From positions 1 through 50,123 of the forward strand of contig JAHRHE010000007.1 in assembly GCA_020027965.1 (NCBI GenBank): a stretch of DNA of 50,123 nucleotides, written 5' to 3'. The notes beneath the pieces are model-generated. The model was given only the letters and a program-made list of their open reading frames with translations, was not told where the DNA came from and ran no database searches. The translations under genes and the position numbers were made by a program. This document shows positions 1 to 50,123 of the stretch, piece after piece. The DNA comes from Nitrospirota bacterium. GTDB lineage: Bacteria > Nitrospirota > Nitrospiria > Nitrospirales > Nitrospiraceae. The first letter of the stretch is position 1. Each line of letters begins with the position of its first letter.

Positions 1-10
1 TGGAGAGAGG

Positions 11-364
11 TCAGGACAGCGGAGGAGCGCGGGATGGACCGGTCCAGATCAGATGGACCGACAGGAGAACCGATGGTGCGGGAAACTCATGTCCGGATGG
101 GGTGATCGTGGAGATGACGGCCGGGACATCCGCGACCAGTGAGCTGCCGGTGTGATGTTGGACCCACTGGCAAAGGTCGAAGTCGGAGTGCTGATGGCCG
201 TCCTGATCAGCGGCGGCAAGTTCGTGATGGACTCCGAGCGCAGCCGCCAGAGGGGCTATTCCCAGGAGGATCAGCGCGAGGGTGACCGCCAGCCCCGCGC
301 CGACACGCCGGCCAACACAAATGGACGAAACGTGAGGTCTCATCAGTGGCGCCGGTTTTAGCAT
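11..364 (-). CDS. Small His-rich secreted or membrane-anchored protein (DUF2946-like)
   Basis: A 117-residue protein with a basic N-terminus and one hydrophobic segment (about residues 22-44), which could be a signal peptide or anchor. After it comes a His/Asp/Cys cluster: HH at 46-47, H57, H59, C65, and HH at 70-71, around the motif DFDLCQWVQHH. Small proteins of this style, often grouped with DUF2946, are commonly found near metal-handling genes, so metal binding is a reasonable guess but is not shown here. The ATG at 364 follows GGAAAGG at a sensible distance. The gene is transcribed away from tatD and the two share a 144-bp intergenic region. No partner gene is visible because the window begins just past its stop codon. 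Confidence 0.6.
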   Translation of the reverse strand: MLKPAPLMRPHVSSICVGRRVGAGLAVTLALILLGIAPLAAALGVHHELAAADQDGHQHSDFDLCQWVQHHTGSSLVADVPAVISTITPSGHEFPAPSVLLSVHLIWTGPSRAPPLS

Positions 365-508
365 AGCCTTTCCCGCCTTGTCAAATCATGACCGACGGAC
401 GTCACCTCCGCGGACGTTCTTCTCATTCGTCACCTTGGCATGCTACGATGGCGTCGGCCAACGCGTGACTTTGAAGGACGCCCGCTCGAAACGATCGAGC
501 GACCGAGC

Positions 509-1288
509 ATGTTGATCGACAGCCATGCTCATTTGGACGATGCCCGGTACGATCACGATCGGGACGCGGTGGTCGCGCGTGCGCAGGAGGCCGGCGTCGA
601 GGCGTTCGTGACGATCGGCTGCGATCTCGCCACGAGCCGTGCGGCCCTCGAACTGGCCGGCCGGCATGCGAACGTCTACGCGACCGTCGGCGTCCACCCG
701 CACGAGGTCAAGCACATCGGCGACGACTGGTACGACCACCTCCGGCGTCTCGCACAGCGTCCCAAGGTGGTGGCCTACGGTGAGATCGGACTGGACTACC
801 ATTACAACTATTCCCCTCCCAATCTTCAGCGGGAGCGCTTCCGCGAGCAAGTCTGCTTGGCCCGCGAGCTGCGGCTCCCGATCGTGGTGCACACACGGGA
901 AGCCCAGGAAGACACCATTGCGATTCTCAGGGAGGAGAAGGCGGCGGACGTCGGCGGGGTGTTTCACTGCTTCTCGGGGGATGCGTGGCTGGCGAGAGAG
1001 GCGCTGGATCTGGGGTTCTTCTTGTCGTTCTCCGGTGTCCTCACCTTTCAGAACGCGACGATGCTCCGGGACATCGCGAAGACAGTGCCGATGGACCGTG
1101 TTCTGGTGGAGACGGACTGCCCGTATTTGACCCCGATCCCTCACCGGGGCAAGAGGAACGAGCCTGCTTACGTCAAACTGGTGGCCGAAAAACTGGCGGA
1201 GGTCCGGAAAGCCGGCAGTGAGACGACCTTCGAGGAGATCGGCCGGGTCACGTCAGAGAACGCCCGGCGCCTGTTCAAAATCGCCTGA
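509..1288 (+). CDS. tatD: TatD family metal-dependent hydrolase (DNase)
   Basis: A 259-residue TIM-barrel metallohydrolase of the TatD/YcfH family, cytoplasmic, associated with 3'-5' DNA exonuclease and quality-control roles. The family signatures are visible: DSHAH at residues 4-8 (metal-binding histidines), GEIGLDYHY near the middle, VVHTR, VFHCFSG, and the late VETDCPYLTP motif carrying the metal-binding Asp. The reading frame is open back to 440, but the extra 23 residues are basic and not family-like. The ATG at 509 starts directly on the conserved MLIDSHAH motif, so I chose it. The 3' end overlaps the convergent NYN gene by 14 bases. Confidence 0.93.
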   Translation: MLIDSHAHLDDARYDHDRDAVVARAQEAGVEAFVTIGCDLATSRAALELAGRHANVYATVGVHPHEVKHIGDDWYDHLRRLAQRPKVVAYGEIGLDYHYNYSPPNLQRERFREQVCLARELRLPIVVHTREAQEDTIAILREEKAADVGGVFHCFSGDAWLAREALDLGFFLSFSGVLTFQNATMLRDIAKTVPMDRVLVETDCPYLTPIPHRGKRNEPAYVKLVAEKLAEVRKAGSETTFEEIGRVTSENARRLFKIA

Positions 1289-1808
1289 GTTGCCGGCGAC
1301 GCTGACGGAGGGCCTTCGGAAGCCTCTTCGCGTTCCCTTTCTTGTCGGGATTGCGCTTCGGCAGCTCCCCCTCGTCCCGATCGTGTGCCTTCATGGCATG
1401 TCCGGAAACCGTCGCCATCGCCGCATGCAGCCTGGAGTCAAATTCCGAGGCGCCGATCACGAAGGCCCCGTGGGCCTTGGCCGAGTCCGCCACCTCCCGA
1501 TCCGAGGACACCACAGCGCAGTCGCTGCCGAACTCGGCTGCCAACCGCTGGATGACCTGGTCCGCCCGCTCTCCGCGCCTGGAGTAGATGACTTCGACTC
1601 CCGCCCGGTGCTCGCGTCGTTCCGCGCCGAGGCCTTGCTGCCACCCATCAAACACCACGGTGATCGCGTGGGCCTTCCGCTGGCGATACGTCGCCAGATC
1701 CCTCACCAAACGCTCGCGGGCTGAGTCGGCATCCGCGCCGCCTGCGCGCCCGACTTGCCCCCGTGCGCCCAGCACGTTATAGCCGTCAATGATCAGGTGG
1801 GAGGTCAT
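1275..1808 (-). CDS. YacP-like NYN domain ribonuclease
   Basis: A 177-residue protein of the YacP/Rae1-like NYN (PIN-fold) family. These are small metal-dependent RNases; Bacillus Rae1 cuts mRNA on the ribosome. The conserved acidic residues are in place: D8 in LIIDGYNVLG, D54 in VVFDGW, D83 in RADQVI, and D103 in VVSSDREV. The C-terminal 30 residues are strongly basic (Lys/Arg-rich), which fits RNA or ribosome contact. The gene converges on tatD with a 14-base overlap and is divergent from the amidase gene across 161 bp. The family assignment is strong; the actual substrate is unknown. Confidence 0.88.
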   Translation of the reverse strand: MTSHLIIDGYNVLGARGQVGRAGGADADSARERLVRDLATYRQRKAHAITVVFDGWQQGLGAERREHRAGVEVIYSRRGERADQVIQRLAAEFGSDCAVVSSDREVADSAKAHGAFVIGASEFDSRLHAAMATVSGHAMKAHDRDEGELPKRNPDKKGNAKRLPKALRQRRRQLRRF

Positions 1809-1969
1809 GGCTCCGGTAGCCTAGTTCATGCTTGCGAAGACTGTCAATCGCGTCGCAAGGTCACACCGGTCGGCTGGGTCTCGTCTTCCCCCCCGCTTCC
1901 CCCACGAAGGGACCACAGATCAAGGCATAACCGCTTGACATTACGGCTCAATTCTGAGACAAGTTTGTC

Positions 1970-3298
1970 ATGGGGTTCTACGCGAAACGGGGCCTGGGCC
2001 CGATTGCCCGGCGGTTCATGCTGCTGAGCCTGACCGGAATGGCACTGTGGGCGTGGGCGGCATTCCCGCCGCCGGTCATGTCCGGCTCGCCCTCTGTGCC
2101 TCATGTGAAAGGGGCGATCAAGAGCCGGACGGTCTCTCAGAGGCCCCAGAAACGAAGGAAGACCACACTCTCGCAGGCTCCGGCTGTGGTGCAGGACCTC
2201 AGGATCCAGTCCTATCCGGATCACAGCCGGCTCGTGTTGGACCTCCAACGGAGCGTCATCTTTACTCAGAGCCGCCAGAAACATCCGGACCGGGTCGTAA
2301 TCGAGCTCCAGAACTCGCTGCTGGGAAAAACCGCTCGCGCCAGGCTGGCCGATGAGCCAATCCCTGAGGAGATGGTGATCGCGCAGGCTACCCCGCGATC
2401 CGTCACCCTATCCCTGAATCTGAGCGCCATCAGCGACTACAAACTCATGCCGCTGAGCAATCCGCACCGTCTGGTCCTGGACGTCTTCAGCCGGGCACGG
2501 GTGGCAGCAGTCCGCACGGCCGAGACGTCCGATGCCCTTCCGCAAGGCAGGCTAGGCCAAGGCCCTCCTTCCGCACGACCCGGACCGCGACCAGCCCGGG
2601 AGATCAAGACCATCGTGATCGATCCAGGCCATGGTGGAAAGGATCCGGGGGCCCTGGGTCGCAGTGGAGCGGTTGAGAAACACATCACGCTCCGCGTCGG
2701 GCTGTTGCTCCGCGACTTGATCGCCAAACACATGGGGACGCAGGTCCTCATGACCAGAGACCGTGACGTCTTCGTCGAGCTGGAGGATCGCGCTAAGTTC
2801 GCCAACAGCAAAGAAGCCGATCTCTTCGTGTCCATCCACGTCAATTCGCACCCGCAGCGCGCCACGAAAGGCCTCGAGATCTACCACTTCGGCGAAGCCA
2901 GCGATCGGCGAGCCCTGGAAGTGGCCGCACGTGAAAACGGCACGCCCATCGACGACACCGGGGTCGGCTGGCAATACCTGGTGGCGGACCTGCTCACCAC
3001 GAAGAAAATCGAAGAGTCCCTCGAGTTCGCGTGGACGACCAGACAGTCCATGGTGAAGTCTCTCGACAACCACTACGACGTGGTCGATCACGGCGTCAAG
3101 ACCGCTCCGTTTTATGTGCTCCGGTTCACCACCATGCCGAGCATCCTGGCCGAAATCGCGTATATCTCCAACCCCAACGAAGAGCGCCTGTTGCAAGGCG
3201 ATATCTTCCTGATCCGCACAGCTCAGGCCCTCTTCGAAGGGATCAAGACCTTTATCAAGCCGTTGCAGACCGCGTCCCGGCAAGGGGTAAAGGGGTAA
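1970..3298 (+). CDS. amiC: N-acetylmuramoyl-L-alanine amidase with AMIN domain
   Basis: A 442-residue periplasmic zinc amidase that cuts the amide bond between MurNAc and the stem peptide during cell separation. It has a basic n-region and hydrophobic signal segment (residues 1-35), a Lys/Arg/Pro-rich linker, an AMIN domain (about 70-175) that targets the enzyme to septal wall, a Pro/Arg linker, and an Amidase_3 catalytic domain (about 213-430). Zinc and catalytic residues are visible: H221 in VIDPGHGGKDPG, E236, H290 in FVSIHVNSHP, and E395 in ILAEIAYISN. The start at 1970 gives a proper signal peptide although no strong Shine-Dalgarno is present. The last codons (GVKG-stop) lie inside a GGGGTAA word repeat shared with the following gap. 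Confidence 0.93.
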   Translation: MGFYAKRGLGPIARRFMLLSLTGMALWAWAAFPPPVMSGSPSVPHVKGAIKSRTVSQRPQKRRKTTLSQAPAVVQDLRIQSYPDHSRLVLDLQRSVIFTQSRQKHPDRVVIELQNSLLGKTARARLADEPIPEEMVIAQATPRSVTLSLNLSAISDYKLMPLSNPHRLVLDVFSRARVAAVRTAETSDALPQGRLGQGPPSARPGPRPAREIKTIVIDPGHGGKDPGALGRSGAVEKHITLRVGLLLRDLIAKHMGTQVLMTRDRDVFVELEDRAKFANSKEADLFVSIHVNSHPQRATKGLEIYHFGEASDRRALEVAARENGTPIDDTGVGWQYLVADLLTTKKIEESLEFAWTTRQSMVKSLDNHYDVVDHGVKTAPFYVLRFTTMPSILAEIAYISNPNEERLLQGDIFLIRTAQALFEGIKTFIKPLQTASRQGVKG

Positions 3299-3361
3299 CG
3301 GGATATCGAGGTAAGGGTCTTCTTCCTTTACCCCGAGTGCCCCTCTAACCCCGTACCCCTT
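3283..3361. repeat. Word-repeat inverted repeat between amiC and truA
   Basis: The left arm (3283-3318) repeats GGGGTAA/GGGGTAACGGG. The right arm (3326-3361) is made of its complement, TTACCCC/AACCCCGTACCCC. The amiC stop codon (3296-3298) lies in the left arm. The right arm ends 6 bases before the truA ATG, leaving no clear Shine-Dalgarno for truA. It would form a stem with an imperfect, slipped pairing register. Confidence 0.6.
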
Positions 3362-3366
3362 CTTCA

Positions 3367-4101
3367 ATGGCCACCTTCAAGCTCACACTTGAATATGACG
3401 GCACCGCCTACGCAGGATGGCAGCGCCAGCCAGACAACCCGACTGTCCAGGCTGCCCTCGAAGCCACCCTCCAAAGAATCACGCAACATTCTGTTCCCGT
3501 CATCGGAGCGGGACGAACAGACGCCGGTACCCATGCGCTAGGGCAGGTGGCGAGTTTTCGATCGGACAAGGCGCTCTCGCCGGAGGAATGGAAGCGGGCG
3601 CTGAACGGCCTGCTGCCCCAGGACATCAGCGTCCTGGCGGCCGAGCAGGTCCCGGATGACTTCCATGCCCGCTACTCTGCCCGCGGCAAGCTGTATGAGT
3701 ACCGGATCGTCAATCGAGTCGAGCGCTCAGCCTTGGAGCGCAACCGCGTGTGGCACGTCAGGGCAGCGCTTGATCTGAATGCGATGCGGGAAGCGGCGAG
3801 TTTGCTGGTCGGTCGCCATGACTTCTCGTCGTTTCAGGGCTCTCCGACTGACAACGAGAATCCGAGCTGCGACCTCCGGCGGCTGGATATCCATCGGGAA
3901 CCGCCGGTGATCCGGATCGAGGTGGAGGCTGACCGATTCCTCAAGCAGATGGTCCGCGCCATCGTAGGCACGCTGGTCGAGGTCGGCCGCGCGAAGCGTT
4001 CACCCAAGTCGGTGAAGGAGATCCTGGAAGCCAGGGACCGGCGCGCCGCCGGCGTCACCGCCCCCGCCCTCGGTCTGTATCTGGTCCGGGTGGACTACTA
4101 G
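3367..4101 (+). CDS. truA: tRNA pseudouridine(38-40) synthase TruA
   Basis: A 244-residue enzyme that converts uridines 38-40 of the tRNA anticodon arm to pseudouridine. The catalytic Asp is D52 in the signature GAGRTDAGTHALGQV. Other TruA blocks are present: YDGTAYAGWQRQP near the N-terminus, the KLYEYRI strand, DFSSFQG, and FLKQMVR near 190. Length is normal for the family. It follows amiC by 68 bp that are almost wholly an inverted word repeat. The start has no good ribosome-binding site, only pyrimidine-rich sequence (CCCCTTCTTCA), so it may be translated by coupling or after hairpin melting. Confidence 0.95.
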   Translation: MATFKLTLEYDGTAYAGWQRQPDNPTVQAALEATLQRITQHSVPVIGAGRTDAGTHALGQVASFRSDKALSPEEWKRALNGLLPQDISVLAAEQVPDDFHARYSARGKLYEYRIVNRVERSALERNRVWHVRAALDLNAMREAASLLVGRHDFSSFQGSPTDNENPSCDLRRLDIHREPPVIRIEVEADRFLKQMVRAIVGTLVEVGRAKRSPKSVKEILEARDRRAAGVTAPALGLYLVRVDY

Positions 4102-4170
4102 GCAGGGCGTCTCCTGCTGTACCGAGCCGGGATCCTACGAGATAACCGGCCTTTCCATAAGTTCAGCCGA

Positions 4171-4464
4171 ATGAACAAAGTCAGAGTTCCTCTCGCAGCC
4201 ACGCTGTTTATCATTGGTGGAGTCTTCGCAGCATTGGAAATCGTCAGCGTGTATTCTCTGCTCACAGGAGAGCCGGTGACATTCATTTCACACGCTGAAA
4301 TTTCCGACGACGTGGTCATCGAGCATGGCGTTGGCCTTCAAGTGAGCGGCCCGATCGGCCACCTGTTGGTCCTGGCCATCATCGCGTGCTCGATGACCGC
4401 AGCCCTTCTTGTTCTACGAACCAACCGCGCGGAACGCCAGACGGACAGCGCAGAAGCTCCGTAA
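4171..4464 (+). CDS. Small two-helix membrane protein, unknown function
   Basis: A 97-residue protein with two predicted membrane helices (about residues 8-30 and 61-82), separated by a short acidic periplasmic-type loop (HAEISDDVVIEHG), and with a charged C-terminal tail. I do not recognise a family. It follows truA by 69 bp on the same strand. Codon use looks like that of its neighbours, so I consider it a real gene. Confidence 0.6.
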   Translation: MNKVRVPLAATLFIIGGVFAALEIVSVYSLLTGEPVTFISHAEISDDVVIEHGVGLQVSGPIGHLLVLAIIACSMTAALLVLRTNRAERQTDSAEAP

Positions 4465-4523
4465 CCGCCGTTCCGCCGCCTCCCCCGGCCTCCCCCCATT
4501 AACGGAATCCACTGAAAACTAAC

Positions 4524-4645
4524 GGGATTCCGGTCAACTTTACAGATGCCAATTACATGCTACATTGACACTATGGCGAAGGTAAGTAATGGGATCCAGG
4601 GCAACTTTACAGATACTAACTACAGGTTACAGTGACGCCATGAAG
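4524..4645. repeat. Two-copy direct repeat (67-bp period), likely operator/promoter of the RHH operon
   Basis: Copy 1 (from 4524) and copy 2 (from 4591) both begin GGGAT and share the exact core CAACTTTACAGAT, followed by conserved TACA...TACA...TGAC...ATG. About four bases in five match over 55 bases. Copy 2 runs straight into the start codon of the ribbon-helix-helix gene at 4640. Copy 1 ends with an ATG that opens no long frame and contains TTGACA (4565-4570). A degenerate third half-copy (AACGGAATCC) precedes at 4501. Spaced TACA units suit an RHH autoregulator site; this is an inference. Confidence 0.6.
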
Positions 4646-4834
4646 ATGGTGACGTTGCGCTTACCCGATACGCTGCATGCCGAACTCAAGGAACTTTCAG
4701 AACAAGAAAACCGCTCCCTCCATGGGGAGATCGTGTATTGCCTGAAACGAGCGGTCGCATCAGAAAAGCAAACCTCACTCAACAACAAGGAGTTAAACGA
4801 TGCTGAAGGACAACGAAGTCAAACGAATCGTTGA
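4640..4834 (+). CDS. Ribbon-helix-helix (Arc/CopG-like) DNA-binding protein
   Basis: A protein of about 64 residues starting MKMVTLRLPDTLHAELKEL. This is the beta-strand of an Arc/MetJ-type ribbon-helix-helix fold followed by two helices (QENRSLHGEIVYCLKRAV), with the typical RSLxGEI motif of Arc-family regulators. The frame is open back to 4589, but that part translates repeat DNA, so I chose the ATG at 4640, where the second direct repeat ends. The gene overlaps the next one by 35 bases. RHH proteins usually repress their own operon. As an antitoxin it would need a toxin partner, and none of the three downstream proteins looks like one. Confidence 0.75.
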   Translation: MKMVTLRLPDTLHAELKELSEQENRSLHGEIVYCLKRAVASEKQTSLNNKELNDAEGQRSQTNR

Positions 4835-5117
4835 GGCTATCACCGAGTACAAGGAGCTGGTCCAGCAGTCCAGCGACATGCGCGACCAGCTGGAATCCCT
4901 CCAGAAGCGCTGGAATGCGCTGAGGCAGGAGCGAGACCAACTCCGCTCCGGTCTCGATATCATTCACCAGGCCCTCTCGCAGCTGAAAGTGGACTACCAA
5001 ACAGTGATGAAGAACATGACCGATCTCTCCTCAACGGAAGATTCGGTCTTGGACAACGTGAAGTTCCTCCTCGATGAGCTGACCTCCCTGCTCAAGAAAC
5101 ACGAAGTCGCGGCCTAA
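4800..5117 (+). CDS. Small coiled-coil protein of the VWA operon
   Basis: A 105-residue, wholly helical, soluble protein with no Cys and no membrane segment. Heptad-like leucines and charged residues run from about residue 10 to 65 (for example MRDQLESLQKRWNALRQERD), with a second short helix near the C-terminus (DNVKFLLDELTSLLKK). The start ATG at 4800 follows AAGGAG with 7-base spacing, inside the 3' end of the RHH gene, so the two are probably translationally coupled. I do not recognise a family. Its neighbours suggest a cytoplasmic partner of the next gene product, whose own termini are also coiled-coil. Confidence 0.75.
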   Translation: MLKDNEVKRIVEAITEYKELVQQSSDMRDQLESLQKRWNALRQERDQLRSGLDIIHQALSQLKVDYQTVMKNMTDLSSTEDSVLDNVKFLLDELTSLLKKHEVAA

Positions 5118-5145
5118 CGCCGCACCGGAGGCGCAAGGAAGATCC

Positions 5146-6162
5146 ATGTTTAAACACACGGCCGTTCACTTCACGGATGAGAGCCGGATCCAGGCTGAAG
5201 GGCAGAAAGATGGGGAGAAAAATATCCCGCAAATGGGATCGTATGTCTCTGCCCAGTTTGAGCAGGCGCTGATTGCGAATGGAGAACAACAGGTTCAGCA
5301 GATCTACGAGAAGGCATCACAGTTTATCGCCAAGCTCCAACCTATCTTCCGAGCCTGCCAGGAGCAGTTGGAGGAGCTGAATGTCCGGCTCAAGCCCATC
5401 TCAGAACTGTATGAGGCCAGGAAAAAGGAATTGGGCCGCGATGTCGCGATCCCGTTTCCCTCCGTCTATCATGTGTTGCTAATCCTATTTCTGGGCATCG
5501 GCGAATTTCCCTTGAACACGGTCGTCTTCCGCTTGTTTGGAGAAGCGGAATACCTGACCTATGTCATGTCTTCCACTCTCGCCGTCACCATCCCTCTTCT
5601 CGGGCTGTTCATCGGCCTCAATCTGAGGCATTCGATGCCGCGGAACGCGGGCAACATCCTGATCGGGCTGCTGACCCCGGCCGCAGTCGGGGCGGCCCTT
5701 TTTTCGATCAGCGTACTACGGAATACATATATCTTCTCTCAGTCCTCCGCGACCAATCCGGTGTCGGCCAACCAGGACAGCTTAGCCTACGCGTTGTTCG
5801 CCCTCAACCTCCTCGTGTTCTTTGGTGCCTTGGTGTCTTCTTTCTTCGCTCACGACCCGGACGAACGGCTAGACAGCGCCCATTCCTCCCTCTTGTTCCT
5901 GGATCGCAAGAGAAACGCCGTTCGAGAACGCCTCTTCAAGATCGGCACCCAACTGAACGGGGAGATCAAGAAGACCAAGAGCCAGATCGACCAAGTCCGT
6001 GCCCTCACGAACGAGCGCGTGGCGCTGTATCGTCAGATCAACATGCGGTTCCGCAGCCTGTTGCCACCGCCCACCTTTAGAAAACCTCCTGAGTTCCCCG
6101 AATTGAAATGGTGGCCGGAGGTGTCTCTCAACGGAGACATGGAGCCTCGTGATGGTGCCTGA
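5146..6162 (+). CDS. Four-helix membrane protein with coiled-coil flanks, unknown function
   Basis: A 338-residue protein. Residues 1-100 are hydrophilic and helical (coiled coil around 40-95). Four membrane helices follow, at about 107-130, 142-165, 168-192 and 210-235. A second long helical, charged region (about 240-305) and a Pro/Trp-rich tail (PPPTFRKPPEFPELKWWPE) end it. The start has AAGGAAG 5 bases upstream. It lies 28 bases after the coiled-coil gene and overlaps the lipoprotein gene by 11-14 bases. No enzymatic motif is seen. The shape, membrane core with cytoplasmic coiled coils, suggests a scaffold or channel-like subunit. I do not recognise a named family. Confidence 0.8.
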   Translation: MFKHTAVHFTDESRIQAEGQKDGEKNIPQMGSYVSAQFEQALIANGEQQVQQIYEKASQFIAKLQPIFRACQEQLEELNVRLKPISELYEARKKELGRDVAIPFPSVYHVLLILFLGIGEFPLNTVVFRLFGEAEYLTYVMSSTLAVTIPLLGLFIGLNLRHSMPRNAGNILIGLLTPAAVGAALFSISVLRNTYIFSQSSATNPVSANQDSLAYALFALNLLVFFGALVSSFFAHDPDERLDSAHSSLLFLDRKRNAVRERLFKIGTQLNGEIKKTKSQIDQVRALTNERVALYRQINMRFRSLLPPPTFRKPPEFPELKWWPEVSLNGDMEPRDGA

Positions 6163-6964
6163 GTCTGCATGGCCACGCGGGATCACCCTCTGGATTCTTG
6201 TCCTCCTCGCAGCGTTGGTCCCGCTGACTTCGGGATGCTCCCCCTCTTCACAGGCCTCGACACCCCGTGGAACGGAGATCGTCGTCTTTGTCGACTTCTC
6301 CGACAGCACCAAAAAGGCCGACCGGGTATTGTATGAGCAGGCGGTCACCGGCCAGATTCTCCCTACGCTTTCAGCTGGAGACCGTCTCCTGATCGCGCCG
6401 ATCAACGACAAGACCCTCACTGAGTTCCATCCTCTTGTCGAGGCCACCTTACCTCCGAAGCCCGCCTTCAATGGGTGGCTGGACAACGTCTTGAAACATA
6501 ACAAGGAAGCGAAAGAGATCGACACCCAAGTGGCTCACCTCAGAGAGACGGTCAAGACTCAGGTGGCTGCCGTGTTTGCCCGACGGTACACCAGCGCATA
6601 CACGGACATCTTTAGTTCACTCCTCATCGCCAAGAAACTCTTCCACAATGAGCCGAGACATAAGGTCCTGGTCCTGCTATCTGACATGATCGAAGATTAT
6701 CCGCCGTATCGTTTCGAGAGAGTGGCCTGGAGTCCTGAGACCAACCAGAAACTTCTGTCCGAACTAGAGGCGAAAGGAATGATCCCGGATCTGTCCGGCG
6801 TGTGCGTCTACGTGTCAGGGGTTTCGGGGGGATCCGCCGAGCTTGCTCAAAACATCGGCTCTTTCTGGCAGGCGTACTTTCAGCGCACGAAGGCCGATAT
6901 GGATCCAAGCCGTTATGCCCATGTGCTCCTGCACTGGCCTCCATCCACGTCCTGCTCATTTTGA
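6152..6964 (+). CDS. Lipoprotein with von Willebrand factor A-like domain
   Basis: About 270 residues. A signal peptide ends in a lipobox-like LTSGC (Cys about residue 29), so the mature protein is probably lipid-anchored in the envelope. A VWA-type fold follows with what looks like a complete metal site: DFSDS in IVVFVDFSDST, a Thr-Asp in SAYTDIFSSL, and SD in VLVLLSDMIED. The order and spacing match MIDAS motifs. Two starts are possible: GTG 6149 or ATG 6152. GGAG at 6141-6144 favours 6152. It overlaps the end of the membrane-protein gene and ends the operon. Surface ligand binding is the usual role of such domains; the ligand is unknown. Confidence 0.8.
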   Translation: MVPESAWPRGITLWILVLLAALVPLTSGCSPSSQASTPRGTEIVVFVDFSDSTKKADRVLYEQAVTGQILPTLSAGDRLLIAPINDKTLTEFHPLVEATLPPKPAFNGWLDNVLKHNKEAKEIDTQVAHLRETVKTQVAAVFARRYTSAYTDIFSSLLIAKKLFHNEPRHKVLVLLSDMIEDYPPYRFERVAWSPETNQKLLSELEAKGMIPDLSGVCVYVSGVSGGSAELAQNIGSFWQAYFQRTKADMDPSRYAHVLLHWPPSTSCSF

Positions 6965-7149
6965 CCGCGTCCTCATTCTCCGCTCAACGCCGCCTTTCTC
7001 CAACTCACTGAGGCCTCCTCCACCCATAGTTCCTGCTTCGATAGTCTGGCCGAGTGTCGGGCCTGCTCAATTCAACCCTCACGCCTTGGACCGCTGTGGA
7101 AAGACGAATAGAAACAGCGTAGGATGCCGGGCTGGAGTAAGGAGGCGGG

Positions 7150-7800
7150 TTACTGCGGGCCTTGATTCTGGCGATTCTCCAGCTTCTTGCGCAGCTCGAT
7201 GATTTCGCGCTCGAGGCTCTCGAACCGATCGGCGATGGGATCGGGCATGTTGATGTGATCCATCGTCGCCTCGGGAAGCCGTTCACCCTCTGTCTTGATA
7301 ACCCGTGCGGGCACGCCAATCACGGTGGAGTTGGGAGGTACAGATTTCAGGACCACTGAGTTCGCGCCAATTTTGACATTGTCCCCGATCTTGATGCCAC
7401 CCAGGATCTTGGCGCCGGCGCCCACCACCACGTGACTGCCCAGCGTCGGGTGGCGCTTACCCCGCTCCTTCCCCGTTCCCCCCAAGGTCACCCCCTGAAA
7501 AAGCGTGACGTGATCGCCGATCTCGGCGGTTTCGCCGATTACGACGCCCATCCCGTGATCAATGAAAAAACCGGTGCCGATTTTGGCGGCCGGATGAATC
7601 TCGACTCCGGTCAGCCAGCGTGCAAGCTGTGAGATGACCCGGGGGAGAAACGGCATCTCGTGGGACCAAAGCCAGTGGGCAAAGCGATAGGCGATCAGCG
7701 CGTGGAAGCCCGCGTAAGTGAGTATCACCTCCAGCTTGCTGGTGGCGGCGGGGTCTCGATCAAACACCGCTTTCAAATCTTGGTTCACTCTTTTGAACAT
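7150..7800 (-). CDS. cysE: Serine O-acetyltransferase
   Basis: A 216-residue hexapeptide-repeat (left-handed beta-helix) acetyltransferase making O-acetylserine from serine and acetyl-CoA, the first step of cysteine synthesis. An N-terminal helical domain (about 1-65) is followed by the repeat domain. Family signatures are [17 protein letters not shown] (H82) and [19 protein letters not shown] (H117). This is the short, bacillus-like form; E. coli CysE is about 273 residues. The last 30 residues ([13 protein letters not shown]) look like a short coiled coil. It follows ispF by 27 bp, so the isoprenoid and cysteine genes are probably cotranscribed. Confidence 0.95.
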
Positions 7801-7827
7801 GCTGGCAGACTTGTCGACGTGATGACT

Positions 7828-8310
7828 TTACGCCTTTTCGACCGAGTCGATCAAACAGATCGCTTGAGCGGCGATTGCTTCCTCCCTGCCGATCGCATCC
7901 AGGCCTTCGCCGCTTTTCACCTTGACGTTGACCACTTCGCGGTCCACTTTCAGGACTTCGGCCAGGCGCGCCTGCATGCCCGCCAGGTGGGGACTCAGCC
8001 GAGGCGCCTGGGCGATGATGACACTGTCTAGGTTGACCAGCCGTAGCCCTTTCTTGGCGAGCAGCCCCGCCATTTCCTCCAGGAGCCTGAGGCTGGAGAT
8101 ATCCTTATAGCGAGGGTCGGAGCTGGGATAATGCTTCCCCAGGTCACCTTCTCCCATGGCTCCCAAGAGCGCGTCACAGACCGCGTGAACCAGCGCATCC
8201 GCATCGGAGTGGCCCACCAGTCCTCTCGTGTGCGGGATCTCCACGCCGCCGAGGATGAGCTTGCGGCCTTTCCCCATTGGATGGATATCGTATCCGAACC
8301 CTATGCGCAT
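7828..8310 (-). CDS. ispF: 2-C-methyl-D-erythritol 2,4-cyclodiphosphate synthase
   Basis: A 160-residue enzyme of the MEP isoprenoid pathway that cyclises CDP-ME-2-phosphate, releasing CMP. Zinc ligands D8, H10 and H42 are seen in GYDIHP and DALVHAVCDALLG, and HSDAD (H34) is present. The conserved ISSLRLLEEM and KVKSGEGLDAIGREEAIAA blocks follow. Normal length. The start has AAAGGAAGG directly upstream. Ordered ispD, ispF, cysE on the minus strand, with 161 bp of structured sequence between ispD and ispF. Confidence 0.96.
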   Translation of the reverse strand: MRIGFGYDIHPMGKGRKLILGGVEIPHTRGLVGHSDADALVHAVCDALLGAMGEGDLGKHYPSSDPRYKDISSLRLLEEMAGLLAKKGLRLVNLDSVIIAQAPRLSPHLAGMQARLAEVLKVDREVVNVKVKSGEGLDAIGREEAIAAQAICLIDSVEKA

Positions 8311-8321
8311 ACCCTTCCTTT

Positions 8322-8477
8322 CGTTAATCGTTAAACGATATCCTTGAAACGCAGGACTAGTTTTGCTTTCACCTCTGAAGCGAATAACGATTCACGCGCT
8401 TGCGCACCGGCCCGCCGGCTGGAGCCTCTGGGCGGCGCGCCGGAGCGCTTCAGCGCGCAGGCGCGTCACGATTAACG
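8322..8477. repeat. Nested inverted repeats in the ispD-ispF gap
   Basis: An outer perfect 10-bp inverted repeat, CGTTAATCGT (8322-8331) with ACGATTAACG (8468-8477), encloses an inner GC-rich near-perfect one, TCACGCGCTTGCGC (8392-8405) with GCGCAGGCGCGTCA (8455-8468). The right outer arm contains the ispD stop codon. As RNA it would fold into a strong structure between the two cistrons. It belongs to the same class of gap-filling repeats as the other junctions. Confidence 0.6.
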
Positions 8478-9197
8478 TCCGCTCCGGGCGGCCAGGATTG
8501 CTTCGCCGAGCACGAGGTCTTCCGGTCGCGTGATCTTGATATTTTGTCCGCTGCCCTCAACGAGAGCCACCCTGTGACCGAGCCGCTCGACGAGTTGTGC
8601 ATCATCAGTCGCGTGAAACCCTTCCAATAAGGCCTTCCGATGAGCCTCCCGCAACAGCGCGAGCCGGAACGCTTGAGGCGTCTGGGCCAGCCAGAGGCCG
8701 TGTCGATCCACGGTCGATTCGATCAACCCGTCCGCGCCGGCCTGCTTCACCGTATCCCGCATGGGGATCGCCACCACCGCAGCCCCGTGCTGGGCTGCTC
8801 GCGCGATCACCTGCTCGACCATGTCTTCGGTCAGGAACGGTCTCACGGCATCGTGGACGAGCACCACATCCGTGTCGTCGTTGATTCCCTCGAGCCCATG
8901 ACGCACGGAGTCCTGCCGGTGCTCCCCACCGGTCACGATCTTTCTGACTTTGGTAAAGCCGTGAGGGGTAACGATTTCTCGCAAACAGTACTCGCGGTCC
9001 TCCGCCGACACGGCGAGAATGACTTCGGCGACGGAAACCGCGGCTTCCAGTACACGAAGAGAGTGAACCAGGACAGGCAGGCCGCCGATCGTCAAGAACT
9101 GCTTCGGAATGCCTCTCCCCATCCGCTGTCCTCTTCCGGCGGCAGGGACGACAGCGATGCATCGGCAAGGAGCCTGTCGGATGGTCCCGTTTGTCAC
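8472..9197 (-). CDS. ispD: 2-C-methyl-D-erythritol 4-phosphate cytidylyltransferase
   Basis: A 241-residue nucleotidyltransferase that joins CTP and MEP in isoprenoid synthesis, acting just before IspE and IspF. The N-terminal CTP loop PAAGRGQRMGRGIPKQF is clear, as are VLVHDAVRPF (metal-binding Asp) and the C-terminal DDAQLVE and NIKITRPEDL blocks. The start is a GTG at 9197 with only a weak ribosome-binding site; no better start lies before the nucleotide loop. Upstream is a gap holding a 97-bp palindrome. Confidence 0.94.
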   Translation of the reverse strand: MTNGTIRQAPCRCIAVVPAAGRGQRMGRGIPKQFLTIGGLPVLVHSLRVLEAAVSVAEVILAVSAEDREYCLREIVTPHGFTKVRKIVTGGEHRQDSVRHGLEGINDDTDVVLVHDAVRPFLTEDMVEQVIARAAQHGAAVVAIPMRDTVKQAGADGLIESTVDRHGLWLAQTPQAFRLALLREAHRKALLEGFHATDDAQLVERLGHRVALVEGSGQNIKITRPEDLVLGEAILAARSGR

Positions 9198-9212
9198 GAG
9201 GCCAAAGAGATG

Positions 9213-9309
9213 TGACCAGCTACGAGGCCGCAGGCTCGACCAAAACCGGAGGCGTATTCTCTGAAATACGTTGAGGATTTTGTCGAGCCGAGAACAAAGT
9301 AGATGGTCA
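9213..9309. repeat. 97-bp palindromic (cruciform-forming) element
   Basis: Three nested stems line up around a 6-base loop. TGACCAGCTAC (9213-9223) pairs with GTAGATGGTCA (9299-9309). GGCTCGACCAAAA (9233-9245) pairs with TTTTGTCGAGCC (9278-9289). CGTATT (9253-9258) pairs with AATACG (9265-9270). It fills the gap between yacL-like and ispD. The size and hairpin design resemble REP/MITE-like intergenic elements; no target duplication is obvious. Confidence 0.65.
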
Positions 9310-9352
9310 TAGATCGTTTGCCGCAGTAAAACGGCGACTCTCCGACAGGCTC

Positions 9353-10375
9353 CTACCCACGCGCGATCTGGAACTCCTCCTTCTCGGCTTCTTCCTTGAG
9401 CCGGGTGAAGATCATCCGCCCCGCAGTGGTCTGCAGCACGCTGGTGACGACCACGTCCACGTTTCTCCCGATGCAGCGCTTCGCGTTGTCCACGACGATC
9501 ATGGTCCCGTCATCGAGATACGCCACGCCCTGCCCAGCTTCCTTCCCTTCCTTGAGCACGAATACCCGGATGGTCTCACCCGGCAGGACGACCGGCCTGA
9601 GCGCATTGCACAGCTCGTTGATGTTCAGGACCCGGACGCCCTGCAGCTCCGCGACCTTGTTCAGATTGAGGTCGTTCGTGATGACCTTGGCGCCCACCTT
9701 CTTGGCGAGCACCACGATCTTGGAGTCCACATCCTTCACATGCGGGAAATCATCATCCACGATGCGCACATCGATATCCACCATCTTTTGGATCTTGTTC
9801 AGAATGTCCAGCCCTCGTCGGCCACGCGCGCGCTTCAAGGAATCGGAAGAATCGGCGATGTGCTGGAGCTCATGCAGGATGAACTGGGGCACCAGGAACG
9901 TGCCTTCCAGAAAGCCCGTTTCACAGAGGTCGGCCACCCGGCCGTCAATGATCACGCTGGTATCCAGAATCTTATTATTGCCGGAAGCCGCCGCATGCTC
10001 AGCGTGCGCGGCCGACCCGGGTATTTTCTCGCTTCCAAACCGCGCGCCAAGGACCAAGCCGAGATAAGGGAACCCCAACAGGAAGATCAGTCCGCCGATG
10101 TGAAACAAAAAAGTCTCTACATCAAAGATCGCGCTTCCGACCCACTCAACCAGACCGGTCAGTATGAGTCCGACCGCCAGTCCGGCGGTCCCACCGAGAA
10201 TGATACCAAACGATAGTTTGTGGAGCGCATATTCACTGGCTAGAATAGCAAGACCTGTGACTGTGCCGCATGCGAGACCAACGAGCAAAAATGTGGGCGT
10301 CGGTTCCGCGCCGCGCGAAAACAGGGCTATCCCCGCCAGGGCGCTCACGAGCACGAAGATAATCCGTCGTGCCAT
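9353..10375 (-). CDS. Membrane-anchored PIN-TRAM domain protein (YacL-like)
   Basis: A 340-residue protein of the YacL/PilT-related family. Four membrane helices occupy about residues 4-110, followed by a PIN nuclease domain (about 135-255) with the acidic set D138 ([11 protein letters not shown]), E169, D217 and D235 (TNDLNLNK). A C-terminal TRAM domain (about 265-325) is suited to RNA binding. The full acidic set suggests an active RNase; the physiological target is unknown. The start has a near-ideal ribosome-binding site (AAGGGGGTGATC) and an extended -10 promoter upstream, so this gene starts a transcript that probably continues into ispD, ispF and cysE. Confidence 0.92.
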
Positions 10376-10401
10376 ATGATCACCCCCTTGTGTGGATTGC
10401 C

Positions 10402-10410
10402 ATTATAGCA
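10402..10410 (-). promoter_or_regulatory. Extended -10 promoter of the yacL-ispD-ispF-cysE unit
   Basis: On the minus strand the sequence reads TGCTATAAT, a perfect TATAAT with a TGn extension, about 27 bases upstream of the yacL-like ATG and followed by the strong Shine-Dalgarno at 10378-10389. No good -35 box is present, as expected for an extended -10 promoter. Confidence 0.6.
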
Positions 10411-10434
10411 CTCGCTTCCCGGAAGCATAGCCTC

Positions 10435-11970
10435 TTACGGACTGAGCGTGACGAAGGACGTCCGCCCCTGGCGTTTGATCAGCAGGAGCGCCGGCCGTTC
10501 CTTGTCTAGTTGAGCCGCGGCTTTCCGGTATGCCTTGAGATTCGCCACGGGCTTCCGGTTGATCTCCAGGATGACATCGCCCTCCTTCAGCCCGGCTTCC
10601 TGGGCTGCACTCCCTGGTCGAACCTCCGTGATGACCACCCCGCGCTCGCTCGAGCCGAGGCCAAGCCGGCTCGCGAGATCGGAGTTCAGATCCCGCACCT
10701 CGAGATCGGCCAGGAGGCCGGTCGGACTGGCAGACTCACCGGGTTCCTCACTCCCGGCCTGCGCAACAGACTTGGGTTGTTCTGCGACCGTAACCTCAAG
10801 AGTCCGGACATGCTTGTCCCGCATGAACTTCACGACTGCCTTTTTACCGATCGGAGTCTGGGCCACGGCGTTACGGAGGTGAGTCGGGTTATCCACCGGC
10901 TTTCCGTCGAATTCAAGGATGACGTCACCCCGCTGGAGACCCGCGCGCTTTGCCGGGCTGTCATCCAAGACATCGCTGACCAGCACACCCTTGGCTTCCA
11001 CCACGCCGAATTGCGCGCCGAGTTCGACGGTCAAATCCTGAATGGATACGCCCAGCCAGCCGCGGACGACCTTGCCTGCCCCGACCAGTTGCTCCAGGAT
11101 GGATCGGGCCATGTTGCTAGGCACGGCAAAGCCGATCCCCATATTGCCTCCGCTTTGACTGAAGATGGCGGTGTTGATCCCCACCAGTTGCCCTTGAGTG
11201 TTGACCAGAGCTCCGCCTGAATTGCCGGGGTTGATGGCGGCATCCGTCTGGATGAAGTCTTCGTACTCCGCAATGCCCATACTGGCGCGCCCCACGGCGC
11301 TCACGATCCCCATCGTGACCGTCTGGTTGAGACCGAAGGGATTGCCAACCGCCAGCACGAATTCTCCGACCTCCAGCTTATCCGAATCGGCCCAGGGAAT
11401 CGTGTGCAGCCCCTCCGCTTCGATCTTGAGCACCGCCAGATCTGTCTTGGAGTCCGTCCCGATCAGCTTGGCCTTGAGCTCCCGCTTGTCGGACAGGTAC
11501 ACCTTGATCTCGTCGGCCTTGCTCACCACGTGGTTATTGGTAATGATCAGCCCGCTCTTATCCACGATCACGCCGGAACCGAGACTGCGTTCCTTGCGCT
11601 CGCGCGGAGCTTCGAACCGACGGAAGAATTCGTCACCGAAGAATCGTCGGAAGAAGGGGTCGTCGAACGGCATCCCGTGGGGGCTCTCGACGCCCTTTCC
11701 TGTTCGCATCGTGGCAATGTTCACAACGGCGGGCGTAACCGTTTTAGCGACCTGAACGAAATTGCGGTCCCCGACCGACGCGCTGGGCGGCACCGCAACG
11801 GGTGATGCCTTCGGGGCAGGCGCCTCCGGAACAGCATGCCCAATCGGCAGCCATCCCAGGTCTGAGGCAACCACGATCCCGATGACAATGCCGACCCCGA
11901 CCAGCACCACGCCTACTAGAAAGGAAACCGGTTGCCGCGGTCGAGGCTTCACTGGGTCAGATCCGTTCAT
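10435..11970 (-). CDS. degP: Periplasmic serine protease/chaperone, DegP/HtrA (Do) family
   Basis: A 511-residue HtrA protease for envelope protein quality control. It has a short cytoplasmic tail and a single anchor helix (about residues 15-36), a Pro/Ala linker, a trypsin-like domain with the triad H147 (ITNNHVV), D177 (KTDLAVLKI) and S251 (NPGNSGGAL), then two PDZ domains (about 300-395 and 415-505). The Phe/Arg/Asp-rich stretch DPFFRRFFGDEFFRRF matches the LA loop typical of Do-family proteases. It lies 59 bp upstream of the yacL-like gene. A 309-bp hairpin-rich gap separates it from fbp. Confidence 0.94.
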   Translation of the reverse strand: MNGSDPVKPRPRQPVSFLVGVVLVGVGIVIGIVVASDLGWLPIGHAVPEAPAPKASPVAVPPSASVGDRNFVQVAKTVTPAVVNIATMRTGKGVESPHGMPFDDPFFRRFFGDEFFRRFEAPRERKERSLGSGVIVDKSGLIITNNHVVSKADEIKVYLSDKRELKAKLIGTDSKTDLAVLKIEAEGLHTIPWADSDKLEVGEFVLAVGNPFGLNQTVTMGIVSAVGRASMGIAEYEDFIQTDAAINPGNSGGALVNTQGQLVGINTAIFSQSGGNMGIGFAVPSNMARSILEQLVGAGKVVRGWLGVSIQDLTVELGAQFGVVEAKGVLVSDVLDDSPAKRAGLQRGDVILEFDGKPVDNPTHLRNAVAQTPIGKKAVVKFMRDKHVRTLEVTVAEQPKSVAQAGSEEPGESASPTGLLADLEVRDLNSDLASRLGLGSSERGVVITEVRPGSAAQEAGLKEGDVILEINRKPVANLKAYRKAAAQLDKERPALLLIKRQGRTSFVTLSP

Positions 11971-12073
11971 AAAATCTCCTGTTATCCCTCCCCGTACCAG
12001 CTCAGAATGTGACTATGACGTTCGCTCATCGTCCCCCTCCCCACAGCACGCGCAGTTCGTTATTCGTGGAGCC

Positions 12074-12196
12074 CCACGGCTTCACAGCCGTGGCGCCCCC
12101 ATTTGCCTTCGGCGTAGCCCGCCGAAGCGTACCCTCCTTCGTCAAGGCTACGGAGGGTTACCCACCTCGCATTCATCCACGGGTTCACACCCGTGG
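12074..12196. repeat. Island of four short hairpins upstream of degP
   Basis: The gap 11971-12279 has no gene. It holds four perfect stems. CCACGGCT-tcac-AGCCGTGG is at 12074-12093. CTTCGGCG-tagcc-CGCCGAAG is at 12107-12127. ACCCTCC/GGAGGGT is at 12131-12158. CCACGGGT-tcac-ACCCGTGG is at 12177-12196. The first and last share arm length and the same tcac loop, with compensating base changes. The pattern resembles a clustered REP/BIME-type element, or a structured leader of degP. Confidence 0.6.
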
Positions 12197-12210
12197 CTTT
12201 CTGCGAAGGC

Positions 12211-12280
12211 GGGTTAATCGTGAACCGTTCACTGCCGCGATTATCCTGCTACCGGACCCATTGAACGTTTAACGTACGTC
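12211..12280. repeat. Word-repeat inverted repeat downstream of fbp
   Basis: The left arm GGTTAATCGTGAACCGTTCA (12212-12231) is imperfectly complementary to the right arm TTGAACGTTTAACGTACG (12261-12278). The right arm ends at the fbp stop codon (12280). Both arms use GTTNA/CGTT words. It is of the same style as the other junction repeats. Confidence 0.4.
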
Positions 12281-13314
12281 TACCTTCGCCCCTGAATAAA
12301 CTGCTCGGCCGAGCTCACATCTTCCCGGCTGCCGATGATCAGGGGAACTCGCTGGTGCACGGTGGTCGGTTGAAGCTTTGAAATCGGCTCGGTCCCCGTA
12401 CTGGCGCTTCCCCCGGCCTGTTCCACGATGAACGCCAGCGGAGCCGCCTCATACATCAGCCGCAGCTTCCCCTCGCTCTTGCCAGCTTCAGCCGGATATA
12501 GGTACACCCCGCCCGTCGTGAGGAGCCGATGCACGTCGGCGACGAGGCACCCCGAATAGCGAGAGGAGTACGGCCGCCCGCCGGCCGGATCCTTCTCTCG
12601 CAGATAGTCCACGAACCGCTGCATGCCTTTGGACCATTTCCCGTAGTTCCCCTCATTCACGCTATAGACCTTCCCCTTGGACGGCATGCGAACGTGCCGG
12701 ACCGACAGCACAAACTCCCCGATCTCCGGGTCAAGCGTGAACTGATGTACTCCTCCGCCGTCGGTGTAAACCAGGATGGTGCTGGGTCCGTACAAAATGT
12801 AGCCGGCCGCGACCTGCTCGGAGCCGATCTTCAGGAGGTCCGTGTTCGCGTCTCGCCCGGCCTGCTCCCCAACTTTGTGTACGGAGAAGATCGATCCTAC
12901 CGTGGCATTGACATCCACGTTGGAGGACCCATCCAGTGGATCGAGGAAGAGCGCGTACTTCCCACGCTTGCCAGGCGGCAGACTGCTGACCTGGAAGGGC
13001 TGATCCATCTCCTCCGAGACCAGCGTTCGAACCAGTCCCCCGTAATACTCGAAGGCCCGGACAAACGCCTCGTTCGACTTTCGATCGAGTTTCTGGACCG
13101 CCTCGCCCTGCACATTCGTTTCGCCGGTCAGCCCCAGCACATCAATGAGGCCGGCCTGGCTCAGATTTCTGGCGATAAGCTTCGCCGCGAGCGCAATCTG
13201 GGCCATAATGGTGGAGAACTCGCCGGTCGCCTCCGGATGGACAGCCTGCTCCTCGAGAATGTGTCGAGTCAGGGTGACCGCAGTCTGGGCGAGGTTGTCG
13301 CGGCTGGTCGTCAT
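12280..13314 (-). CDS. fbp: Fructose-1,6-bisphosphatase, class I
   Basis: A 344-residue Mg-dependent phosphatase of gluconeogenesis or the Calvin cycle, making fructose 6-phosphate, which also feeds mannose synthesis downstream. Class I signatures are present: LIARNLSQAG near the N-terminus, the metal site FLDPLDGSSNVDVN, SVNEGNYGKW, and RYSGCLVADVHRLLTTGG. The frame is open to 13368, but a TATAAT promoter lies inside that extension. The ATG at 13314, preceded by AGCAGGA, gives the family-like N-terminus MTTSRDNLAQ, so I chose it. Confidence 0.94.
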   Translation of the reverse strand: MTTSRDNLAQTAVTLTRHILEEQAVHPEATGEFSTIMAQIALAAKLIARNLSQAGLIDVLGLTGETNVQGEAVQKLDRKSNEAFVRAFEYYGGLVRTLVSEEMDQPFQVSSLPPGKRGKYALFLDPLDGSSNVDVNATVGSIFSVHKVGEQAGRDANTDLLKIGSEQVAAGYILYGPSTILVYTDGGGVHQFTLDPEIGEFVLSVRHVRMPSKGKVYSVNEGNYGKWSKGMQRFVDYLREKDPAGGRPYSSRYSGCLVADVHRLLTTGGVYLYPAEAGKSEGKLRLMYEAAPLAFIVEQAGGSASTGTEPISKLQPTTVHQRVPLIIGSREDVSSAEQFIQGRR

Positions 13315-13350
13315 CGGTCCTGCTCTAAAGTACACCTCTACAGATCCGCA

Positions 13351-13379
13351 ATTATATCGGTTTTCCAAAGGGTGAGCAA
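13351..13379 (-). promoter_or_regulatory. Sigma-70-type promoter of fbp
   Basis: On the minus strand a perfect -10 TATAAT (13351-13356) is separated by exactly 17 bases from TTGCTC (13374-13379), a weak -35. It is about 37 bases upstream of the chosen fbp ATG and inside the longer open frame, which supports the shorter start. Confidence 0.55.
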
Positions 13380-13419
13380 ACGGATTGGCAGGGGTGAAGG
13401 GTCTCCGCTGGGATTGGAT

Positions 13420-14226
13420 CTACCGCGACGGGGAGATCCCGGTTGCCTCGGTGAGGCTCGCCACAACTGAGCCAATGATCACCTTGGCCTTCATTTGCAG
13501 CGGCACCCGCCGGGCATCGTTGGTCAACCAGACCCGGATGTTCCCCTCGTTGAGAAAAATCCCTTGAAACGGCATGATGGCCAGAATCCGTAACGCCTCC
13601 ACCTCACCCCAGGGCGCGGCGACCTTGTCGAGGCTTTCCACGCGGATCTCCAGACGATAGTTCTTCTGGTCATGGTGGACATTGAAAACACGACTGGACC
13701 CGGGCACAAGCGCCGGAAGGCTTCGGAGGTAGTAGAGGCAGGAGAGGGCGTCCTGGGTCTCCGGTGGAATGGCCAGGGTCTTCTCCACGCCGTCCTTGAT
13801 CGAGGTCACGGTGCCTTCCGCATGGCGAAAGGTAACGTCAAAGTCATTCTTCCTTCTGCCCTCACGCCGGTGGAAGATCATTCGCTGCGGCACGAGCTGC
13901 CCCAGATCGAAGACCGATTCCACCCGGTTCTCCACCGGGAAGAATTTGGACACGAATGGGGTTGACCGCGCCGTGCTGATCAGCTTGACGGCCGGCCGCT
14001 CCCGGACCGGCGACGTGGCGTCCGCTTCCATCACCGCCGTTCCCGCCCGCAGGGCAAGCCAGGTGATGGAGTACGTGAGACGTTCACCGGAGGCAAAAGG
14101 CAGCGGACGTGGCGGATGAGCTGTGAGGCCGGGGTCGGCCAGCGCGGCGGATCCGGAAAGCACGGCGAGGCACAGCGGGGCCCAGAGGACGAGGAGCCGG
14201 CGGCTGAAGACCGTGGACCGCAGCAC
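13420..14226 (-). CDS. DUF3108 domain secreted protein
   Basis: A 268-residue protein with a signal peptide (basic start, hydrophobic about 9-30, cleavage near SAALA) and a DUF3108 beta-rich domain: GERLTYSITWLALRAGTAVME near residue 47, FFPVENRVESVFD, and the C-terminal WLTNDARRVPLQMKAKVIIGSV. DUF3108 proteins are periplasmic or outer-membrane-facing and often sit beside polysaccharide or lipoprotein genes; no activity is established. The start is a GTG only 3 bases after the phosphohexomutase stop codon, so the two are an operon and translation is probably coupled. Confidence 0.85.
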   Translation of the reverse strand: MLRSTVFSRRLLVLWAPLCLAVLSGSAALADPGLTAHPPRPLPFASGERLTYSITWLALRAGTAVMEADATSPVRERPAVKLISTARSTPFVSKFFPVENRVESVFDLGQLVPQRMIFHRREGRRKNDFDVTFRHAEGTVTSIKDGVEKTLAIPPETQDALSCLYYLRSLPALVPGSSRVFNVHHDQKNYRLEIRVESLDKVAAPWGEVEALRILAIMPFQGIFLNEGNIRVWLTNDARRVPLQMKAKVIIGSVVASLTEATGISPSR

Positions 14227-14229
14227 GGG

Positions 14230-15630
14230 TCAAGTCGCCAGCAGGTGCCGGGAGTGCTCAAGCTCGGATTCGATGAACGTTCGGATGGCTGCGAGACGCG
14301 CGGGGGAGGACGCTTCGAATCGGAGCACGAGCGCGGGTTGCGTGTTGGAGGCCCGGATCAGGCCCCAGCCATCCTCGAACACGACGCGGACCCCGTCGAT
14401 CGTCACGACGTCTCGGATCTTGAGCCCGGATTCGAGCGGAATGGTGCGGTCCTGCCCTCGCTCCAGCAGTCTAGCCTGGACATGGCTGACCAAGTCGAAT
14501 TTGATCGTGTCCGGGCAATCCACGCGGATCTCCGGCGTCACCGACGTGGCCGGTAGGTCCGCGACAAGGGAGGAGAGGGATTTTCCGGCCCTGGCCAGAA
14601 TCTCGATCAGTCGGCACGACGCATAGATCGCGTCGTCGTACCCGAAATAACGATCGGCAAAGAACATGTGCCCGGACATCTCACCGGCCAAGACGGCGGC
14701 TTCGGTCTTCATCTTGGCCTTGATCAGCGAATGCCCGGTTTTCCACATGATCGGTCGCCCGCCGCGCTGGCGGATGTCGTCGTACAGGCTCTGCGAGGCC
14801 TTCACCTCTGAGATGATCGTGCTGCCCGGTCGGACCGCCAGGATGTCCCGGGAGTACACCACCATTAGGCGATCACCCCACAGAATATTTCCCTTTTCGT
14901 CGACCGCGCCGATCCGGTCCGCATCGCCGTCGTAGCCGATCCCGACGTCTGCGCCGGTCCGTCTCACTGCCTTGATCAGGTCCTGGAGATTGTCCACCAC
15001 CGTAGGATCCGGATGGTGGTTGGGGAACCGGCCGTCGAGGTCGCAGTACAGTTCGGTAACCCGGCACCCCAATTGCTTGACCGCCTGCACGGCGACGAGC
15101 GAGGCGGCTCCGTTCCCACAATCCAGCACGACGTGCAGGTGCTCAGCCCTGACGGCCTTGAAGCTGGTCTTCAGATAGGCCAGGTAATCGGGGATCAGCG
15201 GGCGCGTGGAGACCGTCCCTGAACCGGAGGAGAAGCGTCCGGCTTCGATGAGCTTGCCGATGTGCTGGATGGCTTCCCCGTAGAGCGCCTCCTTGCCCAC
15301 ACAGAGCTTGAAGCCGTTGTATTCGGAGGCATTGTGACTCCCCGTGATCATCACTCCGCCGTCAACCGGAAGGTGGAAGAGTGAGAAGTACAGCAGTGGT
15401 GTCGGGCAGACTCCGATGTCGACCACATTGAGTCCGGCGCCCGTCAGACCAAGAACCAAGCGGTCGCGCAAGGCGGGCGAGCTGAGCCGACCATCACGCC
15501 CCACGCTCACAGTCTTGACGCCTCGCGCCTGACCGACGGTAGCGAAGGCCTGCCCGATCCGTTCCGCCACGTCTTCGGTCAGCTCCTGACCGACGATGCC
15601 TCGAATGTCGTATTCGCGAAAGAGCCCCAT
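14230..15630 (-). CDS. Phosphomannomutase/phosphoglucomutase
   Basis: A 466-residue alpha-D-phosphohexomutase that interconverts hexose 6- and 1-phosphates through a phosphoserine, supplying mannose 1-phosphate to ManC and possibly glucose 1-phosphate to RfbA. Visible motifs: FREYDIRGIVGQEL at the N-terminus, catalytic S98 in MITGSHNASEYNG, the metal loop GYDGDADRIG, GEMSGHMFF for sugar recognition, and RASNTQPALVLRFEA for phosphate binding. Closest in style to AlgC/ManB enzymes. Mannose versus glucose preference cannot be decided from sequence, but adjacency to manC favours mannose. Confidence 0.92.
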   Translation of the reverse strand: MGLFREYDIRGIVGQELTEDVAERIGQAFATVGQARGVKTVSVGRDGRLSSPALRDRLVLGLTGAGLNVVDIGVCPTPLLYFSLFHLPVDGGVMITGSHNASEYNGFKLCVGKEALYGEAIQHIGKLIEAGRFSSGSGTVSTRPLIPDYLAYLKTSFKAVRAEHLHVVLDCGNGAASLVAVQAVKQLGCRVTELYCDLDGRFPNHHPDPTVVDNLQDLIKAVRRTGADVGIGYDGDADRIGAVDEKGNILWGDRLMVVYSRDILAVRPGSTIISEVKASQSLYDDIRQRGGRPIMWKTGHSLIKAKMKTEAAVLAGEMSGHMFFADRYFGYDDAIYASCRLIEILARAGKSLSSLVADLPATSVTPEIRVDCPDTIKFDLVSHVQARLLERGQDRTIPLESGLKIRDVVTIDGVRVVFEDGWGLIRASNTQPALVLRFEASSPARLAAIRTFIESELEHSRHLLAT

Positions 15631-15634
15631 CTTT

Positions 15635-15774
15635 CTCGTTCCTCGTCGTTCCTATCTCGTATCTGGTTGGTCAGTCGTCCTTCGTATGCGAGGTACGCTT
15701 CCCCCGTCACCCACCGCTCTGGGGAACCAGCCAAAGCCGGCGGCGACGGCTGGTCACGAGCGACGAGCGACGCG
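15635..15774. repeat. Word-repeat inverted repeat between manC and the phosphohexomutase gene
   Basis: The left arm (15635-15662) repeats TCGTTCC/TCGTCGTTCC. The right arm (15753-15774) repeats the complement, GAGCGACGAGCGACG. The manC stop codon and its last codons (VARRS) are encoded by the right arm. Confidence 0.55.
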
Positions 15775-17220
15775 TTTTACGCCGCGCCCGTAGTCGTCCT
15801 GGAACCTGACGATGTCGTCCTCGCCGAGATAGGGCCCGTTCTGCACCTCAATAATGTGCAGCGTATGGGAGCCCGTGTTTTCCAGCCGGTGGCGGGTTTC
15901 TTTGGGAATGCCGGTGCTCTCGCCGACTCGAAGCGCGAATACTCGCCGACCGCGGGTTACCCGGGCCGTCCCCGCGATGACCACCCAGTGCTCGCTCCGC
16001 TGGTGATGAAGCTGCAACGACAGCCGACCGCCGGGGTTGACTGTGACCCGCTTGACCTTGTACCCGGGCCCTTCTTCCAGCACCGTGTATGACCCCCAGG
16101 GCCTGAAGACGGTCCGATGCTCCAGATGTTCGGGAGCACCCTGTTTCTTCAGGATCTCCACGATCTTCTTCACATCCTGGGAACGGGCCTTCGGGCAGAC
16201 CAGCGTGGCGTCCGGCGTGTCGACGACGACCATGCTGGACAGCCCGATGGTGGCCACCAATCGCTGGTCCGCATACAGGATCGAGTCACGGCTGTCCAGG
16301 TCAACGACCTTCCCGCTCACCACATTGCCGGCGTCGTTTCGCGGAGCCACTTCTTCCAGACTGCTCCAGTTGCCGACATCGGACCAGGAAAAGTCTACCG
16401 GGATCATCGCGGCACGGGAAGAGCGCTCCATCACCCCGTTGTCGATCGAGACTGGGGTCAGGCGACGGTAGACCTGCGCCAGTCTGCCCTCGAGAGCACG
16501 GGAAGCGGCCCGGGCAGCAATCCATCGCATCGCGCGCGCGAGGGCGGGCTGGTGACGGGCCACCTCTTCCATGATGGCGCGGGCACGCCAGATGAAGATG
16601 CCGCTATTCCAGAAATAGTTCCCTGATTTGAGATACCGCGCGGCTGTGGCGGCATCCGGCTTCTCAACGAAACGGGCGATAGGATGACCCTTCAGTCCAC
16701 CCTTCCCACCAAGCCGCACGCGCAGATTCGGCTGAATGTAGCCATAGCCCGTCTCCGGCCTGATCGGCTTGATCCCGAAGGTGACCAGATGACCGGCGCA
16801 GGCCAGCTCGGTGCCCAGTCTGACGGCCGCCTGGAACCGCGCATGATCCTTGATGACATGGTCGGCCGGCAGCACCAGCATGATCGCGTAGGGATCCCGG
16901 CGGAGCAACTCGGTCGCCGCCAATGCGATGGCCGGAGCCGTGTTTCGAGCCTCCGGCTCGATGACGAAGTTGTCCGTGAGCGCGTCCTTCCACTCGCCCA
17001 GTTGAAATCGGATCGAATCGGCCTGCACGGGGGTGGTTGAGATGAACACCCTCTTCGACGGCACGCAGCGGAGGACTCGGCGCATAGTCTGCTGGATCAG
17101 GGTCTCCCCGCCCATGATCCGAAGCAGTTGTTTGGGGTAGAGCTGCCGGCTGAGGGGCCAAAATCGGGTCCCGCTCCCTCCGGCCATGATGACGGCGTAG
17201 AGATGGGTGTGGAGTTTCAT
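15754..17220 (-). CDS. manC: Mannose-1-phosphate guanylyltransferase / mannose-6-phosphate isomerase
   Basis: A 488-residue bifunctional type II PMI-GMP enzyme making GDP-mannose. The N-terminal nucleotidyltransferase domain (about 1-350) has MAGGSGTRFWPLSRQLYPKQLL and FVEKPD. The C-terminal cupin isomerase domain (about 370-480) has RPWGSYTVLEEGPGYKVKR and LSLQLHHQRSEHWVV, the metal-binding signature, then GESTGIPKETRHRLEN. It sits between the phosphohexomutase and kdsC. Its last residues are Arg-rich and encoded by the neighbouring repeat arm, so the C-terminal tail is probably not functional. Confidence 0.94.
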   Translation of the reverse strand: MKLHTHLYAVIMAGGSGTRFWPLSRQLYPKQLLRIMGGETLIQQTMRRVLRCVPSKRVFISTTPVQADSIRFQLGEWKDALTDNFVIEPEARNTAPAIALAATELLRRDPYAIMLVLPADHVIKDHARFQAAVRLGTELACAGHLVTFGIKPIRPETGYGYIQPNLRVRLGGKGGLKGHPIARFVEKPDAATAARYLKSGNYFWNSGIFIWRARAIMEEVARHQPALARAMRWIAARAASRALEGRLAQVYRRLTPVSIDNGVMERSSRAAMIPVDFSWSDVGNWSSLEEVAPRNDAGNVVSGKVVDLDSRDSILYADQRLVATIGLSSMVVVDTPDATLVCPKARSQDVKKIVEILKKQGAPEHLEHRTVFRPWGSYTVLEEGPGYKVKRVTVNPGGRLSLQLHHQRSEHWVVIAGTARVTRGRRVFALRVGESTGIPKETRHRLENTGSHTLHIIEVQNGPYLGEDDIVRFQDDYGRGVKRVARRS

Positions 17221-17231
17221 GTAGATCGTTT

Positions 17232-17303
17232 TGTCCGTTGAGTCGGTTTGGTCCGTTGGGTCCGAGAACAGAAATAACGGAACTCACTGGCCCAACTGAC
17301 TTA
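17232..17303. repeat. Word-repeat inverted repeat between kdsC and manC
   Basis: The left arm (17232-17264) repeats GTCCGTTGAGTCGGTTTGGTCCGTTGGGTCC-like words. The right arm (17278-17303) is the complement, ACTCACTGGCCCAACTGAC. The kdsC stop codon (17301-17303) lies at the outer end of the right arm. Confidence 0.55.
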
Positions 17304-17840
17304 ACGTTTAGCTTGTGCCGCCAGAATCATGTCAGCCACTTCCCGCACCGCGCCCTCCCCGCCCTTCCTGCGACAGACGTAATCCACCACCCGCAACACG
17401 GAAGGCATCGCATCGGCCGGCGCGGCCGAAAAGCCCGCGGCCTGCAGCGCTTCGAGGTCGTTGACGTCATCGCCCACGTACGCCACTTCATCCAGAGTCA
17501 GCCCATGCCTGCCGGCTATGTCCCGCATCACCGCGAGTTTATCCGTGATCCCCTGGTGGACCTCAGGGATGGCGAGTTTCTCACCCCGGCGGGCCACGAG
17601 CTTCGTTTGCTCCATCGTGACCAACGCCGTGATCAGCCCGGCACGCTGGAGCAGCTTGATGCCCATCCCATCATGCGTGTTGAATTTTTTCAACTCTTCG
17701 CCGGATTCCGAATAGTACATGCCGGCATCCGTCAAGACACCATCCACATCGGTGGCGAAGAGGCGGACACGCTTGAGCAAGCGGGGATCAGGCGCGCGTG
17801 AGGTCACGCGGGTTCTTCGAGTCACCCGCGTGGCCGCCAT
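17301..17840 (-). CDS. kdsC: 3-deoxy-D-manno-octulosonate 8-phosphate phosphatase
   Basis: A 179-residue HAD-family phosphatase (type C0, no cap domain, normally a tetramer) that releases Kdo for the LPS inner core. HAD motif I is FATDVDGVLTDAG (nucleophile D31, acid D33). YYSESGEELKKFNTHDGMGIKLL is the family-specific region, seen at 42-64. The Lys of motif III lies around 90-100, and motif IV is YVGDDVNDLEAL. Its presence supports an LPS-making outer membrane. No other Kdo gene (kdsA, kdsB, waaA) is in the window. Confidence 0.92.
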   Translation of the reverse strand: MAATRVTRRTRVTSRAPDPRLLKRVRLFATDVDGVLTDAGMYYSESGEELKKFNTHDGMGIKLLQRAGLITALVTMEQTKLVARRGEKLAIPEVHQGITDKLAVMRDIAGRHGLTLDEVAYVGDDVNDLEALQAAGFSAAPADAMPSVLRVVDYVCRRKGGEGAVREVADMILAAQAKR

Positions 17841-17952
17841 GGTCTTGTGAGAGAACTCATCGGTGCGATCTTAGCAAGCAACTCGGGCAAAGACAAGAAA
17901 ACCACCTGAGCGGTGCAGATCACCATAGAAGGCTTCGCGAACCGTGCCTGCG

Positions 17953-18930
17953 TCACCGCGAGCCTCCAAAGTGCCGGAGGTCGGCTTCAACCATCTCCTC
18001 GACAAGTTCTTTGAATGTGATCTTGCAGGTCCAGCCCAACTCGCGCTTGGCCTTTGTCGCGTCGCCCAGCAGCGTTTCCACATCGGCAGGCCGAAGGAAC
18101 TGGGGATCCACCACCACGTGGTCGCGGTAGTCGAGGCCCACATAAGAGAACGCGACGTCGGCGAGTTCTCGGACGGAGTGCTGCTCGCCGGTGGCAACGA
18201 CATAGTCCGTTAGAGAGTCCTGCTGGAGCATCGACCACATGGCTCGGACATACTCCCGAGCGTGCCCCCAGTCCCGTCTGGCCTCCAGGTTTCCGAGGCG
18301 CACCTCCCTGGCGAGCCCCAGCTTGATGCGCGCAGCCTGCGAGGTAATCTTCCTGGTGACGAATTCGAACCCGCGGCGCGGCGACTCATGGTTGTACAGG
18401 ATGCCGGCCGAGGCTTTGATCCTGTACGCCTCCCGGTAGTTTCGCGTGAGGTGAAATCCGGCCACCTTCGAGATGCCGTAGGCGGACCGTGGGTGGAAAG
18501 GTGTCAGTTCGGTCTGAGGAACCTCCGCCACTTTTCCGAACATCTCGCTCGAGGCGGCAAAATAGAAACGGCAATCCGGCGTGCAATCCCGGAGCGCGGC
18601 GAGCACATGGTGGGTCCCGTTGATGTTCGCGTTCAACGTGGAAAACTCGTCCTCGAACGAGTAGGCGACGAAGCTCTGTGCGGCCAGGTGATAGCACTCG
18701 TCCGGCTTGATGGTCTGAAAGACCCGGTAGATGCTGGGGAGACTTTCTAAGGAGGCGGCGTGCAGCTGGAGCCGGTCCTTCAGGTGAAGGATACGCCACA
18801 GCCGGTGCTCCGGGTCCTCGATGGCCACCCGGCGAACGAGGCCGTGCACCTCGTAGCCCTTCTCCAGGAGCAGTTCGGCCAGATAGGATCCGTCCTGACC
18901 GGTAATGCCGGTAATTAAAGCTCGCTTCAT
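17953..18930 (-). CDS. gmd: GDP-mannose 4,6-dehydratase
   Basis: A 325-residue SDR-family enzyme that turns GDP-mannose into GDP-4-keto-6-deoxymannose, the precursor of GDP-fucose, GDP-rhamnose or perosamine. NAD(P)-binding TGITGQDGSYLAE is at the N-terminus, AASSEMFG carries the catalytic Ser/Glu region, YGISKVAG is the YxxxK pair, and NHESPRRGFEFVTRK is a Gmd hallmark. The frame is open to 18969. The ATG at 18930, preceded by GAGGAAGAG, gives the canonical MKRALITG start. No enzyme for the next step (Fcl, Rmd or Per) is in the window. Confidence 0.94.
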   Translation of the reverse strand: MKRALITGITGQDGSYLAELLLEKGYEVHGLVRRVAIEDPEHRLWRILHLKDRLQLHAASLESLPSIYRVFQTIKPDECYHLAAQSFVAYSFEDEFSTLNANINGTHHVLAALRDCTPDCRFYFAASSEMFGKVAEVPQTELTPFHPRSAYGISKVAGFHLTRNYREAYRIKASAGILYNHESPRRGFEFVTRKITSQAARIKLGLAREVRLGNLEARRDWGHAREYVRAMWSMLQQDSLTDYVVATGEQHSVRELADVAFSYVGLDYRDHVVVDPQFLRPADVETLLGDATKAKRELGWTCKITFKELVEEMVEADLRHFGGSR

Positions 18931-18943
18931 GAACAACTCTTCC

Positions 18944-19795
18944 TCACTGAGCCTTAGCCTGAACCTCAACCTGTTCCTGCATGAACCGCTTCAGGGATTC
19001 TTTCCAATGGGGCAGCGTGATCCCAGCCTCCGCCAAAACCCTGTTGGCCAGCACCGTGTATGGTGGTCGGGGTGCGTCGCGGCGAGTCTCCGCGGTCGAG
19101 ATGGCTTGCACGGTCACCGGCAGGCCCATCTGCGCCACGATGGCGCAGGCAAACTCAAACCAGGAGCAGTCGCCGCTCCCGGCCGCATGGGCGACTCCCC
19201 GCAGGTCCAGATGCAAGACGCGCGCAAGCGCGGTCGCCAGATCGCCTGCGTGGGTCGGGCAACCCCGCTGGTCCCCAACAACGCGGAGTGCCGCCTGCTC
19301 ACGGGCGAGCCGTATGATGGTCTTGACGAAGTTCTTCCCGCTCGCACCATAAAGCCAGGAAGTCCGCACCACGAGCGTATTGGGACAGTGCTCCAGAGCC
19401 AACCGCTCCCCCTCGAGCTTGGACCGGCCATAGGCGTTGATCGGATTCGGTTCGTCTGTCTCTGTATACGGCGAACTCTTCAGTCCGTCAAATACATAAT
19501 CGGTCGACAGGTAGATCAGACGAGCGCCGAGTTCAGCCGCTGCGCGGGCGACCCGCTCCGTTCCCAGGGCATTCACGGCCATCGCCACGTCCGGTTCCCT
19601 CTCGGCGCCATCAACATCAGTGAACGCCGCGGCATGGATCACCACCTCGGCCTTGGACGACAGCACGCGCTCTCCCGCATCAGGCCTGAGGAGATCATAC
19701 TGTGGCCAAACGCCGAGCTCGAGCGTATGCCCAGCCAGCACAGGCTGCAGTTCACGCCCTAGTTGCCCATCCGCGCCGGTAACTAAAATTCTCAT
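18944..19795 (-). CDS. rfbD: dTDP-4-dehydrorhamnose reductase
   Basis: A 283-residue SDR enzyme, the last step of dTDP-L-rhamnose synthesis. The N-terminus MRILVTGADGQLGRELQ binds NADPH. STDYVFDG and NAYGRSKLEGE (YxxxK) are present, and RTSWLYGASGKNFVKT is a family signature. The frame extends to 19831, but the ATG at 19795 is the family-like start. The C-terminus (QVEVQAKAQ) is encoded by a GAGGTT/AAGGCT word repeat and looks like an add-on. Its stop is 14 bases before the gmd start. Confidence 0.93.
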   Translation of the reverse strand: MRILVTGADGQLGRELQPVLAGHTLELGVWPQYDLLRPDAGERVLSSKAEVVIHAAAFTDVDGAEREPDVAMAVNALGTERVARAAAELGARLIYLSTDYVFDGLKSSPYTETDEPNPINAYGRSKLEGERLALEHCPNTLVVRTSWLYGASGKNFVKTIIRLAREQAALRVVGDQRGCPTHAGDLATALARVLHLDLRGVAHAAGSGDCSWFEFACAIVAQMGLPVTVQAISTAETRRDAPRPPYTVLANRVLAEAGITLPHWKESLKRFMQEQVEVQAKAQ

Positions 19796-19798
19796 GTC

Positions 19799-19873
19799 CG
19801 TTCGATGTCCTAGATTCGATGTTGGAGGCAACCAGTAACACTAACTTTGAACGTCGAACCTCGAACCTTCGTT
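19799..19873. repeat. Word-repeat inverted repeat between rfbB and rfbD
   Basis: The left arm (19799-19828) carries GTTCGATGTC and ATTCGATGTTGG. The right arm (19842-19873) carries the complement, GAACGTCGAACCTCGAACC. The rfbB stop codon and its last codons (SRFDVQS) are encoded by the right arm. Confidence 0.55.
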
Positions 19874-20875
19874 GAGTCGCTGCCCATACACTTGCTCATA
19901 GTACGCCCGGAACTCGCCTGACTTGATCTTGCGCCACCAGCTTTCGTGGCTGCGGTACCAGTCCACGGTCGCGCGGAGCCCGTCCTCGAAGGACACTGTG
20001 GGCCTCCAGCCCAGCGCATGCAGACGGCGACAATCCACGGCATACCGGCGGTCATGGCCCGGGCGATCACGGACAAACCGGATCAAGCTCATCGGTTTGC
20101 CGAGATGTTTCAGGATCAGCTCAGCAACCGCCAGATTCTCCCGCTCGTTGCCGCCGCCAATATTGTAGATGCCGCCGGGTTCGCCGCGCCGAAAGATATG
20201 CTCGATTGCCGCGCAATGGTCGAACACCGAGAGCCAGTCCCGGCGGTAACGACCATCCCCGTAGAGCGGCAGCGGCTGATCATCGACCGCGTTGGTGACG
20301 AACAGCGGAATGAACTTTTCAGGGTATTGGTTGGGCCCATAGGTGTTGCTGCCCCGCGTGATCACAGCCGGCAAGTTGAACGTGGTCGTATAGCTCTGGA
20401 CCAGCAAGTCCCCGCCGGCCTTGCTGGCAGCGTAGGGACTCCGGGGAGCGAGGGCGTCCTCTTCCTTGGACCATCCCTCTTTCACGCTGCCATAGACCTC
20501 ATCCGTACTCACCTGCAGGAACCGAGCGACCTTGGCCTGACGCGCCTGCTCGAGTAGCACGGCAGTGCCGACCACATCGGTCCTGGCAAACCCGCTGGGG
20601 TCCAGAATCGATCGATCCACGTGGGTCTCCGCCGCGCAGTTGATGACCGCTTCAATGTCGTGATCCTTGAACACCTTCTCGACCGTCTTTGGGTCACAAA
20701 TGTCTCCATGGACAAAGGCATAGCGAGGGTGATTCGACACGTCGGTCAGATTGTCTAAGTTCCCGGAGTAGCGGAGGGCGTCCAGGTTGACGACACGATG
20801 GTCCTTGTCGGCGAGCAGCCGACGCACCAGGTGGGACCCGATGAACCCCGCGCCGCCGGTCACTAAAATACGCAT
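19841..20875 (-). CDS. rfbB: dTDP-glucose 4,6-dehydratase
   Basis: A 344-residue SDR enzyme making dTDP-4-keto-6-deoxyglucose from dTDP-glucose. Signatures: MRILVTGGAGFIGSHLVRRLL, CAAETHVDRSI, VSTDEVYG (catalytic Thr-Asp-Glu), PYAASKAGGD (YxxxK), and TRGSNTYGPNQYPEKFIPLF. Normal length. It supplies the intermediate that RfbC and RfbD turn into dTDP-rhamnose. A four-helix-bundle gene separates it from rfbA, where rfbC might have been expected. No rfbC is present in this window. Confidence 0.95.
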   Translation of the reverse strand: MRILVTGGAGFIGSHLVRRLLADKDHRVVNLDALRYSGNLDNLTDVSNHPRYAFVHGDICDPKTVEKVFKDHDIEAVINCAAETHVDRSILDPSGFARTDVVGTAVLLEQARQAKVARFLQVSTDEVYGSVKEGWSKEEDALAPRSPYAASKAGGDLLVQSYTTTFNLPAVITRGSNTYGPNQYPEKFIPLFVTNAVDDQPLPLYGDGRYRRDWLSVFDHCAAIEHIFRRGEPGGIYNIGGGNERENLAVAELILKHLGKPMSLIRFVRDRPGHDRRYAVDCRRLHALGWRPTVSFEDGLRATVDWYRSHESWWRKIKSGEFRAYYEQVYGQRLNEGSRFDVQS

Positions 20876-20878
20876 AGG

Positions 20879-21330
20879 TTAAGGCTGAGGTTGAGGTTAA
20901 GGTTCTCTCTGCAAAGAACGAATCAAAGCGTTCAGCTCTTGCCAGATGTCGTTGATTGATTCTTTTAATTCAATACAGACTGCGTCTTTGAAGTATCCAA
21001 CTCTCTGACCATAAATTAGGTGGCTCTTGGTTTCTGCGAGGGAGCCCCTGGCAGCATAATAAAAGTTCAGCTTGTCCTTGGTATGCTTTCTACCAAATCC
21101 CTCTGCAATATTCCCTGGAACAGATAACGCCGAGGATCGTATTTGTGAAGTTAGGCCGTAATCTTCCTTCCTCGGCAGCCCTTCAGTGAGCACGTAAATC
21201 TTGTGAGCCAGTTCCATACTTTTCTTCCAAACCGACATCTCTTCAAACGAGCTGAAGCTCATAACAGAATGGTTCAGCTTACCTGCTCAAGGTCACTGCG
21301 CTTGCCCTCAACCTTAACCTCAGCCTTCTA
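20879..21330. repeat. Inverted 22-bp word repeats bracketing the four-helix-bundle gene
   Basis: The left copy (20881-20902) reads AAGGCTGAGGTTGAGGTTAAGG and the right copy (21306-21327), read on the minus strand, AAGGCTGAGGTTAAGGTTGAGG. They differ only by the order of two hexamers. The left arm holds the four-helix gene stop codon and the right arm holds the rfbA stop codon. The pair encloses the four-helix gene like a cassette. Confidence 0.6.
20897..21262 (-). CDS. Four-helix bundle protein (23S rRNA IVP/S23 family)
   Basis: A 121-residue protein of the TIGR02436 four-helix-bundle family, first known from intervening sequences in 23S rRNA genes. Typical blocks: SFEEMSVWKKSMELAHKIY, LTSQIRSSALSVPGNIAEG (family hallmark), and FYYAARGSLAETKSHL. 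The function of the family is not established. Its A+T content is clearly higher than that of the flanking rfb genes, and it is bracketed by matching inverted word repeats, both signs of acquisition. It sits between rfbA and rfbB on the same strand. Confidence 0.92.
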   Translation of the reverse strand: MSFSSFEEMSVWKKSMELAHKIYVLTEGLPRKEDYGLTSQIRSSALSVPGNIAEGFGRKHTKDKLNFYYAARGSLAETKSHLIYGQRVGYFKDAVCIELKESINDIWQELNALIRSLQREP

Positions 21331-22054
21331 ATTTATTGGCGCCGGTCTTCGCCACAAGCTGGTTAGCCAGGAATAAGGATTCAATCGTTCCCGCGTCGGT
21401 CCACCATCCTTCCAGGATGTCCCAGGTCAGTTGCCCGGCCTTGATATAGGCATTGTTGACATCCGTGATCTCCAGCTCCCCACGCCCCGAGGGTGTCAGT
21501 GTCTTGATGATGCCGAACACGCTGGCGTCATAAAAATAAATGCCGGTCACCGCATAGGGAGATCGCGGATGCTGCGGTTTCTCCTCGATCCTGACGACTC
21601 GCTCTCCCTCCAGCACGGGCACGCCGAAGCGCTGCGGGTTGCTGACTTCCTTCAGCAGGATCTTCGCGCCGGTCTTCTGATCTTGAAACGCCTGCGAAGC
21701 CCGCAGAATATTCCGCTCGATGAGATTGTCTCCCAACACGACGCAGATCGGCTCGTTGTCGGCGAAATATTCCGCCAGCCGCAAGGCATCTGCAATCCCG
21801 CCTTCGCCTTCCTGGTAAGTGTAATCCAGATGCTGGAGGCCGAATTCCTTCCCGTTGCCCAGCAGCCTGAGAAAATCTCCGGCGTTGTTCCCCCCGGTCA
21901 CCAGCAGAATCTCACGGATCCCCGCATTGACCAGCGTCTGGATGGGATAGTAGATCATCGGCCGGTCATACACCGGGAGCAGATGCTTATTCGTCACCTT
22001 AGTCATCGGGTGGAGGCGGGTTCCGAGCCCCCCGGCTAGCACGACGCCCTTCAT
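21320..22054 (-). CDS. rfbA: Glucose-1-phosphate thymidylyltransferase, short form
   Basis: A 244-residue nucleotidyltransferase, probably making dTDP-glucose from dTTP and glucose 1-phosphate. The nucleotide loop LAGGLGTRLHPMTKVTNKHLLPV, VLGDNLIE (metal Asp), IEEKPQHPRSPYAVTGIYFYD and GRGELEITDVNNAY are clear. Classical RfbA proteins have about 290 residues; this form lacks the C-terminal regulatory helices, as do many archaeal and environmental homologues. It may therefore be less feedback-controlled, which is an inference. The stop codon lies inside the GAGGTT word repeat. Confidence 0.88.
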   Translation of the reverse strand: MKGVVLAGGLGTRLHPMTKVTNKHLLPVYDRPMIYYPIQTLVNAGIREILLVTGGNNAGDFLRLLGNGKEFGLQHLDYTYQEGEGGIADALRLAEYFADNEPICVVLGDNLIERNILRASQAFQDQKTGAKILLKEVSNPQRFGVPVLEGERVVRIEEKPQHPRSPYAVTGIYFYDASVFGIIKTLTPSGRGELEITDVNNAYIKAGQLTWDILEGWWTDAGTIESLFLANQLVAKTGANKLEG

Positions 22055-22065
22055 CTCTGCTCCAG

Positions 22066-22209
22066 AAGGTTAAAGTTGAGGCTAAAGTTGACTAAGGATC
22101 GCGCTGAGGCTAGGCCAAGAGGGCCACACTTGCGATGCACACCCTGTTCTGATACGAAGCCTTTTTCACTCACTCTCGATATAAACCTCAACCTTAGTCT
22201 TAACCTTTT
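22066..22209. repeat. Word-repeat inverted repeat between the UXS-like gene and rfbA
   Basis: The left arm (22066-22097) reads as GGTTAAAGTTGAGGCTAAAG words. The right arm (22184-22209) is their complement, AACCTCAACCTTAGTCTTAA. The UXS-like stop codon (22200-22202) is in the right arm. Between the arms are about 85 bp without any gene signal. Confidence 0.55.
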
Positions 22210-23216
22210 ACAGTAAGCGCCTTTCGAAAATACTCAATCGTCTTCCGCAGCCCCTCTTCCAAATCGATCTTGGGTTCCCAGCCGAGCAGAACCTTGGCCC
22301 TGCGAATATCGGGGCGTCTCACCTTTGGGTCATCGACCGGTAGCGGCTGGTGCTGCAGGGAGCTGCTGGATCCGGTCAGCTTGAGCACGAGCCTGGCGAT
22401 TTCCATCACGGTCAACTCACGCGGGTTTCCGATGTTGACAGGATCGTGGAGGCTCTCTGTTGGCAGCCCGGCCGGCTGCGAGAGAAATCCGGCTCGGTTG
22501 GTCCTCTCGGCCACGCTCTTGTCCGACTCAGCCATCAGCAGGGCAGTGACGCCGCCGATCAGGTCATCCACATAACAGAAGCTCCGGGTCTGTGATCCGT
22601 CGCCGAAGACCGTGAGCGGTTTCCCCTGCAGCGCCTGCACAATAAAATTCGAGACGACTCGCCCGTCGTTCGGCCTCATGCGAGGTCCGAACGTATTAAA
22701 GATCCGCACAATCCTCGTATCGAGTCCGTGATACCGGTGGTACGCCATTGTTAGCGCCTCGGCGAACCGCTTGGCTTCGTCATAGACACCACGGGGGCTG
22801 ATCGGGTTGACATTGCCCCAGTACGACTCGGGCTGCGGGTTGACTAGCGGATCGCCGTAGACCTCCGAAGTGCTCGCGAGCAGGAACCGCGAGCCCTTCG
22901 CTTTCGCGAGACCCAGCGCCTTGTGGGTGCCCAAGGCCCCGACCTTAAGGGTGGCAATGGGAAATTCGAGGTAGTCCTGGGGGCTGGCGGGCGACGCAAA
23001 ATGCATCACCGCATCCAGCGGCCCATCGAGGTGCAGATAGTCGCACACGTTGTACTTCACGAAGCTGAAGCGCTCGTTGCCAATCAGGTGCGCGATGTTT
23101 TCGGGCCGTCCCGTTATAAAGTTGTCCATGCACACCACCTGATGCCCCTTGGCGACCAGAAGATCGCAGAGGTGACTCCCCACAAACCCCGCTCCGCCGG
23201 TGATCAGAATACGCAT
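22200..23216 (-). CDS. UDP-glucuronate decarboxylase-like NAD-dependent epimerase/dehydratase
   Basis: A 338-residue extended SDR enzyme closest to UDP-glucuronate decarboxylase (UDP-xylose synthase). Signatures: [47 protein letters not shown] (a UXS hallmark), [22 protein letters not shown] (YxxxK), and [10 protein letters not shown]. An extra stretch of about 20 residues (around 240-262, [18 protein letters not shown]) sits before DPVNIGNP, where the family is usually tight. It would supply UDP-xylose or UDP-4-keto-arabinose to the glycan. The stop codon lies within a repeat arm. Confidence 0.87.
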
Positions 23217-23230
23217 CTTACAAAAATAGA

Positions 23231-23302
23231 TCGAGGTTACGGTTGAGGTTGAGTATCCAGACTTGCACCTATCTGCTTAACCCGAACCTCAGCCTTACTC
23301 TT
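23231..23302. repeat. Word-repeat inverted repeat beyond the chimeric ORF
   Basis: The left arm (23231-23254) reads GAGGTTACGGTTGAGGTTGAG. The right arm (23277-23302) is its complement, TTAACCCGAACCTCAGCCTTA. The chimeric ORF's stop codon (23295-23297) lies in the right arm. The words are the same family as around rfbA. Confidence 0.55.
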
Positions 23303-23567
23303 GGACCACGTTTTGGTACACTGCAACCGTCTCCCTAGCCGTCCGATCCCAGGAGAATTGGGCTGCCTGAGTCAGACCCCGCTCGCACAGGAATCGTCGG
23401 AGCTCGACATCGGTCAAGCTGTTTCGGCCGCTGGCATGCATGCCTGGCGCTGACTCCTTTTCGAGCACCACGATTCGCTTAAACCGAGGCGCAAGGGCCA
23501 GCGCCAGTGCGCACCCAACCACTCCCCCTCCGACAATCGCAATGTGGTACCCCGAACCAGTCGTCAT
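23295..23567 (-). pseudogene. Chimeric remnant: FAD-oxidase N-terminus fused to GT4 glycosyltransferase C-terminus
   Basis: A 90-residue open frame made of two unrelated pieces. Residues 1-50 are a Rossmann FAD-binding start like L-2-hydroxyglutarate oxidase (IAIVGGGVVGCALALALA, VLEKE, HASGRNS). Residues 51-90 are the C-terminal tail of a group 1 glycosyltransferase (LTDVELRRFLCERG, QFSWDRTARETVAVYQ). The junction is near 23417. The simplest reading is a deletion that removed the rest of an oxidoreductase gene and most of a glycosyltransferase gene and left them in frame. It cannot be a functional enzyme of either family. Confidence 0.7.
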
Positions 23568-23610
23568 GTCTCAACCGAACTCCGTCGCCCATCCCATTGT
23601 GGCATCTCTA

Positions 23611-23919
23611 TCACCACACTCGCATGCGAGAGCTGGGTAGGACTATTTCCAAGGTTTCGGCAAAGGGTCCCTCGGCGATGTAGAACTGGGAGAACGTGCA
23701 GTTCGTAAGATGTAAGATATTTAGGATGAAGGAGACTCGCTGTTTGTTCTCTTCAACAATCGCGGGGCACCAGTCGGTAGCGTACACACGACCGACGGCC
23801 GGCGCCGCGATGGGCAAGCCGACGCCGCAGCGGATCTCAAGGACACTTTGTTTGCCCTCCAGAATCTTGGCGCAGAAAGAGCGGTCCCCCGCTTGGGCTA
23901 GAGTCGTTTGTCCGCCCTA
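23611..23919 (-). pseudogene. Remnant of a class I SAM-dependent methyltransferase
   Basis: An open frame between stop codons, without a credible start. It contains a degraded SAM-binding motif I (SVLEIRCGVGLPIAAPAVG, Arg in place of the usual Gly) followed by VYATDWCPAIVEENKQRV, typical of strand 2 and the acidic loop. The remaining 40 residues do not resemble later motifs. It lies in a 538-bp gap without an intact gene (23568-24105). Of the rest of that gap, 23920-24105 shows nothing recognisable. Confidence 0.45.
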
Positions 23920-24105
23920 GCCCGCACCTTGCATTGAATGAACCAGGACGACCCTGTGGGTTGCTTGCTTACTGTATGGGTGATCCGGGCCAATAGGGGA
24001 GCCCGGCAGACCGGTGGCAGAATACCTCGGAAGTCAGCGTGCATGCAAGGTTTTCTTGACAGATTTCGAGATCGTGGCCCAAGGAACGGGCTACGGTTGG
24101 GGCAG

Positions 24106-25116
24106 TCACTGCTCCCTTGTGAACCTGACCAGTGCACCCCAACTCGCCGAAGGATCCGCAAGGAGACACCCGACCCCGATGGCATTGACCGCCATCCACT
24201 GGCTTCCATGCAGCAAGGTCGCATAGGCAGCCGCCTGCGTGGGTTCGATTCCGGCGACGATCCCCAACCCGGCTACACAGAAGCCGTGGAACGTGCCCAC
24301 GAAGCCCGGCGCTGATGGGACGGCAACCCCGAATAACACGATCACGAAGACGAGGGCCGTCTGCAGCGGCCTCAGGCCCAGAGCAAATCCCTCGGCCAAC
24401 ACATGGAAGGACGCGATCGCCACCGCCCAGATGAACAGCGAGAGCCCGGCCACCATGGCGACCTGCGCACCGCTCTTGAACACACACAGTCCCTCGATGA
24501 ACCGGCGAAGCAGCTCCAGACTGCGCGACAGCCACGCCCGACCCTGTTGAGCCGACCAGCGGTCGCATGCCCGCAGGAGACGCTCACGGAACCGCAAGAC
24601 CAGCCACAAGCCGGCGACGCCGGCGGCCACCGCCAACAGCACCACCAACCCGGCTCGCTTCAAGAGTCCGGCCGCGCTTCCACCCAGGTCGGGCAAGACC
24701 GCCAGGCAAAGCCCGAAGATCGTCAAGGCGGCCAATACGTCCAGCAGACGCTCAACCATAATACTGGCCAGGACCGTGGGGACCGGCATCTGTTCGCGCC
24801 TGGCTAGCACCCAGGCCCGCACAACCTCGCCCAGTCTGGCCGGTAGCAGGTTGTTGGCCATCATCCCGACGAATGTGGCCGAAACTACAGGCCCTGTATC
24901 CACGGACCTGATAGCACCCAGCAGCACCCGCCAGCGAATCGCGCGAACCACCAGGCTCAAGAGTCCGACAACAACGCTCGCAATGACCCACGGCACACCC
25001 ACACGGCCCATCCCACGTACCATGGCGAGCAGATCGACATCTTTGAGCGCATACCAAAGGCAGGCGGCGCTGACGAGGGCCCCCAACAGGAGACTGACAA
25101 GAGCCCGGCTACGCAC
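24106..25116 (-). CDS. UPF0104 / lysylphosphatidylglycerol synthase TM-region family membrane protein
   Basis: A 336-residue integral membrane protein with about eight helices, matching the LPG_synthase_TM (UPF0104, flippase-like) family: a first helix at the N-terminus, then VVRAIRWRVLLGAI, NNLLPARLGEVVRAWVLARRE and VERLLDVLAAL, which are the conserved polar blocks of the family, and PSAPGFVGTFHGF near residue 270. It lacks the C-terminal synthase domain of MprF, so a lipid or glycan-lipid translocation or binding role is more likely than aminoacyl transfer. Such genes are frequent in glycan clusters. It lies between the remnant region and a GT4 gene. Confidence 0.87.
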   Translation of the reverse strand: MRSRALVSLLLGALVSAACLWYALKDVDLLAMVRGMGRVGVPWVIASVVVGLLSLVVRAIRWRVLLGAIRSVDTGPVVSATFVGMMANNLLPARLGEVVRAWVLARREQMPVPTVLASIMVERLLDVLAALTIFGLCLAVLPDLGGSAAGLLKRAGLVVLLAVAAGVAGLWLVLRFRERLLRACDRWSAQQGRAWLSRSLELLRRFIEGLCVFKSGAQVAMVAGLSLFIWAVAIASFHVLAEGFALGLRPLQTALVFVIVLFGVAVPSAPGFVGTFHGFCVAGLGIVAGIEPTQAAAYATLLHGSQWMAVNAIGVGCLLADPSASWGALVRFTREQ

Positions 25117-25215
25117 GGCATTCCACGCACAGCACCATGATGCATCCCGTCAAACGTGCGCCAGAGCCAAAACCTTCCCTGTCGAAAAACCTTCAAACCA
25201 GCTCAAGTCTCGTCA

Positions 25216-25298
25216 CCTAGCCGAGGGCCGGGCGACTGTGCGCGCTCCTCGTCGCCCCAACGATCCGAGCCTCGCCGAATAGGACCGCATCGGCTAGG
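25216..25298. repeat. Inverted repeat in the 260-bp gap upstream of the UPF0104 gene
   Basis: A perfect 9-bp pair, CCTAGCCGA (25216-25224) and TCGGCTAGG (25290-25298), accompanied by GGGCCGGGCG and CGCCCGGCG beside the arms. Nothing else recognisable lies in 25117-25376. Confidence 0.4.
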
Positions 25299-25376
25299 AG
25301 CGCCCGGCGAAAACCGGCTACAGTACGATGGGAACCGGTTGTGCGACCTCACCGATCAAGCCGCGACCAATCTGGA

Positions 25377-26528
25377 TCATCTCTCCGATCCAACCGGGGG
25401 GAGCGCGGGAGACCTCGTCAGGAGTGCCCCGTATGCATCGGCCAGATGGCGCATCATGACCGTAGCCGTGAAGTGGCTCTCGACCCGGTGGCGACCCGCC
25501 GTTCCCATGTCCGCGCGCCCGGGCGCATCTCTTAGTAGGTCGACGATGGCCCGTGCCAACGAGTCAGGATCGCCGGGAGACACGAGCACGCCCGTCTCTC
25601 CGTCTTCGACGATTTCAGGCACCCCTCCGGTCTTCGTTGCCACCACCGGCTTGCCCATGGCCATGGCCTCAAGGACCGCGATGCCAAATCCTTCCATCAG
25701 CGCCGGATGCACGTAAATATCCAGAGCAGCCAAGCTGGGATACACCGATTCCTGGAATCCCGCGAAGTGCACATGCCCATCCACTTGGAGAGTTTCGGCT
25801 TGGCGCCTCAGGGCTTGCTCATAGGCCGCGTTCCCACCGCCGACAATGAGATAATGGACGTCCGGTGCCGAGGCGAGGATCACGGGCAGGGCTCTGAGCA
25901 TTATTCCGTGCCCCTTTCGCGGGAACAGGTTTGCTACGGTGCCGATGAGCGGAGCCTGGGCCGGGATGCCATACAGATGTCGGACACGTTGACCGTTTTC
26001 AGACTGCGGCACACGCGCCATGTCCAGACCGCTGTAAAGCGTCCGGACTCGCTCGGGAAGAACTCCGCCCAACTCCAGCGACTGATGAATCTGGCGGGAC
26101 ACAGGGAGCACCAAATCCGCCTTCTCCAGGTCGTACCGGCGAACCTTCGACGGCTCGATCTCCTGCCGGACGTGCGCGATCACCGGCACACCCAGGCCCA
26201 GACATCCTCGCAGCGTCTGCGGCACCCACCAGATGTCATTGACGTGGACCAGTGAGGGCCGGGCCTCCATGACGACCCCACGAAGTTCACGGATTGCCGA
26301 AGCCCGGCGGTGATACGCGAACAGTTTTCGCCACGGAGGCAGATCCACGCTCTGCCTCCTCGTTCCGCGTCGGTCCAATTCGACAGCCAGGGGACCTCGC
26401 TCGGGACAGACGACCAGAGCTTGGTAGCCGAACTGGGGCAGATGGTCAAGGATAGAGAGAAGCTCGCGCTCGGCACCACCAATCTCGGCAATGCCGTGGA
26501 TGAACTGAACAGCCCGCAGCTCCTGCAC
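25377..26528 (-). CDS. Glycosyltransferase family 4 (GT-B fold)
   Basis: A 383-residue retaining glycosyltransferase with a GT-B fold. The N-terminal domain begins with a glycine-rich acceptor loop (IHGIAEIGGAERELL). The donor domain starts near GTVANLFPRKGH, and the nucleotide-sugar site is PALMEGFGIAVLEAMAMGKPVV with its EX7E pair, followed by GVPEIVEDGETGVLVSPGD. Cytoplasmic or membrane-associated. The start is a GTG at 26528 whose ribosome-binding site (GGAGGTAA) overlaps the stop of the GT9 gene, so the two are coupled. The sugar and acceptor cannot be told from sequence. Confidence 0.9.
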   Translation of the reverse strand: MQELRAVQFIHGIAEIGGAERELLSILDHLPQFGYQALVVCPERGPLAVELDRRGTRRQSVDLPPWRKLFAYHRRASAIRELRGVVMEARPSLVHVNDIWWVPQTLRGCLGLGVPVIAHVRQEIEPSKVRRYDLEKADLVLPVSRQIHQSLELGGVLPERVRTLYSGLDMARVPQSENGQRVRHLYGIPAQAPLIGTVANLFPRKGHGIMLRALPVILASAPDVHYLIVGGGNAAYEQALRRQAETLQVDGHVHFAGFQESVYPSLAALDIYVHPALMEGFGIAVLEAMAMGKPVVATKTGGVPEIVEDGETGVLVSPGDPDSLARAIVDLLRDAPGRADMGTAGRHRVESHFTATVMMRHLADAYGALLTRSPALPPVGSER

Positions 26529-26530
26529 AG

Positions 26531-27559
26531 TTACCTCCGGAGCAGCTCTTGCGCGGCTGCCCAGACTTCATCAACCGTGATCAGCCGCATGCAATTCTGG
26601 TCGCCGCGAAAGCAATCCGGGTGGAAACAGGCACGACAATCGAGCTCCTTGTAGAAGATACGATGTTGTTCACCGCGCGGGCCCCAAACCGCAGGATCCG
26701 ACGGTCCGAACAGGGCCACCACCGGTGTCCCAAGTGCGGCCGCCATGTGCATGGGACCGTTGTCATTGCCCACGAAAAGGGCACAGCGCTTCAGGACTGC
26801 GGAGAACTGCCGAAGCGTGGTGCGTCCAGCCAGCACCGTGGGCGCGAAGCGGGACCGAGTCCGAATTGCCTCCGCCACCTCCCGCTCACGCGCGTCCCCG
26901 CCCACGAGCACGCGGCAGCCGACCACGCCTGTCAGCCGGTCAGCCAACTCAGCAAACCGCTCCACCGGCCAAGCCTTGAACCAGTAACGAGCGCCCGGTA
27001 GAAGCATCGCCAGCGGCGGGGTACCCTTGCCCTCGCATTCCCCAATCCCAACCTCCTCGAGCAGTCGGGCGGCCTCTGCCTCGTCCTCCGGAGAGGTGCG
27101 TAGCACCGGCAACCACGGCTTCGGTTCAATGCCCAGCACCCGTACTGCCTCCAGGTCACGTTCTAATCGGTGCACGACCCCAGGCCGGACTCTGACAACA
27201 GACGTATACAGGAGCCCTCGCCAGCGGTGCTCTTCGTTGAACCCGATGCGCACCGGAGCACCACTCAGCCTCGCCATGACGGCAGACCGGTCCCCGTCCG
27301 TCAGATCAATTACCGCATCAAAGCGTCGCCGACGAAGCTCGTTGAGGAACCGGAATTGTGCATCGAGCTCGCCTCGACCCACCACCAGGACCTCGTCCAC
27401 GTCCGGATTCCACTTCAGAATGTCCTCGGTCCCCAGGTTTACGACCATGGTGAGACGTGCCTGCGGAAATCGCTCTCGCAGAGCGCGGAGAACTGGTGTG
27501 CCTAGAAGCACGTCCCCGATGTACCGGAGTTTAATGACCAGAATGTTACGCATACCCAC
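26531..27559 (-). CDS. Glycosyltransferase family 9 (ADP-heptose:LPS heptosyltransferase-like)
   Basis: A 342-residue GT9 protein. The N-terminus NILVIKLRYIGDVLLGTPVLRALRERFP is the WaaF/WaaC signature for the acceptor site. The C-terminal donor region contains CALFVGNDNGPMHMAAALGTPVVALFGPSDP, the family hallmark, then a Cys-rich end DCRACFHPDCFRGDQNCM that is common in this subgroup. Start is GTG 27559 or ATG 27553; neither has a decisive ribosome-binding site. A decayed relative lies at 35860-36225. Heptose as donor is likely but not proved. Confidence 0.9.
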   Translation of the reverse strand: MGMRNILVIKLRYIGDVLLGTPVLRALRERFPQARLTMVVNLGTEDILKWNPDVDEVLVVGRGELDAQFRFLNELRRRRFDAVIDLTDGDRSAVMARLSGAPVRIGFNEEHRWRGLLYTSVVRVRPGVVHRLERDLEAVRVLGIEPKPWLPVLRTSPEDEAEAARLLEEVGIGECEGKGTPPLAMLLPGARYWFKAWPVERFAELADRLTGVVGCRVLVGGDAREREVAEAIRTRSRFAPTVLAGRTTLRQFSAVLKRCALFVGNDNGPMHMAAALGTPVVALFGPSDPAVWGPRGEQHRIFYKELDCRACFHPDCFRGDQNCMRLITVDEVWAAAQELLRR

Positions 27560-27573
27560 AATGGTCGAAAGCC

Positions 27574-27655
27574 TCTCAAGTCATAAAGTCTCAAGTCCTC
27601 TGAGTGAAGCAGGGCTCTTGAGATTCTCTTCCTGGACTTTGGACTTGATGACTTA
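27574..27655. repeat. Word-repeat inverted repeat upstream of the GT9 gene
   Basis: The left arm (27574-27600) repeats CTCAAGTC/AAAGTCTCAAGTC. The right arm (27629-27655) is the complement, GGACTTTGGACTTGATGACTT. It lies just upstream of the GT9 start. The rest of the gap 27656-27832 shows no gene. Confidence 0.55.
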
Positions 27656-27832
27656 CGACATTCGGACGCTCTTTGGTGGATCCACCATGTTCCCGGTTCA
27701 GACGGCTTTGTCTTGCCGGAGATCAGTAAAGCACACGTGGCGCAGAGAGCAGGATGATTAACCCAATGTGATACTCTTCGAGAATCACTCGGTGCCTAAG
27801 CTGCAGAACATCACCTCGAGGCCGAGGGACAT

Positions 27833-28789
27833 TCATACTGGAGTGAGATACCATTTTGCCCTCTTTCCGATAGACCGCAAGATCTTGAATCGCGTCAAGA
27901 AGTCTCTCACTCTTCGCCATTTGTGAATTGGGAGACTCTGGAGGTGACGAAGATGATGGGTCATTTGTGGTCTCAAGTCTGGAGCCATTTCGCGAACACT
28001 ATGACATAACTCTTGCGCATAATCATCGTGGTCATAGGCCGCGCAGATGGCGACTGCGGCGGTTAGGCAGGCTGGGTCGGTCGTCTGGAGGTCTTCGACC
28101 ATACGGGAGGGTGACTTAAAGTACAGGGCGTCGGCCGACAGCAGGTGACTTGGAGTCCCACGCCCGCATCCATAATCCCGCCCTCTGATTCGGACCGGAT
28201 TGAGATAGTCCATCAACTGAAATCCGAGTCCGCTTAGATAATTGTGAACATCGGTAAAGAGTGCCTGGTTCTTGTAGAAAGGAAGAAATTCGACCTCAGC
28301 CTCGACTGCAAAGATGGAACGACGCAGGCACATCTCCCCCCCTCTCAGAATATCTATTTCAGTTCCCTGGGTGTCCAGCTTGATGACATGGGGGACAAGG
28401 CGATATTCACGGCATAGAGCGTCCAGGGTCCGGCATCGGAGTGGCACCTTCCGAAGGATGTCAAAATCGCTCAACGACACGTGCACGCTTTTAAGAAATT
28501 CGAGGTTAGGCTGCAAGAGGGAGGTGTTAGTTTGATAACGCGTCACGTTCAAATCCAACACACCTTCAGACCCATAGAGGGCAACCTGGAACCAGCGATG
28601 ACGTTCAGAGTCTTGAAGTTTAGTGAATTCTCGTTCGTCCGGCTCAAACCCGATGACGGTCAGATTCCGGAATTTCCCCCAGCGCCTCCGATTGATGCCT
28701 CCCCCCGCTCCAACATCAATAAGGGTAAAAGGATAGTCGAAGACAGAGTGAAGCGACCCTAAGTTCTGATCGGAAACTGAGTCTGACAT
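27833..28789 (-). CDS. FkbM family methyltransferase
   Basis: A 318-residue class I SAM methyltransferase of the FkbM type, typically O-methylating sugars or related hydroxyls. SAM motif I is FTLIDVGAGGGINRR. The FkbM-typical middle reads TLDALCREY...VIKLDTQGTEIDILRGGEMCL with the DTQG/E pattern. The tail of about 100 residues is basic. The frame opens at 28831, but the ATG at 28789 is preceded by AAGGAGGGG and I chose it. Terminal sugar methylation is a common way to stop O-antigen growth; that role here is a guess. Confidence 0.88.
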   Translation of the reverse strand: MSDSVSDQNLGSLHSVFDYPFTLIDVGAGGGINRRRWGKFRNLTVIGFEPDEREFTKLQDSERHRWFQVALYGSEGVLDLNVTRYQTNTSLLQPNLEFLKSVHVSLSDFDILRKVPLRCRTLDALCREYRLVPHVIKLDTQGTEIDILRGGEMCLRRSIFAVEAEVEFLPFYKNQALFTDVHNYLSGLGFQLMDYLNPVRIRGRDYGCGRGTPSHLLSADALYFKSPSRMVEDLQTTDPACLTAAVAICAAYDHDDYAQELCHSVREMAPDLRPQMTHHLRHLQSLPIHKWRRVRDFLTRFKILRSIGKRAKWYLTPV

Positions 28790-28805
28790 GAACTGCACCC
28801 CTCCT

Positions 28806-29603
28806 TCAGCTGTACCTCTCAACCAGCGCATGTCCGTACCGTACCCGTTCGTAGCGGTCTCTCCACAATATTCTCAGATTATCCCATCGACGGTGGACCC
28901 AATTGCCCCGAACGGTCCGTTTCCACTTTTTCATGAAATGAGACTGATTGGCCTCCGGATAATCGTTTTGTCCCATCCGCTTGATGGCCTCTTGCGTGAC
29001 CATGCCAAAATGGTGAATTAAGGTAGCCCCTGTCGTGCCCACGGAGAAACGAGACGCCCGTGCCCGCCACAAGAAATCCACATCCTCGCAGCCTCCAAAG
29101 GAAAACCCCTCATCGAACAATCCGATGCGGTCGAACACCTTGCGGTGAATCAACATGCAGGCCCCGTAGATCGTTGAGCGGGCCGCGCCGGCACACCGTC
29201 GCACAAACTCGGCCGCATATTGTTCTAGATCATAATCGAGACGTCCCTCGCGAGCGGCCGGACTCACGATGCCATGTCCTTTGTTGTCCATGAATCGAAG
29301 GAGACCGGACAACCAGCCAGGAGTAACCACAATATCATTGTTCAAGATCCCGATCACCTGGCCCTGGCTTGCCAGGACCCCCTGGTTCCAGGCCTTCGCG
29401 CAGCCGAGGTTGATAGAATTGGTGATTACCTTCGCATTCAGACGAGACAGGAATTCTCCCGTGCCATCGGTGGAGGCATTATCCACAATCACCAACTCAT
29501 ACGGCACATCCGCCCAGCGCGCGATGGAGGCCACGCATTGTTTCGTGTAGTGAACTTGATTGTAGACAGGAATGACTAAACTGACCTGCGGGATCGTGGT
29601 CAT
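28806..29603 (-). CDS. Glycosyltransferase family 2
   Basis: A 265-residue GT-A fold enzyme of the rhamnosyltransferase-like GT2 group. The N-terminus VSLVIPVYNQVHYTKQCVAS is followed by VIVDNASTDGTGEFL. The donor metal motif is LNNDIVVTPGWL (DxD-like NND). GACMLIHRKVFDRIGLFDEGF is the usual acceptor-side block. It ends with a basic helix. It lies 16 bases upstream of the FkbM start, so the two are probably co-translated. A rhamnosyl donor would fit the rfb genes but is not established. Confidence 0.9.
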   Translation of the reverse strand: MTTIPQVSLVIPVYNQVHYTKQCVASIARWADVPYELVIVDNASTDGTGEFLSRLNAKVITNSINLGCAKAWNQGVLASQGQVIGILNNDIVVTPGWLSGLLRFMDNKGHGIVSPAAREGRLDYDLEQYAAEFVRRCAGAARSTIYGACMLIHRKVFDRIGLFDEGFSFGGCEDVDFLWRARASRFSVGTTGATLIHHFGMVTQEAIKRMGQNDYPEANQSHFMKKWKRTVRGNWVHRRWDNLRILWRDRYERVRYGHALVERYS

Positions 29604-29641
29604 GAGATTGTGGGGGCTAGGGAAGGCTCGAGCTCAGATTC

Positions 29642-30421
29642 CTACAGGCTCATGGTTTTGGCAGCTTTGACGATCAGGATCTCCCCGAACAGGAGAGGAT
29701 CAGACAGAAGGGTGTCTCGCACCTGTGCCTTGGCGGGGTCCTCCCGTGCGTGGGTTCTTCCCCTCTTCCGGACAAAATGCCTGATGAGGCGGTACGTCAA
29801 TGACCGTTGTTTCAACAGTCGATTCGTACAGATTTGCTCCACGCGGAATCCGCTTCGCGCCAACACATGCCGCAATTCGAGGAAACCGACGGGGTTGATG
29901 TGATCCACGGGCCGTTCATTTCCCGTCCCTGGGTCCCGCTCGATCATGTAATGGAAATAATTCGGATATCCATACAGCAAGTAGCTCAAACGAGAACGGA
30001 TGCTGAGGACGTTGGGTGTTGTTACAAGGAGCTTCCCGCCTGGCCGGAGAACTCGGTTGGCTTCTCTGACCAAATGCCACGGGTTTTCCAGATGCTCAAC
30101 CGCTTCGATCGAAACCACGCAATCGAACATTTCACTGGCATACGGCCATCCCTTGTTCAAATCGATGCGCCTGCACTCAATTCCCTTCACCCTGAACCGA
30201 GAGACATCGAGGTCCCCGCACTGGACTTCGATCCCTGACTCTCGGGCTCTCGCTGCAAAGGCGCCTTCCCCCGCTGGAACATCCAATACCAGGCCAGGTT
30301 TCTCCGGCACCAGCAGAGCCAGCACTTGATCATGAACGAGGGTAGCAGCGTCAGGGCGGGCAACGACTGATTCCATCCGCTGACTATCAGACTTCATCCG
30401 GGAGGTCGTGTCAGGGATCAC
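29642..30421 (-). CDS. Class I SAM-dependent methyltransferase
   Basis: A 259-residue methyltransferase with motif I GLVLDVPAGEGAFAARARE, an acidic loop (VQCGDLDVSRF), DCVVSIEAVEHLENPWHLVREANRVLRPGG (motifs II-III) and a C-terminal basic region. This is the Methyltransf_11/23 style seen with glycan genes. The start is a GTG at 30421 that overlaps the radical SAM gene by 11 bases. Internal ATGs at 30397 and 30376 are possible alternatives since no ribosome-binding site is clear. Substrate unknown. Confidence 0.85.
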   Translation of the reverse strand: MIPDTTSRMKSDSQRMESVVARPDAATLVHDQVLALLVPEKPGLVLDVPAGEGAFAARARESGIEVQCGDLDVSRFRVKGIECRRIDLNKGWPYASEMFDCVVSIEAVEHLENPWHLVREANRVLRPGGKLLVTTPNVLSIRSRLSYLLYGYPNYFHYMIERDPGTGNERPVDHINPVGFLELRHVLARSGFRVEQICTNRLLKQRSLTYRLIRHFVRKRGRTHAREDPAKAQVRDTLLSDPLLFGEILIVKAAKTMSL

Positions 30422-31961
30422 CGGCTGGCATGGCGGCCGTGGACGTCGTTTTCAGGATGCTTGGGGGAATCATCCCCTGCCCCATCGAGTGCTCGTACCG
30501 GACCGCCGGGGCGGCCGTGTTGTAGGGAATGCCCAGCTTGGCCCGGACATCGGCCTCCAGCCAGTCACGCAGCCGGACCAATTCTTGCGCGTTCAGGTAG
30601 TCGGTGTATACGTACGAGGTATACTCGCCGGGGATTCCCTTGTAGTATTCAGCCACCTCACGATAATCCACCTCGACGCTGTGCAACCGATCTCCCGTCT
30701 TGGGGTACGTATAGGTCCAGACACCCGCATTGGTCTCTACGGCCTCATCAAAGTAGGGCGTCCCCGGATACGTCGTGATCACCGTCGCATCGAAGTCCTC
30801 AGGCTTGACTGCAAGCAGCCAATCACGGGTGGCTCGGACGGTCTCCTCCGACTCCCCGGGATGGCCGACCGACATGAGGGCTTTCACTTTGAGAGAATGC
30901 CGTTTTGCAATTTCCATCGCGCGCGTGTTGTCGCCTTGACTCGCCTGTTTCTGGATGTTCGTGAGGATCCGTTCGTGTCCCGATTCAAAGCCGATCAGGA
31001 TCCATCGAAACCCCGCGCGGCACATGGCTTCTGCCTGCTGATCGGTAAACAATTCCGCCTTGATGAATCCACGCAGTCTGAACTCAACGCCCAACTTCTG
31101 CTGCGTGTCAGTGATGAGATTCATCAATTCCACGACCTTCGGGTTGACGTTGAGTTCGTCGTCATACAGCATGAATCCGGTGACTCCATAGGCTCGGTAG
31201 AGATGGACCATTTCCTGCACAATGCTTTCCGAGGTTCGCATCCTGATCCGCCGCAGAAACGGGCTCATTCGCCCCCCGCAGAAACCGCAGCCAAACGGGC
31301 ACCCGAGTTGGGCAATCATCGACATGGCTCGAACGCCGTCGATGGTGTAATGGTAGCTGTCCACATCAACAAGGTGACGGGCAGGGAATGGAAGCTCGGT
31401 GAGCACCTGGTTGTTGAGAAACAGGTCTGATTTGGGATCGTCACCGTCGACCAATTTTGGCGGTGCAGCCTCAAGAGTCTGAAATATTGCTAATTCTCCG
31501 TCCCCAACGACCAGCACATCGAACATCTCTTCCAACTGCTGGTATGCCGTGGTCGCGCGGCCAGCTTGCCCGTGTTTCTGCTCGTATTTGTAAGCAGCAT
31601 GAATTAGGGTGACGTGAGGTCCGCCGAGGATAATCCGAGCGCTGGGCTCAAGGGATCGGATCACCCGATACACCTTGGTGGCCGCCGGCATTTGGGGGGT
31701 CGTCGCGGTGATTCCGAAGCATGTCACGCTGCTGGTCTTGACATAATCACGGACAACCTCCTCGTAATTCTCCACACCCGAGAGGTCTAACATCTCCACC
31801 TCGATCCCGGCATTCTCCAACATCGCCGCAACCTTGAGAATGCCAAGGGTCATGAACACACGCTCATCGAGGAGAAAGATGGACGGAGGAGTAATCAAGC
31901 AGATGCGATGGACCGCTCGCCGCACTCGGGATGTTCTTATTATTTCAAGTGGTGTGATCAT
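30411..31961 (-). CDS. B12-binding-type radical SAM protein
   Basis: A 516-residue protein with an N-terminal cobalamin-binding-like domain (about 20-160), although the classical DxHxxG cobalamin ligand is replaced by DERVFMTLG. A radical SAM barrel follows with the cluster motif CPFGCGFC (C221, C225, C228). ILGGPHVT and VVGDGELAI are typical B12-domain loops. The family performs methylation of unactivated carbons, ring contraction and other radical chemistry. In a glycan cluster it could methylate a sugar carbon or lipid; this is an inference. It overlaps the methyltransferase gene by 11 bases. Confidence 0.87.
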   Translation of the reverse strand: MITPLEIIRTSRVRRAVHRICLITPPSIFLLDERVFMTLGILKVAAMLENAGIEVEMLDLSGVENYEEVVRDYVKTSSVTCFGITATTPQMPAATKVYRVIRSLEPSARIILGGPHVTLIHAAYKYEQKHGQAGRATTAYQQLEEMFDVLVVGDGELAIFQTLEAAPPKLVDGDDPKSDLFLNNQVLTELPFPARHLVDVDSYHYTIDGVRAMSMIAQLGCPFGCGFCGGRMSPFLRRIRMRTSESIVQEMVHLYRAYGVTGFMLYDDELNVNPKVVELMNLITDTQQKLGVEFRLRGFIKAELFTDQQAEAMCRAGFRWILIGFESGHERILTNIQKQASQGDNTRAMEIAKRHSLKVKALMSVGHPGESEETVRATRDWLLAVKPEDFDATVITTYPGTPYFDEAVETNAGVWTYTYPKTGDRLHSVEVDYREVAEYYKGIPGEYTSYVYTDYLNAQELVRLRDWLEADVRAKLGIPYNTAAPAVRYEHSMGQGMIPPSILKTTSTAAMPAGDP

Positions 31962-32174
31962 AGCTCACACGTAGCGCCGCCGAACCTCCATGACCGCTGG
32001 AGAGGATTCTAGAGCTTTTACTGTACCTTTTTGTCATAAACGCCTGACAAGGTCAATACTTCAGGACCTCTTCCCTGCCAGACTATACCAGAACCGTGCA
32101 GACTTTCCTACTCTGTACTGTCGTCAGCCGCACGTCGGCTCCGGCCATGAAGTCACACACGATAGTTGAAATTC

Positions 32175-32672
32175 TCAGGAGTCTTTGACCGCCCGCAAAA
32201 TCACAGTCATGTTGTCCACCACGTTCCACAGGTAGCGGCGGAATCGCTTTTGGAGGTAGCGCGGAAAATACCGAAAAGGCTTTCTGACGTCGTACTCGAT
32301 CTTCTCAATCCGGAAGTCGGTTCCAACTCCGTAGGGCGTTGGTGGTTCAAAATACTGAAAGGTATCCTCAGTGATGTACCGGACGTGGGTCGGATCCCGG
32401 AAAGCCCCGCGCGAGGTATAGTAGGGTACGACAACTCTCACCTCAGCTCCAGGGCGACAAATTCTGTAGATCTCTTCCATAAATCGGACGAGGTCTCGAA
32501 TATGCTCGACTGTGTGGCTCAAATGGACGACGTCGACTGAGCTGGCTTTCAACGGTAACGCACGCTCAAAATTACACACCGCATCAACCCCGGGCAACCT
32601 TTGACAATCCAATCCGAAAGCCCCTTGAAGTTTCTTAGATCCGCACCCAAAATCCACAATGATGGGTTTCAA
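32175..32672 (-). CDS. Small class I SAM-dependent methyltransferase
   Basis: A 165-residue compact methyltransferase. Motif I is IIVDFGCGSKKLQGAFGLD, then VHLSHTVEHIRDLVRFMEEIYRICRPGAEV (motifs II-III) and a His/Arg-rich end (DPTHVRYITEDTF). This short type is common beside glycosyltransferases. Its ATG overlaps the stop of the preceding CgeB-like gene (ATGA). It lies in a stretch with clearly higher A+T content than the sugar-supply genes. Confidence 0.85.
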   Translation of the reverse strand: MKPIIVDFGCGSKKLQGAFGLDCQRLPGVDAVCNFERALPLKASSVDVVHLSHTVEHIRDLVRFMEEIYRICRPGAEVRVVVPYYTSRGAFRDPTHVRYITEDTFQYFEPPTPYGVGTDFRIEKIEYDVRKPFRYFPRYLQKRFRRYLWNVVDNMTVILRAVKDS

Positions 32673-33760
32673 AGGAATCGCCGGCAGGCTTCCACGAAGT
32701 ATTCTGCTCTTCTCTCACAGGTGTGGTACTTCAGAAGGTGCAGCCGTCCTTCTCGTGCAATGGCCTCCCGCTCCGCATCTTCCCGCAGGTAATATAGGAC
32801 TAATGCCTTCAAATCGCTAAGATCCGCTCGGCAATAGACCGCATGCTGTCGATTCTTAAATCCATTTGGAATTACTGACTCGAGAGGATCAGAGAGCAGC
32901 ATGGTGCCTAGAGCCGGGATTTCGTAGTAGCGAGGAGAAGGTGTCCATCCCCCGCCTCGTAGCGAGATAGCGATCTTAGACCCAGCAATTTCCCGATAGT
33001 ACTTGTCTGGCGTTTGTTTCTTGGCCTGGTCGGATTCAGACGCATCGCGATCGTCTAAGACCTTCGTGAGCAATCGTTTGATGGGGCTGGCCACTAGCTT
33101 GTACTTTCGGTCATCAGGACTGGCGTAGACTCCCCCAGAAAACCGCACTCCCGGCAGGCATGAAAGAATGCCGACGGCCTTCGCGCGCCGGGGATGGGAG
33201 GCCCGTCCAGTGTAGGACACGTCTATCGCCTTATCAACGGCAGGCACATCAGGAATCGCATCCAAGATAATGGAGACGGGAAGAGGAAGAGTTCGGCCGT
33301 ACAATTTACCGTTCCCTCGAAAGGCCCGCGCTAATGCGCCGAGATCACGAATAGGCTTACTGAGCTTCCAGATGTAATCGCGCTTAAAATAGATGGCCAG
33401 TGGGTATCGCCGCACCACCTCGTGACGAATCCGCGCATCATCGGCACCATCTATAAAAACCATTGCAGGGAACGACACCTTGTCGTACAGCCGACGACAC
33501 TCCGCCAGACACTCTTCCCGAAACGATGCCAGACAGACCAAATCAAAGGATCGGCTGCTGAGGAGATCGAGGATATTTTCCCTCGTATAGCGCCCGCCTG
33601 GCCGTTGAACCACGAACCAGTTCTTTGCCCCTGGGTCGTGATACAGGGGTTTATAGGGATAATCGACGACCTGATCCTCTCCGAGGATTCTGGATAAACC
33701 GATGTAGAGCGGGTCGGAAACATAGTCAAACTCAAGATCCCCAAGAAACAAGATCCGCAC
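32669..33760 (-). CDS. CgeB-like glycosyltransferase
   Basis: A 363-residue protein resembling the CgeB/Glyco_trans_1_2 group of GT-B enzymes. The N-terminal half (MRILFLGDLEFDYVSDPLY, DLVCLASFREE) is a Rossmann-like domain. The C-terminal half has SKIAISLRGGGWTPSPRYYEIPALGTMLL, the donor-site region where Glu follows the SPRYYE turn, and a C-terminal YHTCERRAEYFVEA helix. Sugar and acceptor are unknown. It overlaps the methyltransferase gene by four bases (ATGA) as a two-gene translational unit. Confidence 0.78.
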   Translation of the reverse strand: MRILFLGDLEFDYVSDPLYIGLSRILGEDQVVDYPYKPLYHDPGAKNWFVVQRPGGRYTRENILDLLSSRSFDLVCLASFREECLAECRRLYDKVSFPAMVFIDGADDARIRHEVVRRYPLAIYFKRDYIWKLSKPIRDLGALARAFRGNGKLYGRTLPLPVSIILDAIPDVPAVDKAIDVSYTGRASHPRRAKAVGILSCLPGVRFSGGVYASPDDRKYKLVASPIKRLLTKVLDDRDASESDQAKKQTPDKYYREIAGSKIAISLRGGGWTPSPRYYEIPALGTMLLSDPLESVIPNGFKNRQHAVYCRADLSDLKALVLYYLREDAEREAIAREGRLHLLKYHTCERRAEYFVEACRRFL

Positions 33761-33840
33761 GAACCCTCAGTCCTTCCTAACCAATCCCACTGATGAGAAC
33801 ATGGCCCTCTTTCTCGTGTTACTTGCGTCTTCCACCCGCA

Positions 33841-34878
33841 CTACAGGGCACCATCCATCACATCGCAGTAAATGCGCTCGAGCTTTCTCGTCAGTTTCGA
33901 GGCCTCGAACTCCTCGCGCGCCTTTTCATAACTACGTTGACTAAATTGCTTCCGCAGATCGTGGTTCTGCAGCAGTTCAATGACCGCCCCGGCATACTGC
34001 CATCGCCATCGGCACACAAAGCCGGTGATTTTGTGCTCGACAATCTCACCCTGTGCGTTGGATTTCTTTCGTTGCGGGGTCGCAATCGTCACCACCGGTA
34101 GGCGATTGGCCATCGCTTCGGCGATGACGACCCCATAACCCTCTCCTACTCTGGCCCCATGAGTGAACACATCCAATTGACGATAGAAGTCTCTTAACTG
34201 CACTGAGGTATCTGTCAGTTCTACACGTCTCGCCAACTCGAGCCCTGCGAGACGCGCCTTCACCCGATCGGTCGCTCCCTGAAACACACAGCGAGCCTCC
34301 GGAACTTTCCGAAAAATCTTCGGCAGGCTGTCAACGCAGACATCATGCCATTTCTGGTCGTCAGCCCTACTGCATCGCCCAAAGGTCGCCGTGAAGTTCT
34401 TCGTGTATGCCGGAAACTCCTCAAAATCCACGGGAAGATATAACGCTTCATACCGGGCCTTCGGCCGCATGCCATGGCGGCCAACATAGACGTCTTTGGA
34501 CCACATGGACGGGAACAGATAACAATCAATTCGTTCATTCTCTTGTCTATCGATTGCGTTAAAAATGTTGGTTTCGACAATGCCGGGCCGGCCGTTTGCT
34601 TTTTCTGGAAGAGTTCCCGGCTCATAGTCACCCGCCCGAGAGACATGATAAATATCGATCTTGAGCTCGCGAACCAGCTTTGTCATGTCTGGTGGCTGCA
34701 GGATCACGGGAATTCCCATTTTTTCTAGTTCCGCAACCCGCACCCCCCCGCGTAAGCGACCACAAGCGAACACTTCGAAACGGGATTTATCGAGATATTT
34801 TGCAAACACCTGGATGGCCTTTTCTGTGCCACCGAGATCCAGCAGGTTGCAGGCCATGAGGACTCTTATTTTGGTCAT
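33841..34878 (-). CDS. Glycosyltransferase family 4
   Basis: A 345-residue GT-B enzyme. The N-terminus has RVLMACNLLDLGGTEKAIQVFA, an acceptor loop with Gly-Gly-Thr-Glu. The C-terminal donor domain carries DVFTHGARVGEGYGVVIAEAMANRLPVV with its EX7E pair. The core is shorter than usual for GT4, and some linker residues are missing around 190. It ends with a conserved basic helix. Same strand as all neighbours, 80 bp from the CgeB-like gene. Specificity not deducible. Confidence 0.85.
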   Translation of the reverse strand: MTKIRVLMACNLLDLGGTEKAIQVFAKYLDKSRFEVFACGRLRGGVRVAELEKMGIPVILQPPDMTKLVRELKIDIYHVSRAGDYEPGTLPEKANGRPGIVETNIFNAIDRQENERIDCYLFPSMWSKDVYVGRHGMRPKARYEALYLPVDFEEFPAYTKNFTATFGRCSRADDQKWHDVCVDSLPKIFRKVPEARCVFQGATDRVKARLAGLELARRVELTDTSVQLRDFYRQLDVFTHGARVGEGYGVVIAEAMANRLPVVTIATPQRKKSNAQGEIVEHKITGFVCRWRWQYAGAVIELLQNHDLRKQFSQRSYEKAREEFEASKLTRKLERIYCDVMDGAL

Positions 34879-35013
34879 AGCTCAGAAATGCATCTCCTTC
34901 CCGCTACCAAACGATACGGACGTGCTGCCTTGAAAACTGCAAGGCAAGCCTGGAAGCAGGCCCCGTGTTGTGTCCTCCTTAGGGTCCAAGAAGAATCGCA
35001 CGAATGGATCTGC

Positions 35014-35823
35014 CTACAGCGATCTTTCTTGATACCGAATTCTCTTTCCGTACCATGTTCTCTTCCGGACCCATATATCATTTAGTTTACGGCACCTTTC
35101 CTTAAACCCCATCAGGTCAGCCTCGACATCTCCCTTTTCGATAAGCACTCTTTCACGGCAGTGAAAAGAGTTCTTCCAGAAAAAGCCAATCGCTGCATAC
35201 TTCGGATTAACAGTCCTAAACCAACGGTTGATCACTAGAGATACAGGCTCCAAAATATCAAAAAATTCCGACCAATGGTGATCACGTGCACCTCGATTCC
35301 AGCTCGGCCCTATACTGAGATGAAAGCGGCTATATCCGTGGATCTGTGCGTGCTTAAATATAAATTCGATACCAGCATCAGTTACCTCGCACATCCAATG
35401 ATGATGGGAATACCTGCAATAGCGACTCCGTTCAATTCCGGGAATGCTCTCGATGACGCGATGCGGGACTTCGATGAATCCACCCTTCCCTACGCGCATC
35501 ATTTCCTGACAAACCCACACCGGATCTCTCAGATCTTCAAGCGTCTGCTTACAAACGACAAAATCGAACTGCTTGTCTTTGAAAGGCCATGCTTGATGCG
35601 AGCAAAGATCCCATTGCACCCAGTTTTCTTTGGAGAAGTGGGGTGTCGGCCATAACTCTCTGAAGTATGGTTCTGCCTGCTGGTTGTTGTCCCAGGGCAG
35701 AAAATCCAATACAAAGTCAGCTCTGCTGAGGGGTCTACACCCCCCCCCAACATCCAGAACAATATCCTCTGCTCTAATGCGGTTCGGCAACTCCTCAAAT
35801 CTCCCAATTTGGACATTTCCCAT
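35014..35823 (-). CDS. SAM-dependent methyltransferase (class I)
   Basis: A 269-residue methyltransferase-like protein. Motif I is DIVLDVGGGCRPLSRADFVLD, then FDFVVCKQTLEDLRDPVWVCQEMMRVGKGGFIEVPHR (motif II-III with a Cys-Lys where His is common). It is related in plan to the protein at 39128-39898: both share the CQEIMRVG/CQEMMRVG helix, an IE-P turn, and a tail with FFWK. The two form a lineage-specific pair. Substrate unknown. Confidence 0.8.
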   Translation of the reverse strand: MGNVQIGRFEELPNRIRAEDIVLDVGGGCRPLSRADFVLDFLPWDNNQQAEPYFRELWPTPHFSKENWVQWDLCSHQAWPFKDKQFDFVVCKQTLEDLRDPVWVCQEMMRVGKGGFIEVPHRVIESIPGIERSRYCRYSHHHWMCEVTDAGIEFIFKHAQIHGYSRFHLSIGPSWNRGARDHHWSEFFDILEPVSLVINRWFRTVNPKYAAIGFFWKNSFHCRERVLIEKGDVEADLMGFKERCRKLNDIWVRKRTWYGKRIRYQERSL

Positions 35824-35859
35824 CGCGACAACTCCTCACACTATGCGACAACAGGAAGC

Positions 35860-36225
35860 TTAGCGGAGCCTTTTCGCTAGGAACCAGTTATGAGACAAGG
35901 CTGGACTGGCCCATACGCAACCGCATCCCGCTGATAAGACTTCCGCAACGAAAATTTGATTCATACAACTTTCCTCGCCTCTCTTACGATCCGAACGGAA
36001 GCACTGGCGGCAGTCATACCCCTCTGGATGACTTCAACTCTCCCTCGCGTGGCCCAAGATTGAGGGATCCGAGGGTCCGAACAAGGCTGCCCTCGGAATT
36101 CACCGGGCGGCCGCCATAGGCATGGGCCCCGCGTCATTGCCGCTATAGAGCGCGCATTCTTTGATCAGCGTGGCCAACGCTAAGAGGGACCCACGCCCTA
36201 CGAAACATAAATCGCAAAGGGGCGG
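35860..36225 (-). pseudogene. Decayed 3' part of a GT9 heptosyltransferase gene
   Basis: Read on the minus strand directly after the stop of the GT4 gene, and in its frame, the sequence gives LIKECALYSGNDAGPM, then MAAAR-stop, AALFGPSDP, a second stop after GHARES, then GYDCRQCFRSDRKRGEESC. Each piece aligns in order with the C-terminal third of the intact GT9 protein at 26531-27559 (VGNDNGPM, VALFGPSDP, DCRACFHPDCFRGDQNC). Two premature TGA codons (36100-36102 and 36034-36036) and the loss of the whole 5' part show it is dead. This explains most of the 402-bp gap. Confidence 0.75.
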
Positions 36226-37341
36226 TCACACCGGATTGGTCGAACACACCTCCCCGTAGACCTCCACAGTGCGACGCGCGGCGCGTTCCCACGTAAATTG
36301 CTTAACTCGTTCAAATCCTTTCGCCCTCAAGCCCTCGCGCAGCTGTTTGTTCGACAGGACTCGTACCATCGCCTCACCCAGTTCCCTCGCATCAAGGGGA
36401 TTTACGAAGATAGCCGCATCCCCCGCCACCTCAGGTATGGATGTGGTATTGGACGTAACCACCGGAGCGCCGCAGGCCATGGCCTCCAAGACAGGCATGC
36501 CAAACCCTTCGTAGATTGAAGGGAACACAAATAGCTCGGCCGCGGAATAGAGCAAGCGAAGGTCCTCAGAAGACAACCGACCGGGACAGACCACCTGGGC
36601 CTCCAATCCGTAGGCGCGAACGGTGCTCATGTAAGACCCGAATTGGTGGACCCGATCTCCAACCAACACCAGGGCGTGCGACTTTAATTGTTTAGCTCGC
36701 CCTGCAAATGCCTCCACGAGAGTCGCGTGATTCTTTCTCGGGTCCGCTCCGCCAATAAACAAGATGAATTTATCTGCAGTAAACCCAATCCGGCGTCGCA
36801 GATCCTCCACGGCTCTTGGGTCTCGGCTCGGCCTGAAGTCATCCGAGACCCCGCATGGAATGACCGCGATTCGTTCAAGCGGCAAGCCGTATAGAGACCT
36901 GATGTCTTTAGCAGAGTGCTGGGAGATCGTGATGACTTTGCGGGCACGCCAAGCCATCCGTCTCGCTCGGTAAAATGAAGCCCGTTGTCCAAACACCTTC
37001 CGGGAATATTGTGGATGCCGGTCCAGCCAGAGATCAGGAATCGTCACGACCCCTCCATACCGGCCTTCCGTTTTCAACTTGAAATTAGTCCCATGATACA
37101 AATCCAGACGATCTAAAGTCCCTCGCCAACGCATGGTCCAGAGCCCGGCCTCGACCCAGCGCAACTGCGAGATTGGTTCCCAGCCTACCGGCTGGCCGTT
37201 CACCAGCCATCCGGGCTTCACGTACGCGACCAATTCGAGTTCCTCCTTCAACGCGACTAAGGCGCGTAAGAGATGGTAGGTCAGCCAGCCCACTCCTCCG
37301 CGATCGCCCAAGAGCGGATTCGCATCTAGCCCGACCCGCAT
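36226..37341 (-). CDS. Glycosyltransferase family 4
   Basis: A 371-residue GT-B enzyme of the mannosyltransferase-like GT4 group. The N-terminus [27 protein letters not shown] is typical. [39 protein letters not shown] and [24 protein letters not shown] (EX7E) follow, then [18 protein letters not shown]. It lies three bases from the GT2 gene upstream and ends directly on the GT9 relic. The GT4 C-terminus [16 protein letters not shown] is the same kind of tail found fused in the chimera at 23295. Confidence 0.92.
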
Positions 37342-37344
37342 GGC

Positions 37345-38154
37345 TCACCCAGTTCGTGGTAAGGGGGTAAAGGGATCACGTTTCACGTTCAGCAGTTCCC
37401 ACAGCTTTGCATACTTCACAAACGTGTACATGCTCGCAAACATACAAAACACCAGCCCGTGCATACCTTCCCGAAACGCCTGCCGTGCGACGAAGTACTT
37501 CCAGAAGGTAAACAGCGGCCTGAACACCAGATCGCTCCAGTGAACGACTGTCTTCGTCTTTCCTCGCTCCCTGGCCGCAAGATTCGTCAGACTGTTGATT
37601 TTTCTGAAATGGTCCTCGACCGTCCGCTCCGTGTAATGGTCCAGGGGCTGGGCTAGGTAACCCACTTTTCCCGTACAGATGAACTGTGGATGGGGTTCTG
37701 CGTTATCCATCCGGCCTGCCCCTCGACGAAAGAGCCGAAGCTGATAATCGGGGTAACACCCTGCCCTTCGGATCCAATTGCCGTAAAAGTAATTCCTTCT
37801 CGGCACATAATAGGCAACAGGGCTGTTCGGATTGTCGTCCTGAAGAATCCTCTCGATCGCCTCTCGCAATTCTGCAGTGACGCGTTCATCTGCGTCCATA
37901 ATAAACACCCAGTCAGTCGTTGTCCGGTCAATGGCGAAATTCTTCTGTTCCCCATAGCCTTTCCAGGGGTGGTGAAACACGTCCTCTGTATATACACGAG
38001 CAATCTCGACGGTCTTATCCCGGCTGAACGAATCGACCACCACGACCTCGTCCATCCATTTGGCCGACTCCAGACAGTCCCGGATGTTCTTCTCCTCATT
38101 AAAAGTAATCACCCCGCACGAAATTGTTCCACGCATGGACAGGCCTGTTCCCAT
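37345..38154 (-). CDS. Glycosyltransferase family 2, WaaE/KdtX-like
   Basis: A 269-residue GT-A enzyme like the LPS-core beta-1,4-glucosyltransferase WaaE. Motifs: ISCGVITFNEEKNIRDCLES, VVVVDSFSRDKTVEIA, FIMDADERVTAELREAI (DxDE), YYVPRRNYFYGNWIRRAGCYPDYQLRLFRRG, and VEDHFRKINSLTNLAA. It has a hydrophobic stretch near the C-terminus (about 235-252). Start is 38154 or 38136; neither ribosome-binding site is strong. The last codons run into GTGAAACGTGA and GGGGGTAA words like those in the junction repeats. Confidence 0.9.
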   Translation of the reverse strand: MGTGLSMRGTISCGVITFNEEKNIRDCLESAKWMDEVVVVDSFSRDKTVEIARVYTEDVFHHPWKGYGEQKNFAIDRTTTDWVFIMDADERVTAELREAIERILQDDNPNSPVAYYVPRRNYFYGNWIRRAGCYPDYQLRLFRRGAGRMDNAEPHPQFICTGKVGYLAQPLDHYTERTVEDHFRKINSLTNLAARERGKTKTVVHWSDLVFRPLFTFWKYFVARQAFREGMHGLVFCMFASMYTFVKYAKLWELLNVKRDPFTPLPRTG

Positions 38155-38164
38155 TGGCTGAACG

Positions 38165-39016
38165 TTAACCGCGAAAACCTCGCCTCGCGATCTCTCGATA
38201 GAAGCGCCAGTTAAGCCACCGGTTCCTTCGAGGCGCCAATCTTGCGGCGTTCTCGACGCGAGACCGCATCATTTTCGGATGCGCCCCGTGGAAGTCCTTA
38301 AGAATCAGGTAGTTCTCAAGGTCAAGGTCTTGGTCTTCCTGTAAGAGGATCTTGGTTTGGCGCTCGCTTGGGAGATCTCCGTAGTAGACCTTGAGCTGCT
38401 CCCGCCGCTTGGCCAACATCGTTTGTCGATTCTTTACCCATCCGTAATGGAACACTCGAGCATGAGATGAAGCCAGCCACTGAGACGGACCGCTCTGTAG
38501 ATACCTCCCATCCGCTTTGCGGGAGAACCCCACCGCATCACCGCAGGACTCAAGCTGCCCGTTATTACGGACCACGCGCACCGCTCGATGATAGTGCCAG
38601 GGATTGATAGACCAGTAATCCCCCACAAAATGAAGGTAGCGGAAGAGTAACCCCAAGACCTCCGTCTTGCCGAGATTGTCCTGCATCGCTTTTAGAATGC
38701 ACGGCAGATCGTCTTCGTGGATGACCTCGTCAGCCTGAAGATAGAAAGCCCAATCACCCGTGCATGCGGCAAGCGCGATGTTCGTTTGCTGGGAATAAAT
38801 AAGCCCCCCTCTTCGTAACGTCTCATCCCAGACCGATTCAATGACCCTAATCTTGGGATCTCCGATTGACTGAATAAGTTCCAACGTTCCATCCTCACAA
38901 CGCCCCACGTTCACAATGAATTCATCGACGATCGGGAGAATCGATCGAATCGATGCGACGACGGGATAATCGTAACGAATGATGTTCCTGCAAAAGGTGA
39001 ACCCACTGACTTTCAT
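38165..39016 (-). CDS. Glycosyltransferase family 2-like protein
   Basis: About 283 residues. It starts MKVSGFTFCRNIIRYDYPVV, then IVDEFIVNVGRCEDGTLELI, AFYLQADEVIHEDDLPCIL (a QAD-DE donor motif), and a long alpha-helical C-terminus. This resembles a GT2 subgroup common in Bacteroidetes and Nitrospirota glycan loci. The frame reaches 39100 through a TTG, but the ATG at 39016 is preceded by GGGGA and fits the family start better. Specificity unknown. Confidence 0.85.
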   Translation of the reverse strand: MKVSGFTFCRNIIRYDYPVVASIRSILPIVDEFIVNVGRCEDGTLELIQSIGDPKIRVIESVWDETLRRGGLIYSQQTNIALAACTGDWAFYLQADEVIHEDDLPCILKAMQDNLGKTEVLGLLFRYLHFVGDYWSINPWHYHRAVRVVRNNGQLESCGDAVGFSRKADGRYLQSGPSQWLASSHARVFHYGWVKNRQTMLAKRREQLKVYYGDLPSERQTKILLQEDQDLDLENYLILKDFHGAHPKMMRSRVENAARLAPRRNRWLNWRFYREIARRGFRG

Positions 39017-39103
39017 GAGAGGATCCCCAGGCCCAACTCCGAGAGAGTGGGCTCCTGCGCGAGAGGATGAGAGAGTCTTCGCAATCGGTTTTCCCTTCAA
39101 CTT

Positions 39104-39129
39104 GAGGATGCGCCACCGGGCGCATCCTC
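39104..39129. repeat. Perfect 11-bp stem hairpin after the methyltransferase gene
   Basis: GAGGATGCGCC (39104-39114), a 4-base loop, and GGCGCATCCTC (39119-39129). It overlaps the methyltransferase stop codon by two bases. No T-run follows on either strand, so it is not a clear intrinsic terminator. It may be an mRNA end-protecting or pausing hairpin. Confidence 0.6.
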
Positions 39130-39898
39130 AGTGGATGAACAACGTTCGCTCTCCGTACTTCCGGAAGACAATCTGGCTGTTCGGAAACACCCGTTTCAGC
39201 CGAAGAAGGCGGTGGGCCCGCCACAGATCATTACAATTTTCCACCAACGCCCGCCTCATTCCGCGAAACCGACAGGCCGCTAATCCGTCGCCGCAGATCA
39301 GTGTTCGATCCCTGGCATCCACGACAAAAGAGGGCTTCCAAAAAAAGATCGTTGTTTTCGCCTTACGTCGGAGACAATGCTGTGCCACCGAAAAATCAAG
39401 GCTGTCATAAAACTCCTTCATGAACCGCCCATCGGAACATGGGCAGAATTCCGAAATCGTCGCACGAGTCTTCGGTTCGAAAACCAGCACGGCTGGCGTA
39501 GGAGAGAACACAAACCACTTGTGCATCCAATACTCCGGAAGGTCCTTGCCCAAATAGGCCAGCCCCTGCTCGAGCAAGGGGCTGGGCGTCTCAATGTATC
39601 CGGCAGTCCCCACCCGCATGATCTCTTGACAAGCGTCAGCCGGCCAATCCACATGCTCCAGCACATGAGAGGCGTAGACATAATCGAAGGATCTCGCTTG
39701 CAAGGGCAGCGCCTGTACGTCTCCGGCAATCAGTTGTGCCGGCTCCGGCACTACGAGAGCACGGCCATGTCGATCCCGACCTTCTTTCAGGTCGAAATCC
39801 ACCACACAAGTCGTGCCTTTGAACGGATTGTGTCCCGATCCGATATCAAGCACACGGCGAGCAAAATATGGTCTTTGCCAAAATGGCAATTGTTTCAT
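39128..39898 (-). CDS. Class I SAM-dependent methyltransferase
   Basis: A 256-residue methyltransferase. Motif I is RRVLDIGSGHNPFKGTTCVVDFDLKEGRD, then LIAGDVQALPLQARSFDYVYASHVLEHVDWPADACQEIMRVG (motifs II-III). The C-terminal half holds conserved Trp, Phe and Cys (RKAKTTIFFWKPSF). It resembles the product of 35014-35823 in plan. The gene is followed at once by a strong hairpin. Substrate unknown. Confidence 0.85.
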   Translation of the reverse strand: MKQLPFWQRPYFARRVLDIGSGHNPFKGTTCVVDFDLKEGRDRHGRALVVPEPAQLIAGDVQALPLQARSFDYVYASHVLEHVDWPADACQEIMRVGTAGYIETPSPLLEQGLAYLGKDLPEYWMHKWFVFSPTPAVLVFEPKTRATISEFCPCSDGRFMKEFYDSLDFSVAQHCLRRKAKTTIFFWKPSFVVDARDRTLICGDGLAACRFRGMRRALVENCNDLWRAHRLLRLKRVFPNSQIVFRKYGERTLFIH

Positions 39899-40010
39899 GA
39901 GGGGTCACCGAAGATGGCTCACCTCACCCAGAGGCACTCGGACGCCCTTCTTGTCACGCTGGAATCGCTCCAGATCTTGCTAGTCCCACGGATCACCCGC
40001 CCGTCAGGAA

Positions 40011-40805
40011 TCACAGGGCACTTCGTTCAGAAGCAAACCACTCCCTTCCAGAGCTCATCTCCCAAAGTCTCGCGTACTTGGCGAAGGTGTAATACGCATA
40101 GAGTCCAGCCAGTATCAACCCAGGCATTCCGTCCAAGACTCCCAAACGTGCCACGTACATCTTCGCAAAGGTATACAGAGGGTGTGTGACAAGTTGATGA
40201 GTCCGGAATCGCGTCCCCTGTTGGACCATACGCTGGGCCATTAAGCCGGCGTACCGGTTTACTTTCTGAAGATAGTGATCGATATCGCGAAAGGGGTATT
40301 GCAGTACCTCCGCTTTGAGATAGCCGACCCTGCCGTCCAGTTCGAATCCCTCGTGGACGAGGTCCTCTCGATATCGCAACCGACCCTTGCGGAACAACTG
40401 GGGTTGCCGATAATCCGGATACCACCCGCTGTGGCGGATTGCCCGTCCCAGGAAGTAGTTGCGTCGCGGCACGAAATAGGCCTCGGCCTCCGGCCCACGC
40501 GCAAGGGTGCGCTTGATTTCCTCGCGGACTTCTTGCGTCGCTCGCTCATCGGTATCCAGGCTGAACACCCATTCATACGAGGCATGCGCCACCGCCTCGT
40601 TGCGCAACCGGCCGAACCCATGAAAGTCGTGCTGGTACACCTTGTCCGTGAATTCCCGGCTGATCTTCTCGGTGGCATCGGTGCTGTGGGAGTCCACCAC
40701 GATAATCTCGTCGGCCCAGGTCAGGCTCTCCAGGCAGGCGCGGATGTTCGGTTCATCGTTGTACGCGATGACGACCGCCGATACCTTGTTACGTGGGCCC
40801 GTCAT
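40011..40805 (-). CDS. Glycosyltransferase family 2, WaaE/KdtX-like
   Basis: A 264-residue GT-A enzyme closely related in plan to 37345-38154: VSAVVIAYNDEPNIRACLES, IIVVDSHSTDATEKI, FSLDTDERATQEVREEI (DTDE), YFVPRRNYFLGRAIRHSGWYPDYRQPQLFRKG, and DHYLQKVNRYAGLMAQ. The frame runs to 40994, but the upstream 63 residues are not family-like and translate the end of the sulfatase-fold gene. The ATG at 40805 overlaps that gene's stop codon (ATGA) and has a GGGGGCG ribosome-binding site. Its first codons have relics next to the other sulfatase-fold genes. Confidence 0.9.
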   Translation of the reverse strand: MTGPRNKVSAVVIAYNDEPNIRACLESLTWADEIIVVDSHSTDATEKISREFTDKVYQHDFHGFGRLRNEAVAHASYEWVFSLDTDERATQEVREEIKRTLARGPEAEAYFVPRRNYFLGRAIRHSGWYPDYRQPQLFRKGRLRYREDLVHEGFELDGRVGYLKAEVLQYPFRDIDHYLQKVNRYAGLMAQRMVQQGTRFRTHQLVTHPLYTFAKMYVARLGVLDGMPGLILAGLYAYYTFAKYARLWEMSSGREWFASERSAL

Positions 40806-43042
40806 AGCTTCGCCCCCAGGTCTTTCCAGGACCAGATGCGGTTCTCCTCCAGCATGATGGTCGCGCTCACAAATAGTGCCACCAGGGTGCGATACCGGGA
40901 CGCGATAGCTGGGTCTGAGACCGCTCGGTTCACCGCTGGCGTCTCCACTCCAAGATCGGTCTCCTGCAAGGTCTCGTTGCGGATGGAATACCACAGAAGC
41001 CCGTGGCGGTCCGCCAGGGCGATCCTGTCCTGGCTGCTCAATACCGCGAAATTATTCCGGAGACAATCGCCGACCAGCAGACAACTCAGGTCACGGCCCA
41101 GGAACGGCGACACGCGGGGCGACAGGCCGGTGAGGGCCAGAATCGTGGGCGTGAGGTCCACCTGGCTGGCCACCGTGGTTACCGTCCGGGGCCGGTAAGT
41201 CGAGGGCGTCCGCAAGGATTGATTCATCCAAATGAACAGGGGTACGGTGTAATGACTGACCCACCGCTCCTGGTCCGTCTGCCCGACCGACTCGTGGCGA
41301 CCATGGTCCCCGAGAATGAAGACCACGGTGTTCTCGAGCAGGCCATCCCGCTGCAGTCCCCTGAAGAACCGCTCAAACTCCAGATCCAGGTAGCGTAGGG
41401 ATACCAGGTAGCGGTCCGGCTCACCTTGCAATGCTCGGAGGTCAGGGTGTCCCTGCGGAACCTTGTACGGATGATGGGTACTGAACGTCAGCGTTGACAG
41501 AAAGAACGGTCTGCCGGACGTCCTGAGGCTCTGAATGCGGTAGCGGAGAAACTCGAACAACGCGCCGTCGGTCATGCCTAACCCCAGCCGCTCGGCATCG
41601 GGCGGGAAATCGCTCTCGTCCAGGAACCGCTGCAGGCCATTCCGTCCCATAAACAAGGCCGTGTGATCCTGATGATAGTCCCGATTGTTGCCAATCACCA
41701 TCTCGGTCTGATATCCGCCTTTGTTCAGGAGGGCGGGGAGGCACAAGTAGTCATACGTATAGCGAGCCTTGATGGCTGCCCGCCCGTACCCCTGGTAATA
41801 GGAGCAGAAGGAGGCGAACAAACCGTGGTGCGTGTGCTGTCCATTAGAGAAAAAATTGGCGAAGAAGACGCTCTCCTCCTGGAGCTGATCCAGGAACGGC
41901 GTGAGGCGAATCCCTCCGCGCACGTTCAAGGGGACGACTCTGCGGGACCTTGCGGCAGAGATCCCAGGGATCATGGAGCTCTCTTGGCCAGCGCTCCCTC
42001 CCGGAACCACGGTCTGCCCGAGGAACCGCCGGTCTAATCCTTCGATGAACACAACCAGCACATTCGGCGACCGATCGAACCTGACGACCGGCTGCGGCTC
42101 GGCTTCCCGGACGAAGGGATACTCCGGATTGGGGAAGCTGGCATCGGGGGCCAGAGCTTTTCTCGCCACCCACAGTGCTTCCTCCCATGGCATTAGATTG
42201 CGCACTCTCCGTTCAGCCCCGCTGAGCTTAAATGCGAGGCTGCCCAGAAACACATCTCCCCCGTACCAGAGTGGGTTCTGAGCGAGGAGATAATAGGTGG
42301 AATCGGTGATAGGCACCCTCGCGATCGACCAGGGCCCCTGCGGGTCCAATCCACTCGCCCCCACCATCAGGCCGAGGGCCAGGACCACGGTGGCTTTGCG
42401 TGGAGATCTCGACTCACTGCGCGACACGGCCGGCTGGACGGACCGGCGAAAGAAGTGCCCCCAGAGCATGATCGCGGCATACTGGAAGAAGAGGAATGCG
42501 ATCACCCTCATGGCCCACTTTTTCGCTTCTTGGAGTTCCGCCTCAGTCTGCTTGAAGGCCTGGCTCGAGAGCATCCCGGCCTCTGATGCGTTGGCGTGCC
42601 CCTGGCGCTGCGACACAAGATCGTCCACGTACTCGAAGAAGACCGGGTCCAAGTGGTGCCGGTTATACCCGAAATAGCCCATGTCAACGGTGAGAAATAC
42701 CAGTATGACCATCCCGAGGACAAGAGACGCGATCGTGAAGCCGCGGCGATACAGCCGGGCGCCGACCGTCCGGTCTCTGCGCTGAGAGAGCGCAAGGCCG
42801 GCCACCCAGAAGAGGATGGCGGACAACAATCCGAGGACCACTCCGATGGTCGCGACGATCAGGTCGGCACGCAACCCGGTGAGGAGCGTCTTGGCGAGCA
42901 GCTCCGCCGTTGGCTGCTCAAGCGTCATGGCCTCGGGGAGCAGGAACAGACGCTCAACCTGTTGGATCACCAGGAACAGGGTCCACCAGAACAGAACCGT
43001 GCACCGGAACGACCAGCTCTCCCCAAACTTCCAGAATCTCAT
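40802..43042 (-). CDS. LTA synthase/MdoB-like sulfatase-fold membrane transferase, copy 1
   Basis: A 746-residue inner-membrane protein with five N-terminal helices (about 1-255) and a C-terminal alkaline-phosphatase/sulfatase-fold domain in the periplasm. Active-site signature: FIEGLDRR (metal Glu), FSNGQHTHHGLFASFCSYYQ (Thr nucleophile), and FILGDHGRHE (metal Asp and His). Enzymes of this fold move phosphoglycerol or phosphoethanolamine to glycans, LTA or LPS. It contains an extra loop of about 30 residues after the first motif (GQTVVPGGSAGQESSMIPG), absent from copy 3. The start ATG overlaps the stop of a 34-codon relic. Confidence 0.88.
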   Translation of the reverse strand: MRFWKFGESWSFRCTVLFWWTLFLVIQQVERLFLLPEAMTLEQPTAELLAKTLLTGLRADLIVATIGVVLGLLSAILFWVAGLALSQRRDRTVGARLYRRGFTIASLVLGMVILVFLTVDMGYFGYNRHHLDPVFFEYVDDLVSQRQGHANASEAGMLSSQAFKQTEAELQEAKKWAMRVIAFLFFQYAAIMLWGHFFRRSVQPAVSRSESRSPRKATVVLALGLMVGASGLDPQGPWSIARVPITDSTYYLLAQNPLWYGGDVFLGSLAFKLSGAERRVRNLMPWEEALWVARKALAPDASFPNPEYPFVREAEPQPVVRFDRSPNVLVVFIEGLDRRFLGQTVVPGGSAGQESSMIPGISAARSRRVVPLNVRGGIRLTPFLDQLQEESVFFANFFSNGQHTHHGLFASFCSYYQGYGRAAIKARYTYDYLCLPALLNKGGYQTEMVIGNNRDYHQDHTALFMGRNGLQRFLDESDFPPDAERLGLGMTDGALFEFLRYRIQSLRTSGRPFFLSTLTFSTHHPYKVPQGHPDLRALQGEPDRYLVSLRYLDLEFERFFRGLQRDGLLENTVVFILGDHGRHESVGQTDQERWVSHYTVPLFIWMNQSLRTPSTYRPRTVTTVASQVDLTPTILALTGLSPRVSPFLGRDLSCLLVGDCLRNNFAVLSSQDRIALADRHGLLWYSIRNETLQETDLGVETPAVNRAVSDPAIASRYRTLVALFVSATIMLEENRIWSWKDLGAKL

Positions 43043-43143
43043 GGGCCAGTCAGTCTCCTAAACAAGATGGAATCCGGACAGACTGGGCAGGACGGGTGAT
43101 CCTGGGACGCGATGACCACAGCCGACACCCGGTTCCGTACCAT
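43039..43143 (-). pseudogene. 34-codon relic of a GT2 N-terminus between two sulfatase-fold genes
   Basis: A small ORF beginning MVRNRVSAVVIASQDHP aligns with the first residues of the GT2 gene at 40805 (RNKVSAVVIAYNDEP), with 9 of 11 residues from RN to IA and DxP matching. It then drifts into unrelated sequence and stops with TGA overlapping the ATG of sulfatase copy 1 (ATGA). It sits at the exact place a GT2 gene occupies after copy 1, so it looks like the leftover of a duplicated sulfatase-plus-GT2 unit. It may still serve to couple translation. Confidence 0.6.
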
Positions 43144-43145
43144 TG

Positions 43146-45404
43146 TCACAACCTCGCCCCCAGGTTGTTCCAGGACCAGATGCGGTTCTGCTCCAGCAGC
43201 ACGTTGGCGCTGACGTAGAGCGCCAGCAGGCGGTGGTACCGGGCCGCCACGGCCGGGTCATCGATCGCTCGGCTCACCGGTGGAGCCTCCAAGATCAGAT
43301 CCGTCTGATACAGGGTCCCGGTCCGGAGCGAATAGAGCACGAGCCCGTCACGATCGGCCAGGCCGATCAGATCGTCATACACGCTGCTCAGAAAGGCAAC
43401 GTTGTCCTGCAGACAGTCGCGGATCAGCAGGCAACTCAGGTCTCGGCCCAGGAACGGCGAGAGGTGGGGCGTCAGCCCGTTCAGGGCCAGGATCGTGGGG
43501 GCCAGATCCACCTGACTGGCCACAGTCGAGACCGTGCGGGGCCGATAGGTCTGGCGAGTACGCACAGATTCGTCCATCCAGATGAACAGCGGGGCCGTAA
43601 AGTGTCCAGTCCACCGTTCAGTTTCGGTTCGCCCGCTTCCATGATGACGGCCATGGTCCCCGAGAATGAAGACCACGGTGTTCTCCAGCAGGCCATCCCG
43701 CTGCAGTCCGGTGAAAAAGCGTTGGAACTCCAGATCCAGGTAACGGAGCGCCGCGACATACCGATCTGCATGTTGTTGGAGGACACGGACTTCCGGATGA
43801 AAGGCCGGGACCGTATAGGGATGGTGCATCCCCACGGTCAGCGTTGTGAGAAAGAAGGGCCGGCCAGCTCCTCGGAGCGTCTCCATGCGGGTCCGAAGAA
43901 AATCAAACAGCGCTCCATCGGTCATCCCGATGCCCAATTTCTCGGCGCTCGGAGGGAAATCGCTCTCGTCAAAGAACTGCTGAAGGCCGTTCCGCGCCAT
44001 AAACAGCCCGATGTGGTCATAGTTGCGGTCCCGATTCTGGCCGATCACCATCTCAGTCCGATACCCGGACTTGCCCAGCACCGACGGCAGGCACAGATAA
44101 TCCAGCGTATACCGCGTCTTCATGACCGCGGTTCCCTGCCTGGGGTAGTAGGAGCACAAGGAAGCAAACAACCCGCGCGCGGTCTGGGTCCCATTCGCGA
44201 AGAAATTTGAAAAGTAGACGCTGTCCTCTTTGAGGCGATCGAGAAAGGGCGTCAGTCTGATGCGCTCCACCGTGGCACTCGCGCGATCGTCTTGCGGATG
44301 GACTTCTGGTGCATGGTAGATGAACCATCGCTCAAAGTCGGCGCTTCGACGTGGATCGAGGGTTCGACCCAGATAGCGCCGATCCAGTCCTTCAACGAAG
44401 ATCAGCAACACATTCGCTGGCCGCTTGAGAGCAATCCCTCGGTCGATTCTGGTCTCGCGTACCAAGGGGTAGCGCTGATTCGGGAACGTCGCGCCTGGCG
44501 CGAGCGCTTCTCTCGCGGCCCTCACCGCCTCATCCAGAGGCATAAGATGTACCAGTGCAGAGACTGTTCCGCCCAGCCTGGATGCGAACGTGCCTAGTAG
44601 GGCCTCACTCCCATACCAGATTGGGTTTTGGGACAAAAGATAGTAGGTCGAGCTGGGGATCCCGACGCTTGAGATGGACCACGGACCATAGAGATGGAAT
44701 CCGGTGAGGCCCGCCACCAGCGCCACGATCACTACGAGATTGGAGGCACGGCCTGAGCAGCACGGGGCCAGGCTCAGCCCTCCTGTGCGCTTAAACCCGG
44801 CGGACCATGCGAGGATTCCTGCCCCCTCGATGGCCAGAAAGCTGGCAAGTCTCAGTCCCCATCGCTGGCCCTCCTGCAGTTCAGCCTCGGTCTGCAAGGC
44901 AGCTTGGCTGGCCTGTCCTGGCCCTTGGGCCAGCAGATCATCGAGATACTCGAAGAACACGAAATCGAGGTATTGGTGGCTGTAGTGGTAATACCCCATG
45001 TTCGCCGTGAGCAGGAATAGAAACAGGCCCCCGATCAAGCCGGAGAAAGCCACGAGTCCGCCGCGATGCAAGAAGCTGCCCTCTCTCAGGGCGCCGCGCC
45101 ACCTCCAGAAAGCCGACCGAATCCATCCGGTCACCCAGGCGAGGAACACCGCGACGAGGACGCCAAGCGTGGCCGTGATCAGGTCCGCTCGCACTCCGGT
45201 GACCAGCGTCTTGGCCAGCATTCCGGCGGAGGGAGTCTCGATCGAGAGCGCCTCCGGCAGCAGAAAGAGACGCTCGGCCTGCTGGATCACGAGATACAGT
45301 CCCCACCAGAATAAGACCGTGCGCCGGAAAGACCAGGCACACCGGTCCTGCGACTGCTCATCAGCCACGACCGCGGCCGTCACCCGGTTCCCTTCCACCG
45401 TCAT
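43146..45404 (-). CDS. LTA synthase/MdoB-like sulfatase-fold membrane transferase, copy 2
   Basis: A 752-residue paralogue of copy 1, with the same five-helix N-terminal domain and catalytic set (FVEGLDRR, FANGTQTARGLFASLCSYYPRQG, FILGDHGRHH). The first about 20 residues (MTVEGNRVTAAVVADEQSQD) are not sulfatase-like; they resemble a GT2 N-terminus (NKVSAVVIAYNDEP) and are fused in frame to the sulfatase start (WSFRRTVLFWW). It has an extra loop (DPRRSADFERWFIYHAPEV) where copy 1 also has one, but of unrelated sequence. The last third is nearly identical in DNA to copy 3. The ATG overlaps the copy 3 stop (ATGA). Confidence 0.88.
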   Translation of the reverse strand: MTVEGNRVTAAVVADEQSQDRCAWSFRRTVLFWWGLYLVIQQAERLFLLPEALSIETPSAGMLAKTLVTGVRADLITATLGVLVAVFLAWVTGWIRSAFWRWRGALREGSFLHRGGLVAFSGLIGGLFLFLLTANMGYYHYSHQYLDFVFFEYLDDLLAQGPGQASQAALQTEAELQEGQRWGLRLASFLAIEGAGILAWSAGFKRTGGLSLAPCCSGRASNLVVIVALVAGLTGFHLYGPWSISSVGIPSSTYYLLSQNPIWYGSEALLGTFASRLGGTVSALVHLMPLDEAVRAAREALAPGATFPNQRYPLVRETRIDRGIALKRPANVLLIFVEGLDRRYLGRTLDPRRSADFERWFIYHAPEVHPQDDRASATVERIRLTPFLDRLKEDSVYFSNFFANGTQTARGLFASLCSYYPRQGTAVMKTRYTLDYLCLPSVLGKSGYRTEMVIGQNRDRNYDHIGLFMARNGLQQFFDESDFPPSAEKLGIGMTDGALFDFLRTRMETLRGAGRPFFLTTLTVGMHHPYTVPAFHPEVRVLQQHADRYVAALRYLDLEFQRFFTGLQRDGLLENTVVFILGDHGRHHGSGRTETERWTGHFTAPLFIWMDESVRTRQTYRPRTVSTVASQVDLAPTILALNGLTPHLSPFLGRDLSCLLIRDCLQDNVAFLSSVYDDLIGLADRDGLVLYSLRTGTLYQTDLILEAPPVSRAIDDPAVAARYHRLLALYVSANVLLEQNRIWSWNNLGARL

Positions 45405-47545
45405 AGCTTCGCCCCCAGCGCTTTCCAGGACCAGATCCGGTTCTGCTCCAGCAGCACGTTGGCGCTGACGTAGAGCGCCAGCAGGCGGCGGTACCGGGCC
45501 GCCACGGTCGGGTCATCGATCGCTCGGCTCACCGGTGGGTCTTCTAGTTTCAGATCCGTCTGATACAAGGTCTCGTTCCGGAGCGAATAGAGCAGGAGCC
45601 CGTCACGATCGGCCAGCCCGATGAGGTCGTCATAGACGCTGCTCAGAAATGCAACGTTGTCCTGAAGGCAGTCGCGGATCAGCACGCAACTGAGCTCTCG
45701 GCCCAGGAACGGCGAGATGTGGGGCGTCAGCCCGTTCACGGCCAGGATCGTGGGGGCCAGATCCACCTGGCTGGCCACGCCGGACACCGTACGGGGGCGA
45801 TAGGTCTGTGGTGTCCGCAAGGATTCGTCCAGCCAGATAAACAGAGGAACCGTAAAGTGTCCCACCTGTTTTTCCACCTCGGTCCGCCCGACCGGTTCGT
45901 GACGGCCGTGGTCCCCCAGGATCAAGACGACGGTGTTCTTCAACAATCCAGCGCGCAACAGGCTCATGAACATCCGCTCGAACTCCACGTCCAAGTACCT
46001 CAGAGCCGCGACGTACCCGTCGGGTTCAGACTGCAAGGCGCGGACCTCCGGATGGACCCGCGGCACTGTAAACGGATGATGCATGCCCAACGTGAGTGTC
46101 GACAAGAAAAAGGGCCGCCCGGCTCGCTGCAACGCCTCGATGCGTTCACCCAGCAAGTCGAAGAGCGCTCCGTCGGTGATCCCCAGACCGAGCCGCTCGG
46201 CGCCGGCCGGGAAGTCGCTCTCATCCAGCAATTGATGCAGACCGTTCCGCGCCATGAATAACTGTAGCCGATTCAAATCACGGTGCTGGCTGATCACCAC
46301 CTCAGTCCAGTATCCGCCGCGGCGGAGCAGCGATGGGAGGCAGAGGTAGTCGTGCGTGTAGCGCGTCTTCATCGCCGACGTGCCCTGTCTCGGATAATAC
46401 GAGCAGAAGGACGCGAACAGGCCCCGCGAGGTTTGCACACCATTACTGAAAAAATGCTCGATGAAGACGCTATCCGCCCTGAGCCGGTCGAGAAACGGCG
46501 TCACCCGGATACCCTCGATAGTTCTGCCGAGATAGCGCCGGTCCAATCCTTCGATGAAGATTAGCAACACATTCGCCGGCTGCGCGAGCCGCACGCCGGT
46601 CGCAGCCGCGGCTTCCTGGACAAGCGGATAGGACGGGTATGGAAAGCTCCCGCCGCGGCCCAACCTGTCCTGCGCAATCCGTACCGCTTCTTCCAGCGGC
46701 AATGCATCCATCCCTGGTGCTTGTGCCCAGTTCTGAGCCCCCTTGAGCCTCGAATCGATGACCGCGCGGAGGGATTCGGCGGCGTAGAGAATGGGATTCT
46801 GAGCGAGCGTATAGTAGGCCGTGCTGCTGATATTGGCGATCCGAATCGCGTAGGGACCTTGGTGGTGAAATCCCAGCGCCCCGGCCACCAGTCCGAGCAC
46901 CAGCACCATGTTCGTGTGATGCCGAGACAGCGCGCCCCAACGGTCCAGCGCCGGTTCCACCACCCGTCTGAAACAGAGCCACCAGGCGCCGATCGCGGCA
47001 ACTTCGGCCAGTAGGAAACCCATCAGTCTCGGGCCCCACTTGCCACCCTCGTGAAGTTCAGCGTCAGTCTGCTTGGCTGCCTGGGCCTTCGGCAGGCCGG
47101 CTTCGACTGTCCCCCACAGATCGTCCAGGTATTCAAAGAAGACGAAGTCCAGGTGCTGCTGGTTGTAGCGGTAATACCCCATATCGACGGTCAGCAGGAT
47201 CAACAACAGCAGTCCAATGAGCCCGGATGCTGCCATCAGTCCGAATCGGTAGGGAGCGCCCGCCTGCTGAGGGAGCCCGCGCCAAGTTTGGATCGCCCTA
47301 AGGAGCGCTCCGATGGCACCGGCCAGAATCGTGGCGACCACCGCGCCAAGCGTCGACGTGATCAGGTCGGCCCGCAGCCCGGTCAGTAGCGTCTTGGCCA
47401 GCACGCCTGCAGCCGGAACCTCGATCGATAGTGTCTCAGGCAATAAGAACAGCCGCTCCGCCTGCTGGATCACCAGGAACAGGATCCACCAGAACACGAG
47501 CGTGCGACGGAACGACCATCCTGAGCCCTTACCAGGAGCCTTCAC
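45401..47545 (-). CDS. LTA synthase/MdoB-like sulfatase-fold membrane transferase, copy 3
   Basis: A 714-residue paralogue; the frame is open to 47668, but that part lies inside the GT4 gene. The GTG at 47545 forms a GTGA overlap with the GT4 stop, has AGAGG upstream, and gives KAPGKGSGWSFRRTLVFWW, which lines up with copies 1 and 2. Five helices, then the catalytic domain: FIEGLDRR (Glu about 332), FFSNGVQTSRGLFASFCSYY (Thr about 372), and LILGDHGRHE. It lacks the extra loop of the other two, so it may be the most ancestral copy. Confidence 0.88.
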   Translation of the reverse strand: MKAPGKGSGWSFRRTLVFWWILFLVIQQAERLFLLPETLSIEVPAAGVLAKTLLTGLRADLITSTLGAVVATILAGAIGALLRAIQTWRGLPQQAGAPYRFGLMAASGLIGLLLLILLTVDMGYYRYNQQHLDFVFFEYLDDLWGTVEAGLPKAQAAKQTDAELHEGGKWGPRLMGFLLAEVAAIGAWWLCFRRVVEPALDRWGALSRHHTNMVLVLGLVAGALGFHHQGPYAIRIANISSTAYYTLAQNPILYAAESLRAVIDSRLKGAQNWAQAPGMDALPLEEAVRIAQDRLGRGGSFPYPSYPLVQEAAAATGVRLAQPANVLLIFIEGLDRRYLGRTIEGIRVTPFLDRLRADSVFIEHFFSNGVQTSRGLFASFCSYYPRQGTSAMKTRYTHDYLCLPSLLRRGGYWTEVVISQHRDLNRLQLFMARNGLHQLLDESDFPAGAERLGLGITDGALFDLLGERIEALQRAGRPFFLSTLTLGMHHPFTVPRVHPEVRALQSEPDGYVAALRYLDVEFERMFMSLLRAGLLKNTVVLILGDHGRHEPVGRTEVEKQVGHFTVPLFIWLDESLRTPQTYRPRTVSGVASQVDLAPTILAVNGLTPHISPFLGRELSCVLIRDCLQDNVAFLSSVYDDLIGLADRDGLLLYSLRNETLYQTDLKLEDPPVSRAIDDPTVAARYRRLLALYVSANVLLEQNRIWSWKALGAKL

Positions 47546-48663
47546 GCGCCACACCTCTTTTGCGCGCCATCCACCTGCCGATAGACCTCCTCCAGGCGAT
47601 CCAGCATGCGCTCGAGCGAGTACTCGCGTTCGATGACTGCACGGCCACGCGCCCCCATGGCGTGACACAGGTCGGGATCGGCCAGGAGGGCGGCGATCCG
47701 TTCCGCCAGCGCCTCCGCGTCGCGGGGAGGCACGACAAAGCCCGTCGTACCGTCCTGGACCACATCCGGAATCGAGCCGACCGTGGTGGAGACGACCGGC
47801 AGCCCCAGCGCCAGCGCCTGCATCAGCACCTGGGGAATCGTATCGGCTTCCACCGACGGGATCACGAACACATCGAGCGAACGGAAGACATTCAGCAGAT
47901 CCTCACGGAAGCCCAGCATCCGAACTTGGTTGGTCAGCCCAAGCCCGGCGATACGCGCTCTCAGAGAGTCCTCCTCGGGTCCTTCCCCCACGATTAGGAA
48001 AGTGACATCCTTGGTTCGTGAAAGAACCCGTGCGGCCGCCTCGATGAAATACTGGTGCCCCTTATAAGCGCGCAGGTACGAGATCAGTCCCACCAACCGG
48101 TGCCCGGCGGGCAGGCCGAGTTCCTGCCGTAGATCGCCTGCGGGCGGACCGGGCCGAAACTGATGGAGATCGATGCCGATCGGAAAGGCGGCCACGCGAT
48201 CCGGCTCCAGTCCGTCCCGCTCGATCAGAGCGCGGCGCGTCAGCTCGCTTCCGGTGACAATGACCATATCCAGCAAGCGTCGGTACAGGAACTGCGTGGC
48301 GGCGTTCCGGTTCAGTGGCGTCGAGATGTGGCGGGTCCTGATCACGGCGGGGCGTGCCGGGACGAGTCTCGCCGCCAGCGCCCCGATCCAACTGTCGCGC
48401 GAGCTATTGACGTGGAGGATGTCCGGCCTGTCCCGGACCAAGACCCTTCGGAACGCCAAGATGGCGATCGGGTACCGCAGGCGGCGCATCGGAATCGGAT
48501 CCACCGGCAGGCCCTGGCGCGTGGCCCTCTCGCAGATCGGGCTGCCTGGTTCCAGGATCAGCCGGATCGCATGCCCACGCTTGAGCAACCCCTCCGCATG
48601 GAGCAGGACGGCAAGTTCCTGGCCGCCCATGGCGGTTGTGGATTCGGACACTACGATGTTCAC
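47542..48663 (-). CDS. Glycosyltransferase family 4
   Basis: A 373-residue GT-B enzyme. The N-terminus ESTTAMGGQELAVLLHAEGLLKRGH is the acceptor loop, then HVNSSRDSWIGALAARLV, VGLISYLRAYKGHQYFIEAA, and the donor site VFVIPSVEADTIPQVLMQALALGLPVV, where the classical EX7E is replaced by ExxxxxxQ. The change of the second Glu to Gln is seen in a minority of GT4 subfamilies. It overlaps GT9 by four bases (ATGA) and sulfatase copy 3 by four (GTGA), so these three genes form one coupled unit. Confidence 0.9.
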   Translation of the reverse strand: MNIVVSESTTAMGGQELAVLLHAEGLLKRGHAIRLILEPGSPICERATRQGLPVDPIPMRRLRYPIAILAFRRVLVRDRPDILHVNSSRDSWIGALAARLVPARPAVIRTRHISTPLNRNAATQFLYRRLLDMVIVTGSELTRRALIERDGLEPDRVAAFPIGIDLHQFRPGPPAGDLRQELGLPAGHRLVGLISYLRAYKGHQYFIEAAARVLSRTKDVTFLIVGEGPEEDSLRARIAGLGLTNQVRMLGFREDLLNVFRSLDVFVIPSVEADTIPQVLMQALALGLPVVSTTVGSIPDVVQDGTTGFVVPPRDAEALAERIAALLADPDLCHAMGARGRAVIEREYSLERMLDRLEEVYRQVDGAQKRCGA

Positions 48664-49703
48664 GGGCGCTCACCACGCGCCGGCCGCCGGGCGAGTTGCC
48701 CCCGTATCGCGTCCATCACCTGCTCCGGGGAGACCTTCAGCAGGCATTCGAGCTTGACCGCGTTTCGGCAAACCCGGCTGAAACAGGGACTGCACGGGAC
48801 CCCACTCGATAACACCCGGTGTCCGGCTCCATAGGGACCGTTGCGGATCGCACTGGTCGGCCCGAACAGCGCCACCACCGGGGTACCCATGGCTACGGCC
48901 ACGTGCATGGGCCCCGAGTCATTCGTCAGGAGCAGGGTTGCAGCGCCAAGCAAGGCCGGCAGGAGGCCCGGCGTGGTCGCTCCAGTCAGGTCGATGGGGA
49001 CCGTCCGCATGCGCTCCTTGACCGCTCGCGCCAGTTCGCGATCCTCGGGCCCGCCGAGCAGGACCACCAATCCCAGGCCTTCGGTCTGGATCCGATCAGC
49101 AGTGGCGGCGAAGAATTCAGGCGGCCAGCGTTTGGTCGGCCACCGCGCAGCAACATTCATCGCGATCCACGCAGCTTCAACCTTCAGCCCATGCCGTCCC
49201 AGCATCCCGGCGATCTCCTGACCATCGCCGGGCTGTGCACGCAAGCGGAACTCCGGCGACCCTCGAGGTAGCGCCCCCAGTGAGCTGGCGACAAGCAGGT
49301 ATCGGTCCACGGCGTGCATGTCCGGAGTCGGCACTGGCACGCGGTGCGTGTAGAGCCAGGGACTGCCCTCCCGCGCGTTGGCAAACCCGATCCTCGCCGG
49401 ACAGCCGGTCAGCCGAGCGGTAATCCCGCTACGCAACAGGCCCTGCAGATCGACGACGAGATCGAAGCCAAACGTGCGGAGACGCAGAGTCTCGCGCAGC
49501 CAGCCTGCCAGAGTCGGTTCGACAGACCAGACTGCGTTCAGCCCCTCCGCTCGCTCGAGCAGTCCGGCCCACTGCCGCTTCACGAACCAGGCGATGAAGG
49601 CCTTAGGAAACCGGTCGCGCAACGCCGCCAGGGTGGGCAGCGCATTGACCACGTCGCCTAGAGCACTGGGCTTGATAATCAGGATTCGATGATACTCGTT
49701 CAT
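48660..49703 (-). CDS. Glycosyltransferase family 9 (heptosyltransferase-like)
   Basis: A 347-residue GT9 protein resembling WaaC/WaaF/WaaQ. The N-terminus RILIIKPSALGDVVNALPTLAALRDRFP is canonical. The donor site is LLLTNDSGPMHVAVAMGTPVVALFGPTSA. The end has PCFSRVCRNAVKLECL (Cys-rich). It follows the gmhB gene by 42 bases, which is consistent with ADP-heptose as donor, since GmhB makes its precursor. Its ATG overlaps nothing upstream; its stop overlaps the GT4 start. Confidence 0.92.
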   Translation of the reverse strand: MNEYHRILIIKPSALGDVVNALPTLAALRDRFPKAFIAWFVKRQWAGLLERAEGLNAVWSVEPTLAGWLRETLRLRTFGFDLVVDLQGLLRSGITARLTGCPARIGFANAREGSPWLYTHRVPVPTPDMHAVDRYLLVASSLGALPRGSPEFRLRAQPGDGQEIAGMLGRHGLKVEAAWIAMNVAARWPTKRWPPEFFAATADRIQTEGLGLVVLLGGPEDRELARAVKERMRTVPIDLTGATTPGLLPALLGAATLLLTNDSGPMHVAVAMGTPVVALFGPTSAIRNGPYGAGHRVLSSGVPCSPCFSRVCRNAVKLECLLKVSPEQVMDAIRGQLARRPARGERP

Positions 49704-49745
49704 ATGGTGATCCAGGATCGGCGGCCGAATCTACCGGCTTACTGG

Positions 49746-50123
49746 CTAGTTCTGCCGGTCTTGCGCTCCGAGGCCTATCGCCTCGTGCCCGGAGCCCCGC
49801 GTCGCATCACGTAGAATCCAATCCACTGCCTCGACCAATCCGGCTGCCACGTAATCCGGCGCCAGTCCGTCCCCTGACAGACTGGCGAGCGACTCCAGGC
49901 TGGTCGGACCGGTCGTCACCAGCACGCTTCGCGCCCCGATCCTCCGGGCCAGCTCCACATCCCGCCGCTGATCACCGACCACCACAACCCGGGAGAGGTC
50001 CAAGCCTAGCTCAGAGGCCGCCAAGTCAATGAGGGCGGTTCCCGGCTTCCGGCAGACACACCCGTCATCCGGGTGATGGGGACAATAGTAGATGGCATCC
50101 AGAGTCGCACCGCCTGCCTCCAA
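49746..50123 (-). CDS. gmhB: D-glycero-D-manno-heptose-1,7-bisphosphate 7-phosphatase, C-terminal part
   Basis: A 125-residue fragment, open at the window edge; the N-terminal catalytic DxD part lies outside. The remaining part shows the zinc loop CPHHPDDGCVCRKP, the HAD motif III Lys in CRKPG, and motif IV VVVVGDQRRDVELARRIGA. The enzyme is a HAD-IIIA phosphatase of ADP-heptose synthesis. The tail of about 20 residues (RGSGHEAIGLGAQDRQN) is unusual. The neighbouring heptosyltransferase-like genes fit this assignment. Confidence 0.9.
   Translation of the reverse strand: MEAGGATLDAIYYCPHHPDDGCVCRKPGTALIDLAASELGLDLSRVVVVGDQRRDVELARRIGARSVLVTTGPTSLESLASLSGDGLAPDYVAAGLVEAVDWILRDATRGSGHEAIGLGAQDRQN

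Follow-up and report, generated by a model that had tools for sequence, protein, structure and literature searches.

A compact operon encoding a ribbon-helix-helix protein (RHH), a coiled-coil protein (CC), a four-helix membrane protein (TM) and an exported VWA-domain protein (VWA) recurs as a unit in Nitrospirota, and by the family tree this operon, itself CRISPR-free, is linked to a membrane pair associated with CRISPR. The copy described here lies in a 50,123-nucleotide stretch (the window) of a Nitrospirota genome. Our preferred reading, with a probability of roughly 0.45, is that the operon represents a stand-alone, RHH-controlled branch of the CRISPR-linked membrane module, and may act as a membrane-level defence or stress effector. 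Four unnamed proteins gain a firm unit and a regulator with a visible operator. If the TM–VWA pair acts at the membrane, comparing the two branches would reveal how an ancillary CRISPR effector operates in the absence of Cas10 and would offer a test of control of an inner-membrane effector by an exported VWA domain.

Gene organization and the upstream control region

The four genes are packed on one strand in about 2.4 kb (Table 1) and, as the earlier note on this DNA had described, they overlap or nearly touch; all four ORFs were confirmed on the forward strand. RHH overlaps CC by 35 nt, 28 nt separate CC from TM, and TM overlaps VWA by 11–14 nt, with VWA starting at either GTG 6149 or ATG 6152. 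A longer RHH ORF from 4589 is possible, and conservation among homologues begins at MKMVTLRL. Upstream lies a 97-aa ORF that was not found beside truA in the loci of relatives; it falls within the inserted segment described below and is at most a candidate part of the unit. None of CC, TM and VWA reached a curated cut-off in Pfam, NCBIfam, PADLOC or PHROGs, or gained a convincing name there.

Table 1. Positions in the window of the operon, its control elements and the inserted segment
Feature	Coordinates	Strand	Basis
Segment between truA and cysE, missing at the same place in relatives	4102..7149	.	Empty sites
97-aa ORF with hydrophobic stretches	4171..4464	+	No Pfam or NCBIfam family above cut-off
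Upstream 67-bp copy	4517..4583	+	Repeat search, promoter scan
Promoter 1, in upstream copy	TTTACA 4539, 16 bp, TACATT ending 4566	+	Promoter scan
Dyad 1, in upstream copy	4557-4571		
Downstream 67-bp copy, running into RHH start codon	4584..4650	+	Repeat search, promoter scan
Promoter 2, in downstream copy	TTTACA 4606, 16 bp, TACAGT ending 4633	+	Promoter scan
Dyad 2, in downstream copy	4624-4638		
RHH: Arc/CopG-type ribbon-helix-helix protein, 64 aa, presumed autoregulator	ATG 4640..4834	+	PHROG, 13 loci
CC: cytoplasmic coiled-coil protein, 105 aa	4800..5117	+	Coiled-coil background matches only
TM: four-helix membrane protein, long coiled-coil helices at both ends	5146..6162	+	Hydropathy, AF2
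VWA: exported VWA-domain protein, complete MIDAS motif, lipobox-like LTSGC	6149..6964	+	AF2, fold match

The region from 4517 to 4650 is mostly non-coding and was found by repeat search to be a 67-bp tandem duplication whose copies are 76% identical. Both copies contain a promoter of the form TTTACA-16-TACANT, with a 15-bp dyad (pattern GTGNNACNGTNNCAC) lying over the -10 region. Promoter 2 ends a few bases ahead of the RHH start codon, which suggests that the RHH mRNA is probably leaderless or nearly leaderless. In most RHH loci the dyad is situated 15–16 bp before the RHH ATG; in L010 and L011 the distance is 44 bp, and two copies are present in each, as in the window. The dyad is imperfect in several loci, and alone it is not significant in the window, L050, L051 and L054. 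No such dyad was found upstream of the operons lacking RHH, and the full operator–promoter element occurs twice in the 3.6-Mb window genome, both copies being those described here. Because the dyad over the promoter is conserved and limited to RHH loci, and the full element is unique to this site in the genome, the role of RHH as a local autoregulator is well supported at the level of sequence. The RHH protein itself matches PHROGs at E 8e-9 and weaker, several of them annotated as Arc-like (E 2.5e-6 to 3e-5). The earlier suggestion of a DNA-binding repressor is strengthened by the conserved dyad, with matches to the Pfam RHH families and to NCBIfam remaining below the curated cut-offs.

Matches to CC in Pfam, NCBIfam and PADLOC are coiled-coil background, and those to Zorya, SMC and others were set aside as such. 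Hydropathy places four hydrophobic stretches of TM between two long helices, and in the AF2 model these helices (residues 35–96 and 240–305) have block-mean pLDDT values mostly of 85–93, with the membrane part poorly modelled and a value of 62 for the whole model. The coiled-coil ends are presumably cytoplasmic. Residues D22, G23, E120, N124, R192 and Y295 are invariant in 27 homologues; of these, E120, N124 and R192 fall within membrane helices or at their ends. A PDB profile search with TM returned coiled-coil background and other weak matches only, and a Foldseek search gave no match below E 0.001, a result of little weight from a weak model.

For VWA, the AF2 model (pLDDT 81) confirms a predicted Rossmann-like VWA fold, with VIA Z scores of 13–14 to integrin I domains and the VWA domain of CMG2 (for 1sht, Z 14.2 and rmsd 2.6 over 160 residues). 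The metal site had been described as apparently complete, and the conserved MIDAS residues bear this out. Counting from GTG 6149, they are D49-x-S51-x-S53, T152 and D179, kept in the family as D-x-[ST]-x-S, [ST] and D. Export signals were recognized by eye, as was the lipobox-like motif of the window protein. A lipobox-like cysteine is present in many VWA homologues and absent in L010 and L011, so that export is predicted to be conserved but lipidation is not; the lipid anchor proposed earlier may hold for the window protein but is not a constant of the family.

Recurrence of the gene order and insertion between truA and cysE

A scan of named genomes identified close relatives in Nitrospirae MAGs and, at 60–70% identity, also in five Rokubacteria MAGs, the latter assignment being open to binning error, with two of those contigs longer than 100 kb. 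The in-depth search covered Nitrospirota genomes, and a phylum-wide profile search added homologues from a second class (family f22) as well as more remote members. The order RHH–CC–TM–VWA occurs in 13 loci in two classes of Nitrospirota, and CC–TM–VWA without RHH occurs in 7 further loci (Rokubacteria MAGs, L047 and L064). TM is directly followed by VWA in 29 of the 30 loci examined, CC is found in 20, and RHH, located with an RHH profile run over the bases upstream of CC, is always the first gene of its 13 loci. Of 61 genomes, comprising 60 relatives and that of the window itself, four carry TM and the same four carry VWA, always side by side. The homologues are not scattered; the genes co-travel across two Nitrospirota classes and the Rokubacteria MAGs, in agreement with the earlier proposal of one functional unit. 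RHH is missing from the Rokubacteria versions and is not obligatory to the unit.

Divergence among close loci grows from CC to TM to VWA. Identities to the window proteins are 85%, 78% and 70%, respectively, for L009, and 79%, 73% and 52% for L010, and the fastest divergence of the exported VWA may be as expected of a part that faces a variable partner. CC shows 71–85% identity across Rokubacteria, L047 and the remaining Nitrospiria loci, and 24–28% in f22. Several f22 genomes of genus g71 have two TM copies (L045, L053 and second copies), and in L053 TM has no adjoining VWA. A small Arg-rich ORF of 78 aa follows VWA in f22 loci (L048, 7276–7542; L049, 6936–7172) and is absent from the window; it may be a lineage-specific fifth component.

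The spacing between truA and cysE is 3 kb in the window and about 30–175 bp, with no insert, in five relatives (L107, L110, L111, L118 and L124), in line with the earlier remark that such genes were not expected at this place. Because the site lacks the insert in these relatives, the operon is acquired cargo, and it moves between bacteria as such. The recurrence of the order in 13 loci and the five empty sites together make the four-gene unit more than a chance grouping. Most other CC-clade loci have different neighbouring genes; read by eye and unsystematically, these look metabolic, and no defence island was seen among them. No integrase or conjugation gene was noticed in the inserted segment. 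Homologues were absent from plasmid records (queried with the window TM and VWA and two sister VWA proteins), from phage records (queried with one sister VWA protein) and from viral contigs (scanned with TM, sister VWA and sister TM alignments). Elsewhere, the window's genome has another truA-like gene, which is diverged (G000:C178 6110–6580, L130).

Sister TM–VWA pairs and their CRISPR neighbours

The TM tree resolves two clades, with support of 1.00 on the side of loci having only the two genes and 0.89 on the CC side, and the two-gene clade is also set apart in the VWA tree (support 1.00). Six of the nine sister loci on which the CRISPR association rests are beside CRISPR genes, mostly of type III, including Cas10, RAMPs, CorA, CARF and Cas6-RT-Cas1. 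In one subclade (L058, L059, L060, L143 and L144; support 0.98) all five are CRISPR-linked. L058 has the order TM–VWA–bPH–Cas10–RAMPs with Cas6-RT-Cas1 on the same contig, and L059 has Cas10, Csx10- and Csx7-like RAMPs and a Cas_APE2256 (CARF-type) protein; the GGDD motif is kept in both Cas10 proteins. CRISPR arrays and Cas6-RT-Cas1 adjoin the pair in L060, where three Cas10 genes lie within 45 kb. L143 encodes bPH, CorA (PADLOC CorA, E 2.8e-116), Cas10, RAMPs and Cas6, and L144 encodes bPH and a CARF-HD protein (PADLOC, E 8e-30). In L145 the pair is ~3–4 kb from a Cas3''-like HD protein and Cas8c, and no CRISPR gene is in view in the other three sister loci (L057, L061 and L062). Type III genes are also present elsewhere in several sister-locus genomes, and some proximity of TM–VWA to CRISPR genes is therefore expected. 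Many weak Cas10-palm matches probably represent GGDEF proteins and were left out of account.

Neither Cas10 nor Cas1 was detected in the window's genome, so the CRISPR link is limited to the sister clade. The earlier note could match the set to no described defence system; this is true for the window, but it is incomplete in that the sister TM–VWA clade is CRISPR-linked.

The sister loci also differ in what accompanies the pair. A bPH_2 membrane protein is encoded downstream of VWA in L057, L058, L143 and L144, and perhaps replaces CC there. An XRE-type HTH gene follows VWA in L061, L062 and L145, and the pair therefore seems to recruit different regulators. At a further locus (L146), a VWA domain fused to membrane helices is encoded upstream of Cas10 and RAMPs, its membrane part not being alignable to TM. 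This region (G474:C81, 351–11506) also encodes a calcineurin-like phosphatase, two VWA proteins (one Pfam-confirmed) and a kinase-like protein, and the phosphatase, VWA, kinase-like and fused membrane–VWA genes precede Cas10/RAMPs as a larger vWA–CRISPR cassette.

Proposed function and relation to known systems

The simplest reading is of one family of membrane plus exported-VWA modules with two lives, one as a CRISPR accessory (mostly of type III) and one as a stand-alone operon. From association with the CRISPR-linked sisters we infer a membrane role in defence or envelope stress. RHH would bind the two dyads and hold expression low until a signal arrives. TM would lie in the inner membrane and extend its two coiled-coil ends into the cytoplasm for CC to bind, and VWA, outside the inner membrane, would bind TM or an envelope ligand via its metal site. 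If the CRISPR-linked sisters are a guide, TM would be the acting part – a membrane effector causing a permeability change or forming a channel, the latter a tentative idea given a TM model of low confidence – and would be held back or set off by VWA from outside and by CC from inside, with CC in place of the Cas10 signal. The four products may form one physical complex, which would either defend the cell at its membrane against mobile elements or protect it when the envelope is attacked. A narrower version, in which the TM–VWA pair uncoupled from Cas10 would form a stand-alone membrane immune device with its own RHH and coiled-coil partner and an exported VWA gating an inner-membrane effector, is somewhat doubtful.

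The same features could be read as an envelope-maintenance module, with VWA and TM sensing or repairing envelope damage rather than acting as a defence effector, and with type III loci carrying the sister pair to shield the host membrane from their own effectors (e.g. CorA). Export of VWA is consistent with this, as are the bPH_2 membrane proteins after VWA in several sister loci, the CorA-family protein beside the pair in L143, and the location of the CC clade outside defence islands as far as these were read; however, the patchy presence (4/61 genomes) and the empty sites are unlike core envelope genes, and we consider this explanation possible but on the unlikely side. The empty sites, which are clean, the differing neighbourhoods in most lineages and the 60–70% identity between Nitrospirota and Rokubacteria MAGs might instead reflect cargo serving a mobile element, e.g. 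by excluding competing elements at the cell surface, but this is improbable, as neither an integrase nor a conjugation gene was noticed in the segment and the searches of plasmid records, phage records and viral contigs gave no homologue.

Many type II toxin–antitoxin modules have a small overlapping regulator gene with a dyad over the promoter, and the small RHH gene, with its 35-nt overlap and dyad, resembles these. RHH and CC could then be a toxin–antitoxin-like pair, with TM and VWA as passengers or as the toxic part, but in 7 loci CC, TM and VWA are retained although RHH is missing, and no toxin fold or family was matched; we rejected this as the main explanation because of the persistence of the CC–TM–VWA core, and hold it to be very unlikely. 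Nothing beyond the lack of family names would favour four unrelated genes brought together by chance, an idea refuted by recurrence (the same order in 13 loci, and VWA beside TM in 29/30) and to which we give almost no credence.

The stand-alone, RHH-controlled membrane module that we prefer can be compared with several known systems. The TM3–TM4 and C-terminal helix portion of TM is similar in layout to SLATT 2TM effectors, in which a coiled coil comes after two TM helices; a single sister protein (TM of L060) matched NCBIfam SLATT_4 weakly (23 bits, cut-off 55), and searches of 11 genomes gave no SLATT match over cut-off and none at the window TM locus. The vWA-MoxR-VMAP ternary conflict systems (PMC7159879) share with the operon a VWA domain in a probable conflict setting, but the window VWA is exported, and no MoxR-type AAA+ ATPase or VMAP was found, either in the four operon proteins or in the 97-aa ORF.

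Type III CRISPR systems have membrane effectors including CorA, Cam1 and Csx23 (PMC11229360), and the sister-clade membrane protein is similarly encoded beside Cas10, once next to a CorA-family protein. Neighbouring cas10/RAMP genes, the mark of type III ancillary effectors, occur in the sister clade only and not in the window, where the operon is independent of Cas10. TM differs from these effectors in having no CARF or nucleotide-sensing domain that we found, and in being partnered with an exported VWA; the window proteins have no CARF or SAVED match in Pfam, NCBIfam or PADLOC, and TM and VWA no named effector domain. Control of an inner-membrane effector by an exported VWA domain was not found among the described type III effectors, and no description of the stand-alone RHH–CC version was found in the literature searched.

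The general kind is already known: Altae-Tran et al. (2023, PMC10910872) describe a variety of vWA systems, with genes for transmembrane proteins, kinases and phosphatases, adjacent to CRISPR loci. The sister TM–VWA pairs, and L146 with its VWA, phosphatase and Cas10, look like cases of the modules described there, and relative to these the window operon dispenses with CRISPR and adds RHH and CC.
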